From Streptomyces alboniger (GTDB lineage: Bacteria; Actinomycetota; Actinomycetes; Streptomycetales; Streptomycetaceae), in the NCBI RefSeq assembly GCF_008704395.1, contig NZ_CP023695.1, forward strand, positions 2,852,001 through 2,916,000: 64,000 nt of DNA. The letters are read 5' to 3'. A program made the position numbers and the translations under genes. The notes under the pieces were generated by a model. It was not told where the DNA came from, searched no databases, and was given only the letters and a program-made list of their open reading frames with translations. Positions within the stretch are counted from its first letter, which is position 1. Each line of letters starts with the position of its first letter. Shown in pieces: positions 1 through 64,000 of this stretch.

Positions 1-741
1 CAGGGCAAGAAGTCGGGCCGGTTGCGGCTGCGCCTGCGGGACGGCGCCGACCCGCTGCTCCAGGCGGCCGGCGGACAGCTGACGGACGCCGCCGACCCCT
101 ACCAGCTGGTGGTGGAGCCGGACCGGTACGGCGTGGCGGAGTACCTGGTCGACGAGGTGCGCAACGCCCATCTGATCGAACAGGTACCGGCCGCGCCCTG
201 CACCGCCTACCTCCTCGCGGGCCCGGCCGTGCCGCTGTCCGTCTCCGCGGGGGACGGCACGGTGAGCTTCGACGGGGAGCGCGTCCGGCTGGAGTGGAAC
301 TGGAAGACGGAGGACGCGAAGTCCGCGTCCGGCACGAGGTCGCTGGCGCTCGCCGATGTCGCCGCGGTGGAGTGGCAGCCCGCGGTCGGCCTGGAGAACG
401 GCTATCTGCGGTTCACCGTGAAGAACGCGCCGACCAAGGCGCCGCCGAAGTACGACCCGAACTCGGTCGAGCTGTGGGGCTTCAAGAAGGACCCGCTGAT
501 GGCCCTGGTCGCCGCCGCGGTCCAGGCCCGCCTCCCCCACCCCTCGGCCCCCGTGCCCCCGGCCGCCCCGGTGGACACGCCGCCCGACGGCCCCAAGAGC
601 CTCACCCCGGCACCGGCCCCGGCCGACGACCACGACGCCCTGCTGCGCCGCCTGCGCGAGCTGGGCGAACTCCACCGGTCCGGCATCCTCACGGACGAGG
701 AGTTCGCGGCGGCCAAGCAGGCGGTCCTGCGCCGCATGTGA
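1..741 (+). CDS. DUF4429/SHOCT domain protein, 5' end outside window
   Basis: The reading frame is open from base 1, so the start lies upstream of the window. The visible 246 residues contain a DUF4429-like beta domain (from about DGTVSFDGERVRLEW to GYLRF and the following FKKDPLMAL segment). A Pro/Ala-rich linker follows, then a C-terminal SHOCT motif (LRRLRELGELHRSGILTDEEFAAAKQAVLRRM region). SHOCT tails are short helical modules found at the ends of many actinobacterial proteins, thought to mediate oligomerisation. No catalytic residues are visible and function is unknown. The family call is from pattern recognition and is fairly secure; the role is not. Confidence 0.8.
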   Translation, partial: QGKKSGRLRLRLRDGADPLLQAAGGQLTDAADPYQLVVEPDRYGVAEYLVDEVRNAHLIEQVPAAPCTAYLLAGPAVPLSVSAGDGTVSFDGERVRLEWNWKTEDAKSASGTRSLALADVAAVEWQPAVGLENGYLRFTVKNAPTKAPPKYDPNSVELWGFKKDPLMALVAAAVQARLPHPSAPVPPAAPVDTPPDGPKSLTPAPAPADDHDALLRRLRELGELHRSGILTDEEFAAAKQAVLRRM

Positions 742-862
742 ACGCCGATCGCGGCCGCATGTGAACACTGTTCGCGCCACGCATTGGCCCGTTCCGACAC
801 GACCCTGCCCGATTTCGGGCAGGATTCTTGCGAAAGCGTATGCGATACCCCAGGATCATCGA

Positions 863-1120
863 GTGCACGACGACCTGGTGGACCACCTCACCCGCAGCAC
901 CCCGCTCCAGCGGGGCGAAGCGCTGCGGGTCATCCAGGACGTGCTCGCCTACTTCGACGAGACGACCGAGGAGTTCGTCCGTCGCCGCCACCGCGAGTTG
1001 CAGGGTCAGGGCCTGCTGAACGCGGCGATCTTCGAACAGATCTCGGCGGATCTCGCATACCGCGCGGTCGCGCCGCCGGAGCTGAGCCTCCGGCAACTGC
1101 GCCGCATCATCTACGGCTAG
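863..1120 (+). CDS. conserved small hypothetical protein upstream of glmS
   Basis: An 85-residue mainly helical protein (HDDLVDHLTRSTPLQRGEAL at the N-terminus, ending LRQLRRIIYG). I chose the GTG at 863; a frame extending back to 761 has an N-terminus of atypical composition. No ribosome binding site stands out before 863, so the mRNA may be leaderless or the start may be slightly different. It ends 10 nt before the glmS start and probably shares its transcript. I do not recognise the family; no membrane segment or signal peptide is visible. Confidence 0.6.
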   Translation: MHDDLVDHLTRSTPLQRGEALRVIQDVLAYFDETTEEFVRRRHRELQGQGLLNAAIFEQISADLAYRAVAPPELSLRQLRRIIYG

Positions 1121-1130
1121 GACACCCTCT

Positions 1131-2948
1131 ATGTGTGGAATCGTCGGTTATATCGGCAAGCGTGACGTCGCCCCGCTGCTCCTCGAAGGCCTCCAGCGCC
1201 TGGAGTACCGCGGCTACGACTCGGCGGGCATCGCCGTCACCAGCCCCAAGGCCTCGGGCCTGAGGACGGTCAAGGCCAAGGGTCGCGTCCGCGACCTGGA
1301 GGCCAGGGTCCCCGCCCGCTTCAAGGGCACCACCGGCATCGCCCACACCCGCTGGGCCACCCACGGCGCCCCCTCCGACGAGAACGCCCACCCGCACCTG
1401 TCCCAGGACGAGAAGGTCGCGGTCGTCCACAACGGCATCATCGACAACGCCTCGGAGCTGCGCGCCAAGCTCACCGCCGACGGCGTCGAGTTCCTCTCCG
1501 AGACCGACACCGAGGTCCTCACCCACCTCATCGCCCGCTCCCAGGCGGACACCCTGGAGGAGAAGGTCCGCGAGGCGCTGCGGCACATCGAGGGCACGTA
1601 CGGCATCGCCGTCCTGCACGCCGACTTCCACGACCGCATCGTCGTCGCCCGCAACGGCTCCCCGGTCGTCCTCGGCATCGGCGAGAAGGAGATGTTCGTC
1701 GCCTCGGACGTCGCCGCGCTCGTCTCGCACACCCGCCAGGTCGTCACCCTCGACGACGGCGAGATGGCCACCATCAAGGCCGACGACTACCGCACGTACA
1801 CCACCGAGGGCTCCCGCACGACCGCCTCGCCGACCACCGTGGAGTGGGAGGCCGAGTCGTACGACATGGGCGGCCACGACACGTACATGCACAAGGAGAT
1901 CTTCGAGCAGCCCGACGCGGTGGACCGCGTCCTGCGCGGCCGCATCGACGACCGCTTCTCCACCGTGCATCTCGGCGGCCTGAACCTCGACGCGCACGAC
2001 GCCCGCAAGGTGCGCCGCGTCAAGATCCTCGGCTGCGGCACCTCGTACCACGCGGGCATGATCGGCGCCCAGATGATCGAGGAGCTGGCCCGTATCCCCG
2101 CCGACGCCGAGCCGGCGTCCGAGTTCCGCTACCGCAACGCGGTCGTGGACCCCGACACCCTCTACATCGCGGTCTCCCAGTCCGGTGAGACGTACGACGT
2201 ACTGGCCGCCGTCCAGGAGCTGAAGCGCAAGGGCGCCCGCGTCCTCGGCGTCGTGAACGTCGTCGGCTCCGCGATCGCGCGTGAGGCGGACGCGGGCGTG
2301 TACGTCCACGCGGGCCCGGAGGTCTGCGTCGTCTCCACCAAGTGCTTCACCAACACCACCGTCGCCTTCGGCCTGCTCGCCCTGCACCTGGGCCGCATCC
2401 GTGACCTGTCGGTCTCCGACGGCAAGCGGATCATCGAGGGCCTGCGCAAGCTGCCCGGCCAGATCTCGGAGATCCTCAAGCAGGAGGACGAGATCAAGAA
2501 GATCGCCAAGAGCTACGCGGACGCCCGTTCGATGCTCTTCATCGGCCGTGTACGGGGCTACCCCGTCGCCCGTGAGGCCTCCCTCAAGCTCAAGGAGGTC
2601 TCGTACATCCACGCCGAGGCCTACCCCGCCTCCGAGCTGAAGCACGGCCCGCTCGCGCTCATCGAGCCCGCGCTCCCCACCGTCGCGATCGTCCCGAACG
2701 ACGACCTCCTGGAGAAGAACCGCGCGGCCCTGGAGGAGATCAAGGCCCGCAGCGGCAAGATCCTCGCGGTCGCGCACCAGGAGCAGGAGAAGGCCGACCA
2801 GACGATCATCGTCCCGAAGAACGAGAACGAGCTGGACCCGATCCTGATGGGCATCCCGCTCCAACTCCTCGCCTACCACACGGCGTTGGCGCTCGGCCGG
2901 GACATCGACAAGCCGCGCAACCTGGCGAAGTCCGTCACCGTGGAGTAG
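1131..2948 (+). CDS. glmS: glutamine-fructose-6-phosphate aminotransferase (isomerizing)
   Basis: Makes glucosamine-6-phosphate from fructose-6-phosphate and glutamine in the cytosol, the first committed step to UDP-GlcNAc and peptidoglycan. The protein is 605 residues, the normal length. It begins MCGIVGYIGKRDVAPLLLEG, with the N-terminal Cys2 that acts as the glutaminase nucleophile after Met removal, then the class II amidotransferase domain (about 1-220). Two SIS sugar-isomerase domains follow (about 280-420 and 450-590), containing the CGTSYHAG and SQSGETYD phosphosugar-binding segments. It ends KSVTVE, as usual for the family. A strong intrinsic terminator follows at 2976-3016. Streptomyces often carry two glmS copies; I cannot tell from this window which paralogue this is. 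Confidence 0.97.
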   Translation: MCGIVGYIGKRDVAPLLLEGLQRLEYRGYDSAGIAVTSPKASGLRTVKAKGRVRDLEARVPARFKGTTGIAHTRWATHGAPSDENAHPHLSQDEKVAVVHNGIIDNASELRAKLTADGVEFLSETDTEVLTHLIARSQADTLEEKVREALRHIEGTYGIAVLHADFHDRIVVARNGSPVVLGIGEKEMFVASDVAALVSHTRQVVTLDDGEMATIKADDYRTYTTEGSRTTASPTTVEWEAESYDMGGHDTYMHKEIFEQPDAVDRVLRGRIDDRFSTVHLGGLNLDAHDARKVRRVKILGCGTSYHAGMIGAQMIEELARIPADAEPASEFRYRNAVVDPDTLYIAVSQSGETYDVLAAVQELKRKGARVLGVVNVVGSAIAREADAGVYVHAGPEVCVVSTKCFTNTTVAFGLLALHLGRIRDLSVSDGKRIIEGLRKLPGQISEILKQEDEIKKIAKSYADARSMLFIGRVRGYPVAREASLKLKEVSYIHAEAYPASELKHGPLALIEPALPTVAIVPNDDLLEKNRAALEEIKARSGKILAVAHQEQEKADQTIIVPKNENELDPILMGIPLQLLAYHTALALGRDIDKPRNLAKSVTVE

Positions 2949-2975
2949 CCCCTGCCCAGCGGCGGATGACAGATG

Positions 2976-3016
2976 AACGGCCCCCTGCGCGTGCCACCAG
3001 CACACAGGGGGCCGTT
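2976..3016. terminator. bidirectional hairpin terminator between glmS and usp
   Basis: A perfect 12-bp stem (AACGGCCCCCTG at 2976-2987 with its complement at 3005-3016) around a 17-nt loop, 27 nt after the glmS stop and just beyond the stop of the convergent stress-protein gene. It is suited to ending transcription from both sides. Confidence 0.85.
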
Positions 3017-3053
3017 CCTCAGGGGCCGGGGTCGCCCATTACCCCGACCCGCG

Positions 3054-3578
3054 CTACGGAATGACGATGACGGGCCGCTGCGCCCGCCGCGCCAACCGCC
3101 CGGCGACGGAGCCGAAGATGCGGCCGACGATGCCTTGCGTGGAGCCGACGACGATCGCGTCCGCGCTGTACTCGCGGCCGACCTCCTCCAGCTCGTGGCA
3201 GATGTCGCCGCCGCGCTCGACGAGGATCCACGGCACCTCGGTCAGATAGTCCGCGCAGGCCAGTTCGAGTCCGAGCACCTCGGTGCGGTGGTCCGGCACG
3301 TCGACGAAGACCGGTGGCTCGCAGCCCGCCCACACGGTGGTGGGCAGCCGGTTGGCGACATGCACGATGATCAGGCCCGATCCCGAGCGATGGGCCATGC
3401 CGATGGCATATGCGAGAGCCCGCTCACTGGAGGTCGAGCCGTCGAAGCCGACGACGACGCCGTGCCGGAAGGCCGGATCGCAGGGATGACGTGGTTCTTC
3501 CGCCGCGCGGGGGGTCGTCGTCGGATCGGCGACCTGCCGCTTGCGGTCCGCGGGTTCGGAGAATTCGTGACCGGCCAT
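3054..3578 (-). CDS. universal stress protein (UspA family)
   Basis: A 174-residue single-Usp-domain protein, cytosolic, probably ATP-binding. After a polar 38-residue N-terminal extension the fold starts at VVVGFDGSTSSERAL. The C-terminal nucleotide-binding loop reads VVGSTQGIVGRIFGSVAGRL, matching the G-2x-G-9x-G-S/T pattern of ATP-binding Usp proteins, and the protein ends RPVIVIP as is typical. It is convergent with glmS. The direct role is unknown; Usp proteins are generally induced in stress or stationary phase. Confidence 0.9.
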   Translation of the reverse strand: MAGHEFSEPADRKRQVADPTTTPRAAEEPRHPCDPAFRHGVVVGFDGSTSSERALAYAIGMAHRSGSGLIIVHVANRLPTTVWAGCEPPVFVDVPDHRTEVLGLELACADYLTEVPWILVERGGDICHELEEVGREYSADAIVVGSTQGIVGRIFGSVAGRLARRAQRPVIVIP

Positions 3579-3933
3579 GGGTGTCTCGGCGAAGGAGTCC
3601 TCTGTGGGAGGGTCTGCGTTTTCAGGTGAGGCGAAAGTTCAGGACCTGGAAGGTCGTCCGGGAATCATCTTCCCAAGCCCATACCCCCAAGGGTACGGCG
3701 ACACTCCCCTCCTGCCCAGAGCCCGCGAAGAGCCCGTGCGGGTTCGCACCGGGCCGCACACAGGGCATCCCGGCGTTCACCGGAGCATGCATGAGCCTCG
3801 CCCGTATGGCAATGGTTGCTGCCTCCTACAGGCGGTTTGCGCACCCGTCCGGCGGCCACCCGGCACCTCGCCAGTGACCGGCCGCCCGACCGCGCGTTGA
3901 ACCCCCGTACGCCACCGCCACAGGGAGCACGCC
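3579..3933. other. 355-bp divergent intergenic region, no gene seen
   Basis: Lies between the divergent stress-protein and membrane-protein genes. Open frames here have poor codon bias. Two short inverted repeats are visible: GGGAATCATCTTCCC at 3660-3674, and TACCC/GGGTA arms near 3682-3696. Either could be a regulator site; none matches a consensus I know. Confidence 0.5.
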
Positions 3934-4305
3934 GTGCCTGGATCCTCGACCGCGTCCCCACCCGCCCGCAAGCGCCGTCCGGCCCCCGGCCCCGGCCCAC
4001 GGGAGCCACGGCGGGCGGCCCCGCAGGACTCGGCGGGCGATGTGGTCCGCTGGGCCGCGTTCAGCTGCGTGCTGGTTCCCGTCGTCCTTGTGGGGTACGG
4101 GATCTCCCTGGCGGGGGCCGGCGGCGCGGCCCTCGGCCTCGCGGCCGTCACCGGGGTCTGCCGGGTGCTCCTTCGCCAGTCCGAGCGGGGCGCCGCGCGG
4201 CTGATCGCGGAACAGAACAGCGGGCACCGGGGGCGGCACGGCAGAACGGGCACGGGGGCGCACCGGGGCACGCGGCACAGCGCCGAGAGAGCGCCGGTCG
4301 ACTGA
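3934..4305 (+). CDS. small membrane protein, hypothetical
   Basis: 123 residues: a basic Pro/Arg-rich N-terminus of about 35 residues and a hydrophobic middle (WAAFSCVLVPVVLVGYGISL then GAALGLAAVTGVCRVLL) forming two membrane spans. A positively charged tail (GHRGRHGRTG) follows. GTG start at 3934 with GGGAG seven nucleotides upstream. It precedes adpA in the same direction but is separated by about 330 bp, so probably a separate transcript. No known domain recognised. Confidence 0.7.
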   Translation: MPGSSTASPPARKRRPAPGPGPREPRRAAPQDSAGDVVRWAAFSCVLVPVVLVGYGISLAGAGGAALGLAAVTGVCRVLLRQSERGAARLIAEQNSGHRGRHGRTGTGAHRGTRHSAERAPVD

Positions 4306-4631
4306 CTGATTCGCACACACGCTCCCGTAGCTTTTCAGCCAACTTCCGAGAACCGGGCATTCCTTGGCCGAACGGGCCCCCAACCCCCGTCCGACCAGGG
4401 CTGAAAGGTGCTCCGATGGCGTGCGCACCCTACGGGGACCGGCCATGGAGCGCAGGCGCACTTCCCTGCACCGGCCCACGAGTGCAACGCTTCGTGATCG
4501 AATGCTTCACGCCAAGTTGCCATGTCGACAATCTGCCGGGTGCTGAACTGGTCACCCCGGCAGCACGGGACACAGTAGATTCGATCTTGACTGTAGTACG
4601 GCGGGGGACTGGTGGAGGACCGAGGGGAAAC

Positions 4632-4733
4632 GTGCAGGAGCGACAGGCCCAGCAAGCACGTCAAGAACACCAAGCTCACCAAGCACGCCAGGAACGGGGA
4701 GCCGCTACGACCGAGGGGGGTTTAGCACCATGA
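4632..4733 (+). CDS. putative 33-residue upstream ORF of adpA containing a TTA codon
   Basis: GTG at 4632 with a GAGGGG-type binding site at 4622-4627 opens a 34-codon frame. Its TGA (4731-4733) overlaps the adpA ATG (4730-4732) as ATGA, a translational-coupling layout. Codon 31 is TTA (4722-4724), so reading through it would need the bldA tRNA, as does adpA itself. The peptide is almost only Gln, Ala, Arg, His and Glu and comes from a direct repeat (CAAGCACG...GAAC at 4653-4668 and 4680-4695). GC3 is low and many codons are rare A-ending ones. It may therefore be a regulatory leader rather than a functional protein, or simply a chance frame. Confidence 0.4.
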   Translation: MQERQAQQARQEHQAHQARQERGAATTEGGLAP

Positions 4734-5959
4734 GCCACGACTCCACTGCCGCGCCGGAGACCACGGCCCGGAAGCTCTCCGGACGCCGCCGCCGGGAGAT
4801 CGTAGCGGTGCTGCTCTTCAGCGGTGGCCCCATCTTCGAGAGTTCCATACCGCTCTCCGTCTTCGGCATCGACCGGCAGGACGCCGGGGTGCCCCGCTAC
4901 CGGCTGCTCGTGTGCGCCGGCGAGGACGGCCCGCTGCGGACCACCGGCGGGCTCGAACTCACCGCGCCGCACGGCCTGGAGGCCATCGGCAGGGCGGGCA
5001 CGGTCGTCGTACCGGCCTGGCGGTCGATCACGTCTCCACCGCCACCGGAGGCACTCGACGCGCTGCGCCGCGCGCACGAGGAGGGTGCCCGCATCGTCGG
5101 GCTCTGCACCGGCGCGTTCGTACTGGCCGCGGCGGGACTGCTCGACGGCCGGCCCGCGACCACCCACTGGATGTACGCGCCGACGCTCGCGAAGCGCTAC
5201 CCGTCCGTCCACGTGGATCCGCGCGAGCTGTTCGTCGACGACGGGGACGTCCTGACGAGCGCCGGCACCGCGGCCGGAATCGATCTCTGTCTGCACATCG
5301 TGCGCACGGACCACGGCAACGAGGCGGCGGGCGCGCTCGCCCGCAGGCTCGTGGTGCCGCCGCGCCGCGCCGGCGGTCAGGAGCGCTATCTCGACAGGTC
5401 TTTACCAGAGGAGATCGGCGCCGACCCGCTCGCCGAGGTCGTCGCCTGGGCGCTCGAACACCTCCACGAGCAGTTCGACGTGGAGACGCTGGCCGCGCGC
5501 GCGTACATGAGCAGGCGGACCTTCGACCGCAGGTTCCGCTCGCTCACCGGGAGCGCTCCCCTCCAGTGGCTGATCACTCAGCGGGTGCTCCAGGCGCAGC
5601 GTCTCCTGGAGACGTCCGACTACTCCGTCGACGAGGTGGCGGGCCGCTGCGGCTTCCGCTCGCCGGTCGCGCTGCGGGGCCACTTCCGGCGCCAGCTGGG
5701 CTCGTCCCCCGCCGCGTACCGGGCGGCCTACCGCGCCCGCAGGCCGCAGGGCGAGCGCACGCTGGAGTCCGCTCCGGCGGCCTCGCAGGCCATGCCCGCG
5801 CTGGTGGAGGCGGGCCCGGTGCCGACCCAGACCCGGCGGACGGCGGCGGCCAGCGCGCTCGGCCCCTCGGCCTCCATGTCCGCCGACCCGGGCAAGCCGC
5901 ACTCGGACGTGTACGCACCGGGACGTGCGCCCCTGCCCGGCCAGAGGAGCGCGCCGTAG
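4730..5959 (+). CDS. adpA: AdpA, AraC-family master regulator of development
   Basis: Transcription factor of the A-factor/bld cascade that switches on aerial growth and secondary metabolism genes. 409 residues: a DJ-1/PfpI-like dimerisation domain (about 20-200, with the [17 protein letters not shown] nucleophile-elbow region and [11 protein letters not shown]), then two AraC helix-turn-helix motifs (about 235-330, [16 protein letters not shown] and [20 protein letters not shown]). A low-complexity tail follows. Codon 225, between the two domains, is TTA (5402-5404). That is the signature bldA-dependent codon of adpA, encoded in the sequence [12 protein letters not shown] at 4730 has GAGGGGGG at 4713-4720. 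Oligoribonuclease follows 10 nt later, as in other Streptomyces. Family and identity are secure. Confidence 0.95.
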
Positions 5960-5969
5960 GGTAAGACGC

Positions 5970-6572
5970 ATGAACGACCGCATGGTGTGGATCGACTGCG
6001 AGATGACCGGGCTCTCGTTGACGGACGACGCACTTATCGAGGTGGCCGCACTGGTCACCGACTCGGAACTGAACGTGCTCGGCGAAGGGGTGGACATCGT
6101 GATCCGCCCGCCGGACGCGGCCCTGGAGACCATGCCCGAGGTGGTGCGCGCCATGCACACCGCCTCGGGGCTCCTCGACGAACTGGCCGGCGGCACCACG
6201 CTGGCCGACGCCGAGGAGCAGGTCCTGGCGTACGTACGTGAGCACGTCAAGGAGCCGCGGAAGGCTCCGCTGTGCGGAAACTCGGTCGGCACCGACCGCG
6301 GCTTCCTGGCGCGGGACATGGGGACCCTGGAGCAGTACCTCCACTACCGGATCGTCGACGTCTCCTCCATCAAGGAGCTGGCGCGGCGCTGGTACCCCCG
6401 GGCGTACTTCAACAGCCCGGACAAGAACGGCAACCACCGCGCCCTCGCCGACATCCGCGAGTCCATCGCCGAGCTGCGCTACTACCGCGAGGCGATCTTC
6501 GTCCCGCAGCCGGGCCCGGACTCGGACACCGCGAAGTCGATCGCCGCCAAGCACGTGCTGTCCGCGGAGTAG
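5970..6572 (+). CDS. orn: oligoribonuclease (DEDDh 3'-5' exoribonuclease)
   Basis: Degrades 2-5 nt RNA and pGpG, the end product of c-di-GMP breakdown. 200 residues, the usual length. The DEDDh catalytic set is visible: [10 protein letters not shown] (Asp and Glu of Exo I), [11 protein letters not shown] (Exo II Asp), and [12 protein letters not shown] (His and Asp of Exo III). The ATG at 5970 is used because the family begins at this point ([14 protein letters not shown]); an extension upstream would overlap adpA. It sits directly behind adpA. Its pGpG role links it functionally with cdgA further along the window. Confidence 0.96.
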
Positions 6573-6693
6573 CCTCCGCGGCGGCTCCACGAGCGCCCTG
6601 TGTACGGGGTCCGGAAAACGCGTGCGCGAGCACCCCTTCGGACCCTGTACACTTTTTCTCGGCCGGTCGGAAGAACGCAGAACGACCGGACAT

Positions 6694-6767
6694 GGTGGGT
6701 GTAGCTCAGTTGGTAGAGCACCTGGTTGTGGTCCAGGTGGCCGCGGGTTCAAGTCCCGTCACTCACC
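6694..6767 (+). tRNA. tRNA-His (GTG anticodon)
   Basis: Folds as a cloverleaf: 7-bp acceptor (GTGGGTG/CACTCAC with one G-T pair), D arm GCTCAGTTGGTAGAGC, and anticodon stem CCTGG/CCAGG with loop TTGTGGT giving GTG. The T arm contains GGTTCAAGTCC. An extra G at 6694 opposite C at 6767 is the G-1 determinant of tRNA-His. CCA is not encoded. Confidence 0.96.
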
Positions 6768-6773
6768 CTGAAG

Positions 6774-6807
6774 AAAGGGCCCCGGTTCGAGAGAGCCGGG
6801 GCCCTTT
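6774..6807. terminator. terminator between tRNA-His and cebR
   Basis: Perfect 12-bp stem (AAAGGGCCCCGG at 6774-6785 and its complement at 6796-6807) with a 10-nt loop, seven bases after the tRNA. It also lies 26 nt beyond the stop of cebR, so it can serve both directions. Confidence 0.85.
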
Positions 6808-6833
6808 CGCCTTCTCGGAACGCGCGAGGCGCC

Positions 6834-7889
6834 TCAGGAAGAATCCCGCTCGACCAGTTCCGTCGGGAGCACCAGCTGGCGCCGCTCCAGGCGCCGGGCG
6901 GCGGCCGGGCGGCTGTCCGCGATCTCCGCGAGCAGCAGATCGATCATCGCCCGCCCCATCTCCTCGATGGGCTGGCGGACGCTGGTGAGCGGCGGATCCA
7001 TGTGGCGCGCGATCGCCGAGTCGTCGAAGCCGACCAGCGCCACGTCGTCCGGTATCCGGCGTCCGGCCTCCCGCAGCGCCTGCCGGGCACCCGCCGCCAT
7101 CACGTCCGAGCCCGCGAAGACCGCGTCGAGGTCGGGGCGGGCCGCGAGCAGCTCCCGCATGGCGCGGCGCCCGCCCTCCTCCGTGAAGTCGCCCTGCGCG
7201 ATCAGCCGCTCGTCCACCGTGCGGCCCGCGTCCTCCAGGGCGGCGCGATAGCCGTCCAGGCGGCGCTGGGCCCCGTACACGTCGAGGCGGCCGGTGATGG
7301 TGGCTATGGCCGTGCGGCCGCGGGCCATGAGGTGCCGCATGGCCGAGCACGCCCCGGCGAAGTTGTCGGAGTCGACCGACGGCAGCGCCTCCTCAGCCGA
7401 GCGCCGACCGCTGATCACGGCGGGGATCTCCAGCTGGGCCAGCAGGTCGGGCAGCGGGTCGTCGGCGTGCACCGAGACCAGCAGGACGCCGTCGACGCGG
7501 TGGGCCGCGAGGTACTGGGCCAGGCGCTGACGCCGCTGGTCGTTGCCCGCGAAGATCAGCAGCAGCTGCATCTCGGTCTCGCTGAGCTGGGCGCCCACGC
7601 CGCGCAGCACATCGGAGAAGTACGGCTCGGCGAAGAAGCGGGTCTCGGGCTCGGGCACGACCAGGGCGATCGCGTCCGTGCGGTTGGCGGCCAGGGCGCG
7701 GGCCGCCGTATTGGGCACGTACCCCAGCTCGGCCACGGCGGCCTCGACGGCCGTGCGGGTCGCGGCGCTCACCCTCGGCGAGCCGTTGATCACGCGGGAC
7801 ACCGTCCCCCGGCCTACTCCCGCCCGGGCGGCGACCTCCTCCAGAGTGGGCCGTCCGCCGCTGCGGCCGCGCGCTGCGTGAGCTGCCAT
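6834..7889 (-). CDS. cebR: CebR, LacI-family cellobiose/cellotriose-responsive repressor
   Basis: Represses cello-oligosaccharide uptake and beta-glucosidase genes; cellobiose and cellotriose are the known inducers in the family. 351 residues: N-terminal LacI helix-turn-helix (about 15-60, PTLEEVAARAGVGRGTVSRV with hinge VPNTAARALA) and a periplasmic-binding-protein-like sensor domain. ATG at 7889 with GGGAGG upstream. It is divergent from cebE, with a perfect operator (8061-8074) between them. In S. scabies CebR also controls thaxtomin genes; nothing of that kind is seen here. Confidence 0.93.
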   Translation of the reverse strand: MAAHAARGRSGGRPTLEEVAARAGVGRGTVSRVINGSPRVSAATRTAVEAAVAELGYVPNTAARALAANRTDAIALVVPEPETRFFAEPYFSDVLRGVGAQLSETEMQLLLIFAGNDQRRQRLAQYLAAHRVDGVLLVSVHADDPLPDLLAQLEIPAVISGRRSAEEALPSVDSDNFAGACSAMRHLMARGRTAIATITGRLDVYGAQRRLDGYRAALEDAGRTVDERLIAQGDFTEEGGRRAMRELLAARPDLDAVFAGSDVMAAGARQALREAGRRIPDDVALVGFDDSAIARHMDPPLTSVRQPIEEMGRAMIDLLLAEIADSRPAAARRLERRQLVLPTELVERDSS

Positions 7890-8060
7890 TGTCCGCCTCC
7901 CGTCGCCTTCCCCCGGCGAGGAATGTAACAGCCGGATCTTCGCCGGGCCGAGGGGCGAAAGCGCGAGGGTCCCGTAACGGCCCGATAACCGAAGACGCAA
8001 CTCCCTGTCCGGTCCCTTGACACCCCCGGCCCCAGCCACGAGTCTTCAAGCAATCATCAG

Positions 8061-8074
8061 TGGGAGCGCTCCCA
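8061..8074. promoter_or_regulatory. CebR operator upstream of cebE
   Basis: Perfect 14-bp palindrome TGGGAGCGCTCCCA, identical to the published CebR box of Streptomyces, in the cebR-cebE divergent region 115 nt before the cebE start. Confidence 0.93.
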
Positions 8075-8188
8075 CAGTACCTGACCCGTACACATCCCGC
8101 ACGTTCCCCGCCCGCGCCGCAGAGTGAACCATCAGGCCCAGCACAGCAGTTGGCCGGGGGTGGGCACGTCAGGCAACAGGAGGACGTC

Positions 8189-9496
8189 ATGCACACGAGT
8201 TCCGGCCGGTCCCGCCGAGTGGTGACCTACGCGGCCGTGACCGCCCTGGCCGCGAGTCTGCTGGCCGCTTGTTCCAGCGACGACGACGGATCGGCGGGCG
8301 ACGGCAAGATCACGCTCAACGTGGGTACGTTCGGCGTGCTGGGCCTCAAGCAGGCGGGCCTGTACGAGGAGTACGAGAAGGCCCACCCGGACATCAGGAT
8401 CAAAGAGAACGTCATCGAGCGGAACGACGCCTATTACCCGAAGCTGCTCACCCAGCTCCAGTCCGGCGCGGGTGTCAACGACGTGGCGGCCATCGAGGTC
8501 AGCAACATCACGGAGATCGTGCAGACCCAGGGCGCCAAGTTCGAGGACCTGGGCAAGGCGGAGGGCGTGGAGAAGTCCGCGTACCTCGACTGGAAGTGGA
8601 AGCAGGCGACGACCGAGGACGGGAAGACGGTCGGCCTCGGGGTCGACATCGGCCCCACCGCGCTCTGCTACCGCAAGGACCTCTTCGAGAAGGCGGACCT
8701 GCCCACCGACCGCGAGCAGCTCGCGAAGGAGTGGGCGGGCGACTGGGACAAGTACGTCGCGCTCGGCGAGAAGTACATGAAGAAGGCGCCGAAGGGCACC
8801 AAGTTCGTCGACTCCGCCTCCAGCGTCTACAACGCCGTCTTCGCGGGCGCCACCGAGCGCTACTACGACGAGAACGGCGAGGAGATCTACGAGAAGAGCC
8901 AGGGCCGCAAGGACGCCTGGGACGCGGCGATGAAGGTCGCCCGGGGCGGCATGTCCGCCAAGCTCAAGCAGTTCGACCCGACGTGGGACCAGGGCTTTGC
9001 CAACGCCAGGTTCGCCACGGTGGCCTGCCCCGCCTGGATGGCCGGTTACATCCAGGAGAAGACGGGACCGGGCGGCAAGGGCAAGTGGGACATGGCCAAG
9101 GCGCCCACGGACGGCAACTGGGGCGGGGCCTTCCTCGGGGTGCCGAGCGCGGGCAAGCACAAGAAGGAGGCGACCGAGCTGGCCGTCTGGCTGACCCGGC
9201 CCGAGCAGCTCGCGAAGATCTTCGCCAAGCAGGCCAGCTTCCCCTCCACCCCGTCGGTCTACGACGAGCTGAAGCCGTCGGCGGCCACCAAGGCGTACTT
9301 CAGCGACGCGCCCATCACCCGGATCTACGCCGGCGTCGCCAAGAACATCCCCTCGGCCGTCTACGGCGTCAAGGACGCCCAGATCGGCCAGTCCATCACG
9401 GACATCGGTGTGCTCCAGGTGGAGCAGCAGGGCAAGTCTCCCGAGGAGGGCTGGGAGGCGGCCCAGAAGGAGATCAAGGATGTTCTGGGACAGTGA
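8189..9496 (+). CDS. cebE: CebE, cello-oligosaccharide-binding lipoprotein
   Basis: Extracellular solute-binding protein of the cellobiose/cellotriose ABC importer, family 1. 435 residues. Signal peptide with lipobox LLAAC (lipidated Cys at about residue 28) followed by Ser/Asp. The mature region begins KITLNVGTFG and has the extended bacterial sugar-binding fold. ATG at 8189 with an AGGAGG at 8178-8183. It is the first gene of cebE-cebF-cebG, under the CebR box. No ATPase gene is present; in Streptomyces the shared ATPase MsiK, encoded elsewhere, energises this type of transporter. Confidence 0.94.
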   Translation: MHTSSGRSRRVVTYAAVTALAASLLAACSSDDDGSAGDGKITLNVGTFGVLGLKQAGLYEEYEKAHPDIRIKENVIERNDAYYPKLLTQLQSGAGVNDVAAIEVSNITEIVQTQGAKFEDLGKAEGVEKSAYLDWKWKQATTEDGKTVGLGVDIGPTALCYRKDLFEKADLPTDREQLAKEWAGDWDKYVALGEKYMKKAPKGTKFVDSASSVYNAVFAGATERYYDENGEEIYEKSQGRKDAWDAAMKVARGGMSAKLKQFDPTWDQGFANARFATVACPAWMAGYIQEKTGPGGKGKWDMAKAPTDGNWGGAFLGVPSAGKHKKEATELAVWLTRPEQLAKIFAKQASFPSTPSVYDELKPSAATKAYFSDAPITRIYAGVAKNIPSAVYGVKDAQIGQSITDIGVLQVEQQGKSPEEGWEAAQKEIKDVLGQ

Positions 9497-9501
9497 CGCC
9501 C

Positions 9502-10518
9502 ATGTCCGAGACGACTGAGTACGCCGAGACTCCCCTCCCCGGGCCCTCCGGGGAGGGGGGCGCGGCCCGGCCCGCGACGGCCGGCCGCGCGTCCTCCCCC
9601 ACGACGTCCTCGTGGCGCAGCCGCCTGTACCGCTGGGACACAAAGGCGTCGCCGTACGTCTTCGTCGCGCCGTTCTTCCTCTTCTTCGGCGCCTTCGGCC
9701 TCTTCCCGCTCCTCTACACCGGCTGGGCCTCGCTGCACCGCCTGGAGCTGACCAACCTCAACGACAGCACCTGGCTCGGCCTGGAGAACTACACCAACCT
9801 CTTGCAGAGCGACTACTTCTGGAACGCGCTCGGCAACACCTTCACCATCGGCGTCATCTCCACCGTCCCTCAGCTGGCCATGGCACTCGGCATCGCGCAC
9901 CTGCTCAACTACAAGCTGCGCGGCTCCACGCTGTGGCGGGTGGCGATGCTCGCGCCGTACGCCACCTCGGTGGCGAGCGCCTCGCTGGTCTTCACGCTGC
10001 TCTTCGCGTGGGACGGCGGGATGGTCAACTGGATGATCGGGTCGGTGGGCTTCGACCCTGTCAACTGGCGTGAGTCGTCCTGGGGTTCGCAGTTCGCCGT
10101 GTCGTCGATCGTCATCTGGCGCTGGACCGGCTACAACGCCCTCATCTATCTGGCGGCGATGCAGGCCGTACCGCACGACCTGTACGAGTCGGCCTCGCTG
10201 GACGGCGCCTCGCGCTGGCAGCAGTTCCGGCACGTGACGATCCCGATGCTGCGCCCGACGATCCTGTTCACCGTGGTCGTCTCCACGATCGGCGCGACCC
10301 AGCTCTTCGGCGAGCCCCTGCTGTTCGGCGGGACCGCCGGGTCCAAGGGCGGCGCCGACCACCAGTTCCAGACCCTCGGGCTCTATCTGTACGACCAGGG
10401 CTGGATCAACGGCCACCTGGGCAGGGCGTCGGCCGTCGCCTGGCTGATGCTCCTGATCCTGCTGCTCATCGCCGCGGTCAACCTGCTGATCGCCCGACGC
10501 CTGAGGAAGGACCGATGA
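9502..10518 (+). CDS. cebF: CebF, cellobiose/cellotriose ABC permease
   Basis: 338-residue inner-membrane subunit of the MalF type. A polar, Ser/Pro-rich N-terminal tail of about 40 residues is followed by six membrane spans starting at PYVFVAPFFLFFGAFGLFPLL. The EAA loop that docks the ATPase is visible as YESASLDGASRWQQFRHVTIP (EAA-x3-G pattern). ATG at 9502 lies five nucleotides after the cebE stop, so translation is probably coupled. It overlaps cebG by four bases. Confidence 0.94.
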   Translation: MSETTEYAETPLPGPSGEGGAARPATAGRASSPTTSSWRSRLYRWDTKASPYVFVAPFFLFFGAFGLFPLLYTGWASLHRLELTNLNDSTWLGLENYTNLLQSDYFWNALGNTFTIGVISTVPQLAMALGIAHLLNYKLRGSTLWRVAMLAPYATSVASASLVFTLLFAWDGGMVNWMIGSVGFDPVNWRESSWGSQFAVSSIVIWRWTGYNALIYLAAMQAVPHDLYESASLDGASRWQQFRHVTIPMLRPTILFTVVVSTIGATQLFGEPLLFGGTAGSKGGADHQFQTLGLYLYDQGWINGHLGRASAVAWLMLLILLLIAAVNLLIARRLRKDR

Positions 10519-11372
10519 AGACCCGCGCCCGCACCATGGGCCTCAAGGCCGGCCGCACGATGCACGCGGGGCCCCTCACCTACGCCGTCCTCTCGCTGTT
10601 CACCGCCATCTCGCTGGCGCCGCTGGTCTGGACGGCGATCGCGGCCTCACGGACCCAGGGGCGGCTCGCCCGGACACCGCCGCCCCTGTGGTTCGGCGGG
10701 AACCTCTTCAAGAACCTCGAAAGGGCGTGGAAGGAGGCGAGCCTCGGCGACGCGATGCTGAACACCACGATCGTGGCGGGCAGCATCACCCTCGGCACCG
10801 TCCTGTTCTCCACGATCGCCGGATTCGCCTTCGCCAAGCTGAAGTTCAGGTTCAGCGGGGCGCTGCTCGTCCTGACCATCGGCACGATGATGGTGCCGCC
10901 GCAGCTGAGCGTCGTACCGCTGTATCTGTGGATCGCCGACCTCCAGTGGACCAACCAGCTCCAGGCCGTGATCCTGCCGACGTTCGTGAGCGCCTTCGGG
11001 GTGTTCTTCATGCGGCAGTACCTGGTGCAGGCCCTGCCCAGCGAGCTGATCGAGGCGGCGCGGATGGACGGGGCGAGCAGTCTGCGCATCATCTGGCACG
11101 TGGTGTTCCCCGCGGCGCGGCCCGCGATGGCCGTCCTCGGTCTGCTGACGTTCGTGATGGCCTGGAACGACTTCCTGTGGCCGATCATCGCCCTGAACCA
11201 GTCGAACCCCACCGTGCAGGTGGCGCTCAACTCCCTCGGCACGGGGTACATCCCCGACCGGGCGGTGATCATGGCGGGCGCGCTGCTCGGCACGCTGCCG
11301 CTGCTCCTGGCGTTCATCCTGTTCGGCAAGCAGATCGTGAGCGGGATCATGCAGGGGGCGGTCAAGGGCTGA
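10515..11372 (+). CDS. cebG: CebG, cellobiose/cellotriose ABC permease
   Basis: 285-residue MalG-type permease with six membrane spans. The EAA loop reads LIEAARMDGASSLRIIWHVVFP. It starts in an ATGA overlap with cebF and has GAGGAAGGA just upstream. Its stop codon is the first part of a very long perfect hairpin (11371-11423) that separates it from bglC. Confidence 0.94.
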   Translation: MKTRARTMGLKAGRTMHAGPLTYAVLSLFTAISLAPLVWTAIAASRTQGRLARTPPPLWFGGNLFKNLERAWKEASLGDAMLNTTIVAGSITLGTVLFSTIAGFAFAKLKFRFSGALLVLTIGTMMVPPQLSVVPLYLWIADLQWTNQLQAVILPTFVSAFGVFFMRQYLVQALPSELIEAARMDGASSLRIIWHVVFPAARPAMAVLGLLTFVMAWNDFLWPIIALNQSNPTVQVALNSLGTGYIPDRAVIMAGALLGTLPLLLAFILFGKQIVSGIMQGAVKG

Positions 11373-11423
11373 GTCCCCGGGAGCCTCCGAGGGCCCCGGC
11401 CCCTCGGAGGCTCCCGGGGACTC
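11371..11423. terminator. 23-bp perfect hairpin between cebG and bglC
   Basis: Stem arms at 11371-11393 and 11401-11423 are perfectly complementary (23 bp) around a 7-nt loop. The hairpin begins inside the cebG TGA. No T-tract follows, which is usual for Streptomyces terminators. It should stop or greatly reduce cebEFG readthrough into bglC, or stabilise the cebEFG mRNA 3' end. Confidence 0.8.
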
Positions 11424-11479
11424 CCTCCCCCTCCTCCCTCGTGGTCCCCGTGGCCCTCTTCCCTCTTCCCCCCTTCCGA

Positions 11480-11493
11480 TGGGAGCGCTTCCA
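11480..11493. promoter_or_regulatory. CebR operator overlapping the bglC start codon
   Basis: TGGGAGCGCTTCCA, one mismatch from the perfect CebR palindrome. Its last base is the A of the bglC ATG, and its GGGAG half also occupies the ribosome-binding-site position. Bound CebR would block elongation or initiation close to the start. Confidence 0.88.
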
Positions 11494-12899
11494 TGCCTGA
11501 ATCCCTCACCTTTCCGGCCGGTTTCCTCTGGGGCGCCGCCACCTCCGCGTACCAGATCGAGGGCGCCGTACGCGAGGACGGCCGCACCCCCTCCATCTGG
11601 GACACCTTCAGCCACACGCCGGGCCGCACGCACGGCGGCGACACCGGTGACGTCGCCGCCGAGCACTACCACCGCTACCGCGACGACGTGGCGCTCATGG
11701 CACGCCTCGGTCTGACCGCCTACCGGTTCTCCGTCTCCTGGTCCCGGGTGCAGCCCACCGGACGCGGCCCGGCCGTCCAGCGCGGCCTGGACTTCTACCG
11801 CCGCCTGGTCGACGAGCTGCTCTCCCAGGGCATCGAGCCCGCCCTGACCCTCTACCACTGGGACCTGCCCCAGGAGCTGGAGGACGCGGGCGGCTGGCCC
11901 GCGCGGGAGACCGCGTACCGCTTCGCCGAGTACGCGGGTCTGGTGGCCGAGGCGCTGGGCGACCGCGTCGAGTCCTGGATCACGCTCAACGAACCGTGGT
12001 GCAGCGCCTTCCTGGGCTACGGCTCAGGGGTGCACGCCCCCGGGCGCACCGACCCCGCGGCCGCCCTCCACGCCGCGCACCACCTCAACCTCGCGCACGG
12101 CCTCGGCACCCAGGCACTGCGCGCCGCTCTGCCGGCCCGCGCCCGGGTCGCGGTGAGCCTCAACTCCGCGGTGGTCAGGGCGGTTTCCCAGGACCCCCGG
12201 GACCTGGACGCGCGGCGGCGCATCGACAACCTCGCCAACGGCGTCTTCCACGGCCCGATGCTGCACGGCGCCTACCCGGCCGACCTGCTGGCCGACACCG
12301 CCCGGATCACCGACTGGTCCTGCGTCCGCGAGGGGGATCTGGCCGCCATCCACCAGCCGCTGGACGCGCTGGGCCTCAACTACTACACGCCCGCGCTGGT
12401 GTCTGCCGCACCGGAGGCCCCGGGCGACGCCCGCGCCGACGGGCACGGCGCCAGCGACCACTCGCCCTGGCCGGGGGCCGCGGACGTCGCCTTCCACCAG
12501 ACGCCGGGCGAGTGCACCGAGATGGGCTGGACCATCGACCCGACGGGGCTGCACGAGCTGATCATGCGGTACACCCGGGAGGCGTCGGGGCTTCCGCTGT
12601 ACGTGACGGAGAACGGCGCGGCCTGCGACGACAAGCCCGACGCCGACGGCCGCGTCCACGACCCGGAGCGGATCGCCTACCTCCACGGCCATCTGGCCGC
12701 GGTCCGCCGCGCCCTCACCGACGGCGCCGATGTCCGCGGGTACTACCTGTGGTCACTCCTGGACAACTTCGAATGGGCGTACGGCTACAGCAAGCGGTTC
12801 GGCGCGGTGTACGTGGACTACGAGACGCAGGTGCGGACTCCGAAGTCCAGCGCGGAGTGGTATGCGGCGGTCGCCAGGACGGGTTCGCTGGCCGAGTGA
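11493..12899 (+). CDS. bglC: BglC, family GH1 beta-glucosidase
   Basis: Intracellular hydrolysis of imported cellobiose/cellotriose to glucose. 468 residues, standard for GH1. The N-terminal GH1 signature [15 protein letters not shown] is present. The acid/base is Glu167 in TLNEPW and the nucleophile is Glu373 in [26 protein letters not shown] near the C-terminus is the aglycone-site segment. No signal peptide. Hydrolysis of the inducer makes this enzyme part of the CebR feedback loop. It has its own operator at the start codon and is insulated from cebG by a hairpin. Confidence 0.96.
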
Positions 12900-12914
12900 C
12901 ATCTGCGACCCGGT

Positions 12915-13000
12915 GGGGGCTGGTCGCGCAGTTCCCCGCGCCCCTGAGGGGCGCTAAGCCGGGCCCCGTAAGGGGCGCGGGGAACGGCGAGCAACCACGA
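12915..13000. repeat. Streptomyces interspersed GC-rich inverted repeat, copy 1
   Basis: Paired arms GCGCAGTTCCCCGCGCCCC and GGGGCGCGGGGAAC about 45 nt apart, able to form a long hairpin just after bglC. The same arms recur at 30415-30661. This kind of repeat is scattered through intergenic regions of Streptomyces genomes and may serve as the bidirectional terminator here for bglC and the convergent kinase gene. Confidence 0.75.
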
Positions 13001-13021
13001 CGCACCCGCAGGGAGCCACGC

Positions 13022-14398
13022 CTAGCCGACGGCACGTCTCCGGGCCCGGTGCCCACGGCGGCCCAACGCCCCCCGGCGAGCCCCCCTCTGGAGCCAGAGG
13101 CGGACCTCCGCACCGCCGAGGACCGAGCTGCCGACACGGACGTCGCCGCCCGTCGACTCGGCGAGGCGGCGCACGATGTCCAGGCCGAGCCCCGTGGACC
13201 CGTCCGCCCCGGACCCCGCGCCCCGCGCCAACGCGGCCTCGGGGTCGGCGATCCCGGGCCCCGCGTCGGAGACGAGGACGATCACCGCGTCCTCGCCGCT
13301 GTGCACGTCCACCGAGAAGGCCGTCCCCTCACCGGTGTGCCGGAAGACGTTGCCGAGCAAGGCGTCCATCGCGGCGACCAGTTCCGCCCGGGCCACCGGC
13401 ACCCGCACCGGCCGCTCCACCCCCGCCACACGCACCTCACGGCCCTCGTCCTCGGCGAGCGCCGACCAGAACGCCATCCGCTCGCGGATCACCTCCGCGG
13501 CGTCGCAGCCCGCGCCGGGCCCGGCCGCCGTCGCCGCCGCCGTCCGGGGCTTGGCGTCCCGTGCCGTGCGGATGATCGTGTCGACCTCGCGTTCCAGGCG
13601 TTCGACGGCGACGCGGGTCTGCTCGGCCGCGGGACCGTCGCCGAGCGAGGCGGTGTTCAGCCGCAGCACGGTCAGCGGCGTACGCAGCCGGTGGGACAGG
13701 TCGGCCGCCAGCTCCCGTTCGTTGGCGAGGAGCTGCACGACCTGGTCGGCCATGGAGTTGAAGGCGACCGCCGCGAGCCGCAGCTCCGTCGGGCCCTCCT
13801 CGGGCACCCGCGCCCCGAGCTTCCCCTCCCCGAGGTCGTGCGCGGCGCCCGCCAGCCGCTTGGCGGGCCGGACCATGCGTACGCCGAGACGGTCCGCGAC
13901 CGCCACCGATCCGATGACGAGCGCGATGCCGACGCCCGCGAGCACCAGCCACGCGGTCGTCACGCCGTTGCTGACCTCGGCCTCCGGCACGAAGATCTCC
14001 ACGACCGCCGTGCCCGAGCTGAGCGCGGTCGGCTGGAGCACCACGAAGCCACCGGGCACCTCGGCGGTCCTCGCGCGGCCCTCCGCGCGGGTGGCCTCGA
14101 CGGCCCGCGCGCCCGCCCGCGGATCACCGACCTCGAAGGCAGGGGCACCGTCGACCTCCGGTACGTACACGGCCATCCGCCCGTTGCCGCCCGCCTCGGA
14201 CGTGGCGACGGCCCGGGTCAGCTCCTCGCGGTCGGTGGTGATGGAGAGCGTGGGGCCCATGCCCGCGCCGTGCCGCTCCGCGTTCGAGACGGCGCGGTCC
14301 CTGGCCATCTCCTTGACGACGAGGCCGAGCGGCACCGCGAAGGCCACCACGACCATTGCCGTGACGGCCAGGCACACCTTGACGAGGGCCCATCTCAC
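13022..14398 (-). CDS. HAMP-type sensor histidine kinase
   Basis: 458 residues. An N-terminal membrane span (VCLAVTAMVVVAFAVPLGLVV), a variable extracellular sensor of about 120 residues and a second span (TTAWLVLAGVGIALVIGSVAV) are followed by HAMP (about 160-215). HisKA has His236 in LSHRLRTPL, and the ATPase has N box LLGNVFRHT, G1 VSDAGPGI and G2 STGLGLDIVRRL. GTG at 14398 is chosen because it forms a GTGA overlap with the upstream response regulator stop. Stimulus unknown. Confidence 0.92.
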   Translation of the reverse strand: MRWALVKVCLAVTAMVVVAFAVPLGLVVKEMARDRAVSNAERHGAGMGPTLSITTDREELTRAVATSEAGGNGRMAVYVPEVDGAPAFEVGDPRAGARAVEATRAEGRARTAEVPGGFVVLQPTALSSGTAVVEIFVPEAEVSNGVTTAWLVLAGVGIALVIGSVAVADRLGVRMVRPAKRLAGAAHDLGEGKLGARVPEEGPTELRLAAVAFNSMADQVVQLLANERELAADLSHRLRTPLTVLRLNTASLGDGPAAEQTRVAVERLEREVDTIIRTARDAKPRTAAATAAGPGAGCDAAEVIRERMAFWSALAEDEGREVRVAGVERPVRVPVARAELVAAMDALLGNVFRHTGEGTAFSVDVHSGEDAVIVLVSDAGPGIADPEAALARGAGSGADGSTGLGLDIVRRLAESTGGDVRVGSSVLGGAEVRLWLQRGARRGALGRRGHRARRRAVG

Positions 14399-15099
14399 CG
14401 CGGTGGCTCCGCCGCCGGCGGCTCCAGCTTCACGCCGACCCCGCGCAGGGTGTGCAGGTAACGCGGCCGCGCGGCGGTCTCGCCCAGCTTCCGCCGCAGC
14501 CACGACAGATGGACGTCGATGGTCTGGTCGTCCCCGTAGCTCTGCTGCCACACCTCGGCGAGCAGTTCCCTGCGGGGCACGACGACACCGGGCCGCCCGG
14601 CGAGGAAGGCGAGCAGGTCGAACTCGCGGCGGGTCAGGTCGAGCCGCGCCCCGTCGAGATCGGCCTGGCGCCGCAGCGGGTCGATGGAGAGCCCGCCGAC
14701 CTGGAGCACGTTGCTCGGCGGCGCCTCACCGGCCGTACCGCGCGCGCGGCGCAGCACGGCGGCCATCCGCGCCGACAGGTGTTCGACGGAGAACGGCTTG
14801 GTGAGGTAGTCGTCGGCGCCGTCGTTGAGGAGCCGTACGATCTCCGCCTCGTCGTCCCGCGCGGTGGCGATGATCACGGGTACGTCCGTGATGCCGCGCA
14901 GCATCTTGAGCGCCTCCGACCCGTCGAGGTCGGGCAGGCCGAGATCCAGGATCACCAGGTCAAAGCGGAAATGGGCGACCTCACGCAGCGCCTCCAGGGC
15001 CGTGCCGACGCTGCGCACGGTGTGCGACGCCTCGGTCAGGTGCCGGATGAGGGCGGAGCGTACGAACTGGTCGTCCTCGACGACGAGCACACTTGCCAT
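14395..15099 (-). CDS. OmpR/PhoB-family response regulator
   Basis: 234 residues: receiver domain (VLVVEDDQFVRSAL, phosphorylatable Asp52 in VILDLGLPD, conserved Lys in DYLTKPFS) and a C-terminal winged helix (LTRREFDLLAFLAGRPG to DVHLSWLRRKLGE). ATG at 15099 begins MASVLVVEDD; longer frames upstream lack family support. It is cotranscribed and translationally coupled with the kinase behind it. Targets unknown. Confidence 0.94.
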   Translation of the reverse strand: MASVLVVEDDQFVRSALIRHLTEASHTVRSVGTALEALREVAHFRFDLVILDLGLPDLDGSEALKMLRGITDVPVIIATARDDEAEIVRLLNDGADDYLTKPFSVEHLSARMAAVLRRARGTAGEAPPSNVLQVGGLSIDPLRRQADLDGARLDLTRREFDLLAFLAGRPGVVVPRRELLAEVWQQSYGDDQTIDVHLSWLRRKLGETAARPRYLHTLRGVGVKLEPPAAEPPR

Positions 15100-15220
15100 G
15101 GGCGGCACCGTACGCCATACGGAGGAACGTGGTCCGCCGTGCACCGCCCGCCCCCCGTCGAACGCGAGAGCGAATGCCCTACGGGACACGGCGTCGCCGC
15201 GTGGTGCAGTATGGCCCGCG

Positions 15221-15772
15221 ATGCACAGAGGACTCGTACACGCCGTCGCATGGTCGCTCGCCACGGGCGCGGCGGTCACGCTGTCGTGGTGGGGCGTCCA
15301 CACGGTGATGGCGGGCACCGCCTACGACCCGCCGCGCGCCCTGCCGCTCACGGCCGACGACGACGGCAGCGCCGACCGCGCGGAGCCGCTGGCCTCCTCG
15401 ACGCGCCGCCCCGAGTCGCCGCCGGCCGAGAAGCCGCCGAAGCCCCGTGGATCCACGAAGACCCCCCACCCGCCGAAGTCCCCCGAACCGTCCAAGTCCC
15501 GCATCAGGTCCCCGGACGCCGCCCCACCCGCGCGTTCCGGCACGGGCACGGGCACGGTGAAGAGCTACGGCACCCGGGGCGGCCGGGTCGTCCTCGATCT
15601 CGGCACGGAGTCCGCGACGCTGGTCTCGGCGACACCGGCGGCAGGCTGGTCGGTGCAGACGTGGAAGCAGGACACGTGGATCCGGGTGGAGTTCACGGCG
15701 GGCGCGGACAAGTTGTCCGTCTTCTGCACCTGGCACGACACCGCGCCCCGGGTCGAGATCAACACGTACTGA
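15221..15772 (+). CDS. membrane-anchored or secreted hypothetical protein
   Basis: 183 residues, divergent from the response regulator. A hydrophobic N-terminus (LVHAVAWSLATGAAVTLSWWGV) acts as signal or anchor. A long Pro/Lys/Ser-rich linker follows (about 55-110), then a beta-rich C-terminal domain of about 70 residues containing two Trp-rich segments (WSVQTWKQDTWIRVEF and FCTWHDTAPRVEI). No family recognised. It is possibly controlled by the adjacent two-component system, given the shared 121-bp promoter region. Confidence 0.75.
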   Translation: MHRGLVHAVAWSLATGAAVTLSWWGVHTVMAGTAYDPPRALPLTADDDGSADRAEPLASSTRRPESPPAEKPPKPRGSTKTPHPPKSPEPSKSRIRSPDAAPPARSGTGTGTVKSYGTRGGRVVLDLGTESATLVSATPAAGWSVQTWKQDTWIRVEFTAGADKLSVFCTWHDTAPRVEINTY

Positions 15773-15781
15773 CGCGCGCCG

Positions 15782-16642
15782 TCAGCGGAACACCGAGGGC
15801 GGCGGCGCCGGCGAGGCGACCGCGGCGGCGTCCGTGACCGCGGCCGCTCCCCCGCTGAAGTCCCTCAGCCCCCGCCCGTGTTCGACCCGGCCCGGGTGCG
15901 GGTCGCTCGCGCTGCGCCGGGTCAGCTCCGCGACGGGCAGCGCCTGGCCACCGGCGAGGAGCACGGCGTTACCGAACCGCTTGCCGCGCAGTACGGCGGG
16001 GTCGGCGACGAGCGCGAGTTCGGGGAAGAGCACGGCGGCGGTGGCGAGCTGTCCGCGCAGATGTGCGAGCGGCGGCCCGTCGGCGAGGTTGGCGGCGTAG
16101 TAACCACCGGGTGCGAGGACCCTGGCCACGTCGGTGAGGAACTCCGTGCTGGTGAGGTGCGCGGGGGTGCGCGCGCCGCTGAAGACGTCGGCGATCACGA
16201 GGTCCGCCCATCCGTCGGCGATCTTCGCGAGCCCTTCGCGGGCGTCGGCGCCGCGCACCCGTATCCGGGCCTGCGGGTCCAACGGCAGCTCGCGGCGGAC
16301 GAGTTGGATGAGCGCGGTGTCGCGCTCGACTATCTGCTGGGTGGAGCGCGGGCGGGTCGCCGCTATGTAGCGGGCGAGGGTGAAGGCGCCGCCGCCGAGG
16401 TGCACGGCGCGTATCGGCTTGCCGGCGGGCGCGACGAGGTCGGCGATGTGGCCGAGCCTGCGCTGGTACTCGAAGTCGAGGTACGCGGGGTCGTCGAGGT
16501 CCACGTGGGACTGCGGGGCGCCGTCCACGAGCAGCGTCCACGCGCGCGGCCTGTCCCGGTCCGGTATCAGCTCGGCGAGCCCGCCGTCCACCTTCTCGAC
16601 GACGGCCTCGGACCCGTCCCGGGATCGCCTGTTCCTTGCCAT
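15782..16642 (-). CDS. spermidine-synthase-like SAM-dependent transferase
   Basis: 286 residues with a Rossmann methyltransferase fold of the spermidine synthase superfamily. The SAM/dcSAM loop reads IRAVHLGGGAFTLARYI, the second acidic position is IVERDTALIQLVRREL, and the motif IV strand is DLVIADVFSG. Actinobacterial proteins of this sort are commonly annotated fused spermidine synthase or methyltransferase; substrate unknown. I cannot see a full polyamine aminopropyltransferase gate, so it may not make spermidine. ATG at 16642 starts MARNRRSRDG. Its stop is 9 nt from the convergent secreted-protein gene. Confidence 0.8.
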   Translation of the reverse strand: MARNRRSRDGSEAVVEKVDGGLAELIPDRDRPRAWTLLVDGAPQSHVDLDDPAYLDFEYQRRLGHIADLVAPAGKPIRAVHLGGGAFTLARYIAATRPRSTQQIVERDTALIQLVRRELPLDPQARIRVRGADAREGLAKIADGWADLVIADVFSGARTPAHLTSTEFLTDVARVLAPGGYYAANLADGPPLAHLRGQLATAAVLFPELALVADPAVLRGKRFGNAVLLAGGQALPVAELTRRSASDPHPGRVEHGRGLRDFSGGAAAVTDAAAVASPAPPPSVFR

Positions 16643-16697
16643 CGGACCATTATCGGCGTACGCGGACGACACGGCCCGGCGGCGGTGCGGGGACCGC

Positions 16698-17210
16698 TCA
16701 GCGGCAGTTGTCCGCGGCCTCGATGGTGCGCGCGGCCTGGCCGAGCGCGGCCCGCAGGACGGCGGGGTCCGTGACGGGGCCGCTCTCGCCGTCCGGCGGC
16801 AGCAGCCACCCGGTGCCCGCGACCGGCGGCTCGGGGACGGCGGGCCCCGGGTCCGGCTCCGCGGACCGGCGCGGGCCGCGCCCGAAGGTCTGGGTACAGG
16901 CGCTGCCCGGGAGGTCCCAGGCGTCGGCGGTGCCGGGCGGCACGAGGAAGCCGAGGGTGTCGCAGCTCCCGTCGTGCAGCACGGGGCCGATGGTGTCGCC
17001 CGCGCCGCGGCGCAGGATGTCGACGGCTTCCAGGCCCTGTCTGGCGGGGACGGTGACGAGGTCGCAGCACTCGTCGTCGCAGGGTGCCGTGGCGCGTGGC
17101 GGAGTGCTGCCGTCCTGGGTGGGCCGGTGCCGTGCCGTGGTCAGTGAGGCCGGGGGCGCGTCGCCGTTCGCACGGGCGTCGCTGTTCGTACGGGAGTCGC
17201 TGTTCTGCAT
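16698..17210 (-). CDS. Prim-Pol N-terminal-like hypothetical protein (paralogue of the gene at 26141)
   Basis: 170 residues, ATG at 17210 with GGAG six nt upstream. The core CDLVTVPARQGLEA...GPVL...LGFLVPPGTADAWDL...WLLPPDG follows the same pattern as the protein at 26141-26740 (DVVSVPA...GPV...LLFAAPGTAP...WLVAPD). Both resemble the N-terminal region of short actinobacterial proteins labelled bifunctional primase/polymerase. The catalytic acidic cluster of true Prim-Pol enzymes is not evident, so enzymatic activity is doubtful. A Cys cluster (CDDECCD) is unusual. Divergent from the regulator at 17521 across 310 bp that holds a GGTTTGTAGCCAAACC palindrome (17363-17378). Confidence 0.6.
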   Translation of the reverse strand: MQNSDSRTNSDARANGDAPPASLTTARHRPTQDGSTPPRATAPCDDECCDLVTVPARQGLEAVDILRRGAGDTIGPVLHDGSCDTLGFLVPPGTADAWDLPGSACTQTFGRGPRRSAEPDPGPAVPEPPVAGTGWLLPPDGESGPVTDPAVLRAALGQAARTIEAADNCR

Positions 17211-17362
17211 GCCGATCTCCAACAAGGGGACCTCTCCTCGCGAGTGCGGGAGCTTTTCCGGTCTCCCACTCCGCATGGTTCAACGCGATCCGGCGTCAAC
17301 AGGCACTGCGGCACGCCGCCGCAAAGGATGGCAGTTCATGGCGGATCGTGGGTGAGATATCC

Positions 17363-17378
17363 GGTTTGTAGCCAAACC
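17363..17378. promoter_or_regulatory. 16-bp palindrome in a divergent promoter region
   Basis: GGTTTGTAGCCAAACC, 6-bp arms around TAGC, midway between the Prim-Pol-like gene and the TPR regulator gene. It could be an autoregulatory operator; I know no matching consensus. Confidence 0.35.
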
Positions 17379-17520
17379 CCGTGTGTCGACCCCGTCACAG
17401 CGGGTACGTTCGTGCTCCGCCGGAACAGGGGGCAGCCCCGCGAGGTCCCGTGCGCGGGCGCGGCGTCCAGTGCGCCAGCGTGTGCACGCTCCGGCACGCT
17501 CCGCACGAGAGGGTCCGGCC

Positions 17521-19023
17521 ATGGCGTCCTCACCGTCCTCACCGATGGCATCGTCCACTCGGTCCCCACGACCGAACCTCGCCTTCCGGCAGCTGCGCGG
17601 GCACCGCTCGCCCGGTGAGTTCGCCGCCGCGGTCCGGCGGGCCGCTCGCGAGATCGGCGAGCGGGTCAGCTGCGACGCGCGGTACGTGGGACGCGTGGAG
17701 GCGGGGGAGATCCGCTGCCCCAACTACGCCTACGAGCGGGTGTTCCTGCACATGTTCCCCGGCCGGACGCTGGCCGACCTGGGGTTCGCGCCCCGCGCGC
17801 AGGTCCGGGGGAGGGCGGCGCGCACGGACTCCGAAGCACCGCCCTCCCCCACCGTGATCCGCCCCCGGGGAACCCGTCAGCCCAGCACTACGAACAAGCC
17901 GCACACCACGATCCAGTTGTACGAGTCCCATCCGTCCGGGTCCGACCCCCGCGCCTGCGATCCGTACGCGATCCAGACTCACGAGGAGAGCGACGTGCAA
18001 CGTCGCGCATTCATGACCGGCTCGACCGCCACCGTGGCCGTCGCGTCCCTCGGCCCCATCGGGCTCGCCCTGGGCGGCCCCGCCGAGGCCACCACCCGGC
18101 ACGGCCGCAGGATCGGCGAGGCCGAGGTGGACGCGGTCGAGGAGGCCGTGCGCAAGATCAGGCTGCTCGACGACCGGCACGGCGCCGACGGCCTCTACCG
18201 CCGCGCGGCCGCCCCGCTGCGCACCGCCTACGCCCTGCTCGACGCGGGCACGACCCGGCAGTCCACCTCGGACCGGCTGCACTCGGGCGCCGGTGAACTG
18301 GCCATCTCGGTCGGCTGGCTGGCGCACGACTCGGGCCGCTTCGACGACGCCCGTTCGCACTACGCCGAGGCCCTCGCCACGGCGCGGGTCGCCGGGGACC
18401 CGGCCCTGGAGGCGCACGCCTTCTGCAACACCGCCTTCCTCGCGCGGGACGCGGGCCGGCCCCGGGAGGCGGTGCGGGCGGCGCAGGCGGCCACCCGGGC
18501 GGCCCGCCACCACGGCTCGCAGCGACTGCTCTCGCTGCTCGCGCTGCGGGAGGCCGGGGGCTGGGCGGGGCTCGGCGACCGGGCGGGGTGCGAGCAGTCG
18601 CTGACCCGCGCGCACGCCCTCTTCGACCGCGGGGGCTCGGACGCCGACCCGGAGTGGATGAGCTTCTACGGCCGGGCCGAGCTGGAGGGCCTTGAGGCGC
18701 AGTGCTGGTCGGCGCTCGGCGACTGGGCGCGGGCGGCCCGGCACGCGCGGCGCGCGGCGGCCACGGCGTCCTCGCAGACCCCCCAGTTCACCCGGAACAT
18801 CGCGCTCTACACCGCCGAGCTGGCCGACGACCTGGCCCGCGCGGGCCGCCCCGACGAGGCGGCGACGGCGGGCCTGCGGGTCCTCGCGCTCCTCGACGAG
18901 GTGCAGTCCTCCCGCATCCAGGCCATGCTCGCCACGACGGCGCGGGTGCTGCTGCCGCACCGCAGGGCCCCGGGGGTGGGGGGCTTCCTGGAGCGCCACG
19001 CCTCGCTGCCACGGGCGGTGTAG
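17521..19023 (+). CDS. helix-turn-helix/TPR regulatory protein with internal twin-Arg segment
   Basis: 500 residues. The N-terminus (about 15-85) holds a helix-turn-helix-like domain (SPGEFAAAVRRAAREIGERV...YVGRVEAGEIRCPNY). Next comes a linker, then VQRRAFMTGSTATVAVASLG (about 160), which looks like a Tat-type signal but sits inside the protein. The C-terminal 330 residues are Ala-rich TPR-like helices (HSGAGELAISVGWLAHDSGR, FDDARSHYAEALATARVAGD). This architecture is common in Streptomyces regulators related to NsdA-type TPR proteins. ATG at 17521. Function unknown. The 3' end runs into a 22-bp tandem repeat. Confidence 0.75.
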   Translation: MASSPSSPMASSTRSPRPNLAFRQLRGHRSPGEFAAAVRRAAREIGERVSCDARYVGRVEAGEIRCPNYAYERVFLHMFPGRTLADLGFAPRAQVRGRAARTDSEAPPSPTVIRPRGTRQPSTTNKPHTTIQLYESHPSGSDPRACDPYAIQTHEESDVQRRAFMTGSTATVAVASLGPIGLALGGPAEATTRHGRRIGEAEVDAVEEAVRKIRLLDDRHGADGLYRRAAAPLRTAYALLDAGTTRQSTSDRLHSGAGELAISVGWLAHDSGRFDDARSHYAEALATARVAGDPALEAHAFCNTAFLARDAGRPREAVRAAQAATRAARHHGSQRLLSLLALREAGGWAGLGDRAGCEQSLTRAHALFDRGGSDADPEWMSFYGRAELEGLEAQCWSALGDWARAARHARRAAATASSQTPQFTRNIALYTAELADDLARAGRPDEAATAGLRVLALLDEVQSSRIQAMLATTARVLLPHRRAPGVGGFLERHASLPRAV

Positions 19024-19083
19024 ACGTACGTACGTAGCGCTGTGGACGTACGTACATAGCGGTGTGGACGTACGTATGCATGG
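19018..19083. repeat. three tandem 22-bp repeats with ACGTACGTA core
   Basis: Three imperfect units at 19018-19039, 19040-19061 and 19062-19083, each with (T/G)GGACGTACGTA-type core. The first unit includes the stop codon of the upstream gene. ACGTACGT is self-complementary, so each unit also holds a short palindrome. Confidence 0.85.
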
Positions 19084-19093
19084 GCCTGGACCG

Positions 19094-19687
19094 CTAGGCC
19101 AGGTGGCCCGTCTCGTTCCACGATTCGATGGCGGGCTCTCCGTAGGCCCAGCCCAGGACCGAGAGGGACGTCGGGTTGAGGCGGATGCGGGCCGCGAAGT
19201 CGATGCCCTGGCCGAGCCAGCGCGCGCCGAGGACGCGCAGGATGTGGCCGTGCGCGAAGACCAGGACATCGCGGTCGGCGCTCCTGGCCCACTCCACCAC
19301 CTCGTCCGCGCGCGCGGAGACCTCCGCGAGCGTCTCGCCCCCCGGGACGCCGTCCCGCCAGATCATCCAGCCGGGGCGGACCGCCCGGATGTCGTCCGGG
19401 GTCATGCCGTCGTAGTCGCCGTAGTCGAACTCCATGAGCATGTCCCACGGCTCGGCGCGCTCTCCGAAGCCGGCGATCTCGCAGGTCTCCCGCGCGCGGG
19501 AGAGCGGGCTCGTGCGCACCTCGACGTCCGGCAGGCCGTCGTAGGGCGCGCGGTGCAGCCGCTCGCCCAGGAGCTTCGCGCCGCGGCGGCCCTCGTCGAG
19601 GAGCGGGATGTCCGTCCTGCCGGTGTGCTTCCCGGACAGTGACCATTCCGTCTGTCCGTGCCGGGCCAGCAGGATGCGGGGTGCCAT
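19094..19687 (-). CDS. histidine phosphatase family protein
   Basis: 197 residues of the phosphoglycerate-mutase-like branch-1 superfamily. The phosphohistidine motif is [11 protein letters not shown] near the N-terminus. The second catalytic His is in [18 protein letters not shown], with conserved Arg in [12 protein letters not shown] and Glu in [14 protein letters not shown]. Cytosolic. Substrate cannot be told from sequence; acid-phosphatase and glucosyl-3-phosphoglycerate-phosphatase-like members look alike. ATG at 19687. Confidence 0.88.
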
Positions 19688-19722
19688 GGGCGTGACCTCT
19701 CCACGTTGTCGCTTCTCGCGGT

Positions 19723-19785
19723 TGCTGCTTTTCGCTGCTCTGATGCTGCTTTTTGCTGCTCTGGTGCTGCGTTATTGCTGTGCGA
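19723..19785. repeat. three tandem 21-bp T-rich repeats in a low-GC intergenic region
   Basis: Units at 19723-19743, 19744-19764 and 19765-19785, sharing TGCTGC and GCTG(C/T) blocks. They sit in the 339-bp gap between the divergent phosphatase and PAP2 genes, which is much less GC-rich than its neighbours. An open frame from ATG 19686 would read the repeat as hydrophobic heptads ([16 protein letters not shown]), but its codon bias is poor and I do not call it a gene. Confidence 0.75.
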
Positions 19786-20026
19786 TTGTCGAGTACTTGC
19801 TGTGCTTTTACGGCCTTTTTGCCGCCTTGTACGGATACGAAGCGTCCGTCACTCCATCATCACCCACCCTTGATCGGACACTCACACGGCCTGGCAACCC
19901 GACGGCCGATCTGAGCGTCCCCTACCAGCGGGGGACGCCTCGGCGACCTTCGCGTACGCCGTAAAGTGATGCGGCGGCCGACGCCGAGTCAGCCGAGTGA
20001 ACAGACACGATGGGGGAACGAACCGG

Positions 20027-21046
20027 ATGCCGAAGACCGACGTGCCAGGCACCGGGCGCATACCCGAACACCCGCTCCGGTGGTGGACGGAGCTGCCCTT
20101 GATCGTGCTGGTGTACGCCGCCTACTCGGCGGGGCGGCTGCTCGCCCGGGGGGACGTCGCCGGCGCCGTCGACAACGGCATCGGCATCCTCAGGGCCGAG
20201 CAGTTCCTGCGGCTCGACGCGGAGAGCCCGCTGAACCGTCTCTTCACCGCCCACGCCTGGATCGGCGTCCCCGCCGACTTCTGGTACGCCTCGCTGCACT
20301 ACCTCGTCACGCCCGCCGTCCTGATCTGGCTCTTCCGCAGCCGCGCGGTGCACTACCGCGCCGCACGCGCGTGGCTGATGATCTCCACCATGATCGGCCT
20401 GGTCGGCTTCACGCTCATGCCGACCTGCCCGCCGCGACTGCTCAGCGCGGGCCACGGCTTCGTCGACACCATGGCCCAGTACAGCGGCTACGGCTGGTGG
20501 GGCGCCGAGGCGAGCGCGCCGCGCGGGCTCGGCGGCATGACCAACCAGTACGCGGCCATGCCCAGCCTGCACGTGGGGTGGGCGCTGTGGTGCGGGGTGA
20601 TGCTGTGGCGGCACGGGCGCTCGCCGTTGATGCGGGTCGCCGCGGTCGGCTATCCGCTCATCACCACGCTCGTGGTGATGGGCACCGCCAACCACTACTT
20701 CTTCGACGCGGTCGCGGGCGGCGTCGTGATGGGCATCGGGCTGCTGCTCGTACGGCCTGTGCGGCGGCTCGCGGAGCCGGTCATGGCACGGCTGCGGGCG
20801 CGATTCGCAGGGGGTTCCGGGGGCTCGTCGGCCGCTGAGTCTTCCGTTTCCGGTGCCTCGTCCGCCACAGAGTCTTCCGTTTCCGGGGCCTCCTCCGCCA
20901 CAGACTCCTCAATTGTCAGTGGCGGGTGCCAGACTTCGACGGGTGAGCGACTTCCCCGACAGCGCAAGCACAGTGCCGGCCCAAGCGCCGAGCCGAGCGC
21001 CGGCCCCGCCGAGGCGGCGGACAGCGCTGCGGCACCGGCTCGCTGA
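20027..21046 (+). CDS. PAP2-superfamily integral membrane phosphatase/transferase
   Basis: 339 residues with about six membrane spans in the first 265. The catalytic His motifs of the AUR1/PAP2 type are visible: PSLHVGWALW and NHYFFDAVAGG (His and Asp). It may act as a lipid phosphatase or inositol-phosphoryl transferase; the substrate is not deducible. ATG at 20027 with GGGGGAA upstream. The C-terminal tail is low complexity and contains two in-frame 11-residue repeats (ESSVSGASSAT). Its last 104 nt overlap the nuclease gene in another frame, so the extreme tail may be a chance extension. Confidence 0.85.
   Translation: MPKTDVPGTGRIPEHPLRWWTELPLIVLVYAAYSAGRLLARGDVAGAVDNGIGILRAEQFLRLDAESPLNRLFTAHAWIGVPADFWYASLHYLVTPAVLIWLFRSRAVHYRAARAWLMISTMIGLVGFTLMPTCPPRLLSAGHGFVDTMAQYSGYGWWGAEASAPRGLGGMTNQYAAMPSLHVGWALWCGVMLWRHGRSPLMRVAAVGYPLITTLVVMGTANHYFFDAVAGGVVMGIGLLLVRPVRRLAEPVMARLRARFAGGSGGSSAAESSVSGASSATESSVSGASSATDSSIVSGGCQTSTGERLPRQRKHSAGPSAEPSAGPAEAADSAAAPAR
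20837..20902. repeat. two tandem 33-bp repeats at the 3' end of the PAP2 gene
   Basis: Units at 20837-20869 and 20870-20902 differ at two positions and encode ESSVSGASSAT twice. They end 10 bp before a damage-type promoter at 20913. Confidence 0.9.
20913..20935 (+). promoter_or_regulatory. RecA-NDp-like (PafBC-type) DNA-damage promoter
   Basis: TTGTCAGTG at 20913-20921, 8 nt, then CAGACT at 20930-20935. The family consensus from mycobacterial and Streptomyces recA-type promoters is TTGTCAGTG-N8-TAnnnT; only the first base of the -10 element differs. A start point 7-8 nt downstream would fall on the GTG at 20943, giving a leaderless mRNA. Motif match is seen; inducibility is inference. Confidence 0.65.
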
Positions 21047-22172
21047 GCTGCGCGGCGCCGACGTCCCCGCACAGCCGCTGGACGCCCGGGCGCTCGCCGC
21101 GCTCGCGGCCAACCCCGGGTGCAGACGGCGGGCGTTGCTGGACGGGGCGGGCGTGGACAAGACGGCGCTCGCCCGGTCGCTCGGCTCGCCCTCCGGTTTC
21201 GGGCAGTCCCAGTTCGCCTTCATGCGGGGGAACGCGTTCGAGGCCCGGGTCAAGGCCGACGGCGGCGCGGAGCTGCTGCGGCTGACGCACGGGCGCCTGG
21301 GCGGCGGGCCCGAGCCCGCCCCCGGCGAATCCGCCGTGCCCGAGCTGGCGGCGGCGGGCCCCGAGGGGCGGGCGGCCCGCACGGCGCTCGCGCTGCGTGA
21401 GGCGACGGAGTCCGGGGGCTGGACGCTCCTCGACCATCCCATGCTGGCGCTCGACGTCGCGGGGACGCTCGCCTTCCTGGAGCCGGACGCGGTGGTCGTC
21501 CATCCCGACGGCGGCTGGACGGTCGTCGAGATCAAGTCCTTCCCGATGATCGACGGTTCGGCGGACGCGGCGAAGGTGGGGGCGGCGGCGCGCCAGGCCG
21601 CGGTGTACGCACTGGCGCTGGAGCGGGTGGCGGAGCGCCTCGACCCGGCCCCGCCGGTCCGGCACCACGTCCTGCTGGTCTGCCCCAAGGACTTCTCGAA
21701 CCTCCCCACGGCGTCGGCGATCGACGTCCGCAAGCAGCTGTCGGTGACCCGGCGCCAGCTGGCCCGCCTCACCCGCGTCGAGGACATCGCGGCGGAGCTT
21801 CCCGAGGGCGTCACCTTCGACGTCCGCCGCCCCGCCGCCGAACTGACGGCGGCCGTGGAGGCGGTCCCCGCGACCTACGCCCCCGAGTGCCTGTCCGCCT
21901 GCGAGCTGGCCTTCCACTGCCGTGCGCGCGCCCGCGAGGAGGGCGAGGTGACGTCCCTGGGCCGCGCGATCCGCGGCGAGCTGGGGGGTCTCACCACGGT
22001 CAGCGCCGTCTTGGCGGCGGCCGGGGTGGGTTCCGAGGGGGCGGGGGGCCGGGAGGACCCGGGGGATCCGGCGGTGGCGGCGCTGCGGAGGGCGGCGGGG
22101 TTGCGGGCGGAGGCGTTGGCCGGCGGGAGCGCGTTGACTGGCGGGGGCGCCTTGGGGGGTGCGTCTTGCTGA
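20943..22172 (+). CDS. Cas4/RecB-like PD-(D/E)XK nuclease with probable 4Fe-4S cluster
   Basis: 409 residues from GTG 20943. All elements of a RecB-family Fe-S exonuclease can be placed. Cys60 (GCRRRALL) is a first cluster ligand, and GNAFEARV (Glu100) follows. The PD-(D/E)XK core is Asp182 (EPDAVVV) and Glu196-x-Lys198 (TVVEIKSF). The QxxxY motif is Gln218 to Tyr222 (RQAAVYALAL). A C-terminal triad Cys316-x3-Cys320-x5-Cys326 (CLSACELAFHC) completes the cluster, as in Cas4, AddB and Dna2. No CRISPR or recombinase gene is nearby. It heads a run with a protein of unknown family and an SF1 helicase and is preceded by a damage-type promoter. Role: DNA end processing, repair or defence (inference). 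Confidence 0.8.
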   Translation: MSDFPDSASTVPAQAPSRAPAPPRRRTALRHRLAELRGADVPAQPLDARALAALAANPGCRRRALLDGAGVDKTALARSLGSPSGFGQSQFAFMRGNAFEARVKADGGAELLRLTHGRLGGGPEPAPGESAVPELAAAGPEGRAARTALALREATESGGWTLLDHPMLALDVAGTLAFLEPDAVVVHPDGGWTVVEIKSFPMIDGSADAAKVGAAARQAAVYALALERVAERLDPAPPVRHHVLLVCPKDFSNLPTASAIDVRKQLSVTRRQLARLTRVEDIAAELPEGVTFDVRRPAAELTAAVEAVPATYAPECLSACELAFHCRARAREEGEVTSLGRAIRGELGGLTTVSAVLAAAGVGSEGAGGREDPGDPAVAALRRAAGLRAEALAGGSALTGGGALGGASC

Positions 22173-22371
22173 GCCCCCTGACGACAGGCGCACGTCACTT
22201 CCCCACCCACCCGCCCTTCTACCCATCGGCGACCGCCCCGTGCCGAGAAGCCCCACCGCGCAGCGGCGGGGCAGGAGATGGCGCCCCGCGCGCGAAGGCG
22301 GCCGGAGGGCCCCGCGCCCCCCGCGCAGGGGACGCCCCGGGGCCCCGCGGCCCACTGGAAGGAGAGCACCC

Positions 22372-23967
22372 GTGTCGCTGATCGACAGCCTCGCCCGACT
22401 GGAAGCGGTCACCGCGGACCGCGCCCAGCCGAGAGCGACGACCCGGCACCGGCACATCTCCGACCGCCCCCTCGTCCTCGTCCCGCTCACCACCGCCGGC
22501 GAGGCGGGCGCCCCCCTCGGCGCCCTCGTGGGGACGGAGCGCACCTCGCCCCGTCTCCTCGTCGTGCCCCAGCCCCGCGACCGCGACCTCCGCTTCGCGT
22601 TCCTCGCGCAGCTCGCCGAGATCGTCCTGCCGTACATCGAGTCGTACGCGGACGACGTCGAGGCCGCCGAGCGCAGCGAGACCGACCCGGAGACCGGAAA
22701 GCGCGTCAAGGTGGAGGTCGAACTCTGCGCGGACGCCCCGCAGTTGATCGTCCCGAGCCGCGCCGGCATCGAGTACGTACGGCTCCTCGGCCGCTCCATG
22801 CGCTTTCGCCGCACCGCCGAGCAGGACCCCGACACGCCCTACCCCGCGCCTCCCCGCGTGCCGCTCCTCGGCCGCTGGCTGACGCACTTCGGGGAGCGCG
22901 CCCGCGTCCCCGGCTCATCGCTGCTGGTGGCCATGACCGAGCTGCTGTCGCGGCACTGGGCCACCGGCCAGTCCAGCCTGGAGGACCAGCACCTGGGCGC
23001 CCTGCTCGCCTGGATCGAGGCCCCGGAGGGCGCCTCGGGCTCCGCGGCCGCGCTCCGCGCCGAACTGGCGCGCGACAAGGACGGCCAGCTGCTGTGCCCG
23101 CCCGCGGGCCCGGCCACGGACCCGGCGTTCGACAACGACCTGCTCGCCCCGGCCATCGAGCGCTACGACCGCGCCCGCACCGCCCTGGCCGCCGCCGAGG
23201 ACGGCATCGAGGCGGACGAGCGGCTGGCGGCGCTCACGGCCGCCGAGCGGGAGATCCACGCCCTGGTCGAGAGCAGGACCCGCCCCACCTGGGACGCCGT
23301 GTGGCGCGGCCTCGACGCCCTGTGCACCCTGCCCGTCGCCGCGCACGACGCGGACCGGTGGACCCGCGACCGCTGGTCGTTCACCGGGCACCGCGACCGC
23401 GTGACGGCGGGCGAACCCCCGCAGCCCCGCGTCGACGACGCGATCACCGCGGCGAACAAGTTGGCCACGCGGGAGCGCGAGCAGGCCCGCCTCGACGCCC
23501 AAGAAGCCCTGGACGACCCGCTGGTGATGGCGGGCCGCCGCCTCGCGGGCGAGGCCTTCGCGGGCGAGGTGACGGAGGTCGTGATGGCGTACAGCGAGGC
23601 CAGGACGCCGAGGCCGCGCCCCCTGGTCAGCGTCCGCACGGAGGACCGCCCCCACCTCGGCGAGCGCACGAAGGTGTACCGCTCGCTCCAGGGCAAGCCG
23701 CAGACGGCCGAGTTCGTGGCGTACGAGAGCGTGGGCGGCGAGGAGACGGTCGTACTGCGTCTCACCGACAAGATGGGCCGCGGCAAGGAGCCCGAGCCCG
23801 GGTCCGTTCCCGAGAAGGGTGAGCGGATCTGCTGGACGCTCTTCGAGCACGAGCAGCGCGGCGGCCCCAAGCTGCCCGACCCCGAGGCCACCCCGTGGAC
23901 GCACGGCGGGCCGCCGTCGGACGCCGCGGAGTCCCCTGACCCCGTGACCGCGGAGGACGCCCTGTGA
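22372..23967 (+). CDS. unknown protein of the nuclease-helicase operon
   Basis: 531 residues from GTG 22372 with GGAAGGAG at 22357-22364. I do not recognise a domain. The first 120 residues look alpha/beta (RPLVLVPLTTAG, PRLLVVPQP, AQLAEIVLPYIESYADDVE). The middle is helical and charged (RYDRARTALAAAEDGIEADE; ITAANKLATREREQARLDAQ). The last 120 residues look beta-rich (PRPLVSVRTEDRP, KPQTAEFVAYESVGGEETVV) with an acidic tail. No signal peptide or membrane span. It overlaps the helicase start by 3-4 nt, so stoichiometric synthesis is likely. Probably a structural or DNA-binding partner of the nuclease and helicase. Confidence 0.8.
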   Translation: MSLIDSLARLEAVTADRAQPRATTRHRHISDRPLVLVPLTTAGEAGAPLGALVGTERTSPRLLVVPQPRDRDLRFAFLAQLAEIVLPYIESYADDVEAAERSETDPETGKRVKVEVELCADAPQLIVPSRAGIEYVRLLGRSMRFRRTAEQDPDTPYPAPPRVPLLGRWLTHFGERARVPGSSLLVAMTELLSRHWATGQSSLEDQHLGALLAWIEAPEGASGSAAALRAELARDKDGQLLCPPAGPATDPAFDNDLLAPAIERYDRARTALAAAEDGIEADERLAALTAAEREIHALVESRTRPTWDAVWRGLDALCTLPVAAHDADRWTRDRWSFTGHRDRVTAGEPPQPRVDDAITAANKLATREREQARLDAQEALDDPLVMAGRRLAGEAFAGEVTEVVMAYSEARTPRPRPLVSVRTEDRPHLGERTKVYRSLQGKPQTAEFVAYESVGGEETVVLRLTDKMGRGKEPEPGSVPEKGERICWTLFEHEQRGGPKLPDPEATPWTHGGPPSDAAESPDPVTAEDAL

Positions 23968-25328
23968 TGCAGCTCGCCCCGCCCGCGGGCGGCACCTTCG
24001 ACCCCGGCGCCGAGGCCGCGCGCGCCACGGACGCGATCCTCCACGACACGCTGCACGGCACGCACCGCGGCGTCGTCGTCGACTCCCCGCCGGGCGCGGG
24101 AAAGTCGACGCTGGTGGTCCGCGCGGCGCGTGAACTGGCCGCGGCCGGCCGCCCGCTGATGGTGATCGCGCAGACGAACGCGCAGGTGGACGACCTGGTC
24201 CTGCGGCTCGCCGAGAAGGACCCGGAGCTTCCGGTGGGCCGTCTGCACAGCAGCGACCCCGACCCGTACGACAAGGCGCTCGACGACCTGCCGAACGTGC
24301 GCAAGTCGACCAAGGCGGGCGACCTCGCCGGCCTGGACGTCGTCATCTCGACGGCCGCGAAGTGGGCGCACGTGAAGGTGGACCAGCTCGACGCGCCGTG
24401 GGGGCACGCGATCGTCGACGAGGCGTACCAAATGCGTTCGGACGCGCTGCTCGCCGTGGCGGGGCTCTTCGAGCGGGCGCTGTTCGTGGGGGACCCGGGG
24501 CAGCTCGACCCGTTCTCGATCGTCGGCGCGGAGCAGTGGGCGGGGCTTTCGTACGACCCGTCGGCCTCCGCCGTCACGACGCTGCTCGCCCACAACCCCG
24601 AGCTGCCGCAGCACCGCCTGCCGGTGTCGTGGCGGCTGCCCGCGTCGGCGGCGCCGCTCGTCTCGGGGGCCTTCTACCCGTACACGCCGTTCCGCAGCGG
24701 CACGGCCCATGGGGACCGCGCGCTGAACTTCGCGGTGCCGTCGGACGGTTCGGCGCCGGACCAGGTGATCGACGAGGCGGCGCGGGCGGGCTGGGGTCTG
24801 CTGGAGCTGCCCGCGCGGAACACACCGCGTACGGACCCCGAGGCGGTCCGCGCGCTGGCCCAGGTGGTCCGGCGCCTACTGGACCGGGGCGGCGCGGCCA
24901 CCTCGGAGCGCGGCCCCGACCCTGCCCCGCTCACGGCCGACCGCATCGCCGTCGGCACGGCCCACCGCGACCAGGCGGCAGCGGTCCGCGCGGCCCTCGC
25001 CGACCTCGGCGTCGCGGACGTCACGGTCGACACCGCGAACCGCCTCCAGGGCCGCGAGTACGACGTCACGGTCGTCCTGCACCCACTGTCAGGACGCCCG
25101 GACGCCACGGCCTTCCACCTGGAGACGGGCCGCCTGTGCGTCCTGGCCTCCCGCCACCGGCACGCCTGCATCGTGGTCTGCCGCGCGGGCGTCGAGGCCC
25201 TCCTCGACGACCACCCCTCGACGGAGCCGGTCCAGCTGGGCGTCACGGTGAAGTTCCCTGACGGCTGGGAGGCCAACCACTCGGTGCTTGCGCGGCTGTC
25301 CGAGCACCGGGTGGTCTGGCGTCCCTGA
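23964..25328 (+). CDS. compact SF1 (UPF1/Dna2-like) helicase
   Basis: 454 residues. Walker A VDSPPGAGKST (Lys47), motif Ia-like VIAQTNAQVDDL, Walker B AIVDEAYQM, motif III LFVGDPGQLDP, motif IV region GTAHRDQAAAV, motif V DTANRLQGREYDVTVVLHPL, motif VI LASRHRHACIVV. It is short for SF1 and has no visible accessory domains or nuclease. GTG at 23964 gives a GTGA overlap with the upstream gene; ATG at 23967 is also possible. Placed with a Fe-S RecB-like nuclease, the pair reproduces the parts of Dna2 on separate polypeptides. Confidence 0.85.
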   Translation: MMQLAPPAGGTFDPGAEAARATDAILHDTLHGTHRGVVVDSPPGAGKSTLVVRAARELAAAGRPLMVIAQTNAQVDDLVLRLAEKDPELPVGRLHSSDPDPYDKALDDLPNVRKSTKAGDLAGLDVVISTAAKWAHVKVDQLDAPWGHAIVDEAYQMRSDALLAVAGLFERALFVGDPGQLDPFSIVGAEQWAGLSYDPSASAVTTLLAHNPELPQHRLPVSWRLPASAAPLVSGAFYPYTPFRSGTAHGDRALNFAVPSDGSAPDQVIDEAARAGWGLLELPARNTPRTDPEAVRALAQVVRRLLDRGGAATSERGPDPAPLTADRIAVGTAHRDQAAAVRAALADLGVADVTVDTANRLQGREYDVTVVLHPLSGRPDATAFHLETGRLCVLASRHRHACIVVCRAGVEALLDDHPSTEPVQLGVTVKFPDGWEANHSVLARLSEHRVVWRP

Positions 25329-25621
25329 GTCACGGTGGCGGCCACCCGCCGTACGTGCACGCCCACGCGTTCGGATTGCTGTGGGTCATGCGCTGATCAG
25401 GTGACCAACCAGGGCGAAGCGGGTACCTCCACTCCTTCCGCTCGACGCCAGCCCTCGGCGGACGACGCCCCCCCACGTACGGAGCACCTGGGAGGAGGTA
25501 CGGGGCGCCACCCGCGCCCCTGGCGGGGTCTTATCAGGGCCCACTTGTGCGGCAAGGGAGAATGGAAGACGGTCGGACGCCGTGCAGGCGGCGCGCACGC
25601 ACGTATGAGGAGGACCCCACC

Positions 25622-25969
25622 ATGGCGGAGCCCGAGCGGCCCCGGACCGAACAGCGCATGCGTCCCGCGCCCCTGCTCTTCGAGCCCGCGGAGGCGGCGG
25701 CCGACCCCGAGCACTTCTTCGATCTGGAGTCGATCGAGGACCCCCGTGAGCTGCTCGACCGCGCGACCGAACTGACACACGCGTTCCGTGCCGCGACCGA
25801 CCGGTCCATCGAGTTCCAGGCGATCGCGGCCGCCCAGCTCGCCGACCCCCGCCGCTTCGACCGGCTGACGCCCGCGCTCATCGCGGAGCGCGCGGAGTGG
25901 ACCGAGGACTACGCGAAGAAGATGGTCGAGTTCGGCCGCGACCTGCTGCGCGGGGGCGGCGCCCGCTGA
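25622..25969 (+). CDS. small acidic hypothetical protein
   Basis: 115 residues, ATG at 25622 with GAGGAGG ending eight nt upstream. Helical and charged (FFDLESIEDPRELLDRATEL, FDRLTPALIAERAEWTEDYA), no membrane span, no family recognised. It starts 293 bp after the helicase stop and is probably on its own promoter; the 293-bp gap shows no other gene. Confidence 0.7.
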   Translation: MAEPERPRTEQRMRPAPLLFEPAEAAADPEHFFDLESIEDPRELLDRATELTHAFRAATDRSIEFQAIAAAQLADPRRFDRLTPALIAERAEWTEDYAKKMVEFGRDLLRGGGAR

Positions 25970-26140
25970 GACGCCTAGGCGACCGCTGAGACGCGGTGTA
26001 CCCGACTGCCGGTCCGACTGCCGGTACGTGATCTTTCGGCATATGCCAGGAGGGGCAAGGTACTCCACGTCCCCTACCCCTGTCCCGGCTTCCCGCAACT
26101 CTCGGGAGGGGAACGCTCACTACCGGTACATATTTCCGCC

Positions 26141-26740
26141 ATGAGCATCTCCCGCGTCCGCGACACCTGTGCCGTCACCGCCGAGGGAGCCGCCTGGCTC
26201 GCCTCCGCCGAAACGTATCCGCGCAGCGCCCTCGCCCACTGGCGCACCCGGCCCAGCGCCCCCGCCGTGCTCCCCTGCGGCTCCGCCTTCGACGTGGTGA
26301 GCGTTCCCGCGGTCTTCGGGCGGCGGATGCTCGACCGGTTATGGGAGGACGGGCCGGGCTCGGGCCCCGTCGCCGCCCATCGCGGCCGCATGCTGCTCTT
26401 CGCCGCCCCCGGCACCGCGCCGCGCCTGCCCTCGCTCCTGGAGTGGGAGGAGTGGGGCTCCGCGGTCCCCTCCGTCCTCTGCCACGGCACGGGGGACGCG
26501 GTCACCGTGCCGCCGCTCGGCGGCGCCCCCGACGCCCCGGCCGACGGGCCCGCCGCCCGCCTCGAATCGCGCTGGCTGGTGGCCCCGGACACCCGCCACC
26601 CCTGGCTGCCGGGCCCCGAGGTGATGCTCTGGGCCTGCGTCCGCGCGGCCCGCTCGGCGGCCTCCTCCGCGGTCCGCATATCGATTTTTCCTGGCGGCGA
26701 TCAGGGTGCTAAGGTCTACGACGTCAGCAGGCGCCGCTAG
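26141..26740 (+). CDS. Prim-Pol N-terminal-like protein with TTA codon, overlapping tRNA-Lys
   Basis: 199 residues from ATG 26141. The pattern DVVSVPAVFGRRMLDRLW...GPVAAHRGRMLLFAAPGTAP...VPPLGG...RWLVAPDTRHPWLPGPEVMLWA marks it as a paralogue of the protein at 16698-17210 and as similar to short actinobacterial primase/polymerase N-terminal-like proteins. The Leu in LDRLWED (26339-26341) is a TTA codon, so translation should depend on bldA. The frame runs on without a stop until TAG inside the tRNA-Lys gene (overlap 10 nt), so the last 15 residues are encoded by the tRNA promoter region. Function unknown. Confidence 0.65.
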   Translation: MSISRVRDTCAVTAEGAAWLASAETYPRSALAHWRTRPSAPAVLPCGSAFDVVSVPAVFGRRMLDRLWEDGPGSGPVAAHRGRMLLFAAPGTAPRLPSLLEWEEWGSAVPSVLCHGTGDAVTVPPLGGAPDAPADGPAARLESRWLVAPDTRHPWLPGPEVMLWACVRAARSAASSAVRISIFPGGDQGAKVYDVSRRR

Positions 26741-26804
26741 CTCAGTTGGTTAGAGCAGCTGACTCTTAATCAGCGGGTCCGGGGTTCGAGTCCCTGGCGG
26801 CGCA
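26731..26804 (+). tRNA. tRNA-Lys (CTT anticodon), copy 1
   Basis: Cloverleaf with acceptor GCGCCGC/GCGGCGC, D arm GCTCAGTTGGTTAGAGC, anticodon stem GCTGA/TCAGC with loop CTCTTAA (anticodon CTT), T arm GGTTCGAGTCC. Identical in sequence to the copies at 41303 and 50323. CCA not encoded. Confidence 0.97.
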
Positions 26805-26813
26805 CAGACAGTG

Positions 26814-26843
26814 AGAAGCCCCTCGTGAGAGCGAGGGGCTTCT
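26814..26843 (+). terminator. terminator of tRNA-Lys copy 1
   Basis: Hairpin AGAAGCCCCTCG (26814-26825) and complement (26832-26843) with a 6-nt loop, nine nt after the tRNA. Confidence 0.85.
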
Positions 26844-26857
26844 TGCATGTGCACCCC

Positions 26858-26901
26858 CATATGGTGCACCTGTAGTGCACGTATGGTGTACCTGCGGTGC
26901 G
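26858..26901. repeat. two tandem 22-bp repeats after tRNA-Lys
   Basis: Units at 26858-26879 and 26880-26901 share TATGGTG(C/T)ACCTG and GTGC blocks; a partial third follows. GTGCAC within unit 1 is palindromic. It sits in the 94-bp stretch between the tRNA terminator and the end of the metalloprotease gene. Confidence 0.7.
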
Positions 26902-26937
26902 TGTGTATGAAGGGCGCGCCTGTGTCCTACGCCCGTC

Positions 26938-28134
26938 TCAGTCCACCGCCACCGTCACCGTCCATGCCCCCGACGCCGTCCGCGCCTCCACCTCCACGCG
27001 TACGTCCTCATCCGGCACCGAGAAGGTCTCCCCCACCCGCACCGGAGCGTCCGCCAGCTGCGGGTACACCGAGTCGCCCCAGCAGGACTCCGACTCCGGG
27101 TGGGCGTCGAGGACCTTGATGGGGCCGCCGCCCGACGCCGTCCCGCCCCGCACCTCGTAGACGAGTACGCCCTCCGTGCAGGTCGCGTGGTCGTTGCCCG
27201 CCGCGCCCCGCGCCTCCAGGGCGATCGCCGTGTCCCGGCCCGTGCGGACCACCGCGAGCCTGGTGCCGCCGAGGGCGCCCCGCACGGCCGGCGACCCCAG
27301 CGGCTCCAGGGTCAGCCGCTCGGCGCCCGCCGCCACACAGCGCACCTGCTGCGGCTCCAGCCAGCCCAGCTTCCACTTGTGCCAGCCGAAGAGGTCGGGG
27401 GCGAGGCCGAACTGGCTGCCCATGAGGTCCCAGTCCCCCACATGGGTGTCCCAGTCGCCCTTGCCGTCGGTCGGCCGGTGGTAGAGGTCGGGCAGGTCGA
27501 AGACGTGACCCGTCTCGTGGGCCAGGACGTTGCGGTCCGGCGGATGCCGCTCGAAGACCGTGACGATGCGCCGGATCTCCGTCCCGTCGGCCCGCATCGG
27601 CCGGTCGAAGTTCACGACCTTCGTGGCGTCCGAGTCGACGCCGGGCGCGTCCGGGTCCGCGACGAAGTAGACGACGTCGTACCGGGAGAAGTCCACGTGC
27701 GGATCGGCGGCGGCCAGGGCGTCGCGCAGATAGGCGGCGCGGCGCTGGGCGTTCCAGTCGCGCTTTATGTCGTACTCCCTGGACCCCCGCGGCATCTGGA
27801 CCCACTCCCGCCGCGGGTCCGGTCGCAGCTCGAACTTTCCGTAGGAGGCCCGGTCGAAGAACTGACTGGTGGCGGGGAAGTGGTCGGCGGCCAGTTCCTC
27901 GGGCGTGGTCGCCGGCGGGGAGTCCGGGAAGGACAGGAAGACCATGACCGCGTTCAGGGTCCTGACCGGGCGGGGATAGGCGGGGTTCCAGGTGTCGAGT
28001 CCTTCCGAGTGGTGCGCGGTGGTGCGGCGCAGCGCGCAGGGGCCGGCGGCGCCCTCAGCGACGGCGGGGGCCGCGACGAGCGAGGTGGCGGCCAGGGCGG
28101 TCAGCGAGGTGAGCAGCGCCGCGGTGCTGCGCAA
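26938..28134 (-). CDS. secreted M6-family zinc metalloprotease
   Basis: 398 residues from TTG 28134. That start has GGAGGG seven nt upstream and yields a clean signal peptide (RSTAALLTSLTALAATSLVA, then APAVAEG). A GTG at 28272 would add a 46-residue Pro/Trp-rich leader made of hexapeptide repeats. The zinc site is LAHETGHVFDLPDLY (HExxHxxxxxxxD) with the downstream Met-turn-like DLMGSQFG, as in immune inhibitor A peptidases. Two Cys pairs suggest disulfides. Likely an extracellular protein-degrading enzyme. Divergent from cdgA. Confidence 0.85.
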   Translation of the reverse strand: MRSTAALLTSLTALAATSLVAAPAVAEGAAGPCALRRTTAHHSEGLDTWNPAYPRPVRTLNAVMVFLSFPDSPPATTPEELAADHFPATSQFFDRASYGKFELRPDPRREWVQMPRGSREYDIKRDWNAQRRAAYLRDALAAADPHVDFSRYDVVYFVADPDAPGVDSDATKVVNFDRPMRADGTEIRRIVTVFERHPPDRNVLAHETGHVFDLPDLYHRPTDGKGDWDTHVGDWDLMGSQFGLAPDLFGWHKWKLGWLEPQQVRCVAAGAERLTLEPLGSPAVRGALGGTRLAVVRTGRDTAIALEARGAAGNDHATCTEGVLVYEVRGGTASGGGPIKVLDAHPESESCWGDSVYPQLADAPVRVGETFSVPDEDVRVEVEARTASGAWTVTVAVD

Positions 28135-28137
28135 CCG

Positions 28138-28209
28138 GGGGTCCCTCCACGGCTTGGGATCCCCCCATGGCCCGGGATCCCTCCATGGCCTGGGGTTCCT
28201 CCCTCCACG
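28138..28209. repeat. four tandem 18-bp repeats at the metalloprotease start
   Basis: Units at 28138-28155, 28156-28173, 28174-28191 and 28192-28209, consensus GGGATCCCTCCATGGCCT. On the minus strand each unit contains a GGAGGG-like ribosome binding sequence, and they encode in-frame hexapeptides (WRDPGP, WGDPKP, WRDPRL) if the upstream start is used. Confidence 0.85.
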
Positions 28210-28598
28210 GGTGAGTCCCCTACGGGGGAGCTGACGCGGCACGTCGACCTCCGGGTGCGGAATGCGGGACACCCCACCCACCTTGTGTTGATTTGTATAA
28301 TTTCGCCCTGTTTGTCTGGCCCTTCCGGGTGAGAGGGGTACGGCGGGGCGACACCCCGACCGCTCACGGAACGTCACAAGCGATCGGGCCGTGACGGAAC
28401 CAGTTCACTGCCGAGCAGAAACGATCTGCCATCGGTGGTGGGCCACCCCGCGTCCCGCGCCATGGCTGGATAGGGCATCTGGTGGACCTCTATGATCGGC
28501 ACACTTTCCTGCGCGGGCCCGGCCCCACACCGCCGCCCGCCACCTGCCCGCCGCCCGACGAGACCTGTTCGAGAACAACTGCACTGCGGGAGCAAGCG
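28210..28598. promoter_or_regulatory. divergent promoter region of metalloprotease and cdgA
   Basis: An AT-rich spot with a perfect TATAAT at 28296-28301, unusual in this genome, without a clear -35 at 17 nt on the plus strand. An inverted repeat CGTCAC/GTGACG (28372-28377 and 28391-28396, 13-nt spacer) lies nearer cdgA. cdgA genes are known BldD targets, but these arms do not match the compact BldD box I would expect. No gene seen otherwise. Confidence 0.45.
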
Positions 28599-30416
28599 GT
28601 GAACGGAACGTCCCAAGGGCCCACCCCCACGGCGGCCACCACACCCGGCCGAGCCCGTCCTGTCGTCACGGAGCGTCGCGCCCCGGAGCGGGCCGATTAC
28701 CACGGCGCCTTCGTCCACGCCCCCCTCCCCCTCGCCGTCGTCGACAGCGAGGGTCTTGTCGTCAGCGCCAACCACGCCCTGGACGCGCTCCTCGGCGCCG
28801 CCCCGGGGACGCTCGGCGGCCGCGTCGCCGCCGACCTCGTCGACCTGGCCTCCGACGCCCGCGCCTGGCACGCGTACCGCGAGGTGCTCCGCGGCCGGCA
28901 GGCCAAGCTGCGCTGCACGCGGCGCCTGAAGCACCCCGACGGGCACTCCCTGTGGGTGCAGGTCACGGTCTCGCCGATGCCGGAGTCCGCGGAGCGGGGC
29001 GAGGGCAGGACCGTGCTGCTCGCCGCCGCCGACATCAGCGCGCGCCGCGAGTTGCAGGCCCGGCTGCGCCACGTACAGATGCACGACCCCGTGACCCGGC
29101 TGCCCAACCGCAACCTCTTCTTCGAGCGGCTCGCCTCAGCGCTCGAAGCGGGCGCCTACGACGACACGAGCACCGGCCGGATCGGCCTCTGCTATCTGGA
29201 CCTCGACGGCTTCAAGGCGGTCAACGACACCCTCGGCCACCGGATCGGCGACCGGCTGCTCGCCGCCGTCGCGGAGCGGCTCACGCGCTGCGCCGACCAG
29301 GCCGGGTACGGCGCGGTGACGGCGCCGCTGGTGGCGCGCCTCGGGGGCGACGAGTTCGCGCTGCTCGTCGAGGACTCGACGGGGACGGAGCAGTTGACGG
29401 ACCTCGCCGACGCGGCCCTGAAGGCGTTGCAGGAACCCTTCGACCTGGCCGGCCAGCGGCTCTCCGTCTCCGCCTCCATCGGCGTGGTGGAGCGGCGCGC
29501 CGCGGGCACCTCCACGACAGGGCTCATGCAGGCCGCCGACACCACGCTGTACTGGGCGAAGACGGACGGCAAGGCCCGCTGGACGCTCTTCGACCCCGAG
29601 CGCAACGCGCACCGCATGACCCGTCAGACGCTCTCCAGCTCGCTGCGGCCCGCCGTGGAGCGCGACGAATTCGTCCTGGAATACCAGCCGTTGGTCGGCC
29701 TCGACGACGAGCGGGTGCGGGGCGTAGAGGCGCTGGTGCGCTGGCGGCACCCGCAGTTCGGGCTGCTGACGCCGAATCGGTTCATCGGACTGGCCGAGGA
29801 GGACGGGTCGATCGTGCAGCTCGGCCGCTGGGTGCTGCGGACCGCCTGCCGGCAGGCTCGGCGGTGGCAGCTGGCGCATCCGGAGCGGGAGCCGGTGTTC
29901 GTCAGCGTGAACGTGGCGGTGCGGCAGGTGTGGGACTCCGACCTGGTGGCGGACGTGGCGGAGATCCTCGCCGAGACCGGCCTCCCGGCGCGGCTGCTCC
30001 AGCTGGAGCTGACCGAGTCCGCGGTCATGGGCTCGGCGGGCCGGCCGCTTCAGGCCCTCCAGGCGCTCAGCGACATGGGCGTACGGATCGCCATCGACGA
30101 CTTCGGGACGGGGTATTCGAACCTGGCGTACCTGAGCCGTCTCCCGGTGTCCGTCCTGAAGCTGGACGGGTCCTTCGTACGGGGCTTCCAGTACGAGGAG
30201 GGGGAGGCGCACAGCAACCCCGCCGACGCGGTCATCGTCGAGGCCTTGGTCCGGCTCGCCCACCGGCTGGGGATCACGGTGACGGCGGAGTGCGTGGAGA
30301 CCGCGGCGCAGGCTGCGCGGCTTCGGCGGATCGGCTGCGATACGGGGCAGGGGTGGCTCTACTCCCGGCCGGTGCCGGCGGATCGTATCTCCGCGCGGCT
30401 GCGGAGCGCGCCCTAG
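28599..30416 (+). CDS. cdgA: CdgA-type c-di-GMP enzyme: PAS-GGDEF-EAL
   Basis: 605 residues from GTG 28599 (GGGAG six nt upstream); a GTG at 28482 would add 39 residues. PAS domain (about 38-150, FVHAPLPLAVVDSEG to VLLAAADISARRE). GGDEF domain with intact Gly-Gly-Asp-Glu-Phe at 249-253, after LDLDGFKAVNDTLGH. EAL domain with Glu377-Ala-Leu (GVEALVRWRHP), DDFGTGYSNLAYL and ECVETAAQ. Both diguanylate cyclase and phosphodiesterase motifs are complete, so either or both activities are possible. No membrane span. Position matches SCO2817 (cdgA) as I remember it. c-di-GMP controls BldD and so the vegetative-to-aerial switch. Confidence 0.88.
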   Translation: MNGTSQGPTPTAATTPGRARPVVTERRAPERADYHGAFVHAPLPLAVVDSEGLVVSANHALDALLGAAPGTLGGRVAADLVDLASDARAWHAYREVLRGRQAKLRCTRRLKHPDGHSLWVQVTVSPMPESAERGEGRTVLLAAADISARRELQARLRHVQMHDPVTRLPNRNLFFERLASALEAGAYDDTSTGRIGLCYLDLDGFKAVNDTLGHRIGDRLLAAVAERLTRCADQAGYGAVTAPLVARLGGDEFALLVEDSTGTEQLTDLADAALKALQEPFDLAGQRLSVSASIGVVERRAAGTSTTGLMQAADTTLYWAKTDGKARWTLFDPERNAHRMTRQTLSSSLRPAVERDEFVLEYQPLVGLDDERVRGVEALVRWRHPQFGLLTPNRFIGLAEEDGSIVQLGRWVLRTACRQARRWQLAHPEREPVFVSVNVAVRQVWDSDLVADVAEILAETGLPARLLQLELTESAVMGSAGRPLQALQALSDMGVRIAIDDFGTGYSNLAYLSRLPVSVLKLDGSFVRGFQYEEGEAHSNPADAVIVEALVRLAHRLGITVTAECVETAAQAARLRRIGCDTGQGWLYSRPVPADRISARLRSAP

Positions 30417-30661
30417 GGGGCGCGGGGAACTGCGCACTCAGCCCTCTGCGGGCCGCACGGGTCGGTCAACGGCACCCCGCAGACGCGACCGCCCGCACGT
30501 GCGGGTCTCACTGGGTTGCTCGCGCAGTTCCCCGCGCCCCTTACGGGGCGCTCCACACACCGCCCACCTCAAACGTGCCCCGAAGGGGCGCGGGGAACTG
30601 CGCGCTCAGCCACATACGGCCCGCACCGGCCGAAGGCCAGAACCCCGCAGACGCGACCGGC
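30415..30661. repeat. Streptomyces interspersed GC-rich repeat, copies 2-4
   Basis: Three arm blocks: GGGGCGCGGGGAACTGCGC near 30417-30435, its inverse GCGCAGTTCCCCGCGCCCC near 30522-30540, and the forward block again near 30583-30601. Each forward block is followed about 50 nt later by ACCCCGCAGACGCGACC (near 30472 and 30642). The 250-bp stretch between the convergent cdgA and oxidoreductase genes is made wholly of these units. Same family as 12915-13000. Confidence 0.85.
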
Positions 30662-30666
30662 GGTGC

Positions 30667-31782
30667 TTATGCCCCCGGCAAGTGATACGCGTCGGCGATG
30701 AGTTCGTACGAGCGCAGGCGGACCTCGCCACTGTGCGCGTTGCCGGTGATCATCAGTTCGTCCGCGCCCGTCCGCTTGGCCAGGTCGTCCAGGCCCGTGC
30801 GGACCTGATCGGCGGTGCCGTGGATGACGTTGGAGTTCCAGTTGTCGACGAACTCCCGCTCCATCTCGCTGAAGGCGTACGCCTCCGCCTCCTCCGGCGT
30901 GGGGACCAGGCCGGGGCGGCCCGTGCGCAGGCGGACCATGTTCAGGGCCGCGGCCCTGACCTGGCGGCGGGCCTCGTTCTCGTCGTCGGTCGCCAGCGCC
31001 GATACGCCGATGAGGGCGTAGGGGGCGTCGAGGGCCGCGGAGGGCTTGAACGACTCACGGTAGAGGTCGAGCGCCGGGATGGTGTTCTGCGCGGAGAAGT
31101 GGTGCGCGAAGGCGAACGGCAGGCCGAGCACCCCGGCGAGGCGGGCGCTGAAGCCCGAGGAGCCGAGCAGCCACAGCGGCGGGCGGTGCGGGGACTGGAC
31201 GCCGCCGGGCGAGGTCGCCTGGATGGGGCCGGGCACGGCGTGGATGCGCCGGTAGGGGTGGCCGTCAGGGAAGTCGTCGTCCAGGAAGCGGGTGAGTTCG
31301 GCGAGCTGCTGCGGGAAGTCGTCGGCGCCTTCGTTCAGGCGGTCGGTGCGGCGCAGGGCGGCGGCGGTGGCACCGTCCGTGCCGGGCGCTCGGCCGAGGC
31401 CCAGGTCGACGCGGCCCGGGGCCATCGCCTCCAGGGTGCCGAACTGCTCGGCGATGACGAGCGGCGCGTGGTTGGGCAGCATGACGCCGCCCGAGCCGAG
31501 CCTGATGCGGCCGGTGTGGGCGGCGAGGTGGGCGAGGATCACGGCAGGAGAGGACGAGGCGACGCCCGGCATGGAGTGGTGCTCGGCCACCCAGTAGCGG
31601 TGGTAGCCGCGGGCCTCGGTGAGCTTGGCGATCCCGACGCTGGTCCGCAGCGCGTCGGTGGCGGTGCGCCCGGCGCCGACCGTGACGAGGTCGAGCACGG
31701 ACAGGGGCACGGGCGCGGTGCCCTGCCGCTCGCCGCGGATGCCGTCGTCGCGGTTGCCGTCGCCGGTCGGGTCCACTGTCAC
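30667..31782 (-). CDS. LLM-class flavin-dependent oxidoreductase
   Basis: 371 residues, luciferase-like TIM barrel using FMNH2 or F420. GTG at 31782 is preceded by AGGAGG with an 8-nt gap. Family segments: PLSVLDLVTVGAG, GYHRYWVAEHHSMPGVASSSPAVILAHLAA, IRLGSGGVMLPNHAPLVIAEQFGTL, GRVDLGLGRAPGTDG. It resembles the YhbW/MsnO8 group often annotated alkanal monooxygenase-like. Substrate and cofactor preference unknown. A polar N-terminal tail of about 25 residues precedes the barrel. Confidence 0.88.
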   Translation of the reverse strand: MTVDPTGDGNRDDGIRGERQGTAPVPLSVLDLVTVGAGRTATDALRTSVGIAKLTEARGYHRYWVAEHHSMPGVASSSPAVILAHLAAHTGRIRLGSGGVMLPNHAPLVIAEQFGTLEAMAPGRVDLGLGRAPGTDGATAAALRRTDRLNEGADDFPQQLAELTRFLDDDFPDGHPYRRIHAVPGPIQATSPGGVQSPHRPPLWLLGSSGFSARLAGVLGLPFAFAHHFSAQNTIPALDLYRESFKPSAALDAPYALIGVSALATDDENEARRQVRAAALNMVRLRTGRPGLVPTPEEAEAYAFSEMEREFVDNWNSNVIHGTADQVRTGLDDLAKRTGADELMITGNAHSGEVRLRSYELIADAYHLPGA

Positions 31783-31876
31783 TGGGGGTGCCTCCTGCAC
31801 TGCGTACGTACGTCACGTGGGTACGCAAGCGCCAACAGGAGGCTCACTCCGTTTATTCCCGCGCTACCGTGCCGCC

Positions 31877-32125
31877 ATGGCTGATCCCCTGAAGACCCTC
31901 GTCGACGGAGTCGAGGTCGAGGTGCCCAACACCCTCCCGGACATCCGCGCCGCCCTGCCCGAGGAGCGGCGCGCGGAGTTCGACCGGGCCATCAACGAAG
32001 CCGGGGTCGACGAGATCCACGCCGTGATGCGCCACTGGATGCTGGAGGCGGTGCCCGATCCCGACGCCGAGGCCCGGCTCGCCCGGCTGGCCTCCGACGA
32101 GGCCGAGAGGCGGGGCACGTCGTGA
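31877..32125 (+). CDS. putative antitoxin of a type II pair
   Basis: 82 residues, ATG 31877, acidic and helical (LPDIRAALPEERRAEFDRAI, HAVMRHWMLEAV). Its stop overlaps the start of the RelE/ParE-like gene as GTGA. Size, charge and the overlap fit an antitoxin, but I cannot assign the DNA-binding fold. Confidence 0.6.
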   Translation: MADPLKTLVDGVEVEVPNTLPDIRAALPEERRAEFDRAINEAGVDEIHAVMRHWMLEAVPDPDAEARLARLASDEAERRGTS

Positions 32126-32382
32126 GCCCTCGCCACCGCAGGAGCCACCGCGTCACCTACGCGCCGCCCGCCGACGACACCCTCGCCAAGATGGGCGACG
32201 CCGAGGCGTTCCGCGCCGCCCTCGCCCGCACCATCGGCCGGGACCCGTACGGCCACGGCTCGACGCCCGTGCGGGGCGAGCAGGACCGCAGGGAGGTGAC
32301 GGTCGAGGGCGCCATCGTCCTGTACTACGTCTCCGCGTCGGTCCAGACGTTAACGGTGGTCAGGCTGATCCTCAGCCCCTGA
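32122..32382 (+). CDS. RelE/ParE-like putative toxin with TTA codon
   Basis: 86 residues from GTG 32122. The pattern VTYAPPADDTLAKM...DPYGHGSTPVRGEQDRREVTV...VLYYVSASVQTLTVVRLI follows short actinobacterial RelE/ParE-family toxins (N-terminal helices, basic central loop, C-terminal beta strands). The Leu in VQTLTVV is TTA (32350-32352), an uncommon codon that would place synthesis under bldA. Its end overlaps the convergent racemase-like gene by 11 bp. Ribonuclease or gyrase toxicity is not shown by sequence. Confidence 0.6.
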   Translation: MSPRHRRSHRVTYAPPADDTLAKMGDAEAFRAALARTIGRDPYGHGSTPVRGEQDRREVTVEGAIVLYYVSASVQTLTVVRLILSP

Positions 32383-33109
32383 CCTGTACCAGTGGTTCCT
32401 TCGTGAACAGGGAGCCCAGCTCAGGGGCGTTCACCCGGCGCTCGGCGAGCCGCAGGGCCTCCCAGACGGTGACCTGGTTGGCCGTCAGGACCGGTTTGCC
32501 GAGGGCCGCCTCCAGGTCGCGTACGTACGCCGCCGTGTGCAGGGCCGTGTCGGGCAGGAGCACCGCCCGGGCGTCCGGGTGGTCGCCGTCGCGGGCCAGC
32601 GCGAGGACCTCGTCGCGGCCCCAGGTGCCGACCTCCGCTGCCGTGATGACGCCGCTCCCCCGCACCGCCACGACCTCCACGCCCGCCGACTTCAGGAACG
32701 CCGAGAAGTGCCCGGCCACATCGTCCGGATACGTCGCCGCGATCGCGACGCGGGCCGCGCCCACCTCCCGTACGGCGTGGGCGAAGGCGAACGAGGTCGA
32801 CGAGGCGGGCAGGCCCGCCGCCCGGGCGAGATCGCGGACCTGGTCGTGCGCGCCCTCCCAGCCGCGGACGAAGCTGCCGCTGGTGCAGGCCCAGACCACC
32901 GCCTCCGCGCCGGAGAGCCGCAGCTCCTCGACGCCGGCGGCGAGCCGCGCGGCCGAGCCCATCTCCAGGAGCGCGTCGACCCGGTGCGCGTCCTCGCCGA
33001 TGTCCGTGTGGACGACCTGGAGCCGGACATCGCTGCCGAGCATCTGCTCCATGCGGGGGTAGTCGTCCTCGGCCGAGTGCCCCGGGTAGAGAAATCCGAG
33101 TGCCGTCAC
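32372..33109 (-). CDS. maleate isomerase/Asp-Glu racemase-like protein lacking the second Cys
   Basis: 245 residues from GTG 33109 (GGAGG upstream), overlapping the stop of the gene before it by 4 nt. Fold of the maleate cis-trans isomerase/arylmalonate decarboxylase/Asp-Glu racemase superfamily: TALGFLYPGHSAEDDYPRME, VVWACTSGSFVRGWEG (first active-site Cys), VTVWEALRLAE near the end. Where family members have SCTNL-type second Cys this protein has LLPDTALHT, so two-base racemase/isomerase chemistry looks impossible alone. It may be a single-Cys enzyme or a partner subunit of the adjacent two-Cys paralogue. Confidence 0.78.
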   Translation of the reverse strand: MTALGFLYPGHSAEDDYPRMEQMLGSDVRLQVVHTDIGEDAHRVDALLEMGSAARLAAGVEELRLSGAEAVVWACTSGSFVRGWEGAHDQVRDLARAAGLPASSTSFAFAHAVREVGAARVAIAATYPDDVAGHFSAFLKSAGVEVVAVRGSGVITAAEVGTWGRDEVLALARDGDHPDARAVLLPDTALHTAAYVRDLEAALGKPVLTANQVTVWEALRLAERRVNAPELGSLFTKEPLVQVRG

Positions 33110-33960
33110 GTCCAGCCTCCTCCTTCTGCGGTTGGTCCCGCCGGTGGTCCTGCCGGTGGTCCTGCGGTGGGCCCTTCGGGCAGGCCCTGGGAGGGCGGCG
33201 GGTTCAGCGGGCTCGCGCCCGGCCGCGCCCCCGGGTCGATCAGTGCCTGGTAAGGCCCTACCGCACGCGTACCCAGCCGACGCAGCGCCGACCACATCGT
33301 CACCTGGTTCGCCGAGATCACCGGCATGCGCAGTTCCGCTTCCAGTTGCGGGATCACGTCGTACGTGGGGAGGTTCGTACAGCTGATGAAGAGGGCGTCC
33401 ACCCCGTCCCGGACCGCGCGGCGCGCCATGTCGGCCACGTCCCGGTAGGAGACCTTCCAGATGTGCCGGGTCAGGCCGAGGTAGGCGCGGGCGGTGACCG
33501 AGACGCCCGCCTCGGCGAGGTACTCCTCCAGGGCCTGCGTCACCGACCAGGTGTAGGGCGTGACGAGCGCGATGTGCCGGGCGCCCAGCTCGTCCAGGGC
33601 CTCCAGGAGCGCGCCCGACGTGGTCACCGAGGCGACCGCGCCCTCGCGGGTCATGGCCTCGCACATCGCCCGCTCCCCCGCGGTGCCGCCGACGAAGCTG
33701 CCCGACGTACAGGCGTACGCGAGGACTTCGGGCTCGGCGACGGTCAGCGCGCGAACCGCGTCGGCGAGCGTCTCGTGCTCGCTGACCAGGCGCGCCAGGT
33801 CCAGGCTGACCTCGACCGGCACGTACGGGGTGCGGGTCAGATGGAGGGAGACCTCGTCCGGGACCCAGCGCCACAGTTCGCGGTCGAGGGCGAAGTCGAA
33901 AGGGGCGACGACACCGACACCTCGTTGTGGGTGCGGTCCGCCGAGGAAGGAGACGTCCAT
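33106..33960 (-). CDS. maleate isomerase/Asp-Glu racemase-like enzyme
   Basis: 284 residues, ATG 33960. Both catalytic Cys regions are present: LAYACTSGSFVGGTAG and LFISCTNLPTYDVIP. SANQVTMWSALRRLG is also typical. A Gly/Pro-rich C-terminal tail (about 255-284) is low complexity. Superfamily members isomerise maleate, decarboxylate arylmalonates or racemise amino acids; EutA of ectoine degradation also belongs here. First gene of a two-gene transcript, divergent from the dehydrogenase-amidase pair. Confidence 0.82.
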   Translation of the reverse strand: MDVSFLGGPHPQRGVGVVAPFDFALDRELWRWVPDEVSLHLTRTPYVPVEVSLDLARLVSEHETLADAVRALTVAEPEVLAYACTSGSFVGGTAGERAMCEAMTREGAVASVTTSGALLEALDELGARHIALVTPYTWSVTQALEEYLAEAGVSVTARAYLGLTRHIWKVSYRDVADMARRAVRDGVDALFISCTNLPTYDVIPQLEAELRMPVISANQVTMWSALRRLGTRAVGPYQALIDPGARPGASPLNPPPSQGLPEGPTAGPPAGPPAGPTAEGGGWT

Positions 33961-34204
33961 GAGCAGGCCCCGAGTTCATGCGTGGTGAGCAGGGACCGGC
34001 CGGGGGCCGGGGACGAGCGATGCCGGCGACGCGCCGGGACGTCGGGACGGGGGAGGAGCACTCGGTTGTCGCAATGCCGGTACGGCTGTGCCTCTGTTGA
34101 CGAAGGTAGGTTCGGGTGCGAGCGTGGTCAATCCGCACATCTCAGACGGCCGAGCCGTACCTCTTCAGGGAAGCGGAACCTCATTGCGAAACGGTTTCCC
34201 CACG

Positions 34205-35185
34205 ATGTCCGAATCGACGCCCGGACCACCTCCTGGAACAACCGTTCTCGTCCTGGACGCCGAGCCCCCGGCGCCACCGCCCCGCCTCGGCGGACTGACC
34301 GGCCGCGCCCGGATCCTGCACGCGGACGAGGCGTCGCTGGCCGGCCGGCTGCCGCTCGCGGACGTACTGCTGGTGTGGGACTTCACCTCGGACGCGGTGC
34401 GCCGGGTCTGGCCCGGCGGCGGCCCGCGGCCGCGCTGGGTGCACACCGCGAGCGCGGGCGTGGACCATCTGATGTGTCCCGAACTCGCCGCCTCCGACAC
34501 CGTGGTGACGAACGCGCGCGGCGTCTTCGACCAGCCCATCGCGGAGTACGTCGCCGCGCTCGTCCTGGCCCTGGCCAAGGACCTGCCGCGCACCCTGGAA
34601 CTCCAGCGCGAGCGCTCCTGGCGCCACCGCGAGACCCGGCGGATCGCGGGCACGCGCGCGTGCGTGGTGGGATCGGGGCCGATCGGCCGGGCCGTCGCGC
34701 GCACCCTGAAGGCCCTCGGGATCACCACCGCCCTGGTGGGCCGCGCACAGCGGCCCGGCGTGCACGGCGGCGACGACCTCGACCGGCTGCTGGCCCGCGC
34801 CGACTGGGTGGTGTGCGCGGCGCCGCTCACCGACGCCACCCGCGGCATGTTCGACGCGCGGCGCTTCGGCGTCATGCAGCCGTCGGCGCACTTCATCAAC
34901 ATCGGGCGGGGGGCCCTCGTCGTCGAGGACGACCTGGTGGCCGCCCTGTCGAAGCGGTGGATCGCGGGCGCGGCCCTCGATGTCTTCGCGCGGGAGCCGC
35001 TGGCCGCCGACAGCCCGCTGTGGACGGCGCCCGGTCTGCTCGTGTCGCCGCACATGAGCGGCGACACGGTCGGCTGGCGCGATGAACTGGGCGCCCAGTT
35101 CGTCGAGTTGTACGGGGAGTGGGAGGCCGGCCGGCCGCTGCGGAACGTGGTCGACAAGGAACGCGGATATGTCCCGGGGCCCTGA
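34205..35185 (+). CDS. D-2-hydroxyacid dehydrogenase
   Basis: 326 residues, NAD(P)-dependent oxidoreductase of the D-isomer family. Rossmann loop VVGSGPIGRAVARTL. The catalytic set is the Arg in NIGRGALVVEDDL, the Glu in DVFAREPL and the His in SPHMSGDTVG. N-terminal substrate domain WVHTASAGVDHLM. ATG at 34205; the upstream binding site is weak. It is separated from amidase by 34 nt and probably cotranscribed. A 244-bp divergent region lies upstream. Confidence 0.9.
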   Translation: MSESTPGPPPGTTVLVLDAEPPAPPPRLGGLTGRARILHADEASLAGRLPLADVLLVWDFTSDAVRRVWPGGGPRPRWVHTASAGVDHLMCPELAASDTVVTNARGVFDQPIAEYVAALVLALAKDLPRTLELQRERSWRHRETRRIAGTRACVVGSGPIGRAVARTLKALGITTALVGRAQRPGVHGGDDLDRLLARADWVVCAAPLTDATRGMFDARRFGVMQPSAHFINIGRGALVVEDDLVAALSKRWIAGAALDVFAREPLAADSPLWTAPGLLVSPHMSGDTVGWRDELGAQFVELYGEWEAGRPLRNVVDKERGYVPGP

Positions 35186-35219
35186 TCACGACGGGCACTG
35201 ATCACCAGTAGGAGGCCGG

Positions 35220-36623
35220 ATGTCCGAGCTCACGGATCTCACCGCCGTACAACTCGTCGAGGGCTACCGCAAGGGCGAATTCAGTCCGGTCGACGCGGTC
35301 CGTGCCGTGCTGCGGCGGGCCGAGGAGGTACAGCCCGCGGTGAACGCGTTCGTGCGGATCGAGCCCGAGACCGCCCTGGAGCAGGCCGAGGCCAGCGCCG
35401 CGCGATGGCTGCGGGGCGAGCCGCGGGGCCTGGTGGACGGTGTGCCGGTGTCGGTGAAGGACCTGCTGCTGATGCGCGGCGGCCCGACCCTGCGCGGATC
35501 GAGGACCATCCGGCCGCAGGGGGCGTGGGACGAGGACGCCCCGTCGGTGGCGCGGCTGCGGGAGCACGGCGCGGTCTTCACCGGCCGCACGACGACCCCG
35601 GAGTTCGGCTGGAAGGCCGTGACGGACAGCCCGCAGAGCGGCATCACCCGCAATCCGTACGACACCTCGCGCACCTCGGGCGGCTCCAGCGGAGGCAGCG
35701 CGGTGGCCGTGGCGGCCGGCGCGGGCCCGCTGTCGCTGGGCACGGACGGCGGCGGCTCGGTGCGGATCCCGGCGGCGTTCTGCGGGATCTTCGGGCTGAA
35801 GCCGACGTACGGCCGGGTGCCGCTGTATCCCGCGAGCCCGTTCGGGACGCTCGCCCACGTGGGGCCGATGACGCGCGACGCGGCGGACGCGGCGCTGATG
35901 ATGGACGTCATCACGGGCCCCGACGCCCGGGACTGGTCGCAGCTGGCTCCCGGGGCCGGTGATTTCCGCGCGCGTCTCGGCGAGGGGGTACGCGGGCTGC
36001 GCGTCGCCTACTCCCCCTCGCTGGGCGGCCAGGTCGCGGTGCGGCCGGCCGTCGCGGCGGCCGTGCGGCGCGCGGTGGAGTGTCTCGCCGCGCAGGGGGC
36101 GTACGTCGAGGAGGCCGACCCCGACTTCCCCGAGCCGGTGGAGGCCTTCCAGACCCTGTGGTTCAGCGGGGCGGCACGCGTCGTGCAGCACATGTCGCAC
36201 GCCCAGCGGGAGTTGCTCGACCCCGGGCTGCGGGAGGTCTGCGCGCAGGGGGCGCGGTACAGCGCCCTCGACTACCTCGCGGCGGTCGACGTACGCATGG
36301 ATCTCGGGCGCCGCATGGGCCGCTTCCACCAGACGCACGACCTGCTGGTCACGCCGACGCTGCCGATCACCGCGTTCGAGGCGGGCGCGGAGGTCCCGAA
36401 GGGCTCGGGGCACCGGCGGTGGACGGGGTGGGCCCCGTTCACGTATCCCTTCAACCTCACGCAGCAGCCCGCCGCGACGGTCCCCTGCGGGGTGGATGGC
36501 GACGGCCTGCCCATCGGGGTGCAGATCGTGGGCGCGCGCCACGCCGACACGGTGGTGCTCCGCGCGGCGCACGCGTTGTACGAGGCCGGGGGCGGGGGCA
36601 TCACGCCGCCCGGCCGGGTCTGA
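35220..36623 (+). CDS. amidase signature family enzyme
   Basis: 467 residues. Ser-cisSer-Lys triad visible: Lys in PVSVKDLLLMRGG, cis-Ser and nucleophile region in TSGGSSGGSAVAVAAGAGPLSLGTDGGGSVRIPA, then GLKPTYGRVPLYP. AGGAGG at 35210-35215 precedes the ATG. No transamidosome partner genes nearby, so it is a catabolic amidase rather than GatA. In this cluster it could open or deacylate the transported compound (inference). It ends 2 nt from the convergent DUF3830 gene. Confidence 0.93.
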   Translation: MSELTDLTAVQLVEGYRKGEFSPVDAVRAVLRRAEEVQPAVNAFVRIEPETALEQAEASAARWLRGEPRGLVDGVPVSVKDLLLMRGGPTLRGSRTIRPQGAWDEDAPSVARLREHGAVFTGRTTTPEFGWKAVTDSPQSGITRNPYDTSRTSGGSSGGSAVAVAAGAGPLSLGTDGGGSVRIPAAFCGIFGLKPTYGRVPLYPASPFGTLAHVGPMTRDAADAALMMDVITGPDARDWSQLAPGAGDFRARLGEGVRGLRVAYSPSLGGQVAVRPAVAAAVRRAVECLAAQGAYVEEADPDFPEPVEAFQTLWFSGAARVVQHMSHAQRELLDPGLREVCAQGARYSALDYLAAVDVRMDLGRRMGRFHQTHDLLVTPTLPITAFEAGAEVPKGSGHRRWTGWAPFTYPFNLTQQPAATVPCGVDGDGLPIGVQIVGARHADTVVLRAAHALYEAGGGGITPPGRV

Positions 36624-36625
36624 AG

Positions 36626-37126
36626 CTAGGCGCGCCGGAAGTTCAGCGTCTCGCCCTGGGCGCCCGCGCGCCACAGGTCGTTGCAGGCCTCGGCCATGCG
36701 GTCGAGGCCTTCTACGATCTGGCCCCAGACGATGCCGGGGACCCAGCCGACGTCGCCGTTGAGGAGCAGGTTGTTGCGTTCGTAGAAGAGGGCGAGGTCG
36801 ACGACGGTGGTGCCCGCCCGCACCTCGGCCTCCGGTTCGTAGCCGTACGCCTGTGTCCCCAATTCCGTACCGGAAAAGGAGAAATAGCAGAGATCCCCCG
36901 GAATAGGGGTGACTGTCGGATTCTCCAGGGGCGGCTCGCGGTCCGCGAAAGCCGGGAAAAGGGCGTAGATCTCATTGCGCGCGTATTTCGCGTGATAGAC
37001 GTCCGAGCCGAGCGGAAGCGCCTCCCACACCGCCGCGCAGGTCACCGGGGCCCGGTCGTCGAGCAGCTTCGCCGTGCACTGAACTCCCCGCTTGGCGAGG
37101 GAGACTTCGATGAATCGGTCTGCCAT
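36626..37126 (-). CDS. DUF3830 family protein
   Basis: 166 residues, cyclophilin-like beta barrel by family. MADRFIEVSLAKRGVQCTAKLL start; AVWEALPLGSDVYHAKYARNEIY, ERNNLLLNGDVGWVPGIVW and a C-terminal helix. A second ATG nine nt upstream (37135) is also possible; the binding site GGAGG is close to both. DUF3830 genes are often found beside amidases and amino-acid-type ABC importers. Biochemical role undefined. Confidence 0.82.
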   Translation of the reverse strand: MADRFIEVSLAKRGVQCTAKLLDDRAPVTCAAVWEALPLGSDVYHAKYARNEIYALFPAFADREPPLENPTVTPIPGDLCYFSFSGTELGTQAYGYEPEAEVRAGTTVVDLALFYERNNLLLNGDVGWVPGIVWGQIVEGLDRMAEACNDLWRAGAQGETLNFRRA

Positions 37127-37235
37127 GCGTCCCATGCTCCTCCCTGTGCTCCTCCCCGGGTCAAGACCACAACGATCGCATCAGGGGCTGGAATTCACCG
37201 GCATATCTCGCGTCGAGTCGGGTAGCCGCGCGCCC

Positions 37236-38168
37236 ATGGCTCCACCACTTGGGAACAACGAGGGATTCACTGGCAGAGCGGTTCGCCGCCGCGCCCTGCT
37301 CACCGGAGCGGGCGGGGCGGCTTTCGGCGCGTTCGGGGTCTCGGCATGCAGCCGGGTCCCGGAGGAGGGGAAGGTCGAGGGGGGCGACCTGCTGGACCGC
37401 CTGCGCGACAGCGGCACGGTCAGGATCGGTGTCGCGGGCGAGGTCCCGTTCGGATACATCGACGAGAACGGCGAGGTCACCGGCGAGGCACCGGCCATCG
37501 CCAAGGTCATCTTCCCCCGCCTCGGCGTGCCCGAGGTCAAGGCGGTGCCCACGAAGTTCGGCGCGCTGATCCCCGGCCTGACACAGGCACGTCAGTTCGA
37601 CATCGTGTCGGCGGGCATGTACATCAACCCGACGCGGTGCGAGCAGGTCCTCTTCTCCGACCCCGACTACCTCATGCTCGACTCCTTCATCGTGAGGAAG
37701 GGCAACCCGCACGGCATCAAGGGCTACGACGACATCGTCAAGAAGGGCCTGAAGCTGGCGAGCGGCACCGCCTACGCGGAGATCGACTACGCCAAGGCCG
37801 CGGGGGTGAAGGACGTGCTCGTCCTGCCCGACCAGGTGGCGGGGCTCGACGCCGTGGCCCAGGGCCGCGTCGACGCCTTCGCCGGCACCAACGTCACCGT
37901 ACGCACGGTGATCAAGAAGAACCCGCGGGTCGAGGCGACGGAGCCCTTCCAGCCCGAGGTCGACGGCAAACCGGCCTACGGCGCGGGCGGCTTCGCCTTC
38001 CGGCTGTCCGAGAAGAACCTGCGGGACGCCTTCAACAAGGAGCTGCACAAGCTCAAGAGGAGCGGCGAACTCCTGCGGATCGTCAAGCCGTTCGGATTCA
38101 CCGAGGCGGAGATGACGGATCTGACCGTGCGGAAACTGTGCCCTCCTGCGAAGGGCGTCTCCTCATGA
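37236..38168 (+). CDS. ehuB: EhuB-like polar amino acid/ectoine-binding lipoprotein
   Basis: 310 residues, family 3 solute-binding protein. N-terminus carries a Tat-type lipoprotein signal (VRRRALLTGAGGAAFGAFG then lipobox VSAC). The mature part shows GTVRIGVAGEVPFGYIDENG and FDIVSAGMYINPTRCEQVLFS. First gene of ehuB-C-D-A; its stop overlaps ehuC by ATGA. The name reflects resemblance to ectoine/hydroxyectoine importers, but the enzymes around it differ from the rhizobial eut set, so the ligand is uncertain. Confidence 0.82.
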   Translation: MAPPLGNNEGFTGRAVRRRALLTGAGGAAFGAFGVSACSRVPEEGKVEGGDLLDRLRDSGTVRIGVAGEVPFGYIDENGEVTGEAPAIAKVIFPRLGVPEVKAVPTKFGALIPGLTQARQFDIVSAGMYINPTRCEQVLFSDPDYLMLDSFIVRKGNPHGIKGYDDIVKKGLKLASGTAYAEIDYAKAAGVKDVLVLPDQVAGLDAVAQGRVDAFAGTNVTVRTVIKKNPRVEATEPFQPEVDGKPAYGAGGFAFRLSEKNLRDAFNKELHKLKRSGELLRIVKPFGFTEAEMTDLTVRKLCPPAKGVSS

Positions 38169-38899
38169 TGTCGTCGGAGTTCTTCGGGAACTGGTTCCTG
38201 CCCGGCATCTGGATCACCGTCCAGGTCACCCTCCTCAGCGCGGCCCTCGCCTTCGTGATCGCCTTCCCGATCGGCGTGCTGCGCACGAACCGGCTCTGGA
38301 TCGTGCGGTTCCTCGCCGGGGCCTACTTCGAGATCTTCCGCAGCACGTCGTCGCTGGTCTTCATGTTCTGGATCGCGTTCACCGTGCCGCCGGTCTTCAA
38401 CATCAGCTTCCAGCCGATGTTCGCGGGCGTGCTCGCGCTCGGCATCACCTACGGGGCGTACGCGTCCGAGATCGTGCGCGGCGCGCTCGCCGCGGTGCCG
38501 CCCGCGCAGCGCGAGGCGGGCATCGCCCTGAACTTCACCCCGACGCAGCGACTGCGCCGCATCGAGCTGCCGCAGGCCTGGCCTGAGATGATCCCGCCGT
38601 TCAACAACCTGCTCATCGAGCTGCTCAAGGGCACGTCGCTGGTCTCCCTCATCGCGGTGGGCGACATGACCTTCGCCGGTGACCTGCTGCGCCTCGTCAA
38701 GAACGAGAGCGCCCCGATCTACACGCTGCTGCTCGCCCTGTACTTCGTCTTCGCGTTCGTCCTCACCCGCGGCATGCGGCTCCTGGAGCGGCACGCCAAG
38801 AAGCGGGTCGGGCAGGCACCCGCGCAGACGGGTCTGTTCGGCGGGATGCGCGCCAAGTCGTCGATCGACGCCGTCGCGGGTACGGGGGCTGCCAAGTGA
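38165..38899 (+). CDS. ehuC: EhuC-like amino acid ABC permease
   Basis: 244 residues, His/Glu/Gln/Arg-type permease with about five membrane spans (WITVQVTLLSAALAFVIAF onward). EAA loop AAVPPAQREAGIALNFTPTQRLRRIELPQA. ATG 38165 overlaps the ehuB stop; its own stop overlaps ehuD in GTGA. Confidence 0.85.
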   Translation: MMSSEFFGNWFLPGIWITVQVTLLSAALAFVIAFPIGVLRTNRLWIVRFLAGAYFEIFRSTSSLVFMFWIAFTVPPVFNISFQPMFAGVLALGITYGAYASEIVRGALAAVPPAQREAGIALNFTPTQRLRRIELPQAWPEMIPPFNNLLIELLKGTSLVSLIAVGDMTFAGDLLRLVKNESAPIYTLLLALYFVFAFVLTRGMRLLERHAKKRVGQAPAQTGLFGGMRAKSSIDAVAGTGAAK

Positions 38900-39543
38900 A
38901 CTGGAACTGGTCGCACGTCGACGACTTCATGCCGCTCTTCTGGGACGGTGTGGAACTCACCCTCAAGGCGCTGTTCTTCGGCACCCTCATCGCCTTCTCG
39001 CTCGGTCTGGTCTGGGCGATCGCCCAGCGCTCGGAGAAGAAGTGGATCCGCTGGCCGGTCACCGTCTTCACCGAGTTCATCCGGAACACCCCACTCCTGG
39101 TGCAGCTGTTCTTCCTGTTCTACGTGGTGCCCGAGTGGGGCCCCTCGATGTCCCCGCTCACCACGGGCATCGTCGGGCTCGGGCTGCACTACTCGACGTA
39201 CACCTCGGAGGTCTACCGGGCCGGCATCGACGGCGTACCCGCCGGCCAGTGGGAGGCGGCGACCGCGCTCAGCCTCTCCAAGCGCCGCACCTGGACGGCC
39301 GTGATCCTGCCGCAGGCGGTGCGCCGGGTGATCCCCGCGCTCGGCAACTACGTGATCGTCATGCTCAAGGAGTCGCCGCAGATGGCCGCTATCGGCGCCC
39401 TCGACATGCTGGGCCAGGCCCAGGGCTACAGCCAGGCGACCTTCACCTACGAGGCGATCAGCGTGGTCGGTGTCGCCTTCATCGTCATCGCCTACCCGGC
39501 CTCCCTTCTTCTGCGAGTTTTGGAGCGTCGCCTTGTCCGCTGA
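38896..39543 (+). CDS. ehuD: EhuD-like amino acid ABC permease
   Basis: 215 residues, second permease of the pair. Spans start at GVELTLKALFFGTLIAFSLGLVW. EAA loop DGVPAGQWEAATALSLSKRRTWTAVILPQA. GTG 38896 in a 4-nt overlap with ehuC. The next gene begins inside its last codons. Confidence 0.85.
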   Translation: MNWNWSHVDDFMPLFWDGVELTLKALFFGTLIAFSLGLVWAIAQRSEKKWIRWPVTVFTEFIRNTPLLVQLFFLFYVVPEWGPSMSPLTTGIVGLGLHYSTYTSEVYRAGIDGVPAGQWEAATALSLSKRRTWTAVILPQAVRRVIPALGNYVIVMLKESPQMAAIGALDMLGQAQGYSQATFTYEAISVVGVAFIVIAYPASLLLRVLERRLVR

Positions 39544-40348
39544 CAGCAGCACTTCCCAGGAAATCCCCAACCCGGCCGTGGACGGCAGCGAGCTGATCCG
39601 CTTCGACAAGGTCGTCAAGCGCTACGGCTCGAACACCGTCCTGGACGAGCTGGACTTCTCCGTCGCCTCCGGTAAGCACGTGACGCTGATCGGCCCCTCC
39701 GGATCCGGGAAGACCACGATCCTGCGGCTCCTCATGACGCTGGTGAGGCCCGACGAGGGCACCATCAAGGTGGGCGCCGACTACCTCACGCACGAGGAGA
39801 GGAACGGCAAGCTCGTCCCGGCCGGCGAGAAGCACGTACGCGAGGTCCGCAAGAACATCGGGATGGTCTTCCAGCAGTTCAACCTCTTCCCGAACATGAA
39901 GGTGCTCAGGAACATCACCGAGGCGCCCGTCAGCGTCCTCGGCCTGTCCAGGGACGAGGCGGAGCAGCGCGGCCGCGAGCTGCTCGACCTGGTCGGCCTC
40001 GGCGACCGCTGCGACGCGTACCCCTCGCAGCTCTCGGGCGGCCAGCAGCAGCGGGTCGCCATCGCGCGCGCCCTGGCGATGCGGCCGCAGGTCCTGCTGC
40101 TCGACGAGGTGACGTCCGCGCTCGACCCGGAGCTGGTGGCGGGCGTCCTGGACGTGCTCCGCGACATCGCGCACACCACGGACATCACGATGCTCTGCGT
40201 GACCCACGAGATGAACTTCGCCCGGGACATCTCGGACCAGGTGCTCATGTTCGATTCGGGCCGGGTCATCGAGTCCGGCTCCCCGGAGAAGATCTTCACC
40301 GAGCCCGAGCACGAACGGACCCGTGAGTTCCTCAGCGCGGTGCTGTGA
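39533..40348 (+). CDS. ehuA: EhuA-like amino acid ABC ATPase
   Basis: 271 residues from TTG 39533 (GGAG seven nt upstream), overlapping ehuD by 11 nt. Walker A GPSGSGKTT, Q loop VFQQFNLFP, signature LSGGQQQRVAIARALA, Walker B VLLLDEVTSALD, H loop CVTHEMNFAR. Longer than usual between Walker A and Q loop by a small insertion (YLTHEERNGKLVPAGEKH). A hairpin terminator follows. Confidence 0.92.
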   Translation: MSADSSTSQEIPNPAVDGSELIRFDKVVKRYGSNTVLDELDFSVASGKHVTLIGPSGSGKTTILRLLMTLVRPDEGTIKVGADYLTHEERNGKLVPAGEKHVREVRKNIGMVFQQFNLFPNMKVLRNITEAPVSVLGLSRDEAEQRGRELLDLVGLGDRCDAYPSQLSGGQQQRVAIARALAMRPQVLLLDEVTSALDPELVAGVLDVLRDIAHTTDITMLCVTHEMNFARDISDQVLMFDSGRVIESGSPEKIFTEPEHERTREFLSAVL

Positions 40349-40364
40349 CGCTGGCATATGCCAA

Positions 40365-40403
40365 GGTGGCGCGTTCCTGCTGACAGGGCCGGAGCGCGCC
40401 ACC
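40365..40403 (+). terminator. terminator after ehuBCDA
   Basis: Perfect 9-bp stem GGTGGCGCG/CGCGCCACC (40365-40373 and 40395-40403), 17 nt beyond the ehuA stop, before the IclR gene promoter. Confidence 0.7.
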
Positions 40404-40468
40404 AATGTGGTCAACATCCTCTCCCTATGCACCACTTGACGGCTATCGTGGGGCGAGCCCGACTGTCC

Positions 40469-40479
40469 GGAACCGTTCC
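40469..40479. promoter_or_regulatory. candidate IclR operator
   Basis: Palindrome GGAACCGTTCC, 15 nt before the IclR start codon. A looser GGAACC...GGTTTCC pair lies at about 34176-34199 before the dehydrogenase start, which would fit shared control of the island. Consensus unknown. Confidence 0.4.
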
Positions 40480-40494
40480 ACGCAGGGGGAAGCC

Positions 40495-41253
40495 GTGGCG
40501 TTGAAGCACAAGGCGACCGCGCCGCACGACTCCGTCCAGAGCGCCCTGCGGGTGCTCGAAATCGTCACCCGGCACGGCTCGGGCGTCACCACCGCCGGAC
40601 TCGCCCGCGAGGCCCGTCTGCCCGCGACCCGCCTCGCACCCCTGCTCCGCACGCTGCGCCGCGAGGGGTACGTCGAGCAGACCGCCGACGGGACGTACAC
40701 CGCGGGGGAGTCCCTGAGCCGCCTCGGCTCGGCCCACCGCCGCGACGAGGCGCTGCGCGAGAAGCTCCAGCGCACCCTGGACGGTCTGCGCGACTCCATC
40801 GGCGCCGCGGTCTACATCAGCCGCTACGTGGACGGCGAGGTCCGCGTCACCGACTTCGCCGCCGGGCCCCGCACCCCCGCGGTCAACGAATGGGTGGACT
40901 TCCGCTCCTCCGCCCACGCCAGCGCCATCGGCAAGAGCCTGCTCACCCAGCTCGACGTGAACGGCCGCCGCGACCACCTCTCCCGCCACAAGATGGCCCG
41001 CCTCACCTCGCGCACGATCACCAACGAACGCGTCCTGCTCAACCGCCTCGCGGCCCAGCCCGCCACGGTCCCGGTCCTCGACCTCCAGGAGTACGCGGTC
41101 GGCACGGTCTGCGCGGCCGTCCCGATCACCGCCGGTTCCTCGGTCGGGTGCCTCGCGCTGTCCCTGCCGGTGGAGCACGCGCACCGGCTGCGGGAGGCGG
41201 CGGACACGTTGAATCGCGGGGCGGGACGGGTCTTGCTGTCCCTCGCGATCTAG
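40495..41253 (+). CDS. IclR-family transcriptional regulator
   Basis: 252 residues. N-terminal winged helix (SVQSALRVLEIVTRHGSGVT, AGLAREARLPATRLAPLLRTLRREGYV) and C-terminal IclR effector domain (RSSAHASAIGKSLLTQLD...AVPITAGSSVGCLALSLPVEHAHRL). GTG at 40495 with AGGGGGAAG upstream. It probably controls the adjoining importer and catabolic genes in response to the substrate. Confidence 0.88.
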   Translation: MALKHKATAPHDSVQSALRVLEIVTRHGSGVTTAGLAREARLPATRLAPLLRTLRREGYVEQTADGTYTAGESLSRLGSAHRRDEALREKLQRTLDGLRDSIGAAVYISRYVDGEVRVTDFAAGPRTPAVNEWVDFRSSAHASAIGKSLLTQLDVNGRRDHLSRHKMARLTSRTITNERVLLNRLAAQPATVPVLDLQEYAVGTVCAAVPITAGSSVGCLALSLPVEHAHRLREAADTLNRGAGRVLLSLAI

Positions 41254-41302
41254 TCCGGTTCGAAGCACCCTTCGGGACCAGGTATTATTTACGAGTCAGC
41301 AG

Positions 41303-41376
41303 GCGCCGCTAGCTCAGTTGGTTAGAGCAGCTGACTCTTAATCAGCGGGTCCGGGGTTCGAGTCCCTGGCGGCGCA
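41303..41376 (+). tRNA. tRNA-Lys (CTT anticodon), copy 2
   Basis: Same 74-nt sequence as copies 1 and 3, with anticodon loop CTCTTAA. It is preceded by an AT-rich patch (GGTATTATTTACGAG) that may hold its promoter. Confidence 0.97.
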
Positions 41377-41387
41377 CTTGCGAATGC

Positions 41388-41425
41388 CGAAAGGGCGTTC
41401 CCGGTCTTCCGGGGACGCCCTTTCG
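41388..41425 (+). terminator. terminator of tRNA-Lys copy 2
   Basis: Hairpin with outer arms CGAAAGGGCGT (41388-41398) and ACGCCCTTTCG (41415-41425) and an inner CCGG pairing; 11 nt after the tRNA. Confidence 0.85.
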
Positions 41426-41430
41426 CGTAG

Positions 41431-41471
41431 CACCGCACCTTGGCGTGCGTATCACCGCACCTTGGCGTGCG
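41431..41471. repeat. two direct 19-bp repeats overlapping the dedA start
   Basis: CACCGCACCTTGGCGTGCG occurs at 41431-41449 and exactly again at 41453-41471 (22-bp period, two helical turns). The GTG chosen for dedA lies in the first copy. Confidence 0.85.
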
Positions 41472-42110
41472 GAAAACGCGGGCTGGGCCGCCGACCTCGT
41501 CGACACCCTCGGCGGCCCCGGCGCCGGGCTCGCCATCGCCCTGGAGAACCTCTTCCCGCCCCTGCCCAGCGAGGTGATCCTGCCGCTGACCGGCTTCGCC
41601 GCCGGGCAGGGCGTGATCAGCCTGTTCTCCGCGCTGTTCTGGACCACGCTCGGCTCGGTGGTGGGCGCGGCCGCCCTCTACCGGATCGGCGTCCTCTTCG
41701 GGCGCGAGCGCGTGCACGCCCTGTGGGGCAAGCTGCCGCTGGTCAAGGCGTCCGACCTGGAGCGCACCGAGGCGTGGTTCGCCAAGCACGGCACGAAGGC
41801 CGTCCTCCTCGGCCGGATGGTGCCGATCTTCCGGAGCCTGATCTCCGTACCCGCCGGTGTGGAGCGGATGCGGCTGCCGGTCTTCCTCGCCCTGACCACG
41901 CTCGGCAGCCTGATCTGGAACTCCGTGCTCGTCCTGGCCGGCTACTGGCTGGGCGACCAGTGGGACGCGGTCGAGACATACGTGGGGCTCCTCTCCAAGG
42001 CCGTCCTGGTGCTCGTCGTCGTGGCCGTCGCCGCGTACGTGGTGGTGCGGGTGAGGTCGCGCAACCGGCCCGAGGCCGACGCCGGGGCCCGCCACCGCCG
42101 CGCCGGATAG
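41445..42110 (+). CDS. DedA family membrane protein
   Basis: 221 residues, about four membrane spans plus re-entrant segments. Family segments ALENLFPPLPSEVILPLTGF, GSVVGAAALYRIGVLFGRE and LGRMVPIFRSLISVPAGVERM (conserved Arg/Gly loop) are clear. DedA proteins act as undecaprenyl-phosphate or phospholipid flippases. The GTG at 41445 lacks a ribosome binding site and lies in a direct repeat; a start a few codons downstream is possible. Confidence 0.85.
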   Translation: MRITAPWRAENAGWAADLVDTLGGPGAGLAIALENLFPPLPSEVILPLTGFAAGQGVISLFSALFWTTLGSVVGAAALYRIGVLFGRERVHALWGKLPLVKASDLERTEAWFAKHGTKAVLLGRMVPIFRSLISVPAGVERMRLPVFLALTTLGSLIWNSVLVLAGYWLGDQWDAVETYVGLLSKAVLVLVVVAVAAYVVVRVRSRNRPEADAGARHRRAG

Positions 42111-42120
42111 GGGTCGGCTA

Positions 42121-43278
42121 GTGTCGGACGGCGTGAAGGAACCCGTGGCCGCCCCGTTCCTGCTGAGGGTCCTCGGCGTCCTCATCGGCTGCCTCACCGC
42201 CCTGCTCGGACTCGTCTACTTCCTCGTCGCCGGGGCCGCCCTCGGCGCCTTCCTGCTCTCGCCGTCCACCCGGGGCCGCGCCCACGCGCTGCTCGCCTCG
42301 GGCGCGCGCAGGCTCACCGGTCTGGAGCGGCGGCGCCGGTCCGTCTTCTTCCACGACACGTTCCCCGAGCACCACGCCTCCGACCAGCAGATCCTGCGCT
42401 ACCTCGCGGCCCGTACGTACTCCGGGCTGCTCTGCGGTGTCGTGGTCGGCCTCGTCGACTTCGGCGCGGTCCTCGCGGGGATCTTCGCGGTCTCGCTCGC
42501 CACCCACTCCTCGATGACCTGGGTGGACGTCGTCAGCCAGGTCGTCCTCGGCGGCACCCTGCTCTTCCTCGCCGTGCAGGGGCTGCGCGCGCTCACCGAC
42601 CAGGACGCCCGGCTCGCCCGCGAGTGCTTCGGCCCCTCCGAGCGGGAACTGATGCAGCGGCGCATCGACGAACTGGCCACCAGCCGCGCCGCCGTCGTCC
42701 GCGCCGTCGACGACGAGCGGCGCCGCGTCGAGCGCGACCTGCACGACGGCGTCCAGCAACGGCTCGTCGCCCTCGCCATGCTGCTCGGCCGGGCCCGCCG
42801 CGGCCGCACTCCGGAACGGGCCGACGCACTCCTGGAGCAGGCCCACAAGGAAGCCCGGGAAGTCCTCACCGAACTGCGCGAAGTGGCCTGGCGGATCTAC
42901 CCAAGCGCCCTCGACCACCTCGGCCTGCGCGAGGCGCTGGGCGGCGTGTCGGAGCGGTGCGCCCTTCCCGTACGCATGGAGTACGACGTACCGGATCCGC
43001 TGCCGTCCACCGTCGAGACCGCCGCCTACTTCGTCGTGTCGGAGGCCGTGACCAACGCCGCCAAGCACTCCTCGGCCGAGGAGGTCTCCGTACGCGTCAC
43101 TGCGAGCGGGGCCCGCCTGACCGTGCTCGTCCGGGACAGCGGAACCGGCGGCGCCGATCCCGCCGGCAGCGGCCTGACCGGCCTGCGCAGCCGGGTCGCC
43201 GCGCTCGACGGCACACTGCACGTCGACAGCCCCCTCGGGGGACCCACCACCATCACCGCGGAGCTGCCGTGCGCGTAA
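42121..43278 (+). CDS. NarL-type sensor histidine kinase (pair 1)
   Basis: 385 residues. Four membrane spans in the first 165 residues. HisKA_3 phosphoacceptor RRRVERDLHDGVQQRLVALAM, then HATPase (YFVVSEAVTNAAKHSSAEEV, VRDSGTGGADPAGSGLTGLRSRV). GTG 42121 with AGGGG upstream, 10 nt after dedA. Overlaps its response regulator by 10 nt. Paralogous to the kinase at 44969-46273, which faces it. Confidence 0.92.
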   Translation: MSDGVKEPVAAPFLLRVLGVLIGCLTALLGLVYFLVAGAALGAFLLSPSTRGRAHALLASGARRLTGLERRRRSVFFHDTFPEHHASDQQILRYLAARTYSGLLCGVVVGLVDFGAVLAGIFAVSLATHSSMTWVDVVSQVVLGGTLLFLAVQGLRALTDQDARLARECFGPSERELMQRRIDELATSRAAVVRAVDDERRRVERDLHDGVQQRLVALAMLLGRARRGRTPERADALLEQAHKEAREVLTELREVAWRIYPSALDHLGLREALGGVSERCALPVRMEYDVPDPLPSTVETAAYFVVSEAVTNAAKHSSAEEVSVRVTASGARLTVLVRDSGTGGADPAGSGLTGLRSRVAALDGTLHVDSPLGGPTTITAELPCA

Positions 43279-43913
43279 TCCTCGCCGAGGACTCGACCCT
43301 GCTGCGGGAGGGCCTGGTCCGGCTGCTCGCCGAGGAGGGCCACGAGGTCCTCGCCGCCGTGGGCGACGCCGAAGCGCTGCTCGCGGAGGTCGAGGCGAGG
43401 GCGCCGGACGTCGTCGTCACCGACATCCGCATGCCGCCGGACCACACCGACGGGGGCCTGCGCGCCGCGGTGCGGATCCGCGAGCGGCGCCCCGAGATCG
43501 GCGTACTCGTCCTCTCCCAGTACGTGGAGCGCAACTACGCGACGCAGCTGCTCACTTCGAGCGCCGAACGGGTCGGCTACCTCCTCAAGGACCGGGTCGC
43601 GCAGGTCGAGGAGTTCCTGGAGGCGCTGGAGCGGGTGCATGCGGGCGGTGCCGCCATCGACCCCGAGGTCGTACGGCAGTTGCTGATCCGCACCACGCAC
43701 AGCGACCCGCTGACCCGCCTCACCCCACGCGAGCGGACCGTCCTAGAGGCACTCGCGGAGGGCCACACCAACGCGGCGATCGGGCAGAAGCTGCACATCT
43801 CGCTGAGCGCGGTGGAGAAGAACCTCAACGCGATCTTCGACAAGCTGGGTCTGTCCCGGACCGAGGGGTACAGCAGGCGAGTGCTGGCGGTTCTGCGGTA
43901 CTTGGAGTCCTGA
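43269..43913 (+). CDS. NarL/FixJ-family response regulator (pair 1)
   Basis: 214 residues. Receiver VRVILAEDSTLLREGLVRLL with Asp in VVVTDIRMPPDHTDGG and Lys in GYLLKDRVAQ. LuxR-type helix-turn-helix LTPRERTVLEALAEGHTNAAIGQKLHIS. GTG 43269 overlaps the kinase. Clearly paralogous to the regulator at 44331-45005. Its stop codon lies in a 20-bp tandem duplication. Confidence 0.93.
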   Translation: MRVILAEDSTLLREGLVRLLAEEGHEVLAAVGDAEALLAEVEARAPDVVVTDIRMPPDHTDGGLRAAVRIRERRPEIGVLVLSQYVERNYATQLLTSSAERVGYLLKDRVAQVEEFLEALERVHAGGAAIDPEVVRQLLIRTTHSDPLTRLTPRERTVLEALAEGHTNAAIGQKLHISLSAVEKNLNAIFDKLGLSRTEGYSRRVLAVLRYLES

Positions 43914-43938
43914 GGGGGTACTTGGAGTCCTGAGGGGC
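43899..43938. repeat. 20-bp tandem duplication spanning a stop codon
   Basis: TACTTGGAGTCCTGAGGGGG at 43899-43918 is followed directly by a copy with one difference at 43919-43938. The copied unit holds the last codons and TGA of the response regulator gene. Confidence 0.9.
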
Positions 43939-43954
43939 CGGGTGGCGCGAGCGG

Positions 43955-44263
43955 CTACGACAATACGACCCCGTCCATGACCAGCGCCGCCGCGAGCCCC
44001 GCGGCCAGGAGCCAGGTGCCGAGCCTGGTCCGGCCGCGGCGGCTCAGCTCGATCACACCGCCGCACAGGATGAGCAGCAGCCCGTACACCCCGACGACCA
44101 GCACGGACGACCGGCTCGCCAGACGCAGCGCGAGGACCACGGCCGCCGCGGCCATCAGCAACGAGGCCGCCGCGATGCGGGCGCGGCGGGCGCGGGCGGC
44201 AGGGGTGGGGCCGGGGGGCGGGGTGTCGCTGCCCGGGGTGTCGGGCTGGTCGGGCGTGCTCAT
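43955..44263 (-). CDS. small two-span membrane protein, hypothetical
   Basis: 102 residues from ATG 44263. Pro-rich N-terminus, then hydrophobic segments IAAASLLMAAAAVVLALRLA, VLVVGVYGLLLILCGGVIEL and TWLLAAGLAAALVMDGVVL (two to three spans). No family recognised. It lies between the two convergent two-component systems. Confidence 0.65.
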   Translation of the reverse strand: MSTPDQPDTPGSDTPPPGPTPAARARRARIAAASLLMAAAAVVLALRLASRSSVLVVGVYGLLLILCGGVIELSRRGRTRLGTWLLAAGLAAALVMDGVVLS

Positions 44264-44330
44264 GGTTGTGGATCGTAATCGCTCACGCGAGCGGGGGGGC
44301 GGAGACTTGTGTGCGTTCACCACGGATCCC

Positions 44331-45005
44331 TCACCCCCGCAGATAGGCGAGGACCGCGAGCACCCTGCGGTGGGTTCCGGCCGCCGGAGGGAGGTTCAGC
44401 TTCCCGAGGACGTTCCCGATGTGCTTTCCCACGGCCGCTTCCGAGATGACCAGTTCGTCGGCGATCGCCGCGTTCGACCTGCCCTCGGCGACCAGCGCGA
44501 GCACCTCGCGCTCGCGCGGCGTCAGCAGCCCCAGCGGATCGCGTCGCCGCCGCAGCAACTGCCGTACGACTTCCGGATCGACGACCGTCCCTCCCTCCGC
44601 GACCCGCACGAGCCCCTCGACGAACTGCTCGACCTGTCCCACGCGGTCCTTGAGCAGATAGCCGACGCCGGTGCCGTCGCCGGTGTCCAGCAGCTCGGCG
44701 GCGTACGACCGTTGCACGTACTGGCTCAGTACGAGCACCGGCAGCGTCGGCCGCTCCGCCCTGAGCGCGACCGCCGCCCGCAGCCCCTCGTCCTGGAAAC
44801 CGGGCGGCATCCGCACATCGGTGACGACGATGTCCGGTTCGTACGCCGACACGGCGTCCCGCAGCGCGTCCGCGTCGCCGACCGCGGCGACCGTCTCGTG
44901 CCCGAAGCGGCCGAGGACGCCGATCAGACCCTCGCGCAGCAGCACGCTGTCCTCGGCGAGGACAACTCTCAGGCTTCGCGGGCGGACTGGGCTTGGGGTT
45001 CGCAC
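44331..45005 (-). CDS. NarL/FixJ-family response regulator (pair 2)
   Basis: 224 residues from GTG 45005; a later start near the receiver is possible. Receiver LRVVLAEDSVLLREGLIGVL with Asp in IVVTDVRMPPGFQDEG and Lys in GYLLKDRVGQ. LuxR helix-turn-helix LTPREREVLALVAEGRSNAAIADELVIS. Its start lies 37 nt inside the kinase gene, so the two are coupled. Close paralogue of the regulator of pair 1. Confidence 0.92.
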   Translation of the reverse strand: MRTPSPVRPRSLRVVLAEDSVLLREGLIGVLGRFGHETVAAVGDADALRDAVSAYEPDIVVTDVRMPPGFQDEGLRAAVALRAERPTLPVLVLSQYVQRSYAAELLDTGDGTGVGYLLKDRVGQVEQFVEGLVRVAEGGTVVDPEVVRQLLRRRRDPLGLLTPREREVLALVAEGRSNAAIADELVISEAAVGKHIGNVLGKLNLPPAAGTHRRVLAVLAYLRG

Positions 45006-46273
45006 GGGATCTCCACGGACAGGGTGGTCGGGCCGCCCTGGGGGCTGGTGACCGTCAGTGTGCCATCGAGGACGGCGAGGCGGTCGGCGAGGCCGGTGAG
45101 CCCCGTACCGCGGTCGGGGTCGGCGCCGCCGCGGCCGTCGTCGCACACGTCGACGCGGAGGGCGCCGTCCGTGTGGGCGGCGGTGATGCGGACCCGGGTC
45201 GCGCCGCTGTGCTTGCCGACGTTGGCGAGTGCCTCGCGGACGGCGAAGTACCCGGCGGACTCCACGGTTTCGGGCAGGCGCGGCAGTCGGACGCCGGCCG
45301 TCTCCACGGGTACGGGGCAGCGGTCCGCCACGTCCTCGATGGCCGCGGCCAGGCCGTAGTCGGCGAGAACCTGCGGGTGGATGCCGTGGATCAGCTCGCG
45401 CAGCTCGGCGAGGACGCGGCCCGCCTCGTCGTGGGCGGTGGCCAGCCTGTCGGCGAGGGCACTGCCGGGGGCGGCGTCGAGCCGGGCGAGACCCAGGCTC
45501 ATCGTGAGCGCGACCAGCCGTTGCTGCGCGCCGTCGTGCAAGTCGCGTTCGATGCGGCGCCGCTCGGCCTCGAAGGCGTCGACGAGGCGGGCCCTGGAGC
45601 GGGTGACCTCGGCGAGGCCCGCGGCGAGTTCGGAGTCGCGCGGGGAGAGCAGGAGGCGGGCGAACACGGCGCGGGCGGCGGCGTAGGCGCCGAGGGGGTG
45701 GGCCAGTACGAGAAGCAGTGCCAGGCCGAGGAGCGCGGTGGCGCCGGCCGCCGGGTAGGCGTCGACGAGCCACAGCTTGGCGGGGCGGATGCCGTTGCCG
45801 GGACCGCCGACGGCGGCGAGGTGGGCGGGGGCGGCGACGAGGAGGGCGGGGAAGGCGACGGTGCAGGCCAGGACGGTGAGGTCCAGGAGCCACAGGACGA
45901 GGGCGAACAGGACGGTGTAGGCGAGTTCGCGCCAGGTGGCCTGCTCTTTCAGGCGGAGCCGGAACCAGGCCGGGATGCCGGGGGCTTTGGGGGTGCGGTG
46001 GGGAGAGGGGGCGGGGGCGGGGTCGACGAGCAGCAGGCGGCGGCGTTCGAGGGCGGCGACGGGGATGCCGGTGAGGGGAAGGGCGGCGAGGAGGGGGAGC
46101 CCGACGAGTACGAGGGTGAGCGCGGCGCCCACGGCGGTCAGGGCGAGGCCCACCACCAAGGTGAGGGCGCCGAGGAGGGCCCCGCCCAGCAGGTACGCGC
46201 CGCTGCGCCACGGCGCGGTGCTTGTCAGATACCGCCGCCGCGCCAGCTCGGTCCATACGCTGTGCTGGGGCAT
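44969..46273 (-). CDS. NarL-type sensor histidine kinase (pair 2)
   Basis: 434 residues from ATG 46273. Hydrophobic N-terminal half with at least four spans (GAYLLGGALLGALTLVVGLA, LVGLPLLAALPLTGIPVAAL, VLFALVLWLLDLTVLACTVA, GATALLGLALLLVLAHPLG). HisKA_3 RRRIERDLHDGAQQRLVALTM. HATPase YFAVREALANVGKHSGATRV and VCDDGRGGADPDRGTGLTGLADRL. The N-terminal DUF-like sensor is common in Streptomyces kinases; signal unknown. Confidence 0.92.
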   Translation of the reverse strand: MPQHSVWTELARRRYLTSTAPWRSGAYLLGGALLGALTLVVGLALTAVGAALTLVLVGLPLLAALPLTGIPVAALERRRLLLVDPAPAPSPHRTPKAPGIPAWFRLRLKEQATWRELAYTVLFALVLWLLDLTVLACTVAFPALLVAAPAHLAAVGGPGNGIRPAKLWLVDAYPAAGATALLGLALLLVLAHPLGAYAAARAVFARLLLSPRDSELAAGLAEVTRSRARLVDAFEAERRRIERDLHDGAQQRLVALTMSLGLARLDAAPGSALADRLATAHDEAGRVLAELRELIHGIHPQVLADYGLAAAIEDVADRCPVPVETAGVRLPRLPETVESAGYFAVREALANVGKHSGATRVRITAAHTDGALRVDVCDDGRGGADPDRGTGLTGLADRLAVLDGTLTVTSPQGGPTTLSVEIPCEPQAQSAREA

Positions 46274-46374
46274 GGCTTCTACGGTAGGCGGGGGTGCCCC
46301 GCGTACGCCGCGAGATCGTGCACGGCGTACGCGGGTCCTGCCCGCGAGGTGGGGGGAAGTTCCTGGGAGAGCAC

Positions 46375-46977
46375 TCAGAACTTGACGTCCGAGCAGGCGT
46401 AGAACGCGTTCGCCGTGTCCGCGATCGTCCAGACCGCGACGATCACGTGGTGCCCGCTGCGGCCGCCGGGGATGGTGCCGCTGTGCGAGAGGGTCGCGGG
46501 TGGCTGCTGACTGTTGTACGGAACGCTGAGGAACGGCGTGGTGTCCAGGGCGGCCCTGGTCACCGGCTTGCTGTCGTCCCAACCCTGCTTGGTGATGTAG
46601 TACTTGAAGTCCGTGGTGCGGTGGCGCGCGGTGAACTGCCAGCGGAACGTGTAGTTCTGGCCGCCGCTCACCGAAGTCGTGGGCCAGGCCCCGCCCCCTG
46701 GTGTCCGGGGCGAGTTGAGCTGGTTGAAGCCGGCTATGCCCGCCGAACAGATCTTGCCGTCCGCGGGGCCGCCCGCCGGGAAGCCCTTGGGGCCCTCGAC
46801 GCTCTGCGGTTCGTACTGTATGGAACCGCAGTTGGTCACCACGCCCTTGGCGCAGTTGATCTGACGACTGGCCGGCAGATCCGTGTATCCGTGGCTGCTG
46901 GCGCCACCGGCGGAGAGCGCGAACGCGCCGACCGTGGTGAGGCCGACCATGGCCGCGTACATCTTCTTGTTTCGCAT
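46375..46977 (-). CDS. AA10 lytic polysaccharide monooxygenase (chitin-active type)
   Basis: 200 residues: signal peptide ending ASS, then mature His29 (HGYTDLPASRQINCAKG), the N-terminal copper-brace His. The second copper His is in WQFTARHRTTDFKYYITKQGWD. No extra carbohydrate-binding module. AGGAGCGG precedes the ATG. A DasR-box palindrome lies 50 nt upstream. In S. coelicolor the LPMO next to the csl locus (SCO2833 by memory) has been linked to chitin binding and to apical glycan deposition. Secreted copper enzyme cleaving crystalline glycan. Confidence 0.93.
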   Translation of the reverse strand: MRNKKMYAAMVGLTTVGAFALSAGGASSHGYTDLPASRQINCAKGVVTNCGSIQYEPQSVEGPKGFPAGGPADGKICSAGIAGFNQLNSPRTPGGGAWPTTSVSGGQNYTFRWQFTARHRTTDFKYYITKQGWDDSKPVTRAALDTTPFLSVPYNSQQPPATLSHSGTIPGGRSGHHVIVAVWTIADTANAFYACSDVKF

Positions 46978-47027
46978 GTGCCGCTCCTGACCGAACGTGG
47001 GGGTTCCGTGGGACGTGCGCGCACTGC

Positions 47028-47037
47028 GGTCTAGACC
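47028..47037. promoter_or_regulatory. DasR responsive element (dre) upstream of the LPMO
   Basis: GGTCTAGACC, the core of the DasR consensus (A/T)(C/G)TGGTCTAGACCA(C/G)(A/T). Here it reads GCGGTCTAGACCAAGT: the right half-site is kept, the left has C for T. DasR is the GlcNAc-6-phosphate/GlcN-6-phosphate-responsive GntR repressor of chitin genes. Confidence 0.8.
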
Positions 47038-47186
47038 AAGTCTCAGATTATTGGCGTTAGTTGAACATGTCCATACCAAGCGGGGAGGGGATCGCCCCGC
47101 CTCGTCCGGTGGTCTTTCGCGGGTGTTCACCGTGGGGCGCGACCGCCCTGCCGGGGCCCCCGGCGCATACCGGCGTTTACTTGCGC

Positions 47187-48518
47187 CTACTGGCGCTCTC
47201 CGTGGCCCGTGTAGAACGCCACCGTCAGGTCCTTCACCAACGCCTTGCGCTCGTAGTCGTCCAGTTCCACGAGGCCCCTCGTGGTCAGCCGCGTCACGGT
47301 GTCCTCGACCGAGTCGACCACGGAGGTCAGGACGGTGTCGCGGTGCCGCGCGTCGATCGCCGCGACCCGGCGGCGCTGCATCGCGGCGGCCAGCTCGGGC
47401 GCGTACTCGATGCGGGTCGGCTGGGCCGAGAAGACCTCGATGCCGACCGCCTCCGCGTCGGCCGCGAGCGTCCGGGTCAGGGCCGCGGCGACGGCGTCGG
47501 CGTCGCGCAAGGTGGGAGCATCGCCCGGGGTGGAGGCGGCGCCCACGCCGGGGGTGTCGCCCGAGCCGGGGGTGTCGCCCGAGCCGGGGGTGTCGTCGTG
47601 GAACGCGTCGGCGGGCAGCCGCGACAGCACGCGGGCCGTCGTCGCCTCCACGCACTCCCGCAGATACTCCTGGTAATCCTCCACCGCGAGCGTCGCCTTC
47701 GCGGCGTCCTTGACCCGCCATACGACGAGGACGACGACGCGGAGCGCGACCCCCGCGCGGTCCACGGCGGGCATCGGCTCGCTCCTCCAGTGCCGCAGGC
47801 GCACATCGACGCGGCGACGCAGCAGCAGGGGGTTCACCCACATGAGGCCGGTGCGGCGGACGGTGCCGCGGTAACGGCCGAAGAGGCTGAGCACCCACGC
47901 CCTGCCGACCCTCCCCCGCGCCAGCCCGCCGAACCCGAAGAGGGCGAGCGCCCCCGAAGCGGCGAGCGAGACCCACTGCGCGGCTCCGAGCCCGACACCC
48001 CCGTACCCGTAGCCGTACGCGCCCGGGTACGCGTACGGGTACCCGCCCCCGTAGCCGGGCGGCGCGGCCAGGCGCAGCAAGGGCTCGGGCAGCGCCCCCG
48101 CCCACCACAGCGAGAGCGCGCACCCCGCGACACCCGCGCACCCGCCGAGCACCCCGGCGAGGCCGGGCAGCACCCGGGCCCGCCGCTCGACGAGGGCGGG
48201 GTCGACTTCGGGCACGGGGTGCGCCGTGGCCTCGGCGGGGGCGGCGAGCACGGCGGACCCGGATGCAGTCGCGGACGCGGTAGCGGTCGCGGGCCGTCGC
48301 GTCGCGCGGGGCTGCTCCCCCGTGCCCTGTCTGCGCCGCACCACGGCGGGCGGCAGGGGAACGCCCGCCGCGTCCTCCGGGTCGTCACGGAAGAGGAGGT
48401 GGACGGGGATCTCGGTGGTGGCCTCGCTCTGGATCACCCGCGGCGGCCGCGCGGCGGCCGGCTCGGGCGCCCCGCCGGGCTGCGGGGACTGTGGCTGTGA
48501 AGCTGCCGTCGCACTCAT
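47187..48518 (-). CDS. SPFH/band-7 domain membrane protein
   Basis: 443 residues. Disordered Pro/Ala-rich N-terminus (about 1-110), two hydrophobic segments (LPGLAGVLGGCAGVAGCALSLWWAGAL and WVSLAASGALALFGFGGLA) separated by a Gly/Tyr/Pro-rich stretch, then an SPFH domain (TVRRTGLMWVNPLLLRRRVDVRLRHW to VGIEVFSAQPTRIEYAPELAAAMQRR). A repeated DTPGSG hexapeptide inserts in the domain. Probably a flotillin-like scaffold. ATG at 48518 lies in the first unit of a 17-bp tandem repeat that forms its 5' leader. Confidence 0.85.
   Translation of the reverse strand: MSATAASQPQSPQPGGAPEPAAARPPRVIQSEATTEIPVHLLFRDDPEDAAGVPLPPAVVRRRQGTGEQPRATRRPATATASATASGSAVLAAPAEATAHPVPEVDPALVERRARVLPGLAGVLGGCAGVAGCALSLWWAGALPEPLLRLAAPPGYGGGYPYAYPGAYGYGYGGVGLGAAQWVSLAASGALALFGFGGLARGRVGRAWVLSLFGRYRGTVRRTGLMWVNPLLLRRRVDVRLRHWRSEPMPAVDRAGVALRVVVLVVWRVKDAAKATLAVEDYQEYLRECVEATTARVLSRLPADAFHDDTPGSGDTPGSGDTPGVGAASTPGDAPTLRDADAVAAALTRTLAADAEAVGIEVFSAQPTRIEYAPELAAAMQRRRVAAIDARHRDTVLTSVVDSVEDTVTRLTTRGLVELDDYERKALVKDLTVAFYTGHGERQ
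47541..47594. repeat. three tandem 18-bp repeats inside the SPFH gene
   Basis: Units at 47541-47558, 47559-47576 and 47577-47594, consensus GCCCGAGCCGGGGGTGTC, in frame, encoding DTPGSG-type hexapeptides. Copy number is likely variable between strains. Confidence 0.88.
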
Positions 48519-48646
48519 TCGTGCCTCCGCCTCATTCGTGCCTCGGTCTCTTTCGCGACTCGGCCTGATTCGTCACTCGGCCTGATTGGTAACTCGGTCT
48601 CATTCGTGACTCGGTCTGGTTCGTGGCTCGGTCTCATTCGGCGTGC
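48514..48646. repeat. 17-bp tandem repeat array, about 7.8 units, in the SPFH leader
   Basis: Units start at 48514, 48531, 48548, 48565, 48582, 48599, 48616 and a partial one at 48633; consensus CTCATTCGTGACTCGGT. Seven units are complete with 1-4 changes each. The array begins over the SPFH start codon and ends about 40 nt from the stop of the next gene, filling nearly the whole 165-bp gap. Several units repeat the CAT that is the start codon on the minus strand. Confidence 0.92.
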
Positions 48647-48683
48647 AGCACCCCCCACGCCCGCACCACACCCAGCCACCCCC

Positions 48684-50093
48684 TCACCGGAACAACCGCC
48701 GCCACGTCTCCGGCCCCGGGTAGCCGTCCGCCGCCGCGCCCCGCCAGCCCTGGGCGCGCTGGAACGCCTCCACGTTCCGGCGGTCGCTCTCGGTCCAGCG
48801 CGGGCCGGGGCCCCGCGCGTAGTGCTTGCCGAAACCCTTCCTCACCAGTTGCCTGCCGAGGCGCTCGATCGCCGCGTGCGACTGGCCGGGGCGGAAGACA
48901 CCCCGGCCGGGGTAGCCGGGCGCCCCCTGCTCGGCGCCCGTGACAGGCCCCGCGCCGGGGCCCGCGCCGGGGCCCGTGCCGGCCCGGGGGATGTTCCGCC
49001 CCGTCCCCTTCATCAGGTACGACCACGTCGTCGGGCCCGGCAGGCCGTCCGCGGCGGTGCCCCGCCAGCCCTGCGCCAGCTGGAACGCCTGTGTGGCCCT
49101 GCGGTCCGCGTCCGTCCACAGCGGTCCCGGACCCGTCCGGTAGAAGCGCTTGCCGCCGCGGGCGACCAGGGCCTTGCCCAGCTGCGTCACGTACTTGTTG
49201 TTCGCCCCGGGGCCAAAGGACCGCGCCCCCGGATACCGCGTCACCGAGGAGCCCGAGCCGGCGACGGGCGCCTCCTCCACTCCCTTGAAGCGATAGGCCA
49301 CATAGCGGTCCGCATTCTCCCAGTAGGCATAGGGAGTCGCCTGTTTGCGGGCATGCGGGGGAGCCTGTTCGTACGCCACGTATTGCGCGCGCGTGGAGTC
49401 CGTCCAGCCCCCGAAAATCGTCACGTGCGATCCCTTGGTGGGGTTCGCCGGATTATGGAAGAGGAGAATGTCGCCGGGCTGGAGCTGGTCCTTGGTAATG
49501 GGCACCCCGTACTTGTCGAGGCTGCCCGTCCATTCGTTGCCGGACAGGTTCCAGGCCATCGAGACAAAGCCCGAGCAGTCCTGCCGGTAACCGTCGGTCC
49601 AGTACTTCTCCATGCTGTACGGCACCTTCGCGGTGATCCACGTCATGGCCCGCTCGATGATCGCCGTCCGGGTGATGGAGCGGTACGTCGAAGCCGCCGG
49701 GACGCCCGCGCCGCCGTGCAGCGGGCTCGCGCTGCCCTGCGGCGTGCCCGGCCCGTCGCTCGCCGGGCGGGGATCGGCCCGCCGGGCCGATGAATGGCCC
49801 CCCACCTCGACCGAAGCGACTCCCCCCGAAGCCGACCCAGCCGAAGTCACCCCACCGGACGCCACCCCACCCGACGCCACACCGCCCGCGGCCACCGCCG
49901 GCAGACTCTGACCGCCGAGCACCGTACCGGCCGCCGCCGCGAGGACCAGGGCGCGCCGCGTGCCGTGCGCCGCCGGATGGCCCCCGAGGCGCAACGGCAG
50001 CGCGTGCGCCATCGAGCGCCGCCAGTGAATACAGCCGGGGCAGTCGCAGTCGCTCTCGGGGTCGAATTCCTCGAATACCGGAGCGTCCTCCAT
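48684..50093 (-). CDS. NlpC/P60-like peptidoglycan protein with two C-terminal PG-binding repeats
   Basis: 469 residues from ATG 50093. The unusual N-terminus has EFDPESDCDCPGCIHWRR (C-x-C-x2-C) before a Tat-like hydrophobic signal (TRRALVLAAAAGTVLGGQSL). A Ser/Gly/Ala linker follows. The amidase-like domain has Cys in YRQDCSGFVSMAWNLSG and His in GSHVTIFGGW. Two repeated Trp-rich modules (LWTDADRRATQAFQLAQGWRG; RWTESDRRNVEAFQRAQGWRG) resemble actinobacterial peptidoglycan-binding domains. Probably a cell-wall hydrolase; it sits in the LPMO-csl neighbourhood. Confidence 0.85.
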   Translation of the reverse strand: MEDAPVFEEFDPESDCDCPGCIHWRRSMAHALPLRLGGHPAAHGTRRALVLAAAAGTVLGGQSLPAVAAGGVASGGVASGGVTSAGSASGGVASVEVGGHSSARRADPRPASDGPGTPQGSASPLHGGAGVPAASTYRSITRTAIIERAMTWITAKVPYSMEKYWTDGYRQDCSGFVSMAWNLSGNEWTGSLDKYGVPITKDQLQPGDILLFHNPANPTKGSHVTIFGGWTDSTRAQYVAYEQAPPHARKQATPYAYWENADRYVAYRFKGVEEAPVAGSGSSVTRYPGARSFGPGANNKYVTQLGKALVARGGKRFYRTGPGPLWTDADRRATQAFQLAQGWRGTAADGLPGPTTWSYLMKGTGRNIPRAGTGPGAGPGAGPVTGAEQGAPGYPGRGVFRPGQSHAAIERLGRQLVRKGFGKHYARGPGPRWTESDRRNVEAFQRAQGWRGAAADGYPGPETWRRLFR

Positions 50094-50322
50094 GCGATTC
50101 CCCTCACACCCCTGAAAAGAAAGTCCGCGCATCTGCACGTCCGTCAGTTTCTCAACTGTCCGGTGATACCGCATGTTGACGGTCCGAATGATGTATCCGG
50201 CCCCCGCGGCACCTCACGGCGCGCGCCTCGCTAGGCACGGGCGGCGCCCGGCAGGCACCCCGGGCGGCACCCGGTGGTCAGAGGCACCCCCGGACATCCG
50301 GTAGAGTTATCCAGGTCAGCAC

Positions 50323-50396
50323 GCGCCGCTAGCTCAGTTGGTTAGAGCAGCTGACTCTTAATCAGCGGGTCCGGGGTTCGAGTCCCTGGCGGCGCA
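50323..50396 (+). tRNA. tRNA-Lys (CTT anticodon), copy 3
   Basis: Same 74-nt sequence as copies 1 and 2; shares CAGACAG just downstream with copy 1. Confidence 0.97.
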
Positions 50397-50403
50397 CAGA
50401 CAG

Positions 50404-50435
50404 CGAAGGCCCTCCGTTCACGCGGGGGGCCTTCG
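50404..50435 (+). terminator. terminator of tRNA-Lys copy 3
   Basis: Hairpin CGAAGGCCCTCCG (50404-50416) with CGGGGGGCCTTCG (50423-50435), one G-T pair, six-nt loop. Confidence 0.85.
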
Positions 50436-50475
50436 TCGTGCTCACGCAAGGTCGACGTACCGCTACGGTTGCGCC

Positions 50476-51168
50476 ATGGCGCGCGACATCCAGGAGCGGA
50501 TCAAGAAGCTCATCATCGATTCCCGGCTGCCCTCCGGGGCCTCGCTCCCCACCGAGCCCGAGCTGATGGAGCGCCTGGGTGTCAGCAGGAACTCCGTGCG
50601 GGAAGCGCTGAAGGCGCTCCAGGCCATGGGGATCGTGGAGATCCGGCACGGTTTCGGTACGTACGTCGGGCCGATGTCGGTCGCGCCGATGATCGAGGGC
50701 CTCACCTTCCGCACCGTCGCCGGCCACTACCGCGGCGAGGACAGCCTGCTCCAGCTCCTGGAGCTGCGCGAAGCGGTGGAGACCGGGCTGATCGCGCGCC
50801 TCGCCGGCCGGGTCCCGAAGGCCGACCTCGCCGAGCTGGACGCCCTGGTGGACCGCATGGACGCCGAGGCCGCCTCCCCGGAACGCGCCGTGCGCGCCGA
50901 GACCGACCGCGCGTTTCACGCCGCGCTCTACCGCGGCCTCGGCAACCTCCTCCTCGGCGAGGTCCTCGAGGCGTTCTGGGATGCCTTCCACAAGGTCCGC
51001 ACCGATCTGGTGGACGTACCGCAGGATCCCAAGGTCACCTGCCGCCAGCACCGCGAGATCCTGGAGGCGGTGCGCTCGGGGGACGCCGTGCGGGCCGAGC
51101 AGGCCATACGGGAACACTTCGGCAATATTCGAACGCGTTTGGGCTCACCTGTCCCAACAGACACCTAA
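50476..51168 (+). CDS. GntR-family (FadR/FCD) transcriptional regulator
   Basis: 230 residues. N-terminal winged helix (DIQERIKKLIIDSRLPSGAS, PTEPELMERLGVSRNSVREALKALQAMGIVEIRHGFGTYV) and C-terminal all-helical FCD ligand domain (LLQLLELREAVETGLIARLAG, ETDRAFHAALYRGLGN, RQHREILEAVRSGDAVRAEQAIREHF) with metal-ligand-type Asp/His positions. Effector unknown; likely a small organic acid. Encoded between tRNA-Lys and cslA. Confidence 0.9.
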   Translation: MARDIQERIKKLIIDSRLPSGASLPTEPELMERLGVSRNSVREALKALQAMGIVEIRHGFGTYVGPMSVAPMIEGLTFRTVAGHYRGEDSLLQLLELREAVETGLIARLAGRVPKADLAELDALVDRMDAEAASPERAVRAETDRAFHAALYRGLGNLLLGEVLEAFWDAFHKVRTDLVDVPQDPKVTCRQHREILEAVRSGDAVRAEQAIREHFGNIRTRLGSPVPTDT

Positions 51169-51490
51169 AATCGCTCATATGACCGGTAAACGCCTTGTAT
51201 CGCTCTTGCGATCATGCTGTAGGGCGTAGAACCCTGTCCTGGAGCCAGTGGCTCTCATGAGGCGGACGATTCCGGGCAGTTGGGGGCTCGCGCGGTCCGC
51301 GGCGGGGCAGGGATGGGGGTCCCCGTTCATGAAGCGATGTCGAGGGGGGCATCATGCAACCGGAAGGTTGTCGTTCCATGTCTAAGGGGACGGTGGCCTG
51401 GCACTGATGCGTTCGTGAGGGTCGAGGGGGATCCGGGGCGGACGGAACGACCTAAGAACACGCGGGCGACCGCGTGCGGGGGGATGACTC
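51169..51490. promoter_or_regulatory. 322-bp region upstream of cslA, no gene seen
   Basis: Moderately AT-rich at its start (TTGTATCGCTCTTGCGATCA near 51195) and purine-rich (many GGGG runs) toward cslA. No complete promoter consensus or riboswitch that I can name. Presumably holds the cslA promoter. Confidence 0.4.
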
Positions 51491-53482
51491 ATGACGTCGA
51501 CGCCGACGGGCGCGCGGCAGAACGACCCGTCACACACGAACGGCCCGGCGCGGACGACCGACCCGTCCCAGACGACTCAGCTGCGGGTGCCCTCGCACAC
51601 GACGGGCGGTTTCCGCCGGATCAAGAAGACCCTGCCGCGGTACGACTACGAGCATTACAGCCGCCTCGCCGGTCCGCTGACCCAGCCCGACCCGGGCAAG
51701 CCCTACAAGGTGCGGTACCGCTCGCTGCTCTCGCAGGAGCCGCACAAGGTACGGGCCGCGCTGATGCTGGGCGCGGCCCCTCTGCTCTCACTCGTCCTGC
51801 TCGGCTGGCTGCTCCAGCCCGAGCACTGGACGGAGCGGGACTACGTCGCGAACGAGTGGCTGCCGGTACTCGACGTCGTCATGCTCGTCTCGATCGGCCT
51901 GATCGAGTTCTTCCGCTGTATGAACGTGCTCTCCAACGCGCACGCGACGCTGGTGGCCCGTGACCCGATACCCGTGGTGCCCGAGACCGGCACCAGGGTC
52001 GCCTTCCTCACCTCGTTCGTGCCCGGCAAGGAGCCGATCGAGATGGTGACGAAGACGCTGGAGGCCGCGGTCAAGATCCGTCACCGCGGTCTGATGCACG
52101 TCTGGCTCCTCGACGAGGGTGACGACCCGGAGGTCAAGGAGGTCTGCCTGCGGCTCGGCGTCCACCACTTCTCCCGCAAGGGCGTCGCGAAGTGGAACAT
52201 GGCCAAGGGCCCGCACCGCGCCAAGACCAAGCACGGCAACTACAACGCCTGGCTGGACGCGCACGGCGACGACTACGACTACTTCGCCTCCGTGGACACC
52301 GACCACATCCCGATGCCGAACTACCTGGAGCGCATGCTCGGCTTCTTCCGGGACGAGAACGTGGGCTTCGTCATCGGCCCGCAGGTCTACGGCAACTACG
52401 ACAACTTCGTCACCAAGGCCGCCGAGTCGCAGCAGTTCCTCTTCCACGCGCTGATCCAGCGGGCGGGCAACGCCTACGGCGCGCCGATGTTCGTCGGTAC
52501 GAGCAACGCCGTGCGCATCAAGGCCCTCAAGCAGATCGGCGGTCTGTACGACTCGATCACCGAGGACATGGCGACGGGCTTCGAGATCCACCGGGCGACG
52601 AACCCCACGACCGGCAAGAAGTGGAAGTCGGTCTACACCCCGGACGTGCTCGCGGTCGGCGAGGGCCCCAACGCCTGGACGGACTTCTTCACACAGCAGC
52701 TGCGCTGGTCGCGCGGGACGTACGAGACGATCCTCAAGCAGTTCTGGAAGGCACCGTTCTCGCTGCCCCCCGGCCGTCTCTTCAACTACACCATGATGGT
52801 CATCTTCTACCCCATGTCCGCCATGAACTGGATCCTGGCCGCGCTGAGCTGCGCGCTGTTCCTGGGTCTCGGGGCGTCCGGCGTGAACATCGACCCGACC
52901 ATCTGGCTGATGCTGTACGGCAACGCCTCCGCGCTCCAGATCGGCCTCTACATCTGGAACCGCCGGCACAACGTCTCCCCGCACGAGCCCGAGGGCTCCG
53001 GCGGTGTGGCGGGCATGGTGATGTCGGCGCTCTCGGCGCCGATCTACGCGCGCTCACTGCTCGACGCCGCCCTGCGCCGCAAGAGCAAGTTCGTGGTGAC
53101 GCCCAAGGGAGACTCGGCGAGCCCGGACACGCTGTTCGGGACGTTCCGGATCCACCTGTTCTTCATCCTGGTCTTCGGCGGTTCGATGGCCGCCGCCTTC
53201 GTGTACGACCACGCCCACCCCGCGATGATCACCTGGGCGACGTTCGCCCTGCTGATCACGGCGGCGCCGATCTTCGCGTGGCGCTGGGGCATGCGACAGG
53301 ACAGGAAGAAGCCCAAGCCGCCGGTGCCGGACCTGGTGGTTCCGCACCAGCGTGACGCCACCGCGCCACTGCCGCACACCTCGCACTCGCCGCACGCACC
53401 GCACGCACCGCAGCACAAGCCCAGCTGGGCGGCGGCGCCCGATCAGACCATGCAAATTTCCCTTGGGGGACGTAAGAAATGA
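51491..53482 (+). CDS. cslA: CslA, cellulose synthase-like GT2 glycosyltransferase
   Basis: 663 residues; makes the beta-glucan-like polymer at hyphal tips needed for tip growth and aerial hyphae. GT2 motifs: Asp208 (LLDEGDD), Asp269-Thr-Asp271 (DTDH), TEDMATG, and Gln402-x2-Arg405-Trp406 (QQLRW). Two N-terminal spans (ALMLGAAPLLSLVLLGWLL, WLPVLDVVMLVSIGLIEFF) and several C-terminal ones (MMVIFYPMSAMNWILAALSC onward). A His/Pro-rich cytosolic tail follows. ATG 51491. Stop overlaps glxA in ATGA. Identity fits SCO2836 in S. coelicolor. Confidence 0.95.
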   Translation: MTSTPTGARQNDPSHTNGPARTTDPSQTTQLRVPSHTTGGFRRIKKTLPRYDYEHYSRLAGPLTQPDPGKPYKVRYRSLLSQEPHKVRAALMLGAAPLLSLVLLGWLLQPEHWTERDYVANEWLPVLDVVMLVSIGLIEFFRCMNVLSNAHATLVARDPIPVVPETGTRVAFLTSFVPGKEPIEMVTKTLEAAVKIRHRGLMHVWLLDEGDDPEVKEVCLRLGVHHFSRKGVAKWNMAKGPHRAKTKHGNYNAWLDAHGDDYDYFASVDTDHIPMPNYLERMLGFFRDENVGFVIGPQVYGNYDNFVTKAAESQQFLFHALIQRAGNAYGAPMFVGTSNAVRIKALKQIGGLYDSITEDMATGFEIHRATNPTTGKKWKSVYTPDVLAVGEGPNAWTDFFTQQLRWSRGTYETILKQFWKAPFSLPPGRLFNYTMMVIFYPMSAMNWILAALSCALFLGLGASGVNIDPTIWLMLYGNASALQIGLYIWNRRHNVSPHEPEGSGGVAGMVMSALSAPIYARSLLDAALRRKSKFVVTPKGDSASPDTLFGTFRIHLFFILVFGGSMAAAFVYDHAHPAMITWATFALLITAAPIFAWRWGMRQDRKKPKPPVPDLVVPHQRDATAPLPHTSHSPHAPHAPQHKPSWAAAPDQTMQISLGGRKK

Positions 53483-55416
53483 ACGACCGTTCCAGCCGCC
53501 GCCGCGCCCGCCGCATCGCGATAGGCGCGGCGGTCGTCCTCGCGCTGGCGGGGATGAACGGACCGTGGCTGTGGCGCGTGGGCTCCGAGAAGTACCACGA
53601 CTACAAGATCAACAGGCCGGAGTACAAGGCGGACAACGGCCACTGGCAAGTCATCGACTTCCCCGAGGAGTACCGCCAGAACACGATCCACGCGGCGCTC
53701 CTGCACACGGGCAAGGTGCTGCTGGTCGCCGGGTCGGGCAACAACCAGAAGAACTTCGACAAGAAGAAGTTCGACACCCGCCTGTGGGACCCGGTGAAGG
53801 GGACCATCAAGAAGATCCCGACGCCCACCGACCTGTTCTGCACGGGCCACACCCAGCTGGGCAACGGCAATCTGCTCATCGCGGGCGGCACCCAGCGCTA
53901 CGAGAAGCTGAAGGGCGACATCACCAAGGCCGGCGGCCTGATGATCGTCCACAACGAGGACCCGGACGAGCCGAAGACGATCCCGGCGGGCACGAAGTTC
54001 ACGGGCAAGAAGAACGGCAAGACGTTCGTCTCCCAGGACAGCGTCCTGGTGGAGAAGGCGAAGAAGGTCTTCGACAAGCAGACCGGCCGGTTCCTGCGCA
54101 CCGAGCCGGGCCTCGGCCGTGTCTACGTGGAGGCGGCCGAGAGCGGCGCCAAGTACGAGACGGGCACCCAGGACAACTACCGCGTCCAGGGCCTGAAGGG
54201 CTCCGACACCCGCAACGTCTACGGCATGGCGCAGAAGCTCGCCCTGGACAAGAAGGACTTCCAGGGGATCAAGGACAGCTTCGAGTTCGACCCGGTCGCC
54301 GAGCGGTACATCAAGGTCGACCCGATGAACGAGGCGCGCTGGTACCCCACGCTGACCACGCTCACCGACGGCAGGATCCTCTCCACCTCGGGCCTCGACG
54401 AGATCGGCCAGCTGGTGCCGGGCAAGAACGAGGTGTACGACCCGAAGACGAAGAAGTGGACGTACACGAAGGGGATCCGCCAGTTCCCGACGTATCCGGC
54501 GATCTTCCAGATGGCCGACGGCAAGCTCTTCTACTCAGGTTCGAACGCGGGCTACGGCCCCGACGACGTGGGCCGCAAGCCCGGCATCTGGGATCTGAGG
54601 ACCAACAAGTGGCAGGGCATCCCGGGCCTGAGCGACCAGAAGCTCCTGGAGACGTCCGGCACGGTCGAGCTGCCGCCCGCCCAGGACCAGAAGTACATGG
54701 TGGTCGGCGGCGGCGGGGTCGGCGAGTCCAAGCAGTCCAGCGAGAAGACCCGCATCGTCGACCTGAAGGCGGACGAGCCGAGGTTCGTCGACGGCCCCCC
54801 GCTGGAGAAGGGCACCCGCTACCCGCAGATCTCGACGCTGCCGGACGACACCGTGCTGATCTCCGGCGGCTCCGAGGACTACCGCGGGCGCAGCGACTCC
54901 AACATCCACCAGGCGCGGATCTACGACGCCAAGACGGGCGACATGCGGCGGGTGGCCGACCCCGAGGTGGGCCGCAACTACCACTCCGGTTCGATCCTGC
55001 TGCCCGACGGCCGCGTGATGTTCTTCGGCTCCGACTCGCTCTACGCCGACAAGGCCAACACCAAGCCGGGCGAGTTCGAGCAGCGCATCGAGATCTACAC
55101 GCCGCCGTACCTCTTCCACGGCTCGCGGCCGACGCTCGGCAAGGGCCCGAAGACCATCGAGCGGGGCGAGTCGGGGGCCTTCCCGACCAAGCACTCCTCG
55201 GCCATCAAGACGGCCCGCCTCATCCGGCCGAGCGCGTCCACGCACGTCACGGACATCGACCAGACGTCGATCGCGCTCGACCTGAAGAAGGAGAAGGGTT
55301 CCGTCACCGTGACGGTCCCGAAGAACCGGAGCCTGGTCGAGTCGGGGTGGTACATGCTCTTCGTCACGGACGACCAGGGCACCCCCAGCGAGGCCCGCTG
55401 GGTCCACGTGCCGTAG
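53479..55416 (+). CDS. glxA: GlxA, mononuclear copper radical oxidase
   Basis: 645 residues, galactose-oxidase-like, anchored by an N-terminal span (RIAIGAAVVLALAGMNGPWLW) and facing the outside. Seven-bladed Kelch propeller with active site Cys121 (FCTGHTQLGNG) and Trp288-Tyr289 (ARWYPTLTTL), the residues of the Tyr-Cys radical cofactor and its stacking Trp. Copper ligands include the His in NYHSGSILLPDGRVMFFGSD, and a C-terminal DUF1929 domain follows (IRPSASTHVTDIDQTSIALD). Coupled to cslA by a 4-nt overlap; acts with CslA on the tip glycan and needs copper maturation factors encoded elsewhere. Confidence 0.96.
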   Translation: MNDRSSRRRARRIAIGAAVVLALAGMNGPWLWRVGSEKYHDYKINRPEYKADNGHWQVIDFPEEYRQNTIHAALLHTGKVLLVAGSGNNQKNFDKKKFDTRLWDPVKGTIKKIPTPTDLFCTGHTQLGNGNLLIAGGTQRYEKLKGDITKAGGLMIVHNEDPDEPKTIPAGTKFTGKKNGKTFVSQDSVLVEKAKKVFDKQTGRFLRTEPGLGRVYVEAAESGAKYETGTQDNYRVQGLKGSDTRNVYGMAQKLALDKKDFQGIKDSFEFDPVAERYIKVDPMNEARWYPTLTTLTDGRILSTSGLDEIGQLVPGKNEVYDPKTKKWTYTKGIRQFPTYPAIFQMADGKLFYSGSNAGYGPDDVGRKPGIWDLRTNKWQGIPGLSDQKLLETSGTVELPPAQDQKYMVVGGGGVGESKQSSEKTRIVDLKADEPRFVDGPPLEKGTRYPQISTLPDDTVLISGGSEDYRGRSDSNIHQARIYDAKTGDMRRVADPEVGRNYHSGSILLPDGRVMFFGSDSLYADKANTKPGEFEQRIEIYTPPYLFHGSRPTLGKGPKTIERGESGAFPTKHSSAIKTARLIRPSASTHVTDIDQTSIALDLKKEKGSVTVTVPKNRSLVESGWYMLFVTDDQGTPSEARWVHVP

Positions 55417-55441
55417 GGACAGCCCCGTAAGGGGCGTCCGG

Positions 55442-55489
55442 CTACCCCGCGTTCTTGCTACTCCGCGTTCTTGCTACTCCGCGTTCCTG
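55442..55489. repeat. three tandem 16-bp repeats each carrying a stop codon of cslZ
   Basis: CTACCCCGCGTTCTTG (55442-55457), CTACTCCGCGTTCTTG (55458-55473) and CTACTCCGCGTTCCTG (55474-55489). On the minus strand each unit ends in AACGCGG(A/G)GTAG, so the last three codons and stop of cslZ are present three times. Confidence 0.9.
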
Positions 55490-56508
55490 GCGAGGCCCAA
55501 TGCGTACTCGGGCCACCACTCGCCGGCCTTCGGGCCACCCCGGCACGTGCCGTCCGACTCACCCGGGCGCTTGACCCAGAGATACGCGTCGACCAGCGGA
55601 TCGTCCGTCTTGGTCGTGGGCGTCTCGCCGAGCGCCCGGCCCGGCGGGTTGCACCAGGGGTCCTTGCCCTTGGTGTACGCGCCGTTGCCGTTGCGCCCGG
55701 TGTCGATGACGAACGGCTTGTTGCCGATCTTCGCCGAGAGCTTCTTGCCGAACTCCGTACTGGCCTCGGTGGTCTGGAAGTTCGAGACGTTCACCGAGAA
55801 GCCATCGGCCTGCTCGACGCCGGACCGCTTCAGGGGCTCCCAGAGCGAGTCGGGGTTCTGCCAGCCCGCGTTGCCCGCGTCCAGGTACACCTTGGTGTTC
55901 TTCAGGGACTTGAGCTTCTCGATGGCGCCCTTGAGCAGGTCGTACCGCTCCTCGTGGAACTGTTCGGGCGTGCAGTTGTCCACCATGTGGAGCACCGCGT
56001 CCGGCTCCAGGATCACCGTGGCGCGGCGGTCGCCGATGCCCTTGGCGACCTGGTCGACGAACGTCCGGTACGCGTTGCCGTCGGCCGCGCCGCCGCCCGA
56101 GTACTGGCCGCAGTCGCGGTGCGGGATGTTGTAGAGGACCAACAGGGCGTCGCGGTCGGCCTTCTGCGCGGCCTCGGTGAAGCCGCGCGCCTGGTCCTCC
56201 GCGTTCTCCGGGACGATCCACTCGGGAACCGGCTGCTCCGCGATCTTCCGGATCAGCTCGGCGTCGTCCTTCTTGCCGTCCTTCTCATAGGCGGCGACCT
56301 GCTTGGCCGCGTTCCCCTCCGGGTTGACCCAGTACGGGTCCCGGTCCTTGGGCTGCTGCTTCACCGGCTGACCCGACGTGTCGTCCTCCGCGTCACCGCC
56401 GGAGGAGGAGCACCCGGAAAGGAGCAGCGCGGCCCCCGCGAGCGCCACTCCCGTCCTCACCCCCCTGGCCGCGAAACCATGCCCGCGGCCGGTGCCTTTG
56501 CGGTACAT
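55474..56508 (-). CDS. cslZ: CslZ, family GH6 endoglucanase lipoprotein
   Basis: 344 residues. Lipobox LLLSGC at about residue 33 gives a lipid-anchored enzyme. GH6 landmarks: YNIPHRDCGQYSGGG (catalytic Asp region and first Cys), ATVILEPDAVLH, VSNFQTT, FVIDTGRNGNGAY, WCNPPGRALGE, LWVKRPGESDGTC. Trims the CslA/GlxA glycan at the cell surface. Convergent with glxA. The stop codon region is repeated downstream (55442-55489). Confidence 0.94.
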   Translation of the reverse strand: MYRKGTGRGHGFAARGVRTGVALAGAALLLSGCSSSGGDAEDDTSGQPVKQQPKDRDPYWVNPEGNAAKQVAAYEKDGKKDDAELIRKIAEQPVPEWIVPENAEDQARGFTEAAQKADRDALLVLYNIPHRDCGQYSGGGAADGNAYRTFVDQVAKGIGDRRATVILEPDAVLHMVDNCTPEQFHEERYDLLKGAIEKLKSLKNTKVYLDAGNAGWQNPDSLWEPLKRSGVEQADGFSVNVSNFQTTEASTEFGKKLSAKIGNKPFVIDTGRNGNGAYTKGKDPWCNPPGRALGETPTTKTDDPLVDAYLWVKRPGESDGTCRGGPKAGEWWPEYALGLARNAE

Positions 56509-56915
56509 CCACTCCCCCTTGGGTGCACTGTCCGGATGTCAATCCTGACATACGCCCACCCTGCCCACGAGGGCCGCCCGTCGTGCGGGAGGAGCTGTAG
56601 GAGAGCTGTTACCGAGAGGCGTTACCGCACGCCACGGAAGGGTAGGCGCAGGGCGTTTCGGCGAGGCCGGACCGTGTCTTCCTGAGGGCGCTCATTCGTC
56701 CTAGAGTCTGCTGTACGGCCCAAGCCCCCGGCCTTCGCAGCCACCCCCTGCACGCGGGATGGCCTGTGAACCTCCCGCGTCGGCGCCGGGTTCCTCCCGC
56801 AGCTCGTGCGCACGCGGTCGAGGAACCGGCCCGATCGGCGGCTCCTGGGGGAGCGGGCCGCCGACCGGGCCGGATGCACCGGGCCGGGCCGGTGCCGTGG
56901 ACCCGCCGAGGGGTG

Positions 56916-56945
56916 TTGACAGCCCCCCTGACGTGCTGGGACTCT
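56916..56945 (+). promoter_or_regulatory. promoter of the cobalamin riboswitch-cbtBA transcript
   Basis: TTGACA at 56916-56921, 18 nt, GACTCT at 56940-56945. The -35 is perfect; the -10 keeps A and T of the TAnnnT pattern. A start near 56952 would put the aptamer at the very 5' end. The 400 bp before it (56509-56915) show no gene; they include two GTTACCG direct copies near 56606-56624. Confidence 0.55.
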
Positions 56946-56967
56946 CCGGGACGACAAGTCCATACAT

Positions 56968-57072
56968 CGAGGCGACGGTTGACAGGAACCCGGTGCGAAT
57001 CCGGGGCGGTCCCGCCACTGTGACCCGTACGCGACCAGCGTGCGCGGAAGTCAGGAACTGAACCGTCGTCCT
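56968..57072 (+). ncRNA. cobalamin (B12) riboswitch
   Basis: The conserved core is present: GACAGGAACCCGGTGCGAATC, GCGGTCCCGCCACTGTGACC (B12 box GCCACTG) and GAAGTCAGGAACTG. The P1 stem is formed by CGACGGTT near 56973 and AACCGTCG near 57061. Lies 42 nt before cbtB. B12 binding should switch off cobalt uptake, probably by masking the ribosome binding site of cbtB. Confidence 0.95.
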
Positions 57073-57114
57073 CCTGCCATGGGGCGTGGAAACCCCAGAA
57101 GGAGGCCCACCGGT

Positions 57115-57336
57115 ATGTCCCTGCACTCCGCAGCGCCGCACACCGACACCACGGCGAGCCAGGCCGCCGTGACCCAGACCCGTGACTGGCTGATCGCGTC
57201 CGCCGCCGCGATCCTCGCGCTCGTCGCCCTGTACGCCGTGTTCTTCGACAACGGCACGCTGATCTCGGCCACCGGCGACTATCTCCACGAGTTCGCGCAC
57301 GACGGCCGGCACCTCTTCGGCGCCCCGTGCCACTGA
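57115..57336 (+). CDS. cbtB: CbtB, small subunit of cobalt transporter
   Basis: 73 residues with one membrane span (LIASAAAILALVALYAVFF) and a His-rich C-terminus (YLHEFAHDGRHLFGAPCH) typical of CbtB, likely a metal-binding site. GGAGG at 57101-57105. Downstream of the B12 riboswitch and followed by cbtA. Confidence 0.92.
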   Translation: MSLHSAAPHTDTTASQAAVTQTRDWLIASAAAILALVALYAVFFDNGTLISATGDYLHEFAHDGRHLFGAPCH

Positions 57337-57359
57337 CCCGGCGGACGGACATCAGCACC

Positions 57360-58142
57360 ATGCACTCATCCCCCGTACTCCCCCTGCTCGGACGCGGTCT
57401 GGTGGCGGGAGGGGCGGCGGGCCTCGCGGCCGGCCTCTTCTCCCTGCTGCTCGCCGAGCCCCTGATGGACCGCGCGATCCGCGCCGAGGAGAAGCGCTCG
57501 GCCGCCGAGGAGCACGCCCACGGCGCGGCGCAGGCCGTCCAGCACCACGAGGAGCTGTTCAGCCGCTCCACGCAGCACGGCGGCCTGGTGGTGGCCGCGG
57601 TCGTCGCGGGGCTCGCCCTCGGCGTCCTGTTCGCCGTCGCGTACGCGGCGGTGCACCGCCGCGATCCGCGGGCGACGCCATGGCCGCGCGCGCTGGCCTT
57701 CTCCGCCGCGGCCTTCCTCGCCGTCTCCCTCCTGCCCGGCCTGCGCTACCCGGCGAACCCGCCGGGCGTCGGCGACGCGGGCACCGTCGGCAACCGCCAG
57801 GCGCTGTGGCTCGCCGCCGTCGTCATCGGCGTCCTCGGCATGTTCCTCGTACGCCAGGTGTACGTGCGTCTGGCCGCGCGCCCCGAACCGGTGCGGCACC
57901 TCGCGGTGGCCCTCACCGCGGTCGTCGTCCTCGCGGCACTGTTCCTGCTCCCCGACAACCCGGACCCGGTCCCGGTGGACGCGACGCTGCTGTGGAACTT
58001 CCGCATGCTGTCGCTCGGTTCGCACGCGCTGCTGTGGGCGGTGTTCGCGGCGGTCTTCGGCGCGCTGGGCCTGCGCGCCGCGCTCGGCCCGACGGCCGCG
58101 GCCCGCACCACGGCGCAGGCCTCTACCGCCGCACTCCCGTGA
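57360..58142 (+). CDS. cbtA: CbtA, cobalt transporter membrane subunit
   Basis: 260 residues, about five spans (LLGRGLVAGGAAGLAAGLFS, LVVAAVVAGLALGVLFAVAY, ALAFSAAAFLAVSLLPGL, ALWLAAVVIGVLGMFLV, HLAVALTAVVVLAALFLL). A loop carries His-rich EEHAHGAAQAVQHHEE. Known CbtA feature GLRYPANPPGVGD is present. ATG 57360, 23 nt after cbtB. Its end overlaps the convergent sortase gene by 20 nt. Confidence 0.93.
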   Translation: MHSSPVLPLLGRGLVAGGAAGLAAGLFSLLLAEPLMDRAIRAEEKRSAAEEHAHGAAQAVQHHEELFSRSTQHGGLVVAAVVAGLALGVLFAVAYAAVHRRDPRATPWPRALAFSAAAFLAVSLLPGLRYPANPPGVGDAGTVGNRQALWLAAVVIGVLGMFLVRQVYVRLAARPEPVRHLAVALTAVVVLAALFLLPDNPDPVPVDATLLWNFRMLSLGSHALLWAVFAAVFGALGLRAALGPTAAARTTAQASTAALP

Positions 58143-58788
58143 GGTACGCCGAGACGATCACGTTGGCCGTGTAGGCGCGGGCGGCCTTGTCGAAGGTGCC
58201 GCCGCAGGTGATGAGGCGCAGTTCGGCGCGGCCCTCCTCGTGGGGGCCGTACGCCTTCTTCGCGTCGAAGCGGTCGCGGGTGACGACCTGGACGTCGTCG
58301 ACCGTGAACTCCGCGACCGTGCCGTCGTCGCGGCTCACGTCGACCCGCTCGCCGGGGCGCATCGCGCTGAGGTCGTAGAAGACCGCGGGCTTCGTCTCCG
58401 TGTCGACGTGGCCGACGAAGAGGGCCGCGCCCGGGGCTCCGGGGCGGGTGCCGCCGCCGTACCAGCCGACGGTGTCCGGCTGCGCGTACGGCGGTGGGTC
58501 GATCGCGCCCCCGGCGTCCAGGCCGCGGGCGGTCACGGGGGCCCTGACCTCCAGGGACGGCACGTCGACGCGGTGCGGTCGCGCGGCGCCCAACGGCTCG
58601 TGCGCGGGCGGCAGTTCGATGCCGGGGTAACGACCGACCGCCGCCGCGTCGCCGGTCGCGGGCCCGGACATGCCGCCGCGCAGCTCCGCGATCTCGGTGC
58701 CCCACAGCCCGAGGCCCGTCAGGAGGGCCACCCAGGCGACGCCGGTCAGCAGACGTCCTGACCCGGGCGGGCGCGCACCGCCGGACAC
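58123..58788 (-). CDS. class F sortase
   Basis: 221 residues, N-terminal anchor (LLTGVAWVALLTGLGLWG) and sortase domain with catalytic His in LFVGHVDTETKPAVFYDLSA, Cys in LRLITCGGTFD and a downstream Arg/Tyr region (ARAYTANVIVSAYL). Membrane bound, extracytoplasmic. Class F sortases are common in Actinobacteria and their substrates are poorly known. GTG 58788. Cotranscribed behind the exported protein at 58805-59350 (16-nt gap). Confidence 0.9.
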   Translation of the reverse strand: MSGGARPPGSGRLLTGVAWVALLTGLGLWGTEIAELRGGMSGPATGDAAAVGRYPGIELPPAHEPLGAARPHRVDVPSLEVRAPVTARGLDAGGAIDPPPYAQPDTVGWYGGGTRPGAPGAALFVGHVDTETKPAVFYDLSAMRPGERVDVSRDDGTVAEFTVDDVQVVTRDRFDAKKAYGPHEEGRAELRLITCGGTFDKAARAYTANVIVSAYLTGVRR

Positions 58789-58804
58789 CGTCTCGCCGCG
58801 CCCG

Positions 58805-59350
58805 TCACTCGGAGCGGCGTCGGCGGACGCTGCGGACCGCGACGGCGACCGCCGCGACCCCGGCGAGGACCAGGCCGGTCACGGCGTGCCGGGTACCGGG
58901 GCCCGCCTCGTCGGCGCCGGCGGACGCGACCGAGGTGAACTGCGCGGTGCCGCCGCCTCCGGCCCGTACCGGTGAGACCGGCTCCGGGTTGCGCTGGACC
59001 ACGCGGACCGTGCCGGCGCGCTGGTGGGGGTGGCCGTCGCAGATGACGGTGACGTCGTACGACCCGGAGACCCCGCCCCGGATCTTGGCCTTGCCGTGCA
59101 GGGAGTCCTTGCCGCCGTCACGGGCGGTGAGCTGGGCGTCCCCCTCGAAGGCTCCCGCCCCGGCCGACCCGGTGGTGCCCTCGCAACCGGAGACGCTCAC
59201 TTCCACGGTGGCTCCGGCCGCGGCGCCCGCAGGGGCGACGGTGGCCCGCACGGCCCCGTCCTCATGGGCCCGCGCACCCCCGACGGGTGCGGCGACGGCC
59301 ATCACGAGGGCCACCGCACCTCCACGAAGAGCAAGGGAACATATACGCAT
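58805..59350 (-). CDS. exported membrane-anchored protein beside sortase
   Basis: 181 residues: signal peptide (LALRGGAVALVMAVAAPVGG, cleavage near ARA-HEDG), an Ig-like beta domain (ATVEVSVSGCEGTTGS to YDVTVICDGHPHQRAGTVRVV, two Cys), and a C-terminal span followed by RSVRRRRSE. The C-terminus looks like a cell-wall sorting signal (hydrophobic stretch plus basic tail), but no LPXTG/LAXTG motif precedes it. Gene order makes it a candidate partner or substrate of the sortase. Confidence 0.8.
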   Translation of the reverse strand: MRICSLALRGGAVALVMAVAAPVGGARAHEDGAVRATVAPAGAAAGATVEVSVSGCEGTTGSAGAGAFEGDAQLTARDGGKDSLHGKAKIRGGVSGSYDVTVICDGHPHQRAGTVRVVQRNPEPVSPVRAGGGGTAQFTSVASAGADEAGPGTRHAVTGLVLAGVAAVAVAVRSVRRRRSE

Positions 59351-59434
59351 CGTGAACCTCCTGTCTCACGAGCCTCACGCATACGTCCCCATCGCGCATC
59401 CTGAAACGGGCCCTGGACCAGCCCTGGACCAGCC

Positions 59435-60214
59435 CTAGACCCGGTCCACCAGGTCGGCGATCGAGTCCACGACGGTGGAGGGGCGGAACGGGTACTTGTC
59501 GATGTCCCGCCGGGTCGTGAGCCCCGTGAGCACCAGGAACGTCTCCATCCCCGCCTCCAGGCCGGCGAGGACGTCCGTGTCCATGCGGTCACCGATCATC
59601 GCGCTCGTCTCCGAATGCGCCCCGATCGCGTTCAGCCCCGTCCGCATCATCAGCGGATTCGGCTTCCCCGCGAAGTAGGGGTTCTTGCCGGTCGCCTTGG
59701 TGATCAGCGCGGCGACGGCTCCCGTGGCGGGCAGCGGCCCCTCGGTGGAGGGCCCGGTCTCGTCGGGGTTGGTGCAGATGAAGCGGGCGCCGCCGTTGAT
59801 GAGGCGTACGGCCTTGGTCATCGCCTCGAAGGAGTACGTACGGGTCTCGCCGAGGACCACGTAGTCAGGGTCGTGGTCGGTGAGGACGTATCCGATGTCG
59901 TGCAGGGCCGTGGTCAGGCCGGCCTCGCCGATGACGTAGGCCGTGCCGCCGGGCCGCTGGTCGTCGAGGAACTTGGCGGTGGCGAGCGCGGAGGTCCAGA
60001 TGTTCTCGACGGGCACTTCGAGGCCCATGCGGGTCAGCCGGGCCTGGAGGTCGCGCGCGGTGTAGATGGAGTTGTTGGTGAGCACCAGGAAGGGCTTGCC
60101 GGACTCGCGGAGCTTCTTGATGAACGCGTCGGCACCGGGGATCGGGACGCCCTCGTGAATCAGCACGCCGTCCATGTCGGTGAGCCACGATTCAATGGGC
60201 TTGCGCTCTGCCAT
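59435..60214 (-). CDS. NagD-like HAD-IIA phosphatase
   Basis: 259 residues. HAD motif I WLTDMDGVLIHEG, motif II LVLTNNS, motif III Lys in FAGKPNPLMMR, motif IV MIGDRMDTDVLAGLEAGM. The C2 cap between motifs II and III matches NagD/p-nitrophenyl phosphatases. Members act on nucleotides and sugar phosphates including GlcNAc-6-phosphate-related compounds. ATG 60214. Cytosolic. Confidence 0.93.
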   Translation of the reverse strand: MAERKPIESWLTDMDGVLIHEGVPIPGADAFIKKLRESGKPFLVLTNNSIYTARDLQARLTRMGLEVPVENIWTSALATAKFLDDQRPGGTAYVIGEAGLTTALHDIGYVLTDHDPDYVVLGETRTYSFEAMTKAVRLINGGARFICTNPDETGPSTEGPLPATGAVAALITKATGKNPYFAGKPNPLMMRTGLNAIGAHSETSAMIGDRMDTDVLAGLEAGMETFLVLTGLTTRRDIDKYPFRPSTVVDSIADLVDRV

Positions 60215-60285
60215 GGGGTGCACTCCTGCGGTGAACGGGTTGGCTGGGGCGCCGGGACAGCGCTGTGCCGACGCCCCCACCCTAC

Positions 60286-60390
60286 TCAGCCGCCCGTCGC
60301 CGACTTCCAGTCCTCCACGTACGTCTGGAGGTTCTCGGAGACGTACTCAGGAATGCGCGCGCTCGGGGTGCCAGAGCGGATCCGGCGCCT
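60286..60390 (-). pseudogene. possible 3' remnant of a lost gene
   Basis: On the minus strand, the last 30 or so codons before TGA at 60286-60288 read PEYVSENLQTYVEDWKSATG with good Streptomyces codon bias. No start codon or extended open frame of good bias lies upstream. It may be the eroded 3' end of a gene truncated by deletion. Low confidence. Confidence 0.3.
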
Positions 60391-60501
60391 GACGCCCGGT
60401 CGAGCAGGGGGCGGGGGCGGGCCCTGCCCGTGGTCGGAAGTCCGGCAGGTTCGGCGGGTTCGGCGGCCGGGGGCCCGGGTCGAGGGCCGGGGCGAGTCGG
60501 G

Positions 60502-61494
60502 TCAACGGCCGCCGGCACGGAGACGCCGGTAGCGGGCCAGGAGGGCCGCGCCGCCGACGAGGAGGGCACTGGCGACGGCGCCAAGGCCGAGCAGGGTGGC
60601 CCCGCCCGTCTGCGCCAGTTGCTCGATCGACTCGGGCCGGCCGGTGCCGGGCGGCCTCTCGGGGGCGTCGGGCGCGATGGCGAAGGCGTAGTCGTTGGAA
60701 TCGCCGACCCACTCGCCGTCGTCGTCCCTGCGCTGGACGAGCGCGGCGGACGCCACGGCGCGGGTGGGCCGGGTATCGGCGGCGAAGGCGAGCCGGACCT
60801 TGACGGTGAGGGTCCTGCCGGGCCCGACCGAGAAGCCGGGGAAGTCGTCGTCGAAGACGCCGATGTGCTCGTCCTGGTCGGTCTTCTCGAACGGCACGGC
60901 CCGCCAGCGCGTCCCGTCGTGGAACTCCAGCCGGATCTGCTCCGGCCGCAGCGGCTGCCGCTGGTCGACGAGGACGAGGATCGGATGGATGCCGGCGCAG
61001 GGTTCACCGGTAGCGTTGGTGAGGTCGATCGCCCAGTCCTGCGGTCCGGCGCCAGGACGGTAGGCGGCGGGGCCCTCGTGGATCCGGGTGTCGATGGGGA
61101 AGGCGGCGCTGTCGGCGGTGGCGCAGGTGGGCGGGTCGAGGGGGGCGGGCCGCTGCTGACGTACTTGCGGGGCGACGGCCGACGGGCGGCCTGGCGCGGC
61201 TGCCGCGGCGAGCGTTCCGGTGGCGGCGGAGGCGAAGGTGGCGGGACGTACCTGCGGGGCGACGGCCGACGGACGACCCGGCGCAGGCGCCGCGGCGGGC
61301 ATGCCGGTCACGGCGGAGGCAAAGGTGGCAGGACGTACCTGTGGGGCGACGGCCGGTGGACGGCCCGGGGCGGCTGCCGCGGCGGGCGTTCCGGTTACGG
61401 CGGAGGCGAGGGTGGCTGCAACGGTCGCGGTGGCGACGGCTGCGGTGGCGACTGTGGTGGCGACGCCGAAGGTGGGGGGACTGCGGAATCGCAT
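60502..61494 (-). CDS. LAXTG-type sortase-anchored surface protein with 29-residue repeats
   Basis: 330 residues. A hydrophobic Ala/Thr/Val signal region is followed by three 29-residue Ala/Pro repeats (28-114) each containing APGRP(P/S)AVAPQVR. A beta-rich domain (about 120-275, DWAIDLTNATGEPCAGIHPI, TLTVKVRLAFAADTRPTRA) follows. The C-terminal sorting signal is LAQTG, a hydrophobic stretch (LLGLGAVASALLVGGAALLA) and RYRRLRAGGR. LAXTG is the motif of Streptomyces class E sortases. ATG 61494. Function at the surface unknown. Confidence 0.85.
   Translation of the reverse strand: MRFRSPPTFGVATTVATAAVATATVAATLASAVTGTPAAAAAPGRPPAVAPQVRPATFASAVTGMPAAAPAPGRPSAVAPQVRPATFASAATGTLAAAAAPGRPSAVAPQVRQQRPAPLDPPTCATADSAAFPIDTRIHEGPAAYRPGAGPQDWAIDLTNATGEPCAGIHPILVLVDQRQPLRPEQIRLEFHDGTRWRAVPFEKTDQDEHIGVFDDDFPGFSVGPGRTLTVKVRLAFAADTRPTRAVASAALVQRRDDDGEWVGDSNDYAFAIAPDAPERPPGTGRPESIEQLAQTGGATLLGLGAVASALLVGGAALLARYRRLRAGGR
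61153..61413. repeat. three tandem 87-bp repeats in the surface-protein gene
   Basis: Three in-frame 87-bp units covering residues 28-56, 57-85 and 86-114 of the protein above; units differ by a few substitutions only, which points to recent duplication. Confidence 0.85.
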
Positions 61495-61920
61495 GGAACA
61501 CCTTTGCTGGGCTGAACACCGGCCCGGAGGCCGGACCGAGCGCCGAGCGGCCCGAGTTGCGGGCTACCGGCGCGGAGTTGGCGCCACCGACAAGCCGTGG
61601 CGGGCGGCGGGCGGGAGGTGACGGTCGTGGCCAGAGACCCTGCCACGCGGACCCGGCCGCGCGGTGGTGCCACCCCCCGGTAGGCCCGATCGGCCGGTCG
61701 AGAACCCCACGTTCAGTCGAGATCCGGTCGATTGCGATTGGCGGGGTGCGCGGCGCTCACTCAGCCGTCCGTCAGGCCGCCGATCCCGCCGCCCTCCGAG
61801 GCGCCCTCGCTCTCCGAGAAGCGGCGCCCTCTGAGAAGCGGCCATCGTCGACCCCTCCACCGGTGTCTGTCGTGCCGCCCGCAGGGACACCGACCGCGCG
61901 GGCACCGTACGCGCGGGCAC
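61495..61920. other. 426-bp gap between ROK gene and surface-protein gene, no gene seen
   Basis: Forms the leader/promoter region of the surface protein. A hairpin CCGGCC-CGGA-GGCCGG at 61519-61534 lies 25 nt before its start. I compared the segment with cyclic-di-AMP and other riboswitch cores that precede cell-wall genes in Streptomyces and saw no convincing match. Confidence 0.4.
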
Positions 61921-63171
61921 CTACCCAGGAGCGCCGCCCGCAGGGCCACCACCTACGACGCCGCCGCCGGCGTAGGCACCGACCACAGGGGCGCGCCCGA
62001 ACAAGGGTGCGAGAACAAGCTGGGCCGCCCCCTCCGCGACAGCGCGCTCCCCTCCCGGGGCGAGGGCGACGGGCACCTCCGTCGCCCCGCCGCCCCGCCG
62101 GACGCGCTCGGCGACGACGGCCCCCACACCCCGTACGAACAGTTCATCGGCGGCGAACACCGTCCGGCCGCCGAGCAGCACACGGTCGATGTCGAGCAGC
62201 CCCACCAGATTGCCCGCGGCCGTACCGAGGACCCTCGCGGCCTCGTCCAGTTCGCCCCGGGCGACGGCGGCGAGGCACAGCGCCTCGACGCAGCCACGGT
62301 CCCCGCACTCGCAGGGCGGGCCGTCCAACTGGAGCACTTGGTGGCCGAATTCGCCCGCGCCGGTACGGGCACCGCGGTGCAGGGCACCACCGAGCACCAG
62401 CCCGGCACCGAGGCCGGTCCCCAGGTGCAGATACGCGAAGGAACCCGCGGCGTCGGCGCCCGCGAGGGCCAGGCCGAGGGCGGCGGCGTTGGTGTCCTTG
62501 TCCACGACGACGGGCAGCCCGAGCCGCTCCGCCAGCGCGTCCCGCAACGGAAACCCGTCCCACCCGGGGAACCCGGTCACCCGCCGCAGCACCCCGCCCA
62601 CATGATCGAGGGGCCCGGGCAACGCAACGCCGACCCCAGAGACACCGCCTACGCCAGGACCGCCGGGAACGTACACATCAGGGCCGCCCACGCCAGGTGC
62701 CGCCTCCGGAGGACCCGTACGGCCGGCGGTGGTGACGGCCCCCGCCAGAAGCCCCCGCACCTCCCCCGCCGCCGCCTCCACGACCGCCTCCGCGCCCGCG
62801 CCGAAGGCGAGGGGAGCGTGGCGTTCGGCGACCACCGTGCCGGTCAGGTCGACGAGGACCGCCGTCAGCTCGTCGCGGTCCAGGTGGAGGCCGACCGCGT
62901 GGCCCGCCTCGGGGACCAGGCGCAGGACCGTACGCGGCTTGCCGCCCGTCGAGGCGCGGCGGCCCGCCTCCGCGGCCAGGCCCTCGGCCCGCAGCCGCGC
63001 GGTGATCTTGCTGACCGCCTGCGGGGTGAGCCCGGTGCGCTCGGCCAGCTCCAGGCGGCTGATGCCCGCCTCGCCCGCCCCGCGCAGCAGATCGAGCACC
63101 AGCGCGGCGTTGTGGCCGCGCGGCGTCGGCAGGTTCGCTCCGGGGTTCGCCCTGTTCACGTACGACTTCAC
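61921..63171 (-). CDS. ROK-family transcriptional regulator/sugar kinase-like protein
   Basis: 416 residues from GTG 63171. N-terminal winged helix (AALVLDLLRGAGEAGISRLELAERTGLTPQAVSKITARL) and ROK domain. The ATP-binding-like VALPGPLDHVGGVLRR is present, with VVVDKDTNAAALG, HLGTGLGAGLVLGG, and the ROK zinc motif region GEFGHQVLQLDGPPCECGDRGCVEALC. Probably a sugar-responsive repressor. A Gly-rich tail ends the protein. Divergent from an oxidoreductase with a 27-bp palindrome between the two starts. Confidence 0.9.
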   Translation of the reverse strand: MKSYVNRANPGANLPTPRGHNAALVLDLLRGAGEAGISRLELAERTGLTPQAVSKITARLRAEGLAAEAGRRASTGGKPRTVLRLVPEAGHAVGLHLDRDELTAVLVDLTGTVVAERHAPLAFGAGAEAVVEAAAGEVRGLLAGAVTTAGRTGPPEAAPGVGGPDVYVPGGPGVGGVSGVGVALPGPLDHVGGVLRRVTGFPGWDGFPLRDALAERLGLPVVVDKDTNAAALGLALAGADAAGSFAYLHLGTGLGAGLVLGGALHRGARTGAGEFGHQVLQLDGPPCECGDRGCVEALCLAAVARGELDEAARVLGTAAGNLVGLLDIDRVLLGGRTVFAADELFVRGVGAVVAERVRRGGGATEVPVALAPGGERAVAEGAAQLVLAPLFGRAPVVGAYAGGGVVGGGPAGGAPG

Positions 63172-63194
63172 CTGCCCATTGTCCCCTCCGCTTG

Positions 63195-63221
63195 CACTTT
63201 GGCAACACGGTTGCGAAAGTG
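63195..63221. promoter_or_regulatory. 27-bp palindromic operator between ROK regulator and oxidoreductase
   Basis: Arms CACTTT-G-GCAAC and GTTGC-G-AAAGTG around ACG form a near-perfect dyad (CACTTTGGCAAC at 63195-63206, GTTGCGAAAGTG at 63210-63221), 23 nt before the ROK start and 5 nt before the oxidoreductase start. Likely binding site of the ROK protein, controlling both genes. Confidence 0.75.
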
Positions 63222-63226
63222 GATGC

Positions 63227-64000
63227 ATGACTGCGACAGCGACTGACACAGGCACGGGTACGGGCAATGGCACCGGCTCCCCCCTCCGCGTCGGCCTCAT
63301 CGGGTACGGCCTCGCGGGCTCCGTCTTCCACGCCCCGCTGATCGCCGCGACCGAGGGTCTCGTCCTCGACACGGTCGTGACGTCGAACCCCGAGCGGCAG
63401 GCGCAGGCCCGCGCCGAGTTCGGCGACGGCCTGCGCTGCGCCGAGTCGGCCGACGAGCTGTGGGAGCGGGCGGACGAACTGGACCTGATCGTCATCGCCT
63501 CCCCGAACAAGACGCACGTACCGCTCGCCACCGCCGCCCTCAAGGCGGGTCTGCCAGTCGTCGTCGACAAGCCGGTCGCGGGCACGGCCGCCGAGGCCCG
63601 CGAGCTGGCGGCCCTCGCCGACGAGCGCGGCCTGCTCCTGTCCGTCTTCCAGAACCGCCGCTGGGACAACGACTTCCGCACGCTGCGACAGCTGCTCGCG
63701 GACGGCGAGCTGGGCGACGTATGGCGCTTCGAGTCCCGGTTCGAGCGGTGGCGGCCGCGGCCCAAGGGCGGCTGGCGCGAGTCCGGCGACCCGGAAGAGA
63801 TCGGAGGTCTCCTCTACGACCTGGGCAGCCACGTCGTCGACCAGGCCCTGGTCCTCTTCGGCCCGGCGGTGAGCGTGTACGCCGAGTCGGACGTCCGCAG
63901 GCCCGGCGCGGAGGCCGACGACGACACGTTCATCGCGGTCACCCACGCCAACGGCGTCCGCTCGCACCTGTACGTGAGCGCCACCACCGCCCAGCTCGGC
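63227..64000 (+). CDS. Gfo/Idh/MocA family oxidoreductase, 3' end outside window
   Basis: 258 codons are visible and the frame is still open at the window end. NAD-binding Rossmann loop LRVGLIGYGLAGSVFHAPLIAAT, then LDLIVIASPNKTHVPLATAALKAGLPVVVDKPVAGTAAEA with the conserved EKP-type Lys (DKP here). The C-terminal sheet region has GGLLYDLGSHVVDQAL with the conserved His. Sugar or inositol-type dehydrogenase. ATG 63227 follows a 12-residue Thr/Gly-rich lead before the fold. Under the operator at 63195-63221. Confidence 0.92.
   Translation, partial: MTATATDTGTGTGNGTGSPLRVGLIGYGLAGSVFHAPLIAATEGLVLDTVVTSNPERQAQARAEFGDGLRCAESADELWERADELDLIVIASPNKTHVPLATAALKAGLPVVVDKPVAGTAAEARELAALADERGLLLSVFQNRRWDNDFRTLRQLLADGELGDVWRFESRFERWRPRPKGGWRESGDPEEIGGLLYDLGSHVVDQALVLFGPAVSVYAESDVRRPGAEADDDTFIAVTHANGVRSHLYVSATTAQLG

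Follow-up and report, generated by a model that had tools for sequence, protein, structure and literature searches.

DNA-end resection in Streptomyces is attributed to AdnAB, and MRN-DNA2 is the eukaryotic end-resection pair. A bacterial DNA2-like helicase-nuclease, Bad from Geobacillus stearothermophilus, is a single polypeptide of 1245 aa; Bad is rare and sporadic, lies next to a methyltransferase in Geobacilli, and possesses a central region whose fold is "completely unknown" and which is present in no eukaryotic DNA2 (PMC7430649).

Within a 64,000-nucleotide stretch of Streptomyces alboniger DNA (the window), we examined three neighboring genes, here called A, B and C, which we read, with a probability of about 0.66, as one DNA2-like nuclease-helicase spread over three genes, a damage-inducible resection or flap enzyme redeployed in defense-like loci. 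The DNA-damage promoter motif of the genes suggests that nearly all Streptomyces possess, in A-B-C, a machine for DNA repair that has been overlooked; a search of the open-access literature found no paper on the trio. The positions of all three genes given by the first-pass annotation were confirmed, including the 4 bp overlap of the middle gene with the helicase start; A and B are separated by 199 bp.

20913..20935, + strand: RecA-NDp / PafBC-type promoter motif, TTGTCAGTG-N8-CAGACT
20943..22172, + strand: A, 409 aa, GTG start at 20943, predicted Fe-S RecB/Cas4-type PD-(D/E)XK nuclease subunit
22372..23967, + strand: B, 531 aa, scaffold subunit with a predicted two-domain fold
23964..25328, + strand: C, 454 aa, SF1B RecA-like domains 1A and 2A, without its own domain 1B
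25547..25969, + strand: ORF downstream of C, 140 aa, conserved at core loci

Repeats of the same locus have been merged, which reduces the rows for A from 155 to 143 distinct sequences, the core promoter rows from 47 to 44 distinct loci, and the sets of 120, 104 and 97 rows to 119, 103 and 96 loci. The residues C60, D182, E196-x-K198, Q218-x3-Y222 and C316/C320/C326 of A, the last three cysteines spaced C-x3-C-x5-C, are all present as the first-pass annotation had listed them, and the list was correct as a complete Fe-S RecB nuclease set: the four cysteines and Q218 are invariant in 143/143 relatives, and all nine residues are kept in 136 of the 143. An alignment of 19 rows that takes in members at 23–26% identity, with degenerate paralogs excluded, likewise shows the listed residues without change. 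A belongs to the RecB/Cas4/Exo5 DNA-nuclease fold; searches of Pfam, PADLOC, PHROG and NCBIfam gave it no match at the limits used. A is an Fe-S RecB/Cas4-type nuclease with a predicted Fe-S cluster, and its four cysteines and nuclease motifs match those of the iron-staple RecB nuclease of DNA2 and Bad.

The helicase subunit C matches Pfam AAA_11, AAA_12 and AAA_30, with no UvrD domain detected at E 0.01, and so does not carry the UvrD-type SF1A motor of AdnAB and AddAB. Its closest solved structure by sequence is DNA2 (5eaw, E 2.8e-7), its helicase motifs, named here by the textbook nomenclature, are conserved across 112 rows (111 distinct), and hhalign returned 98% for C against a TM0106-type fusion and against a DNA2-like family; C scores as an SF1B UPF1-like motor, as in DNA2 and Bad. 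In PADLOC 2.0.0 (E 0.1) C had weak matches alone, to helicases that belong to other systems (MkoC at 1.9e-8 being the best), and A and B had none; the best NCBIfam model for C is "PLuB", a name whose meaning was not found in papers. The earlier description of C as an SF1 helicase complete in its motifs is right for RecA-like domains 1A and 2A only: C starts ~40 residues ahead of Walker A and lacks domain 1B. Since C begins near Walker A, domain 1B was expected in B ahead of the fold search.

The AlphaFold model of B is confident (mean pLDDT 89, pTM 0.86). At E 0.01–0.1 B had no match in Pfam, PADLOC, PHROG or NCBIfam, a loose limit yielding one weak Pfam match (E 0.075); no match was found among PDB sequences, and comparison of the model with PDB folds (Foldseek) and with viral folds returned none at E 0.001. 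Both domains were recognized only by VIA-align re-examination of fold matches, and the initial verdict that the middle protein has no nameable domain gives way to a model with a polymerase-exonuclease-like fold and a 1B-like barrel:

22462..23520, + strand: B residues about 31–383, RNase H-like part, similar to the archaeal family-B DNA polymerase exonuclease domain
23503..23856, + strand: B residues 378–495, stalk/beta-barrel like domain 1B of UPF1-like SF1B helicases
23896..23904, + strand: B Trp-Thr-His 509–511, near the C-terminus, invariant

The catalytic carboxylates of polymerase-B-type exonucleases form the DEDD motif. In an alignment of 32 sequences, the conserved acids within B residues 31–330 are E44, E231 and D250, and the first strand is without a DxE pair; the N-terminal domain is probably catalytically dead. 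The modeled C-terminal stalk/barrel resembles domain 1B of IGHMBP2 (residues 33–142), with unrelated barrels scoring close to that match. On the strength of this model, the helicase appears to be split between B (1B) and C (1A and 2A); the split Dna2-like module first proposed for the locus is supported, and the split apparently runs deeper, with domain 1B seemingly encoded by B. The Trp-Thr-His motif, kept in 32/32 sequences down to 19–22% identity, with one residue inserted after the Trp in the distant family, is a candidate docking motif for C.

Upstream of A lies a PafBC-type motif. The RecA-independent (PafBC) consensus is given as tTGTCRgtg-N8-TannnT in PMC5656591. The motif before A has one mismatch to TTGTCRGTG-N8-TANNNT, located in the -10; as the -10 ends 7 bp upstream of the A start, the mRNA of A is probably leaderless. 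All 44 core loci have the motif with 1–3 mismatches, the number being one at 37 of these loci, and the GTG follows the -10 by 7 bp at 43 of the 44; the control, at one mismatch or fewer, was 27/3000 random 500-bp stretches. Ten core loci without a PAP2 match also possess the motif, but it is weaker where PAP2 is absent. Genome-wide, there are 29 exact sites (control 0), at genes including ung, uvrA, uvrB, ruvC, recD2, recA and a UvrD helicase, one exact site being at a UvrD-like gene that by eye resembles an AdnAB subunit; the CAGACT variant of the -10 occurs at five sites including the one before A (control 0). A LexA box, GAACNNNNGTTC, was rejected as the regulator of A: it has two matches in the window, neither near A. 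The core operon would be inducible by DNA damage via a PafBC-type, RecA-independent promoter, and by this motif the core copy looks like part of the DNA-damage response.

A core copy, scored as a match to A, was found in 129/132 Streptomyces genomes sampled, far above chance. Core copies share one conserved neighborhood in 22/22 loci examined and form a single clade in the tree (support 0.999); the 140-aa downstream ORF, without a match in a Pfam search, is present in 20/22 core loci and 0/18 of the non-core loci compared. Relatives are present in many other actinomycete genera. A telomere role was considered, since one paralog lies 17 kb from the end of a contig and two others near the ends of plasmid records, and was dropped given this spread.

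Mobile copies are without the damage motif and usually carry a fourth gene, Z. SbcD adjoins 12/103 non-core loci and Wadjet adjoins three mobile copies; in the two plasmid copies, the genes that come next on the same strand are annotated as Wadjet jetA–jetD (jetD is cut by the end of the examined region), with JetA and JetC also scored by PADLOC. The mobile copies look to stand in defense-like settings, with SbcCD or Wadjet. In other copies, SF2 or HKD+Snf2 helicases come after C. Next to a deep relative lie a DNA methylase, integrase-like ORFs and a helicase-nuclease of the UvrD type, and in the tree the accessory copies of Streptomyces are interspersed with those of other genera. The plasmid Wadjet genes, these further neighbors and the interspersed placement would suit a system devoted to defense throughout, in which A-B-C destroys incoming phage or plasmid DNA and the core copy is nothing more than a fixed defense locus. 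We regard this as unlikely, given the single neighborhood, near-universal presence and single clade of the core copy, and its DNA-damage motif, which in non-core copies is at chance level (7/96 loci at two mismatches or fewer, against a control of 148/3000). Moreover, the window's B has no relative in phage records and its alignment none in viral contigs. The distant L159 B has no relative in plasmids, and the plasmid matches of the window's B comprise three records, one an 11.9-Mb record labelled plasmid. Because unrelated barrels score near the 1B match and the motif weakens without PAP2, the DNA2-like reading is slightly less sure, and the defense reading slightly more likely. The choice between repair and defense left by the first reading is narrowed, the core copy pointing to the DNA-damage response (PafBC-type motif) and the mobile copies to defense-like roles (SbcCD, Wadjet).

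Routine unlinking of the three genes, which would have told against the module as first proposed, was not seen. The A-B distance is at most 361 bp in 118/119 loci, the remaining locus being broken by a contig end; the B-C distance is at most 300 bp in 103/119, with C beyond the examined stretch in 11/119. The tighter A-B linkage could mean that A-B and C are separate machines and that the nuclease functions independently of the helicase, but this is improbable: where C is displaced or more distant it was still found in 15/15 genomes searched, and C lacks the domain 1B that, in the model, B seems to supply. In a phylum survey of 296 genomes, A was found in 16, B in 16 (two weak) and a strong C in 17, with all three in 15; 11 genomes without A had no match above 30 bits to either B or C. 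The three genes are acquired and lost as a set. This all-or-none inheritance supports the DNA2-like reading, as does domain parity, with the nuclease in A, a 1B-like barrel in B and the motor in C. An RNA-acting UPF1/IGHMBP2-like enzyme is very improbable. C and the barrel of B do show likeness to IGHMBP2, SETX and Sen1, which act on RNA or RNA-DNA hybrids, but the DNA-nuclease fold of A, the SbcCD and Wadjet neighbors and the DNA-damage motif all point to DNA.

For the DNA2-like enzyme, we infer the complex, its polarity, substrate, induction and defense role as follows. DNA damage would activate the operon through the PafBC-type, RecA-independent promoter. B would be the keystone, its C-terminal barrel supplying the 1B domain that the SF1B motor of C lacks, and its dead polymerase-exonuclease-like domain probably binding single-stranded DNA or holding A. 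C, together with the 1B domain of B, would translocate 5'-3' on single-stranded DNA and feed A; cleavage by A, at flaps or at resected 5' ends, would serve recombination. In mobile copies, most of which have Z, the same enzyme would act with SbcCD or Wadjet in destroying or processing the ends of foreign DNA. More tentatively, and with doubt outweighing belief, A-B-C may be the actinomycete counterpart of MRN-DNA2: a heterotrimeric DNA2-like enzyme whose helicase is split at the 1A/1B junction, with a pseudo-polymerase-exonuclease scaffold, induced by damage signaling independent of RecA. It would cooperate with SbcCD (Mre11-Rad50), and the two would have been taken up jointly into Wadjet-bearing loci directed against plasmids or phages.

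If the DNA2-like reading is true, the picture of repair in linear-chromosome Streptomyces would have to take in, besides AdnAB, another near-universal helicase-nuclease that has a damage promoter, and a helicase that receives its 1B domain from another gene would be a natural split motor. The central domain of Bad gains a structural lead, if B is its counterpart, and the SbcCD pairing makes the existence of a bacterial MRN-DNA2-type resection path testable.

The first-pass proposal was also exposed to placement of the proteins in an already characterized system; in Pfam, PADLOC, PHROG and NCBIfam, A and B are without a match at the limits used, and C matched helicase models. AdnAB, AddAB and RecBCD are likewise helicase-nucleases with a RecB-family nuclease, but have UvrD-type motors where C has AAA_11/AAA_12. 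The TM0106 family (TIGR03491; L172, L173) has the domain order RecB-like nuclease, RNase_H_2, UPF1-like motor, but in fused proteins, whereas A-B-C is split; neither A nor B matched TIGR03491, B did not match PF13482, and against L172 C alone aligns. A DNA2-like family of about 1430 aa has a motor homologous to C and gave no profile match to A or B. Eukaryotic DNA2 differs in being one chain, and we know of no DNA2 counterpart for the polymerase-exonuclease-like part of B. Bad has a similar plan, in which a central region of unknown fold accompanies an Fe-S RecB-family nuclease and an SF1B motor, but it is a single chain and rare, whereas A-B-C comprises three genes, is near-universal in Streptomyces and has a damage promoter motif. 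In the window, as in the other loci examined, nuclease and motor are encoded by separate ORFs, and for that reason we describe A-B-C as working like DNA2 and Bad without counting it as a member.

The three genes lie where the first-pass annotation had put them, as checked in the window: gene A (20943–22172, an Fe-S RecB/Cas4-type nuclease), gene B (22372–23967, a two-domain scaffold) and gene C (23964–25328, an SF1B motor). The window is part of a Streptomyces chromosome, and the protein nearest to its B, from Streptomyces huasconensis, is 92% identical. A Pfam profile scan matched C to AAA_11, AAA_12 and AAA_30, and DNA2 is its best solved relative by sequence; C is thus the predicted motor of the trio. 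In this helicase family, domain 1B precedes Walker A; since Walker A of C starts at residue 42, domain 1B is missing from C, and its possible supply by B was written down ahead of any fold search. Nearby, a 24-kb stretch carries three tRNA-Lys(CTT) genes (26731–26805, 41303–41377 and 50323–50397), which are possible integration sites; a Prim-Pol-like gene (26141–26740; PF09250, match to the SCO3374 family NF040464 below cutoff) shares its last 10 bp with the start of a tRNA-Lys gene.

Within the order, 136 of the 147 genomes sampled have a match to A, and within the genus 129 of 132. In 11 genomes lacking an A match, one of them 77% complete, all C matches fell below 30 bits and B was not found, in a search run without a positive control using the alignment that found B in 16 phylum genomes. 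Across 296 genomes of the phylum, A was present in 16, B in 16 (weakly in G366 and G418, at 36 and 21 bits) and strong C (at least 179 bits) in 17, with all three in 15; G299 has A and C, plus a B visible by BLAST, G418 has B and C, and the other 39 genomes with C matches reach at most 55 bits. A genome-contig scan confirmed at least 586 relatives, the best 80 of which come from Nocardia, Actinomadura, Micromonospora, Streptosporangium, Nonomuraea, Frankia and others. At least 368 proteins form a second B family, more distant than the first; among the 120 listed are members from Mycobacterium, Mycolicibacter, Kocuria, Kineosporia and Geodermatophilus. One genome (G353, contig C17, ~23034–23814) carries a C-gene remnant with several in-frame stops.

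Of 119 distinct loci, 118 have A and B no more than 361 bp apart, and the remaining one is truncated at a contig end. The B–C distance is at most 300 bp in 103 and 341–2435 bp in five, with C beyond the fetched stretch in 11. For 16 loci with C displaced or farther off, C was found in all 15 genomes searched (L118 left out), in G331 ~36 kb from A–B. In Micromonospora-type loci (L034, L114, L123, L127, L128 and others), a GGDEF/EAL-type gene, seen by BLAST in L034 and guessed from size and position elsewhere, follows A–B, and C comes next or sits at another place in the same genome. The Streptomyces core locus, too, has a c-di-GMP gene close by.

Upstream of A lies a promoter motif:

20913–20935: TTGTCAGTG-N8-CAGACT, −10 end 7 bp upstream of the A start

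PMC5656591 gives the consensus as tTGTCRgtg-8 nt-TannnT, which closely resembles the mycobacterial PafBC-binding motif (PMC8223512). Scanning with an 8-bp spacer only, the best site was at this position in all 44 distinct core loci (one mismatch in 37, two in five, three in two), with GTG 7 bp past the −10 in 43; a second scan allowing 7–9 bp chose 8 in 22/22 loci (L052–L073). Stretches of 500 bp drawn at random from these loci, a pool that includes the real sites, gave at most one mismatch in 27/3000, two in 56/3000 and three in 285/3000. The motif is not coding sequence of PAP2, since it is present in all ten core loci without a PAP2 match; there it is weaker (one mismatch in five, two in four, three in one). 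Upstream of non-core A genes, a site with at most two mismatches occurred in 7 of 96 distinct cases (control 148/3000), and these copies show no sign of motif-type regulation.

Genome-wide, TTGTCRGTG-N8-NANACT has five sites in the window's own genome (control 0), preceding A, a UvrD helicase and, named by eye, NuoI-like, serpin-like and glyoxalase-like genes. The canonical TTGTCRGTG-N8-TANNNT has 29 exact sites (L180, L182–L209) versus none in a reversed control; one lacks an ORF, and the chosen start is 6–10 bp past the −10 at 14. Sixteen of the 29 downstream proteins, picked as likely repair genes, were scanned. Matches comprised uracil-DNA glycosylase, a RarA-like ATPase, RuvC, UvrA, UvrB, RecD2, RecA, UvrD helicase, a UvrD-like gene (AdnAB-like by eye), a DnaX-like gene, a RadA-like ATPase, ThyX, a DEAD helicase and a PD-(D/E)XK nuclease; L194 had no match, and L193 (alkyltransferase-like by eye) none at the limit used. 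Among the 13 other downstream genes, several seem by eye unrelated to repair (sigma factor, transporter permease, ribosomal protein S6).

Judged from sequence, these canonical sites would constitute a RecA-independent damage regulon, one that is mappable across the genus. The set agrees with S. coelicolor SCO6735, described in PMC5087735 as a UV-inducible gene with a RecA-NDp promoter, and disagrees with a remark in PMC9380542 that conservation of the motif in S. venezuelae was not seen in an initial search. For the core copy, a damage response is the most probable role, at roughly two in three.

In one clade of accessory copies (L036, L047–L051), A has lost nuclease residues (D/E/K/Y) and keeps all four cysteines; in L047 and L049, large SF2-type helicases lie downstream of C. 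On Streptomyces plasmids L164 and L165, Z (the fourth gene of mobile copies), A, B and C are followed by jetA–jetD (Wadjet), with a divergent SbcCD that is in pieces in L164 and full length in L165. In the deep module relative L158, the start of a TM0106-family nuclease gene (5059–6753; TIGR03491, RNase_H_2) overlaps the C end.

The nearest characterised enzyme is Bad of Geobacillus stearothermophilus, which PMC7430649 describes as one polypeptide with an Fe-S nuclease, an unknown central domain and a 5'-3' motor. TM0106 nuclease-helicase fusions have their domains in the trio's order, the central one being RNase_H_2; C alone of the trio aligns to nuclease-helicase fusions (profile alignment, 98%). 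Activity and complex formation of the trio are putative. The trio resembles DNA2 in anatomy but lacks fusion, one of the features that define DNA2, and is therefore not filed as such; it is a real, widespread, DNA2-like variant that is unnamed in the libraries searched.
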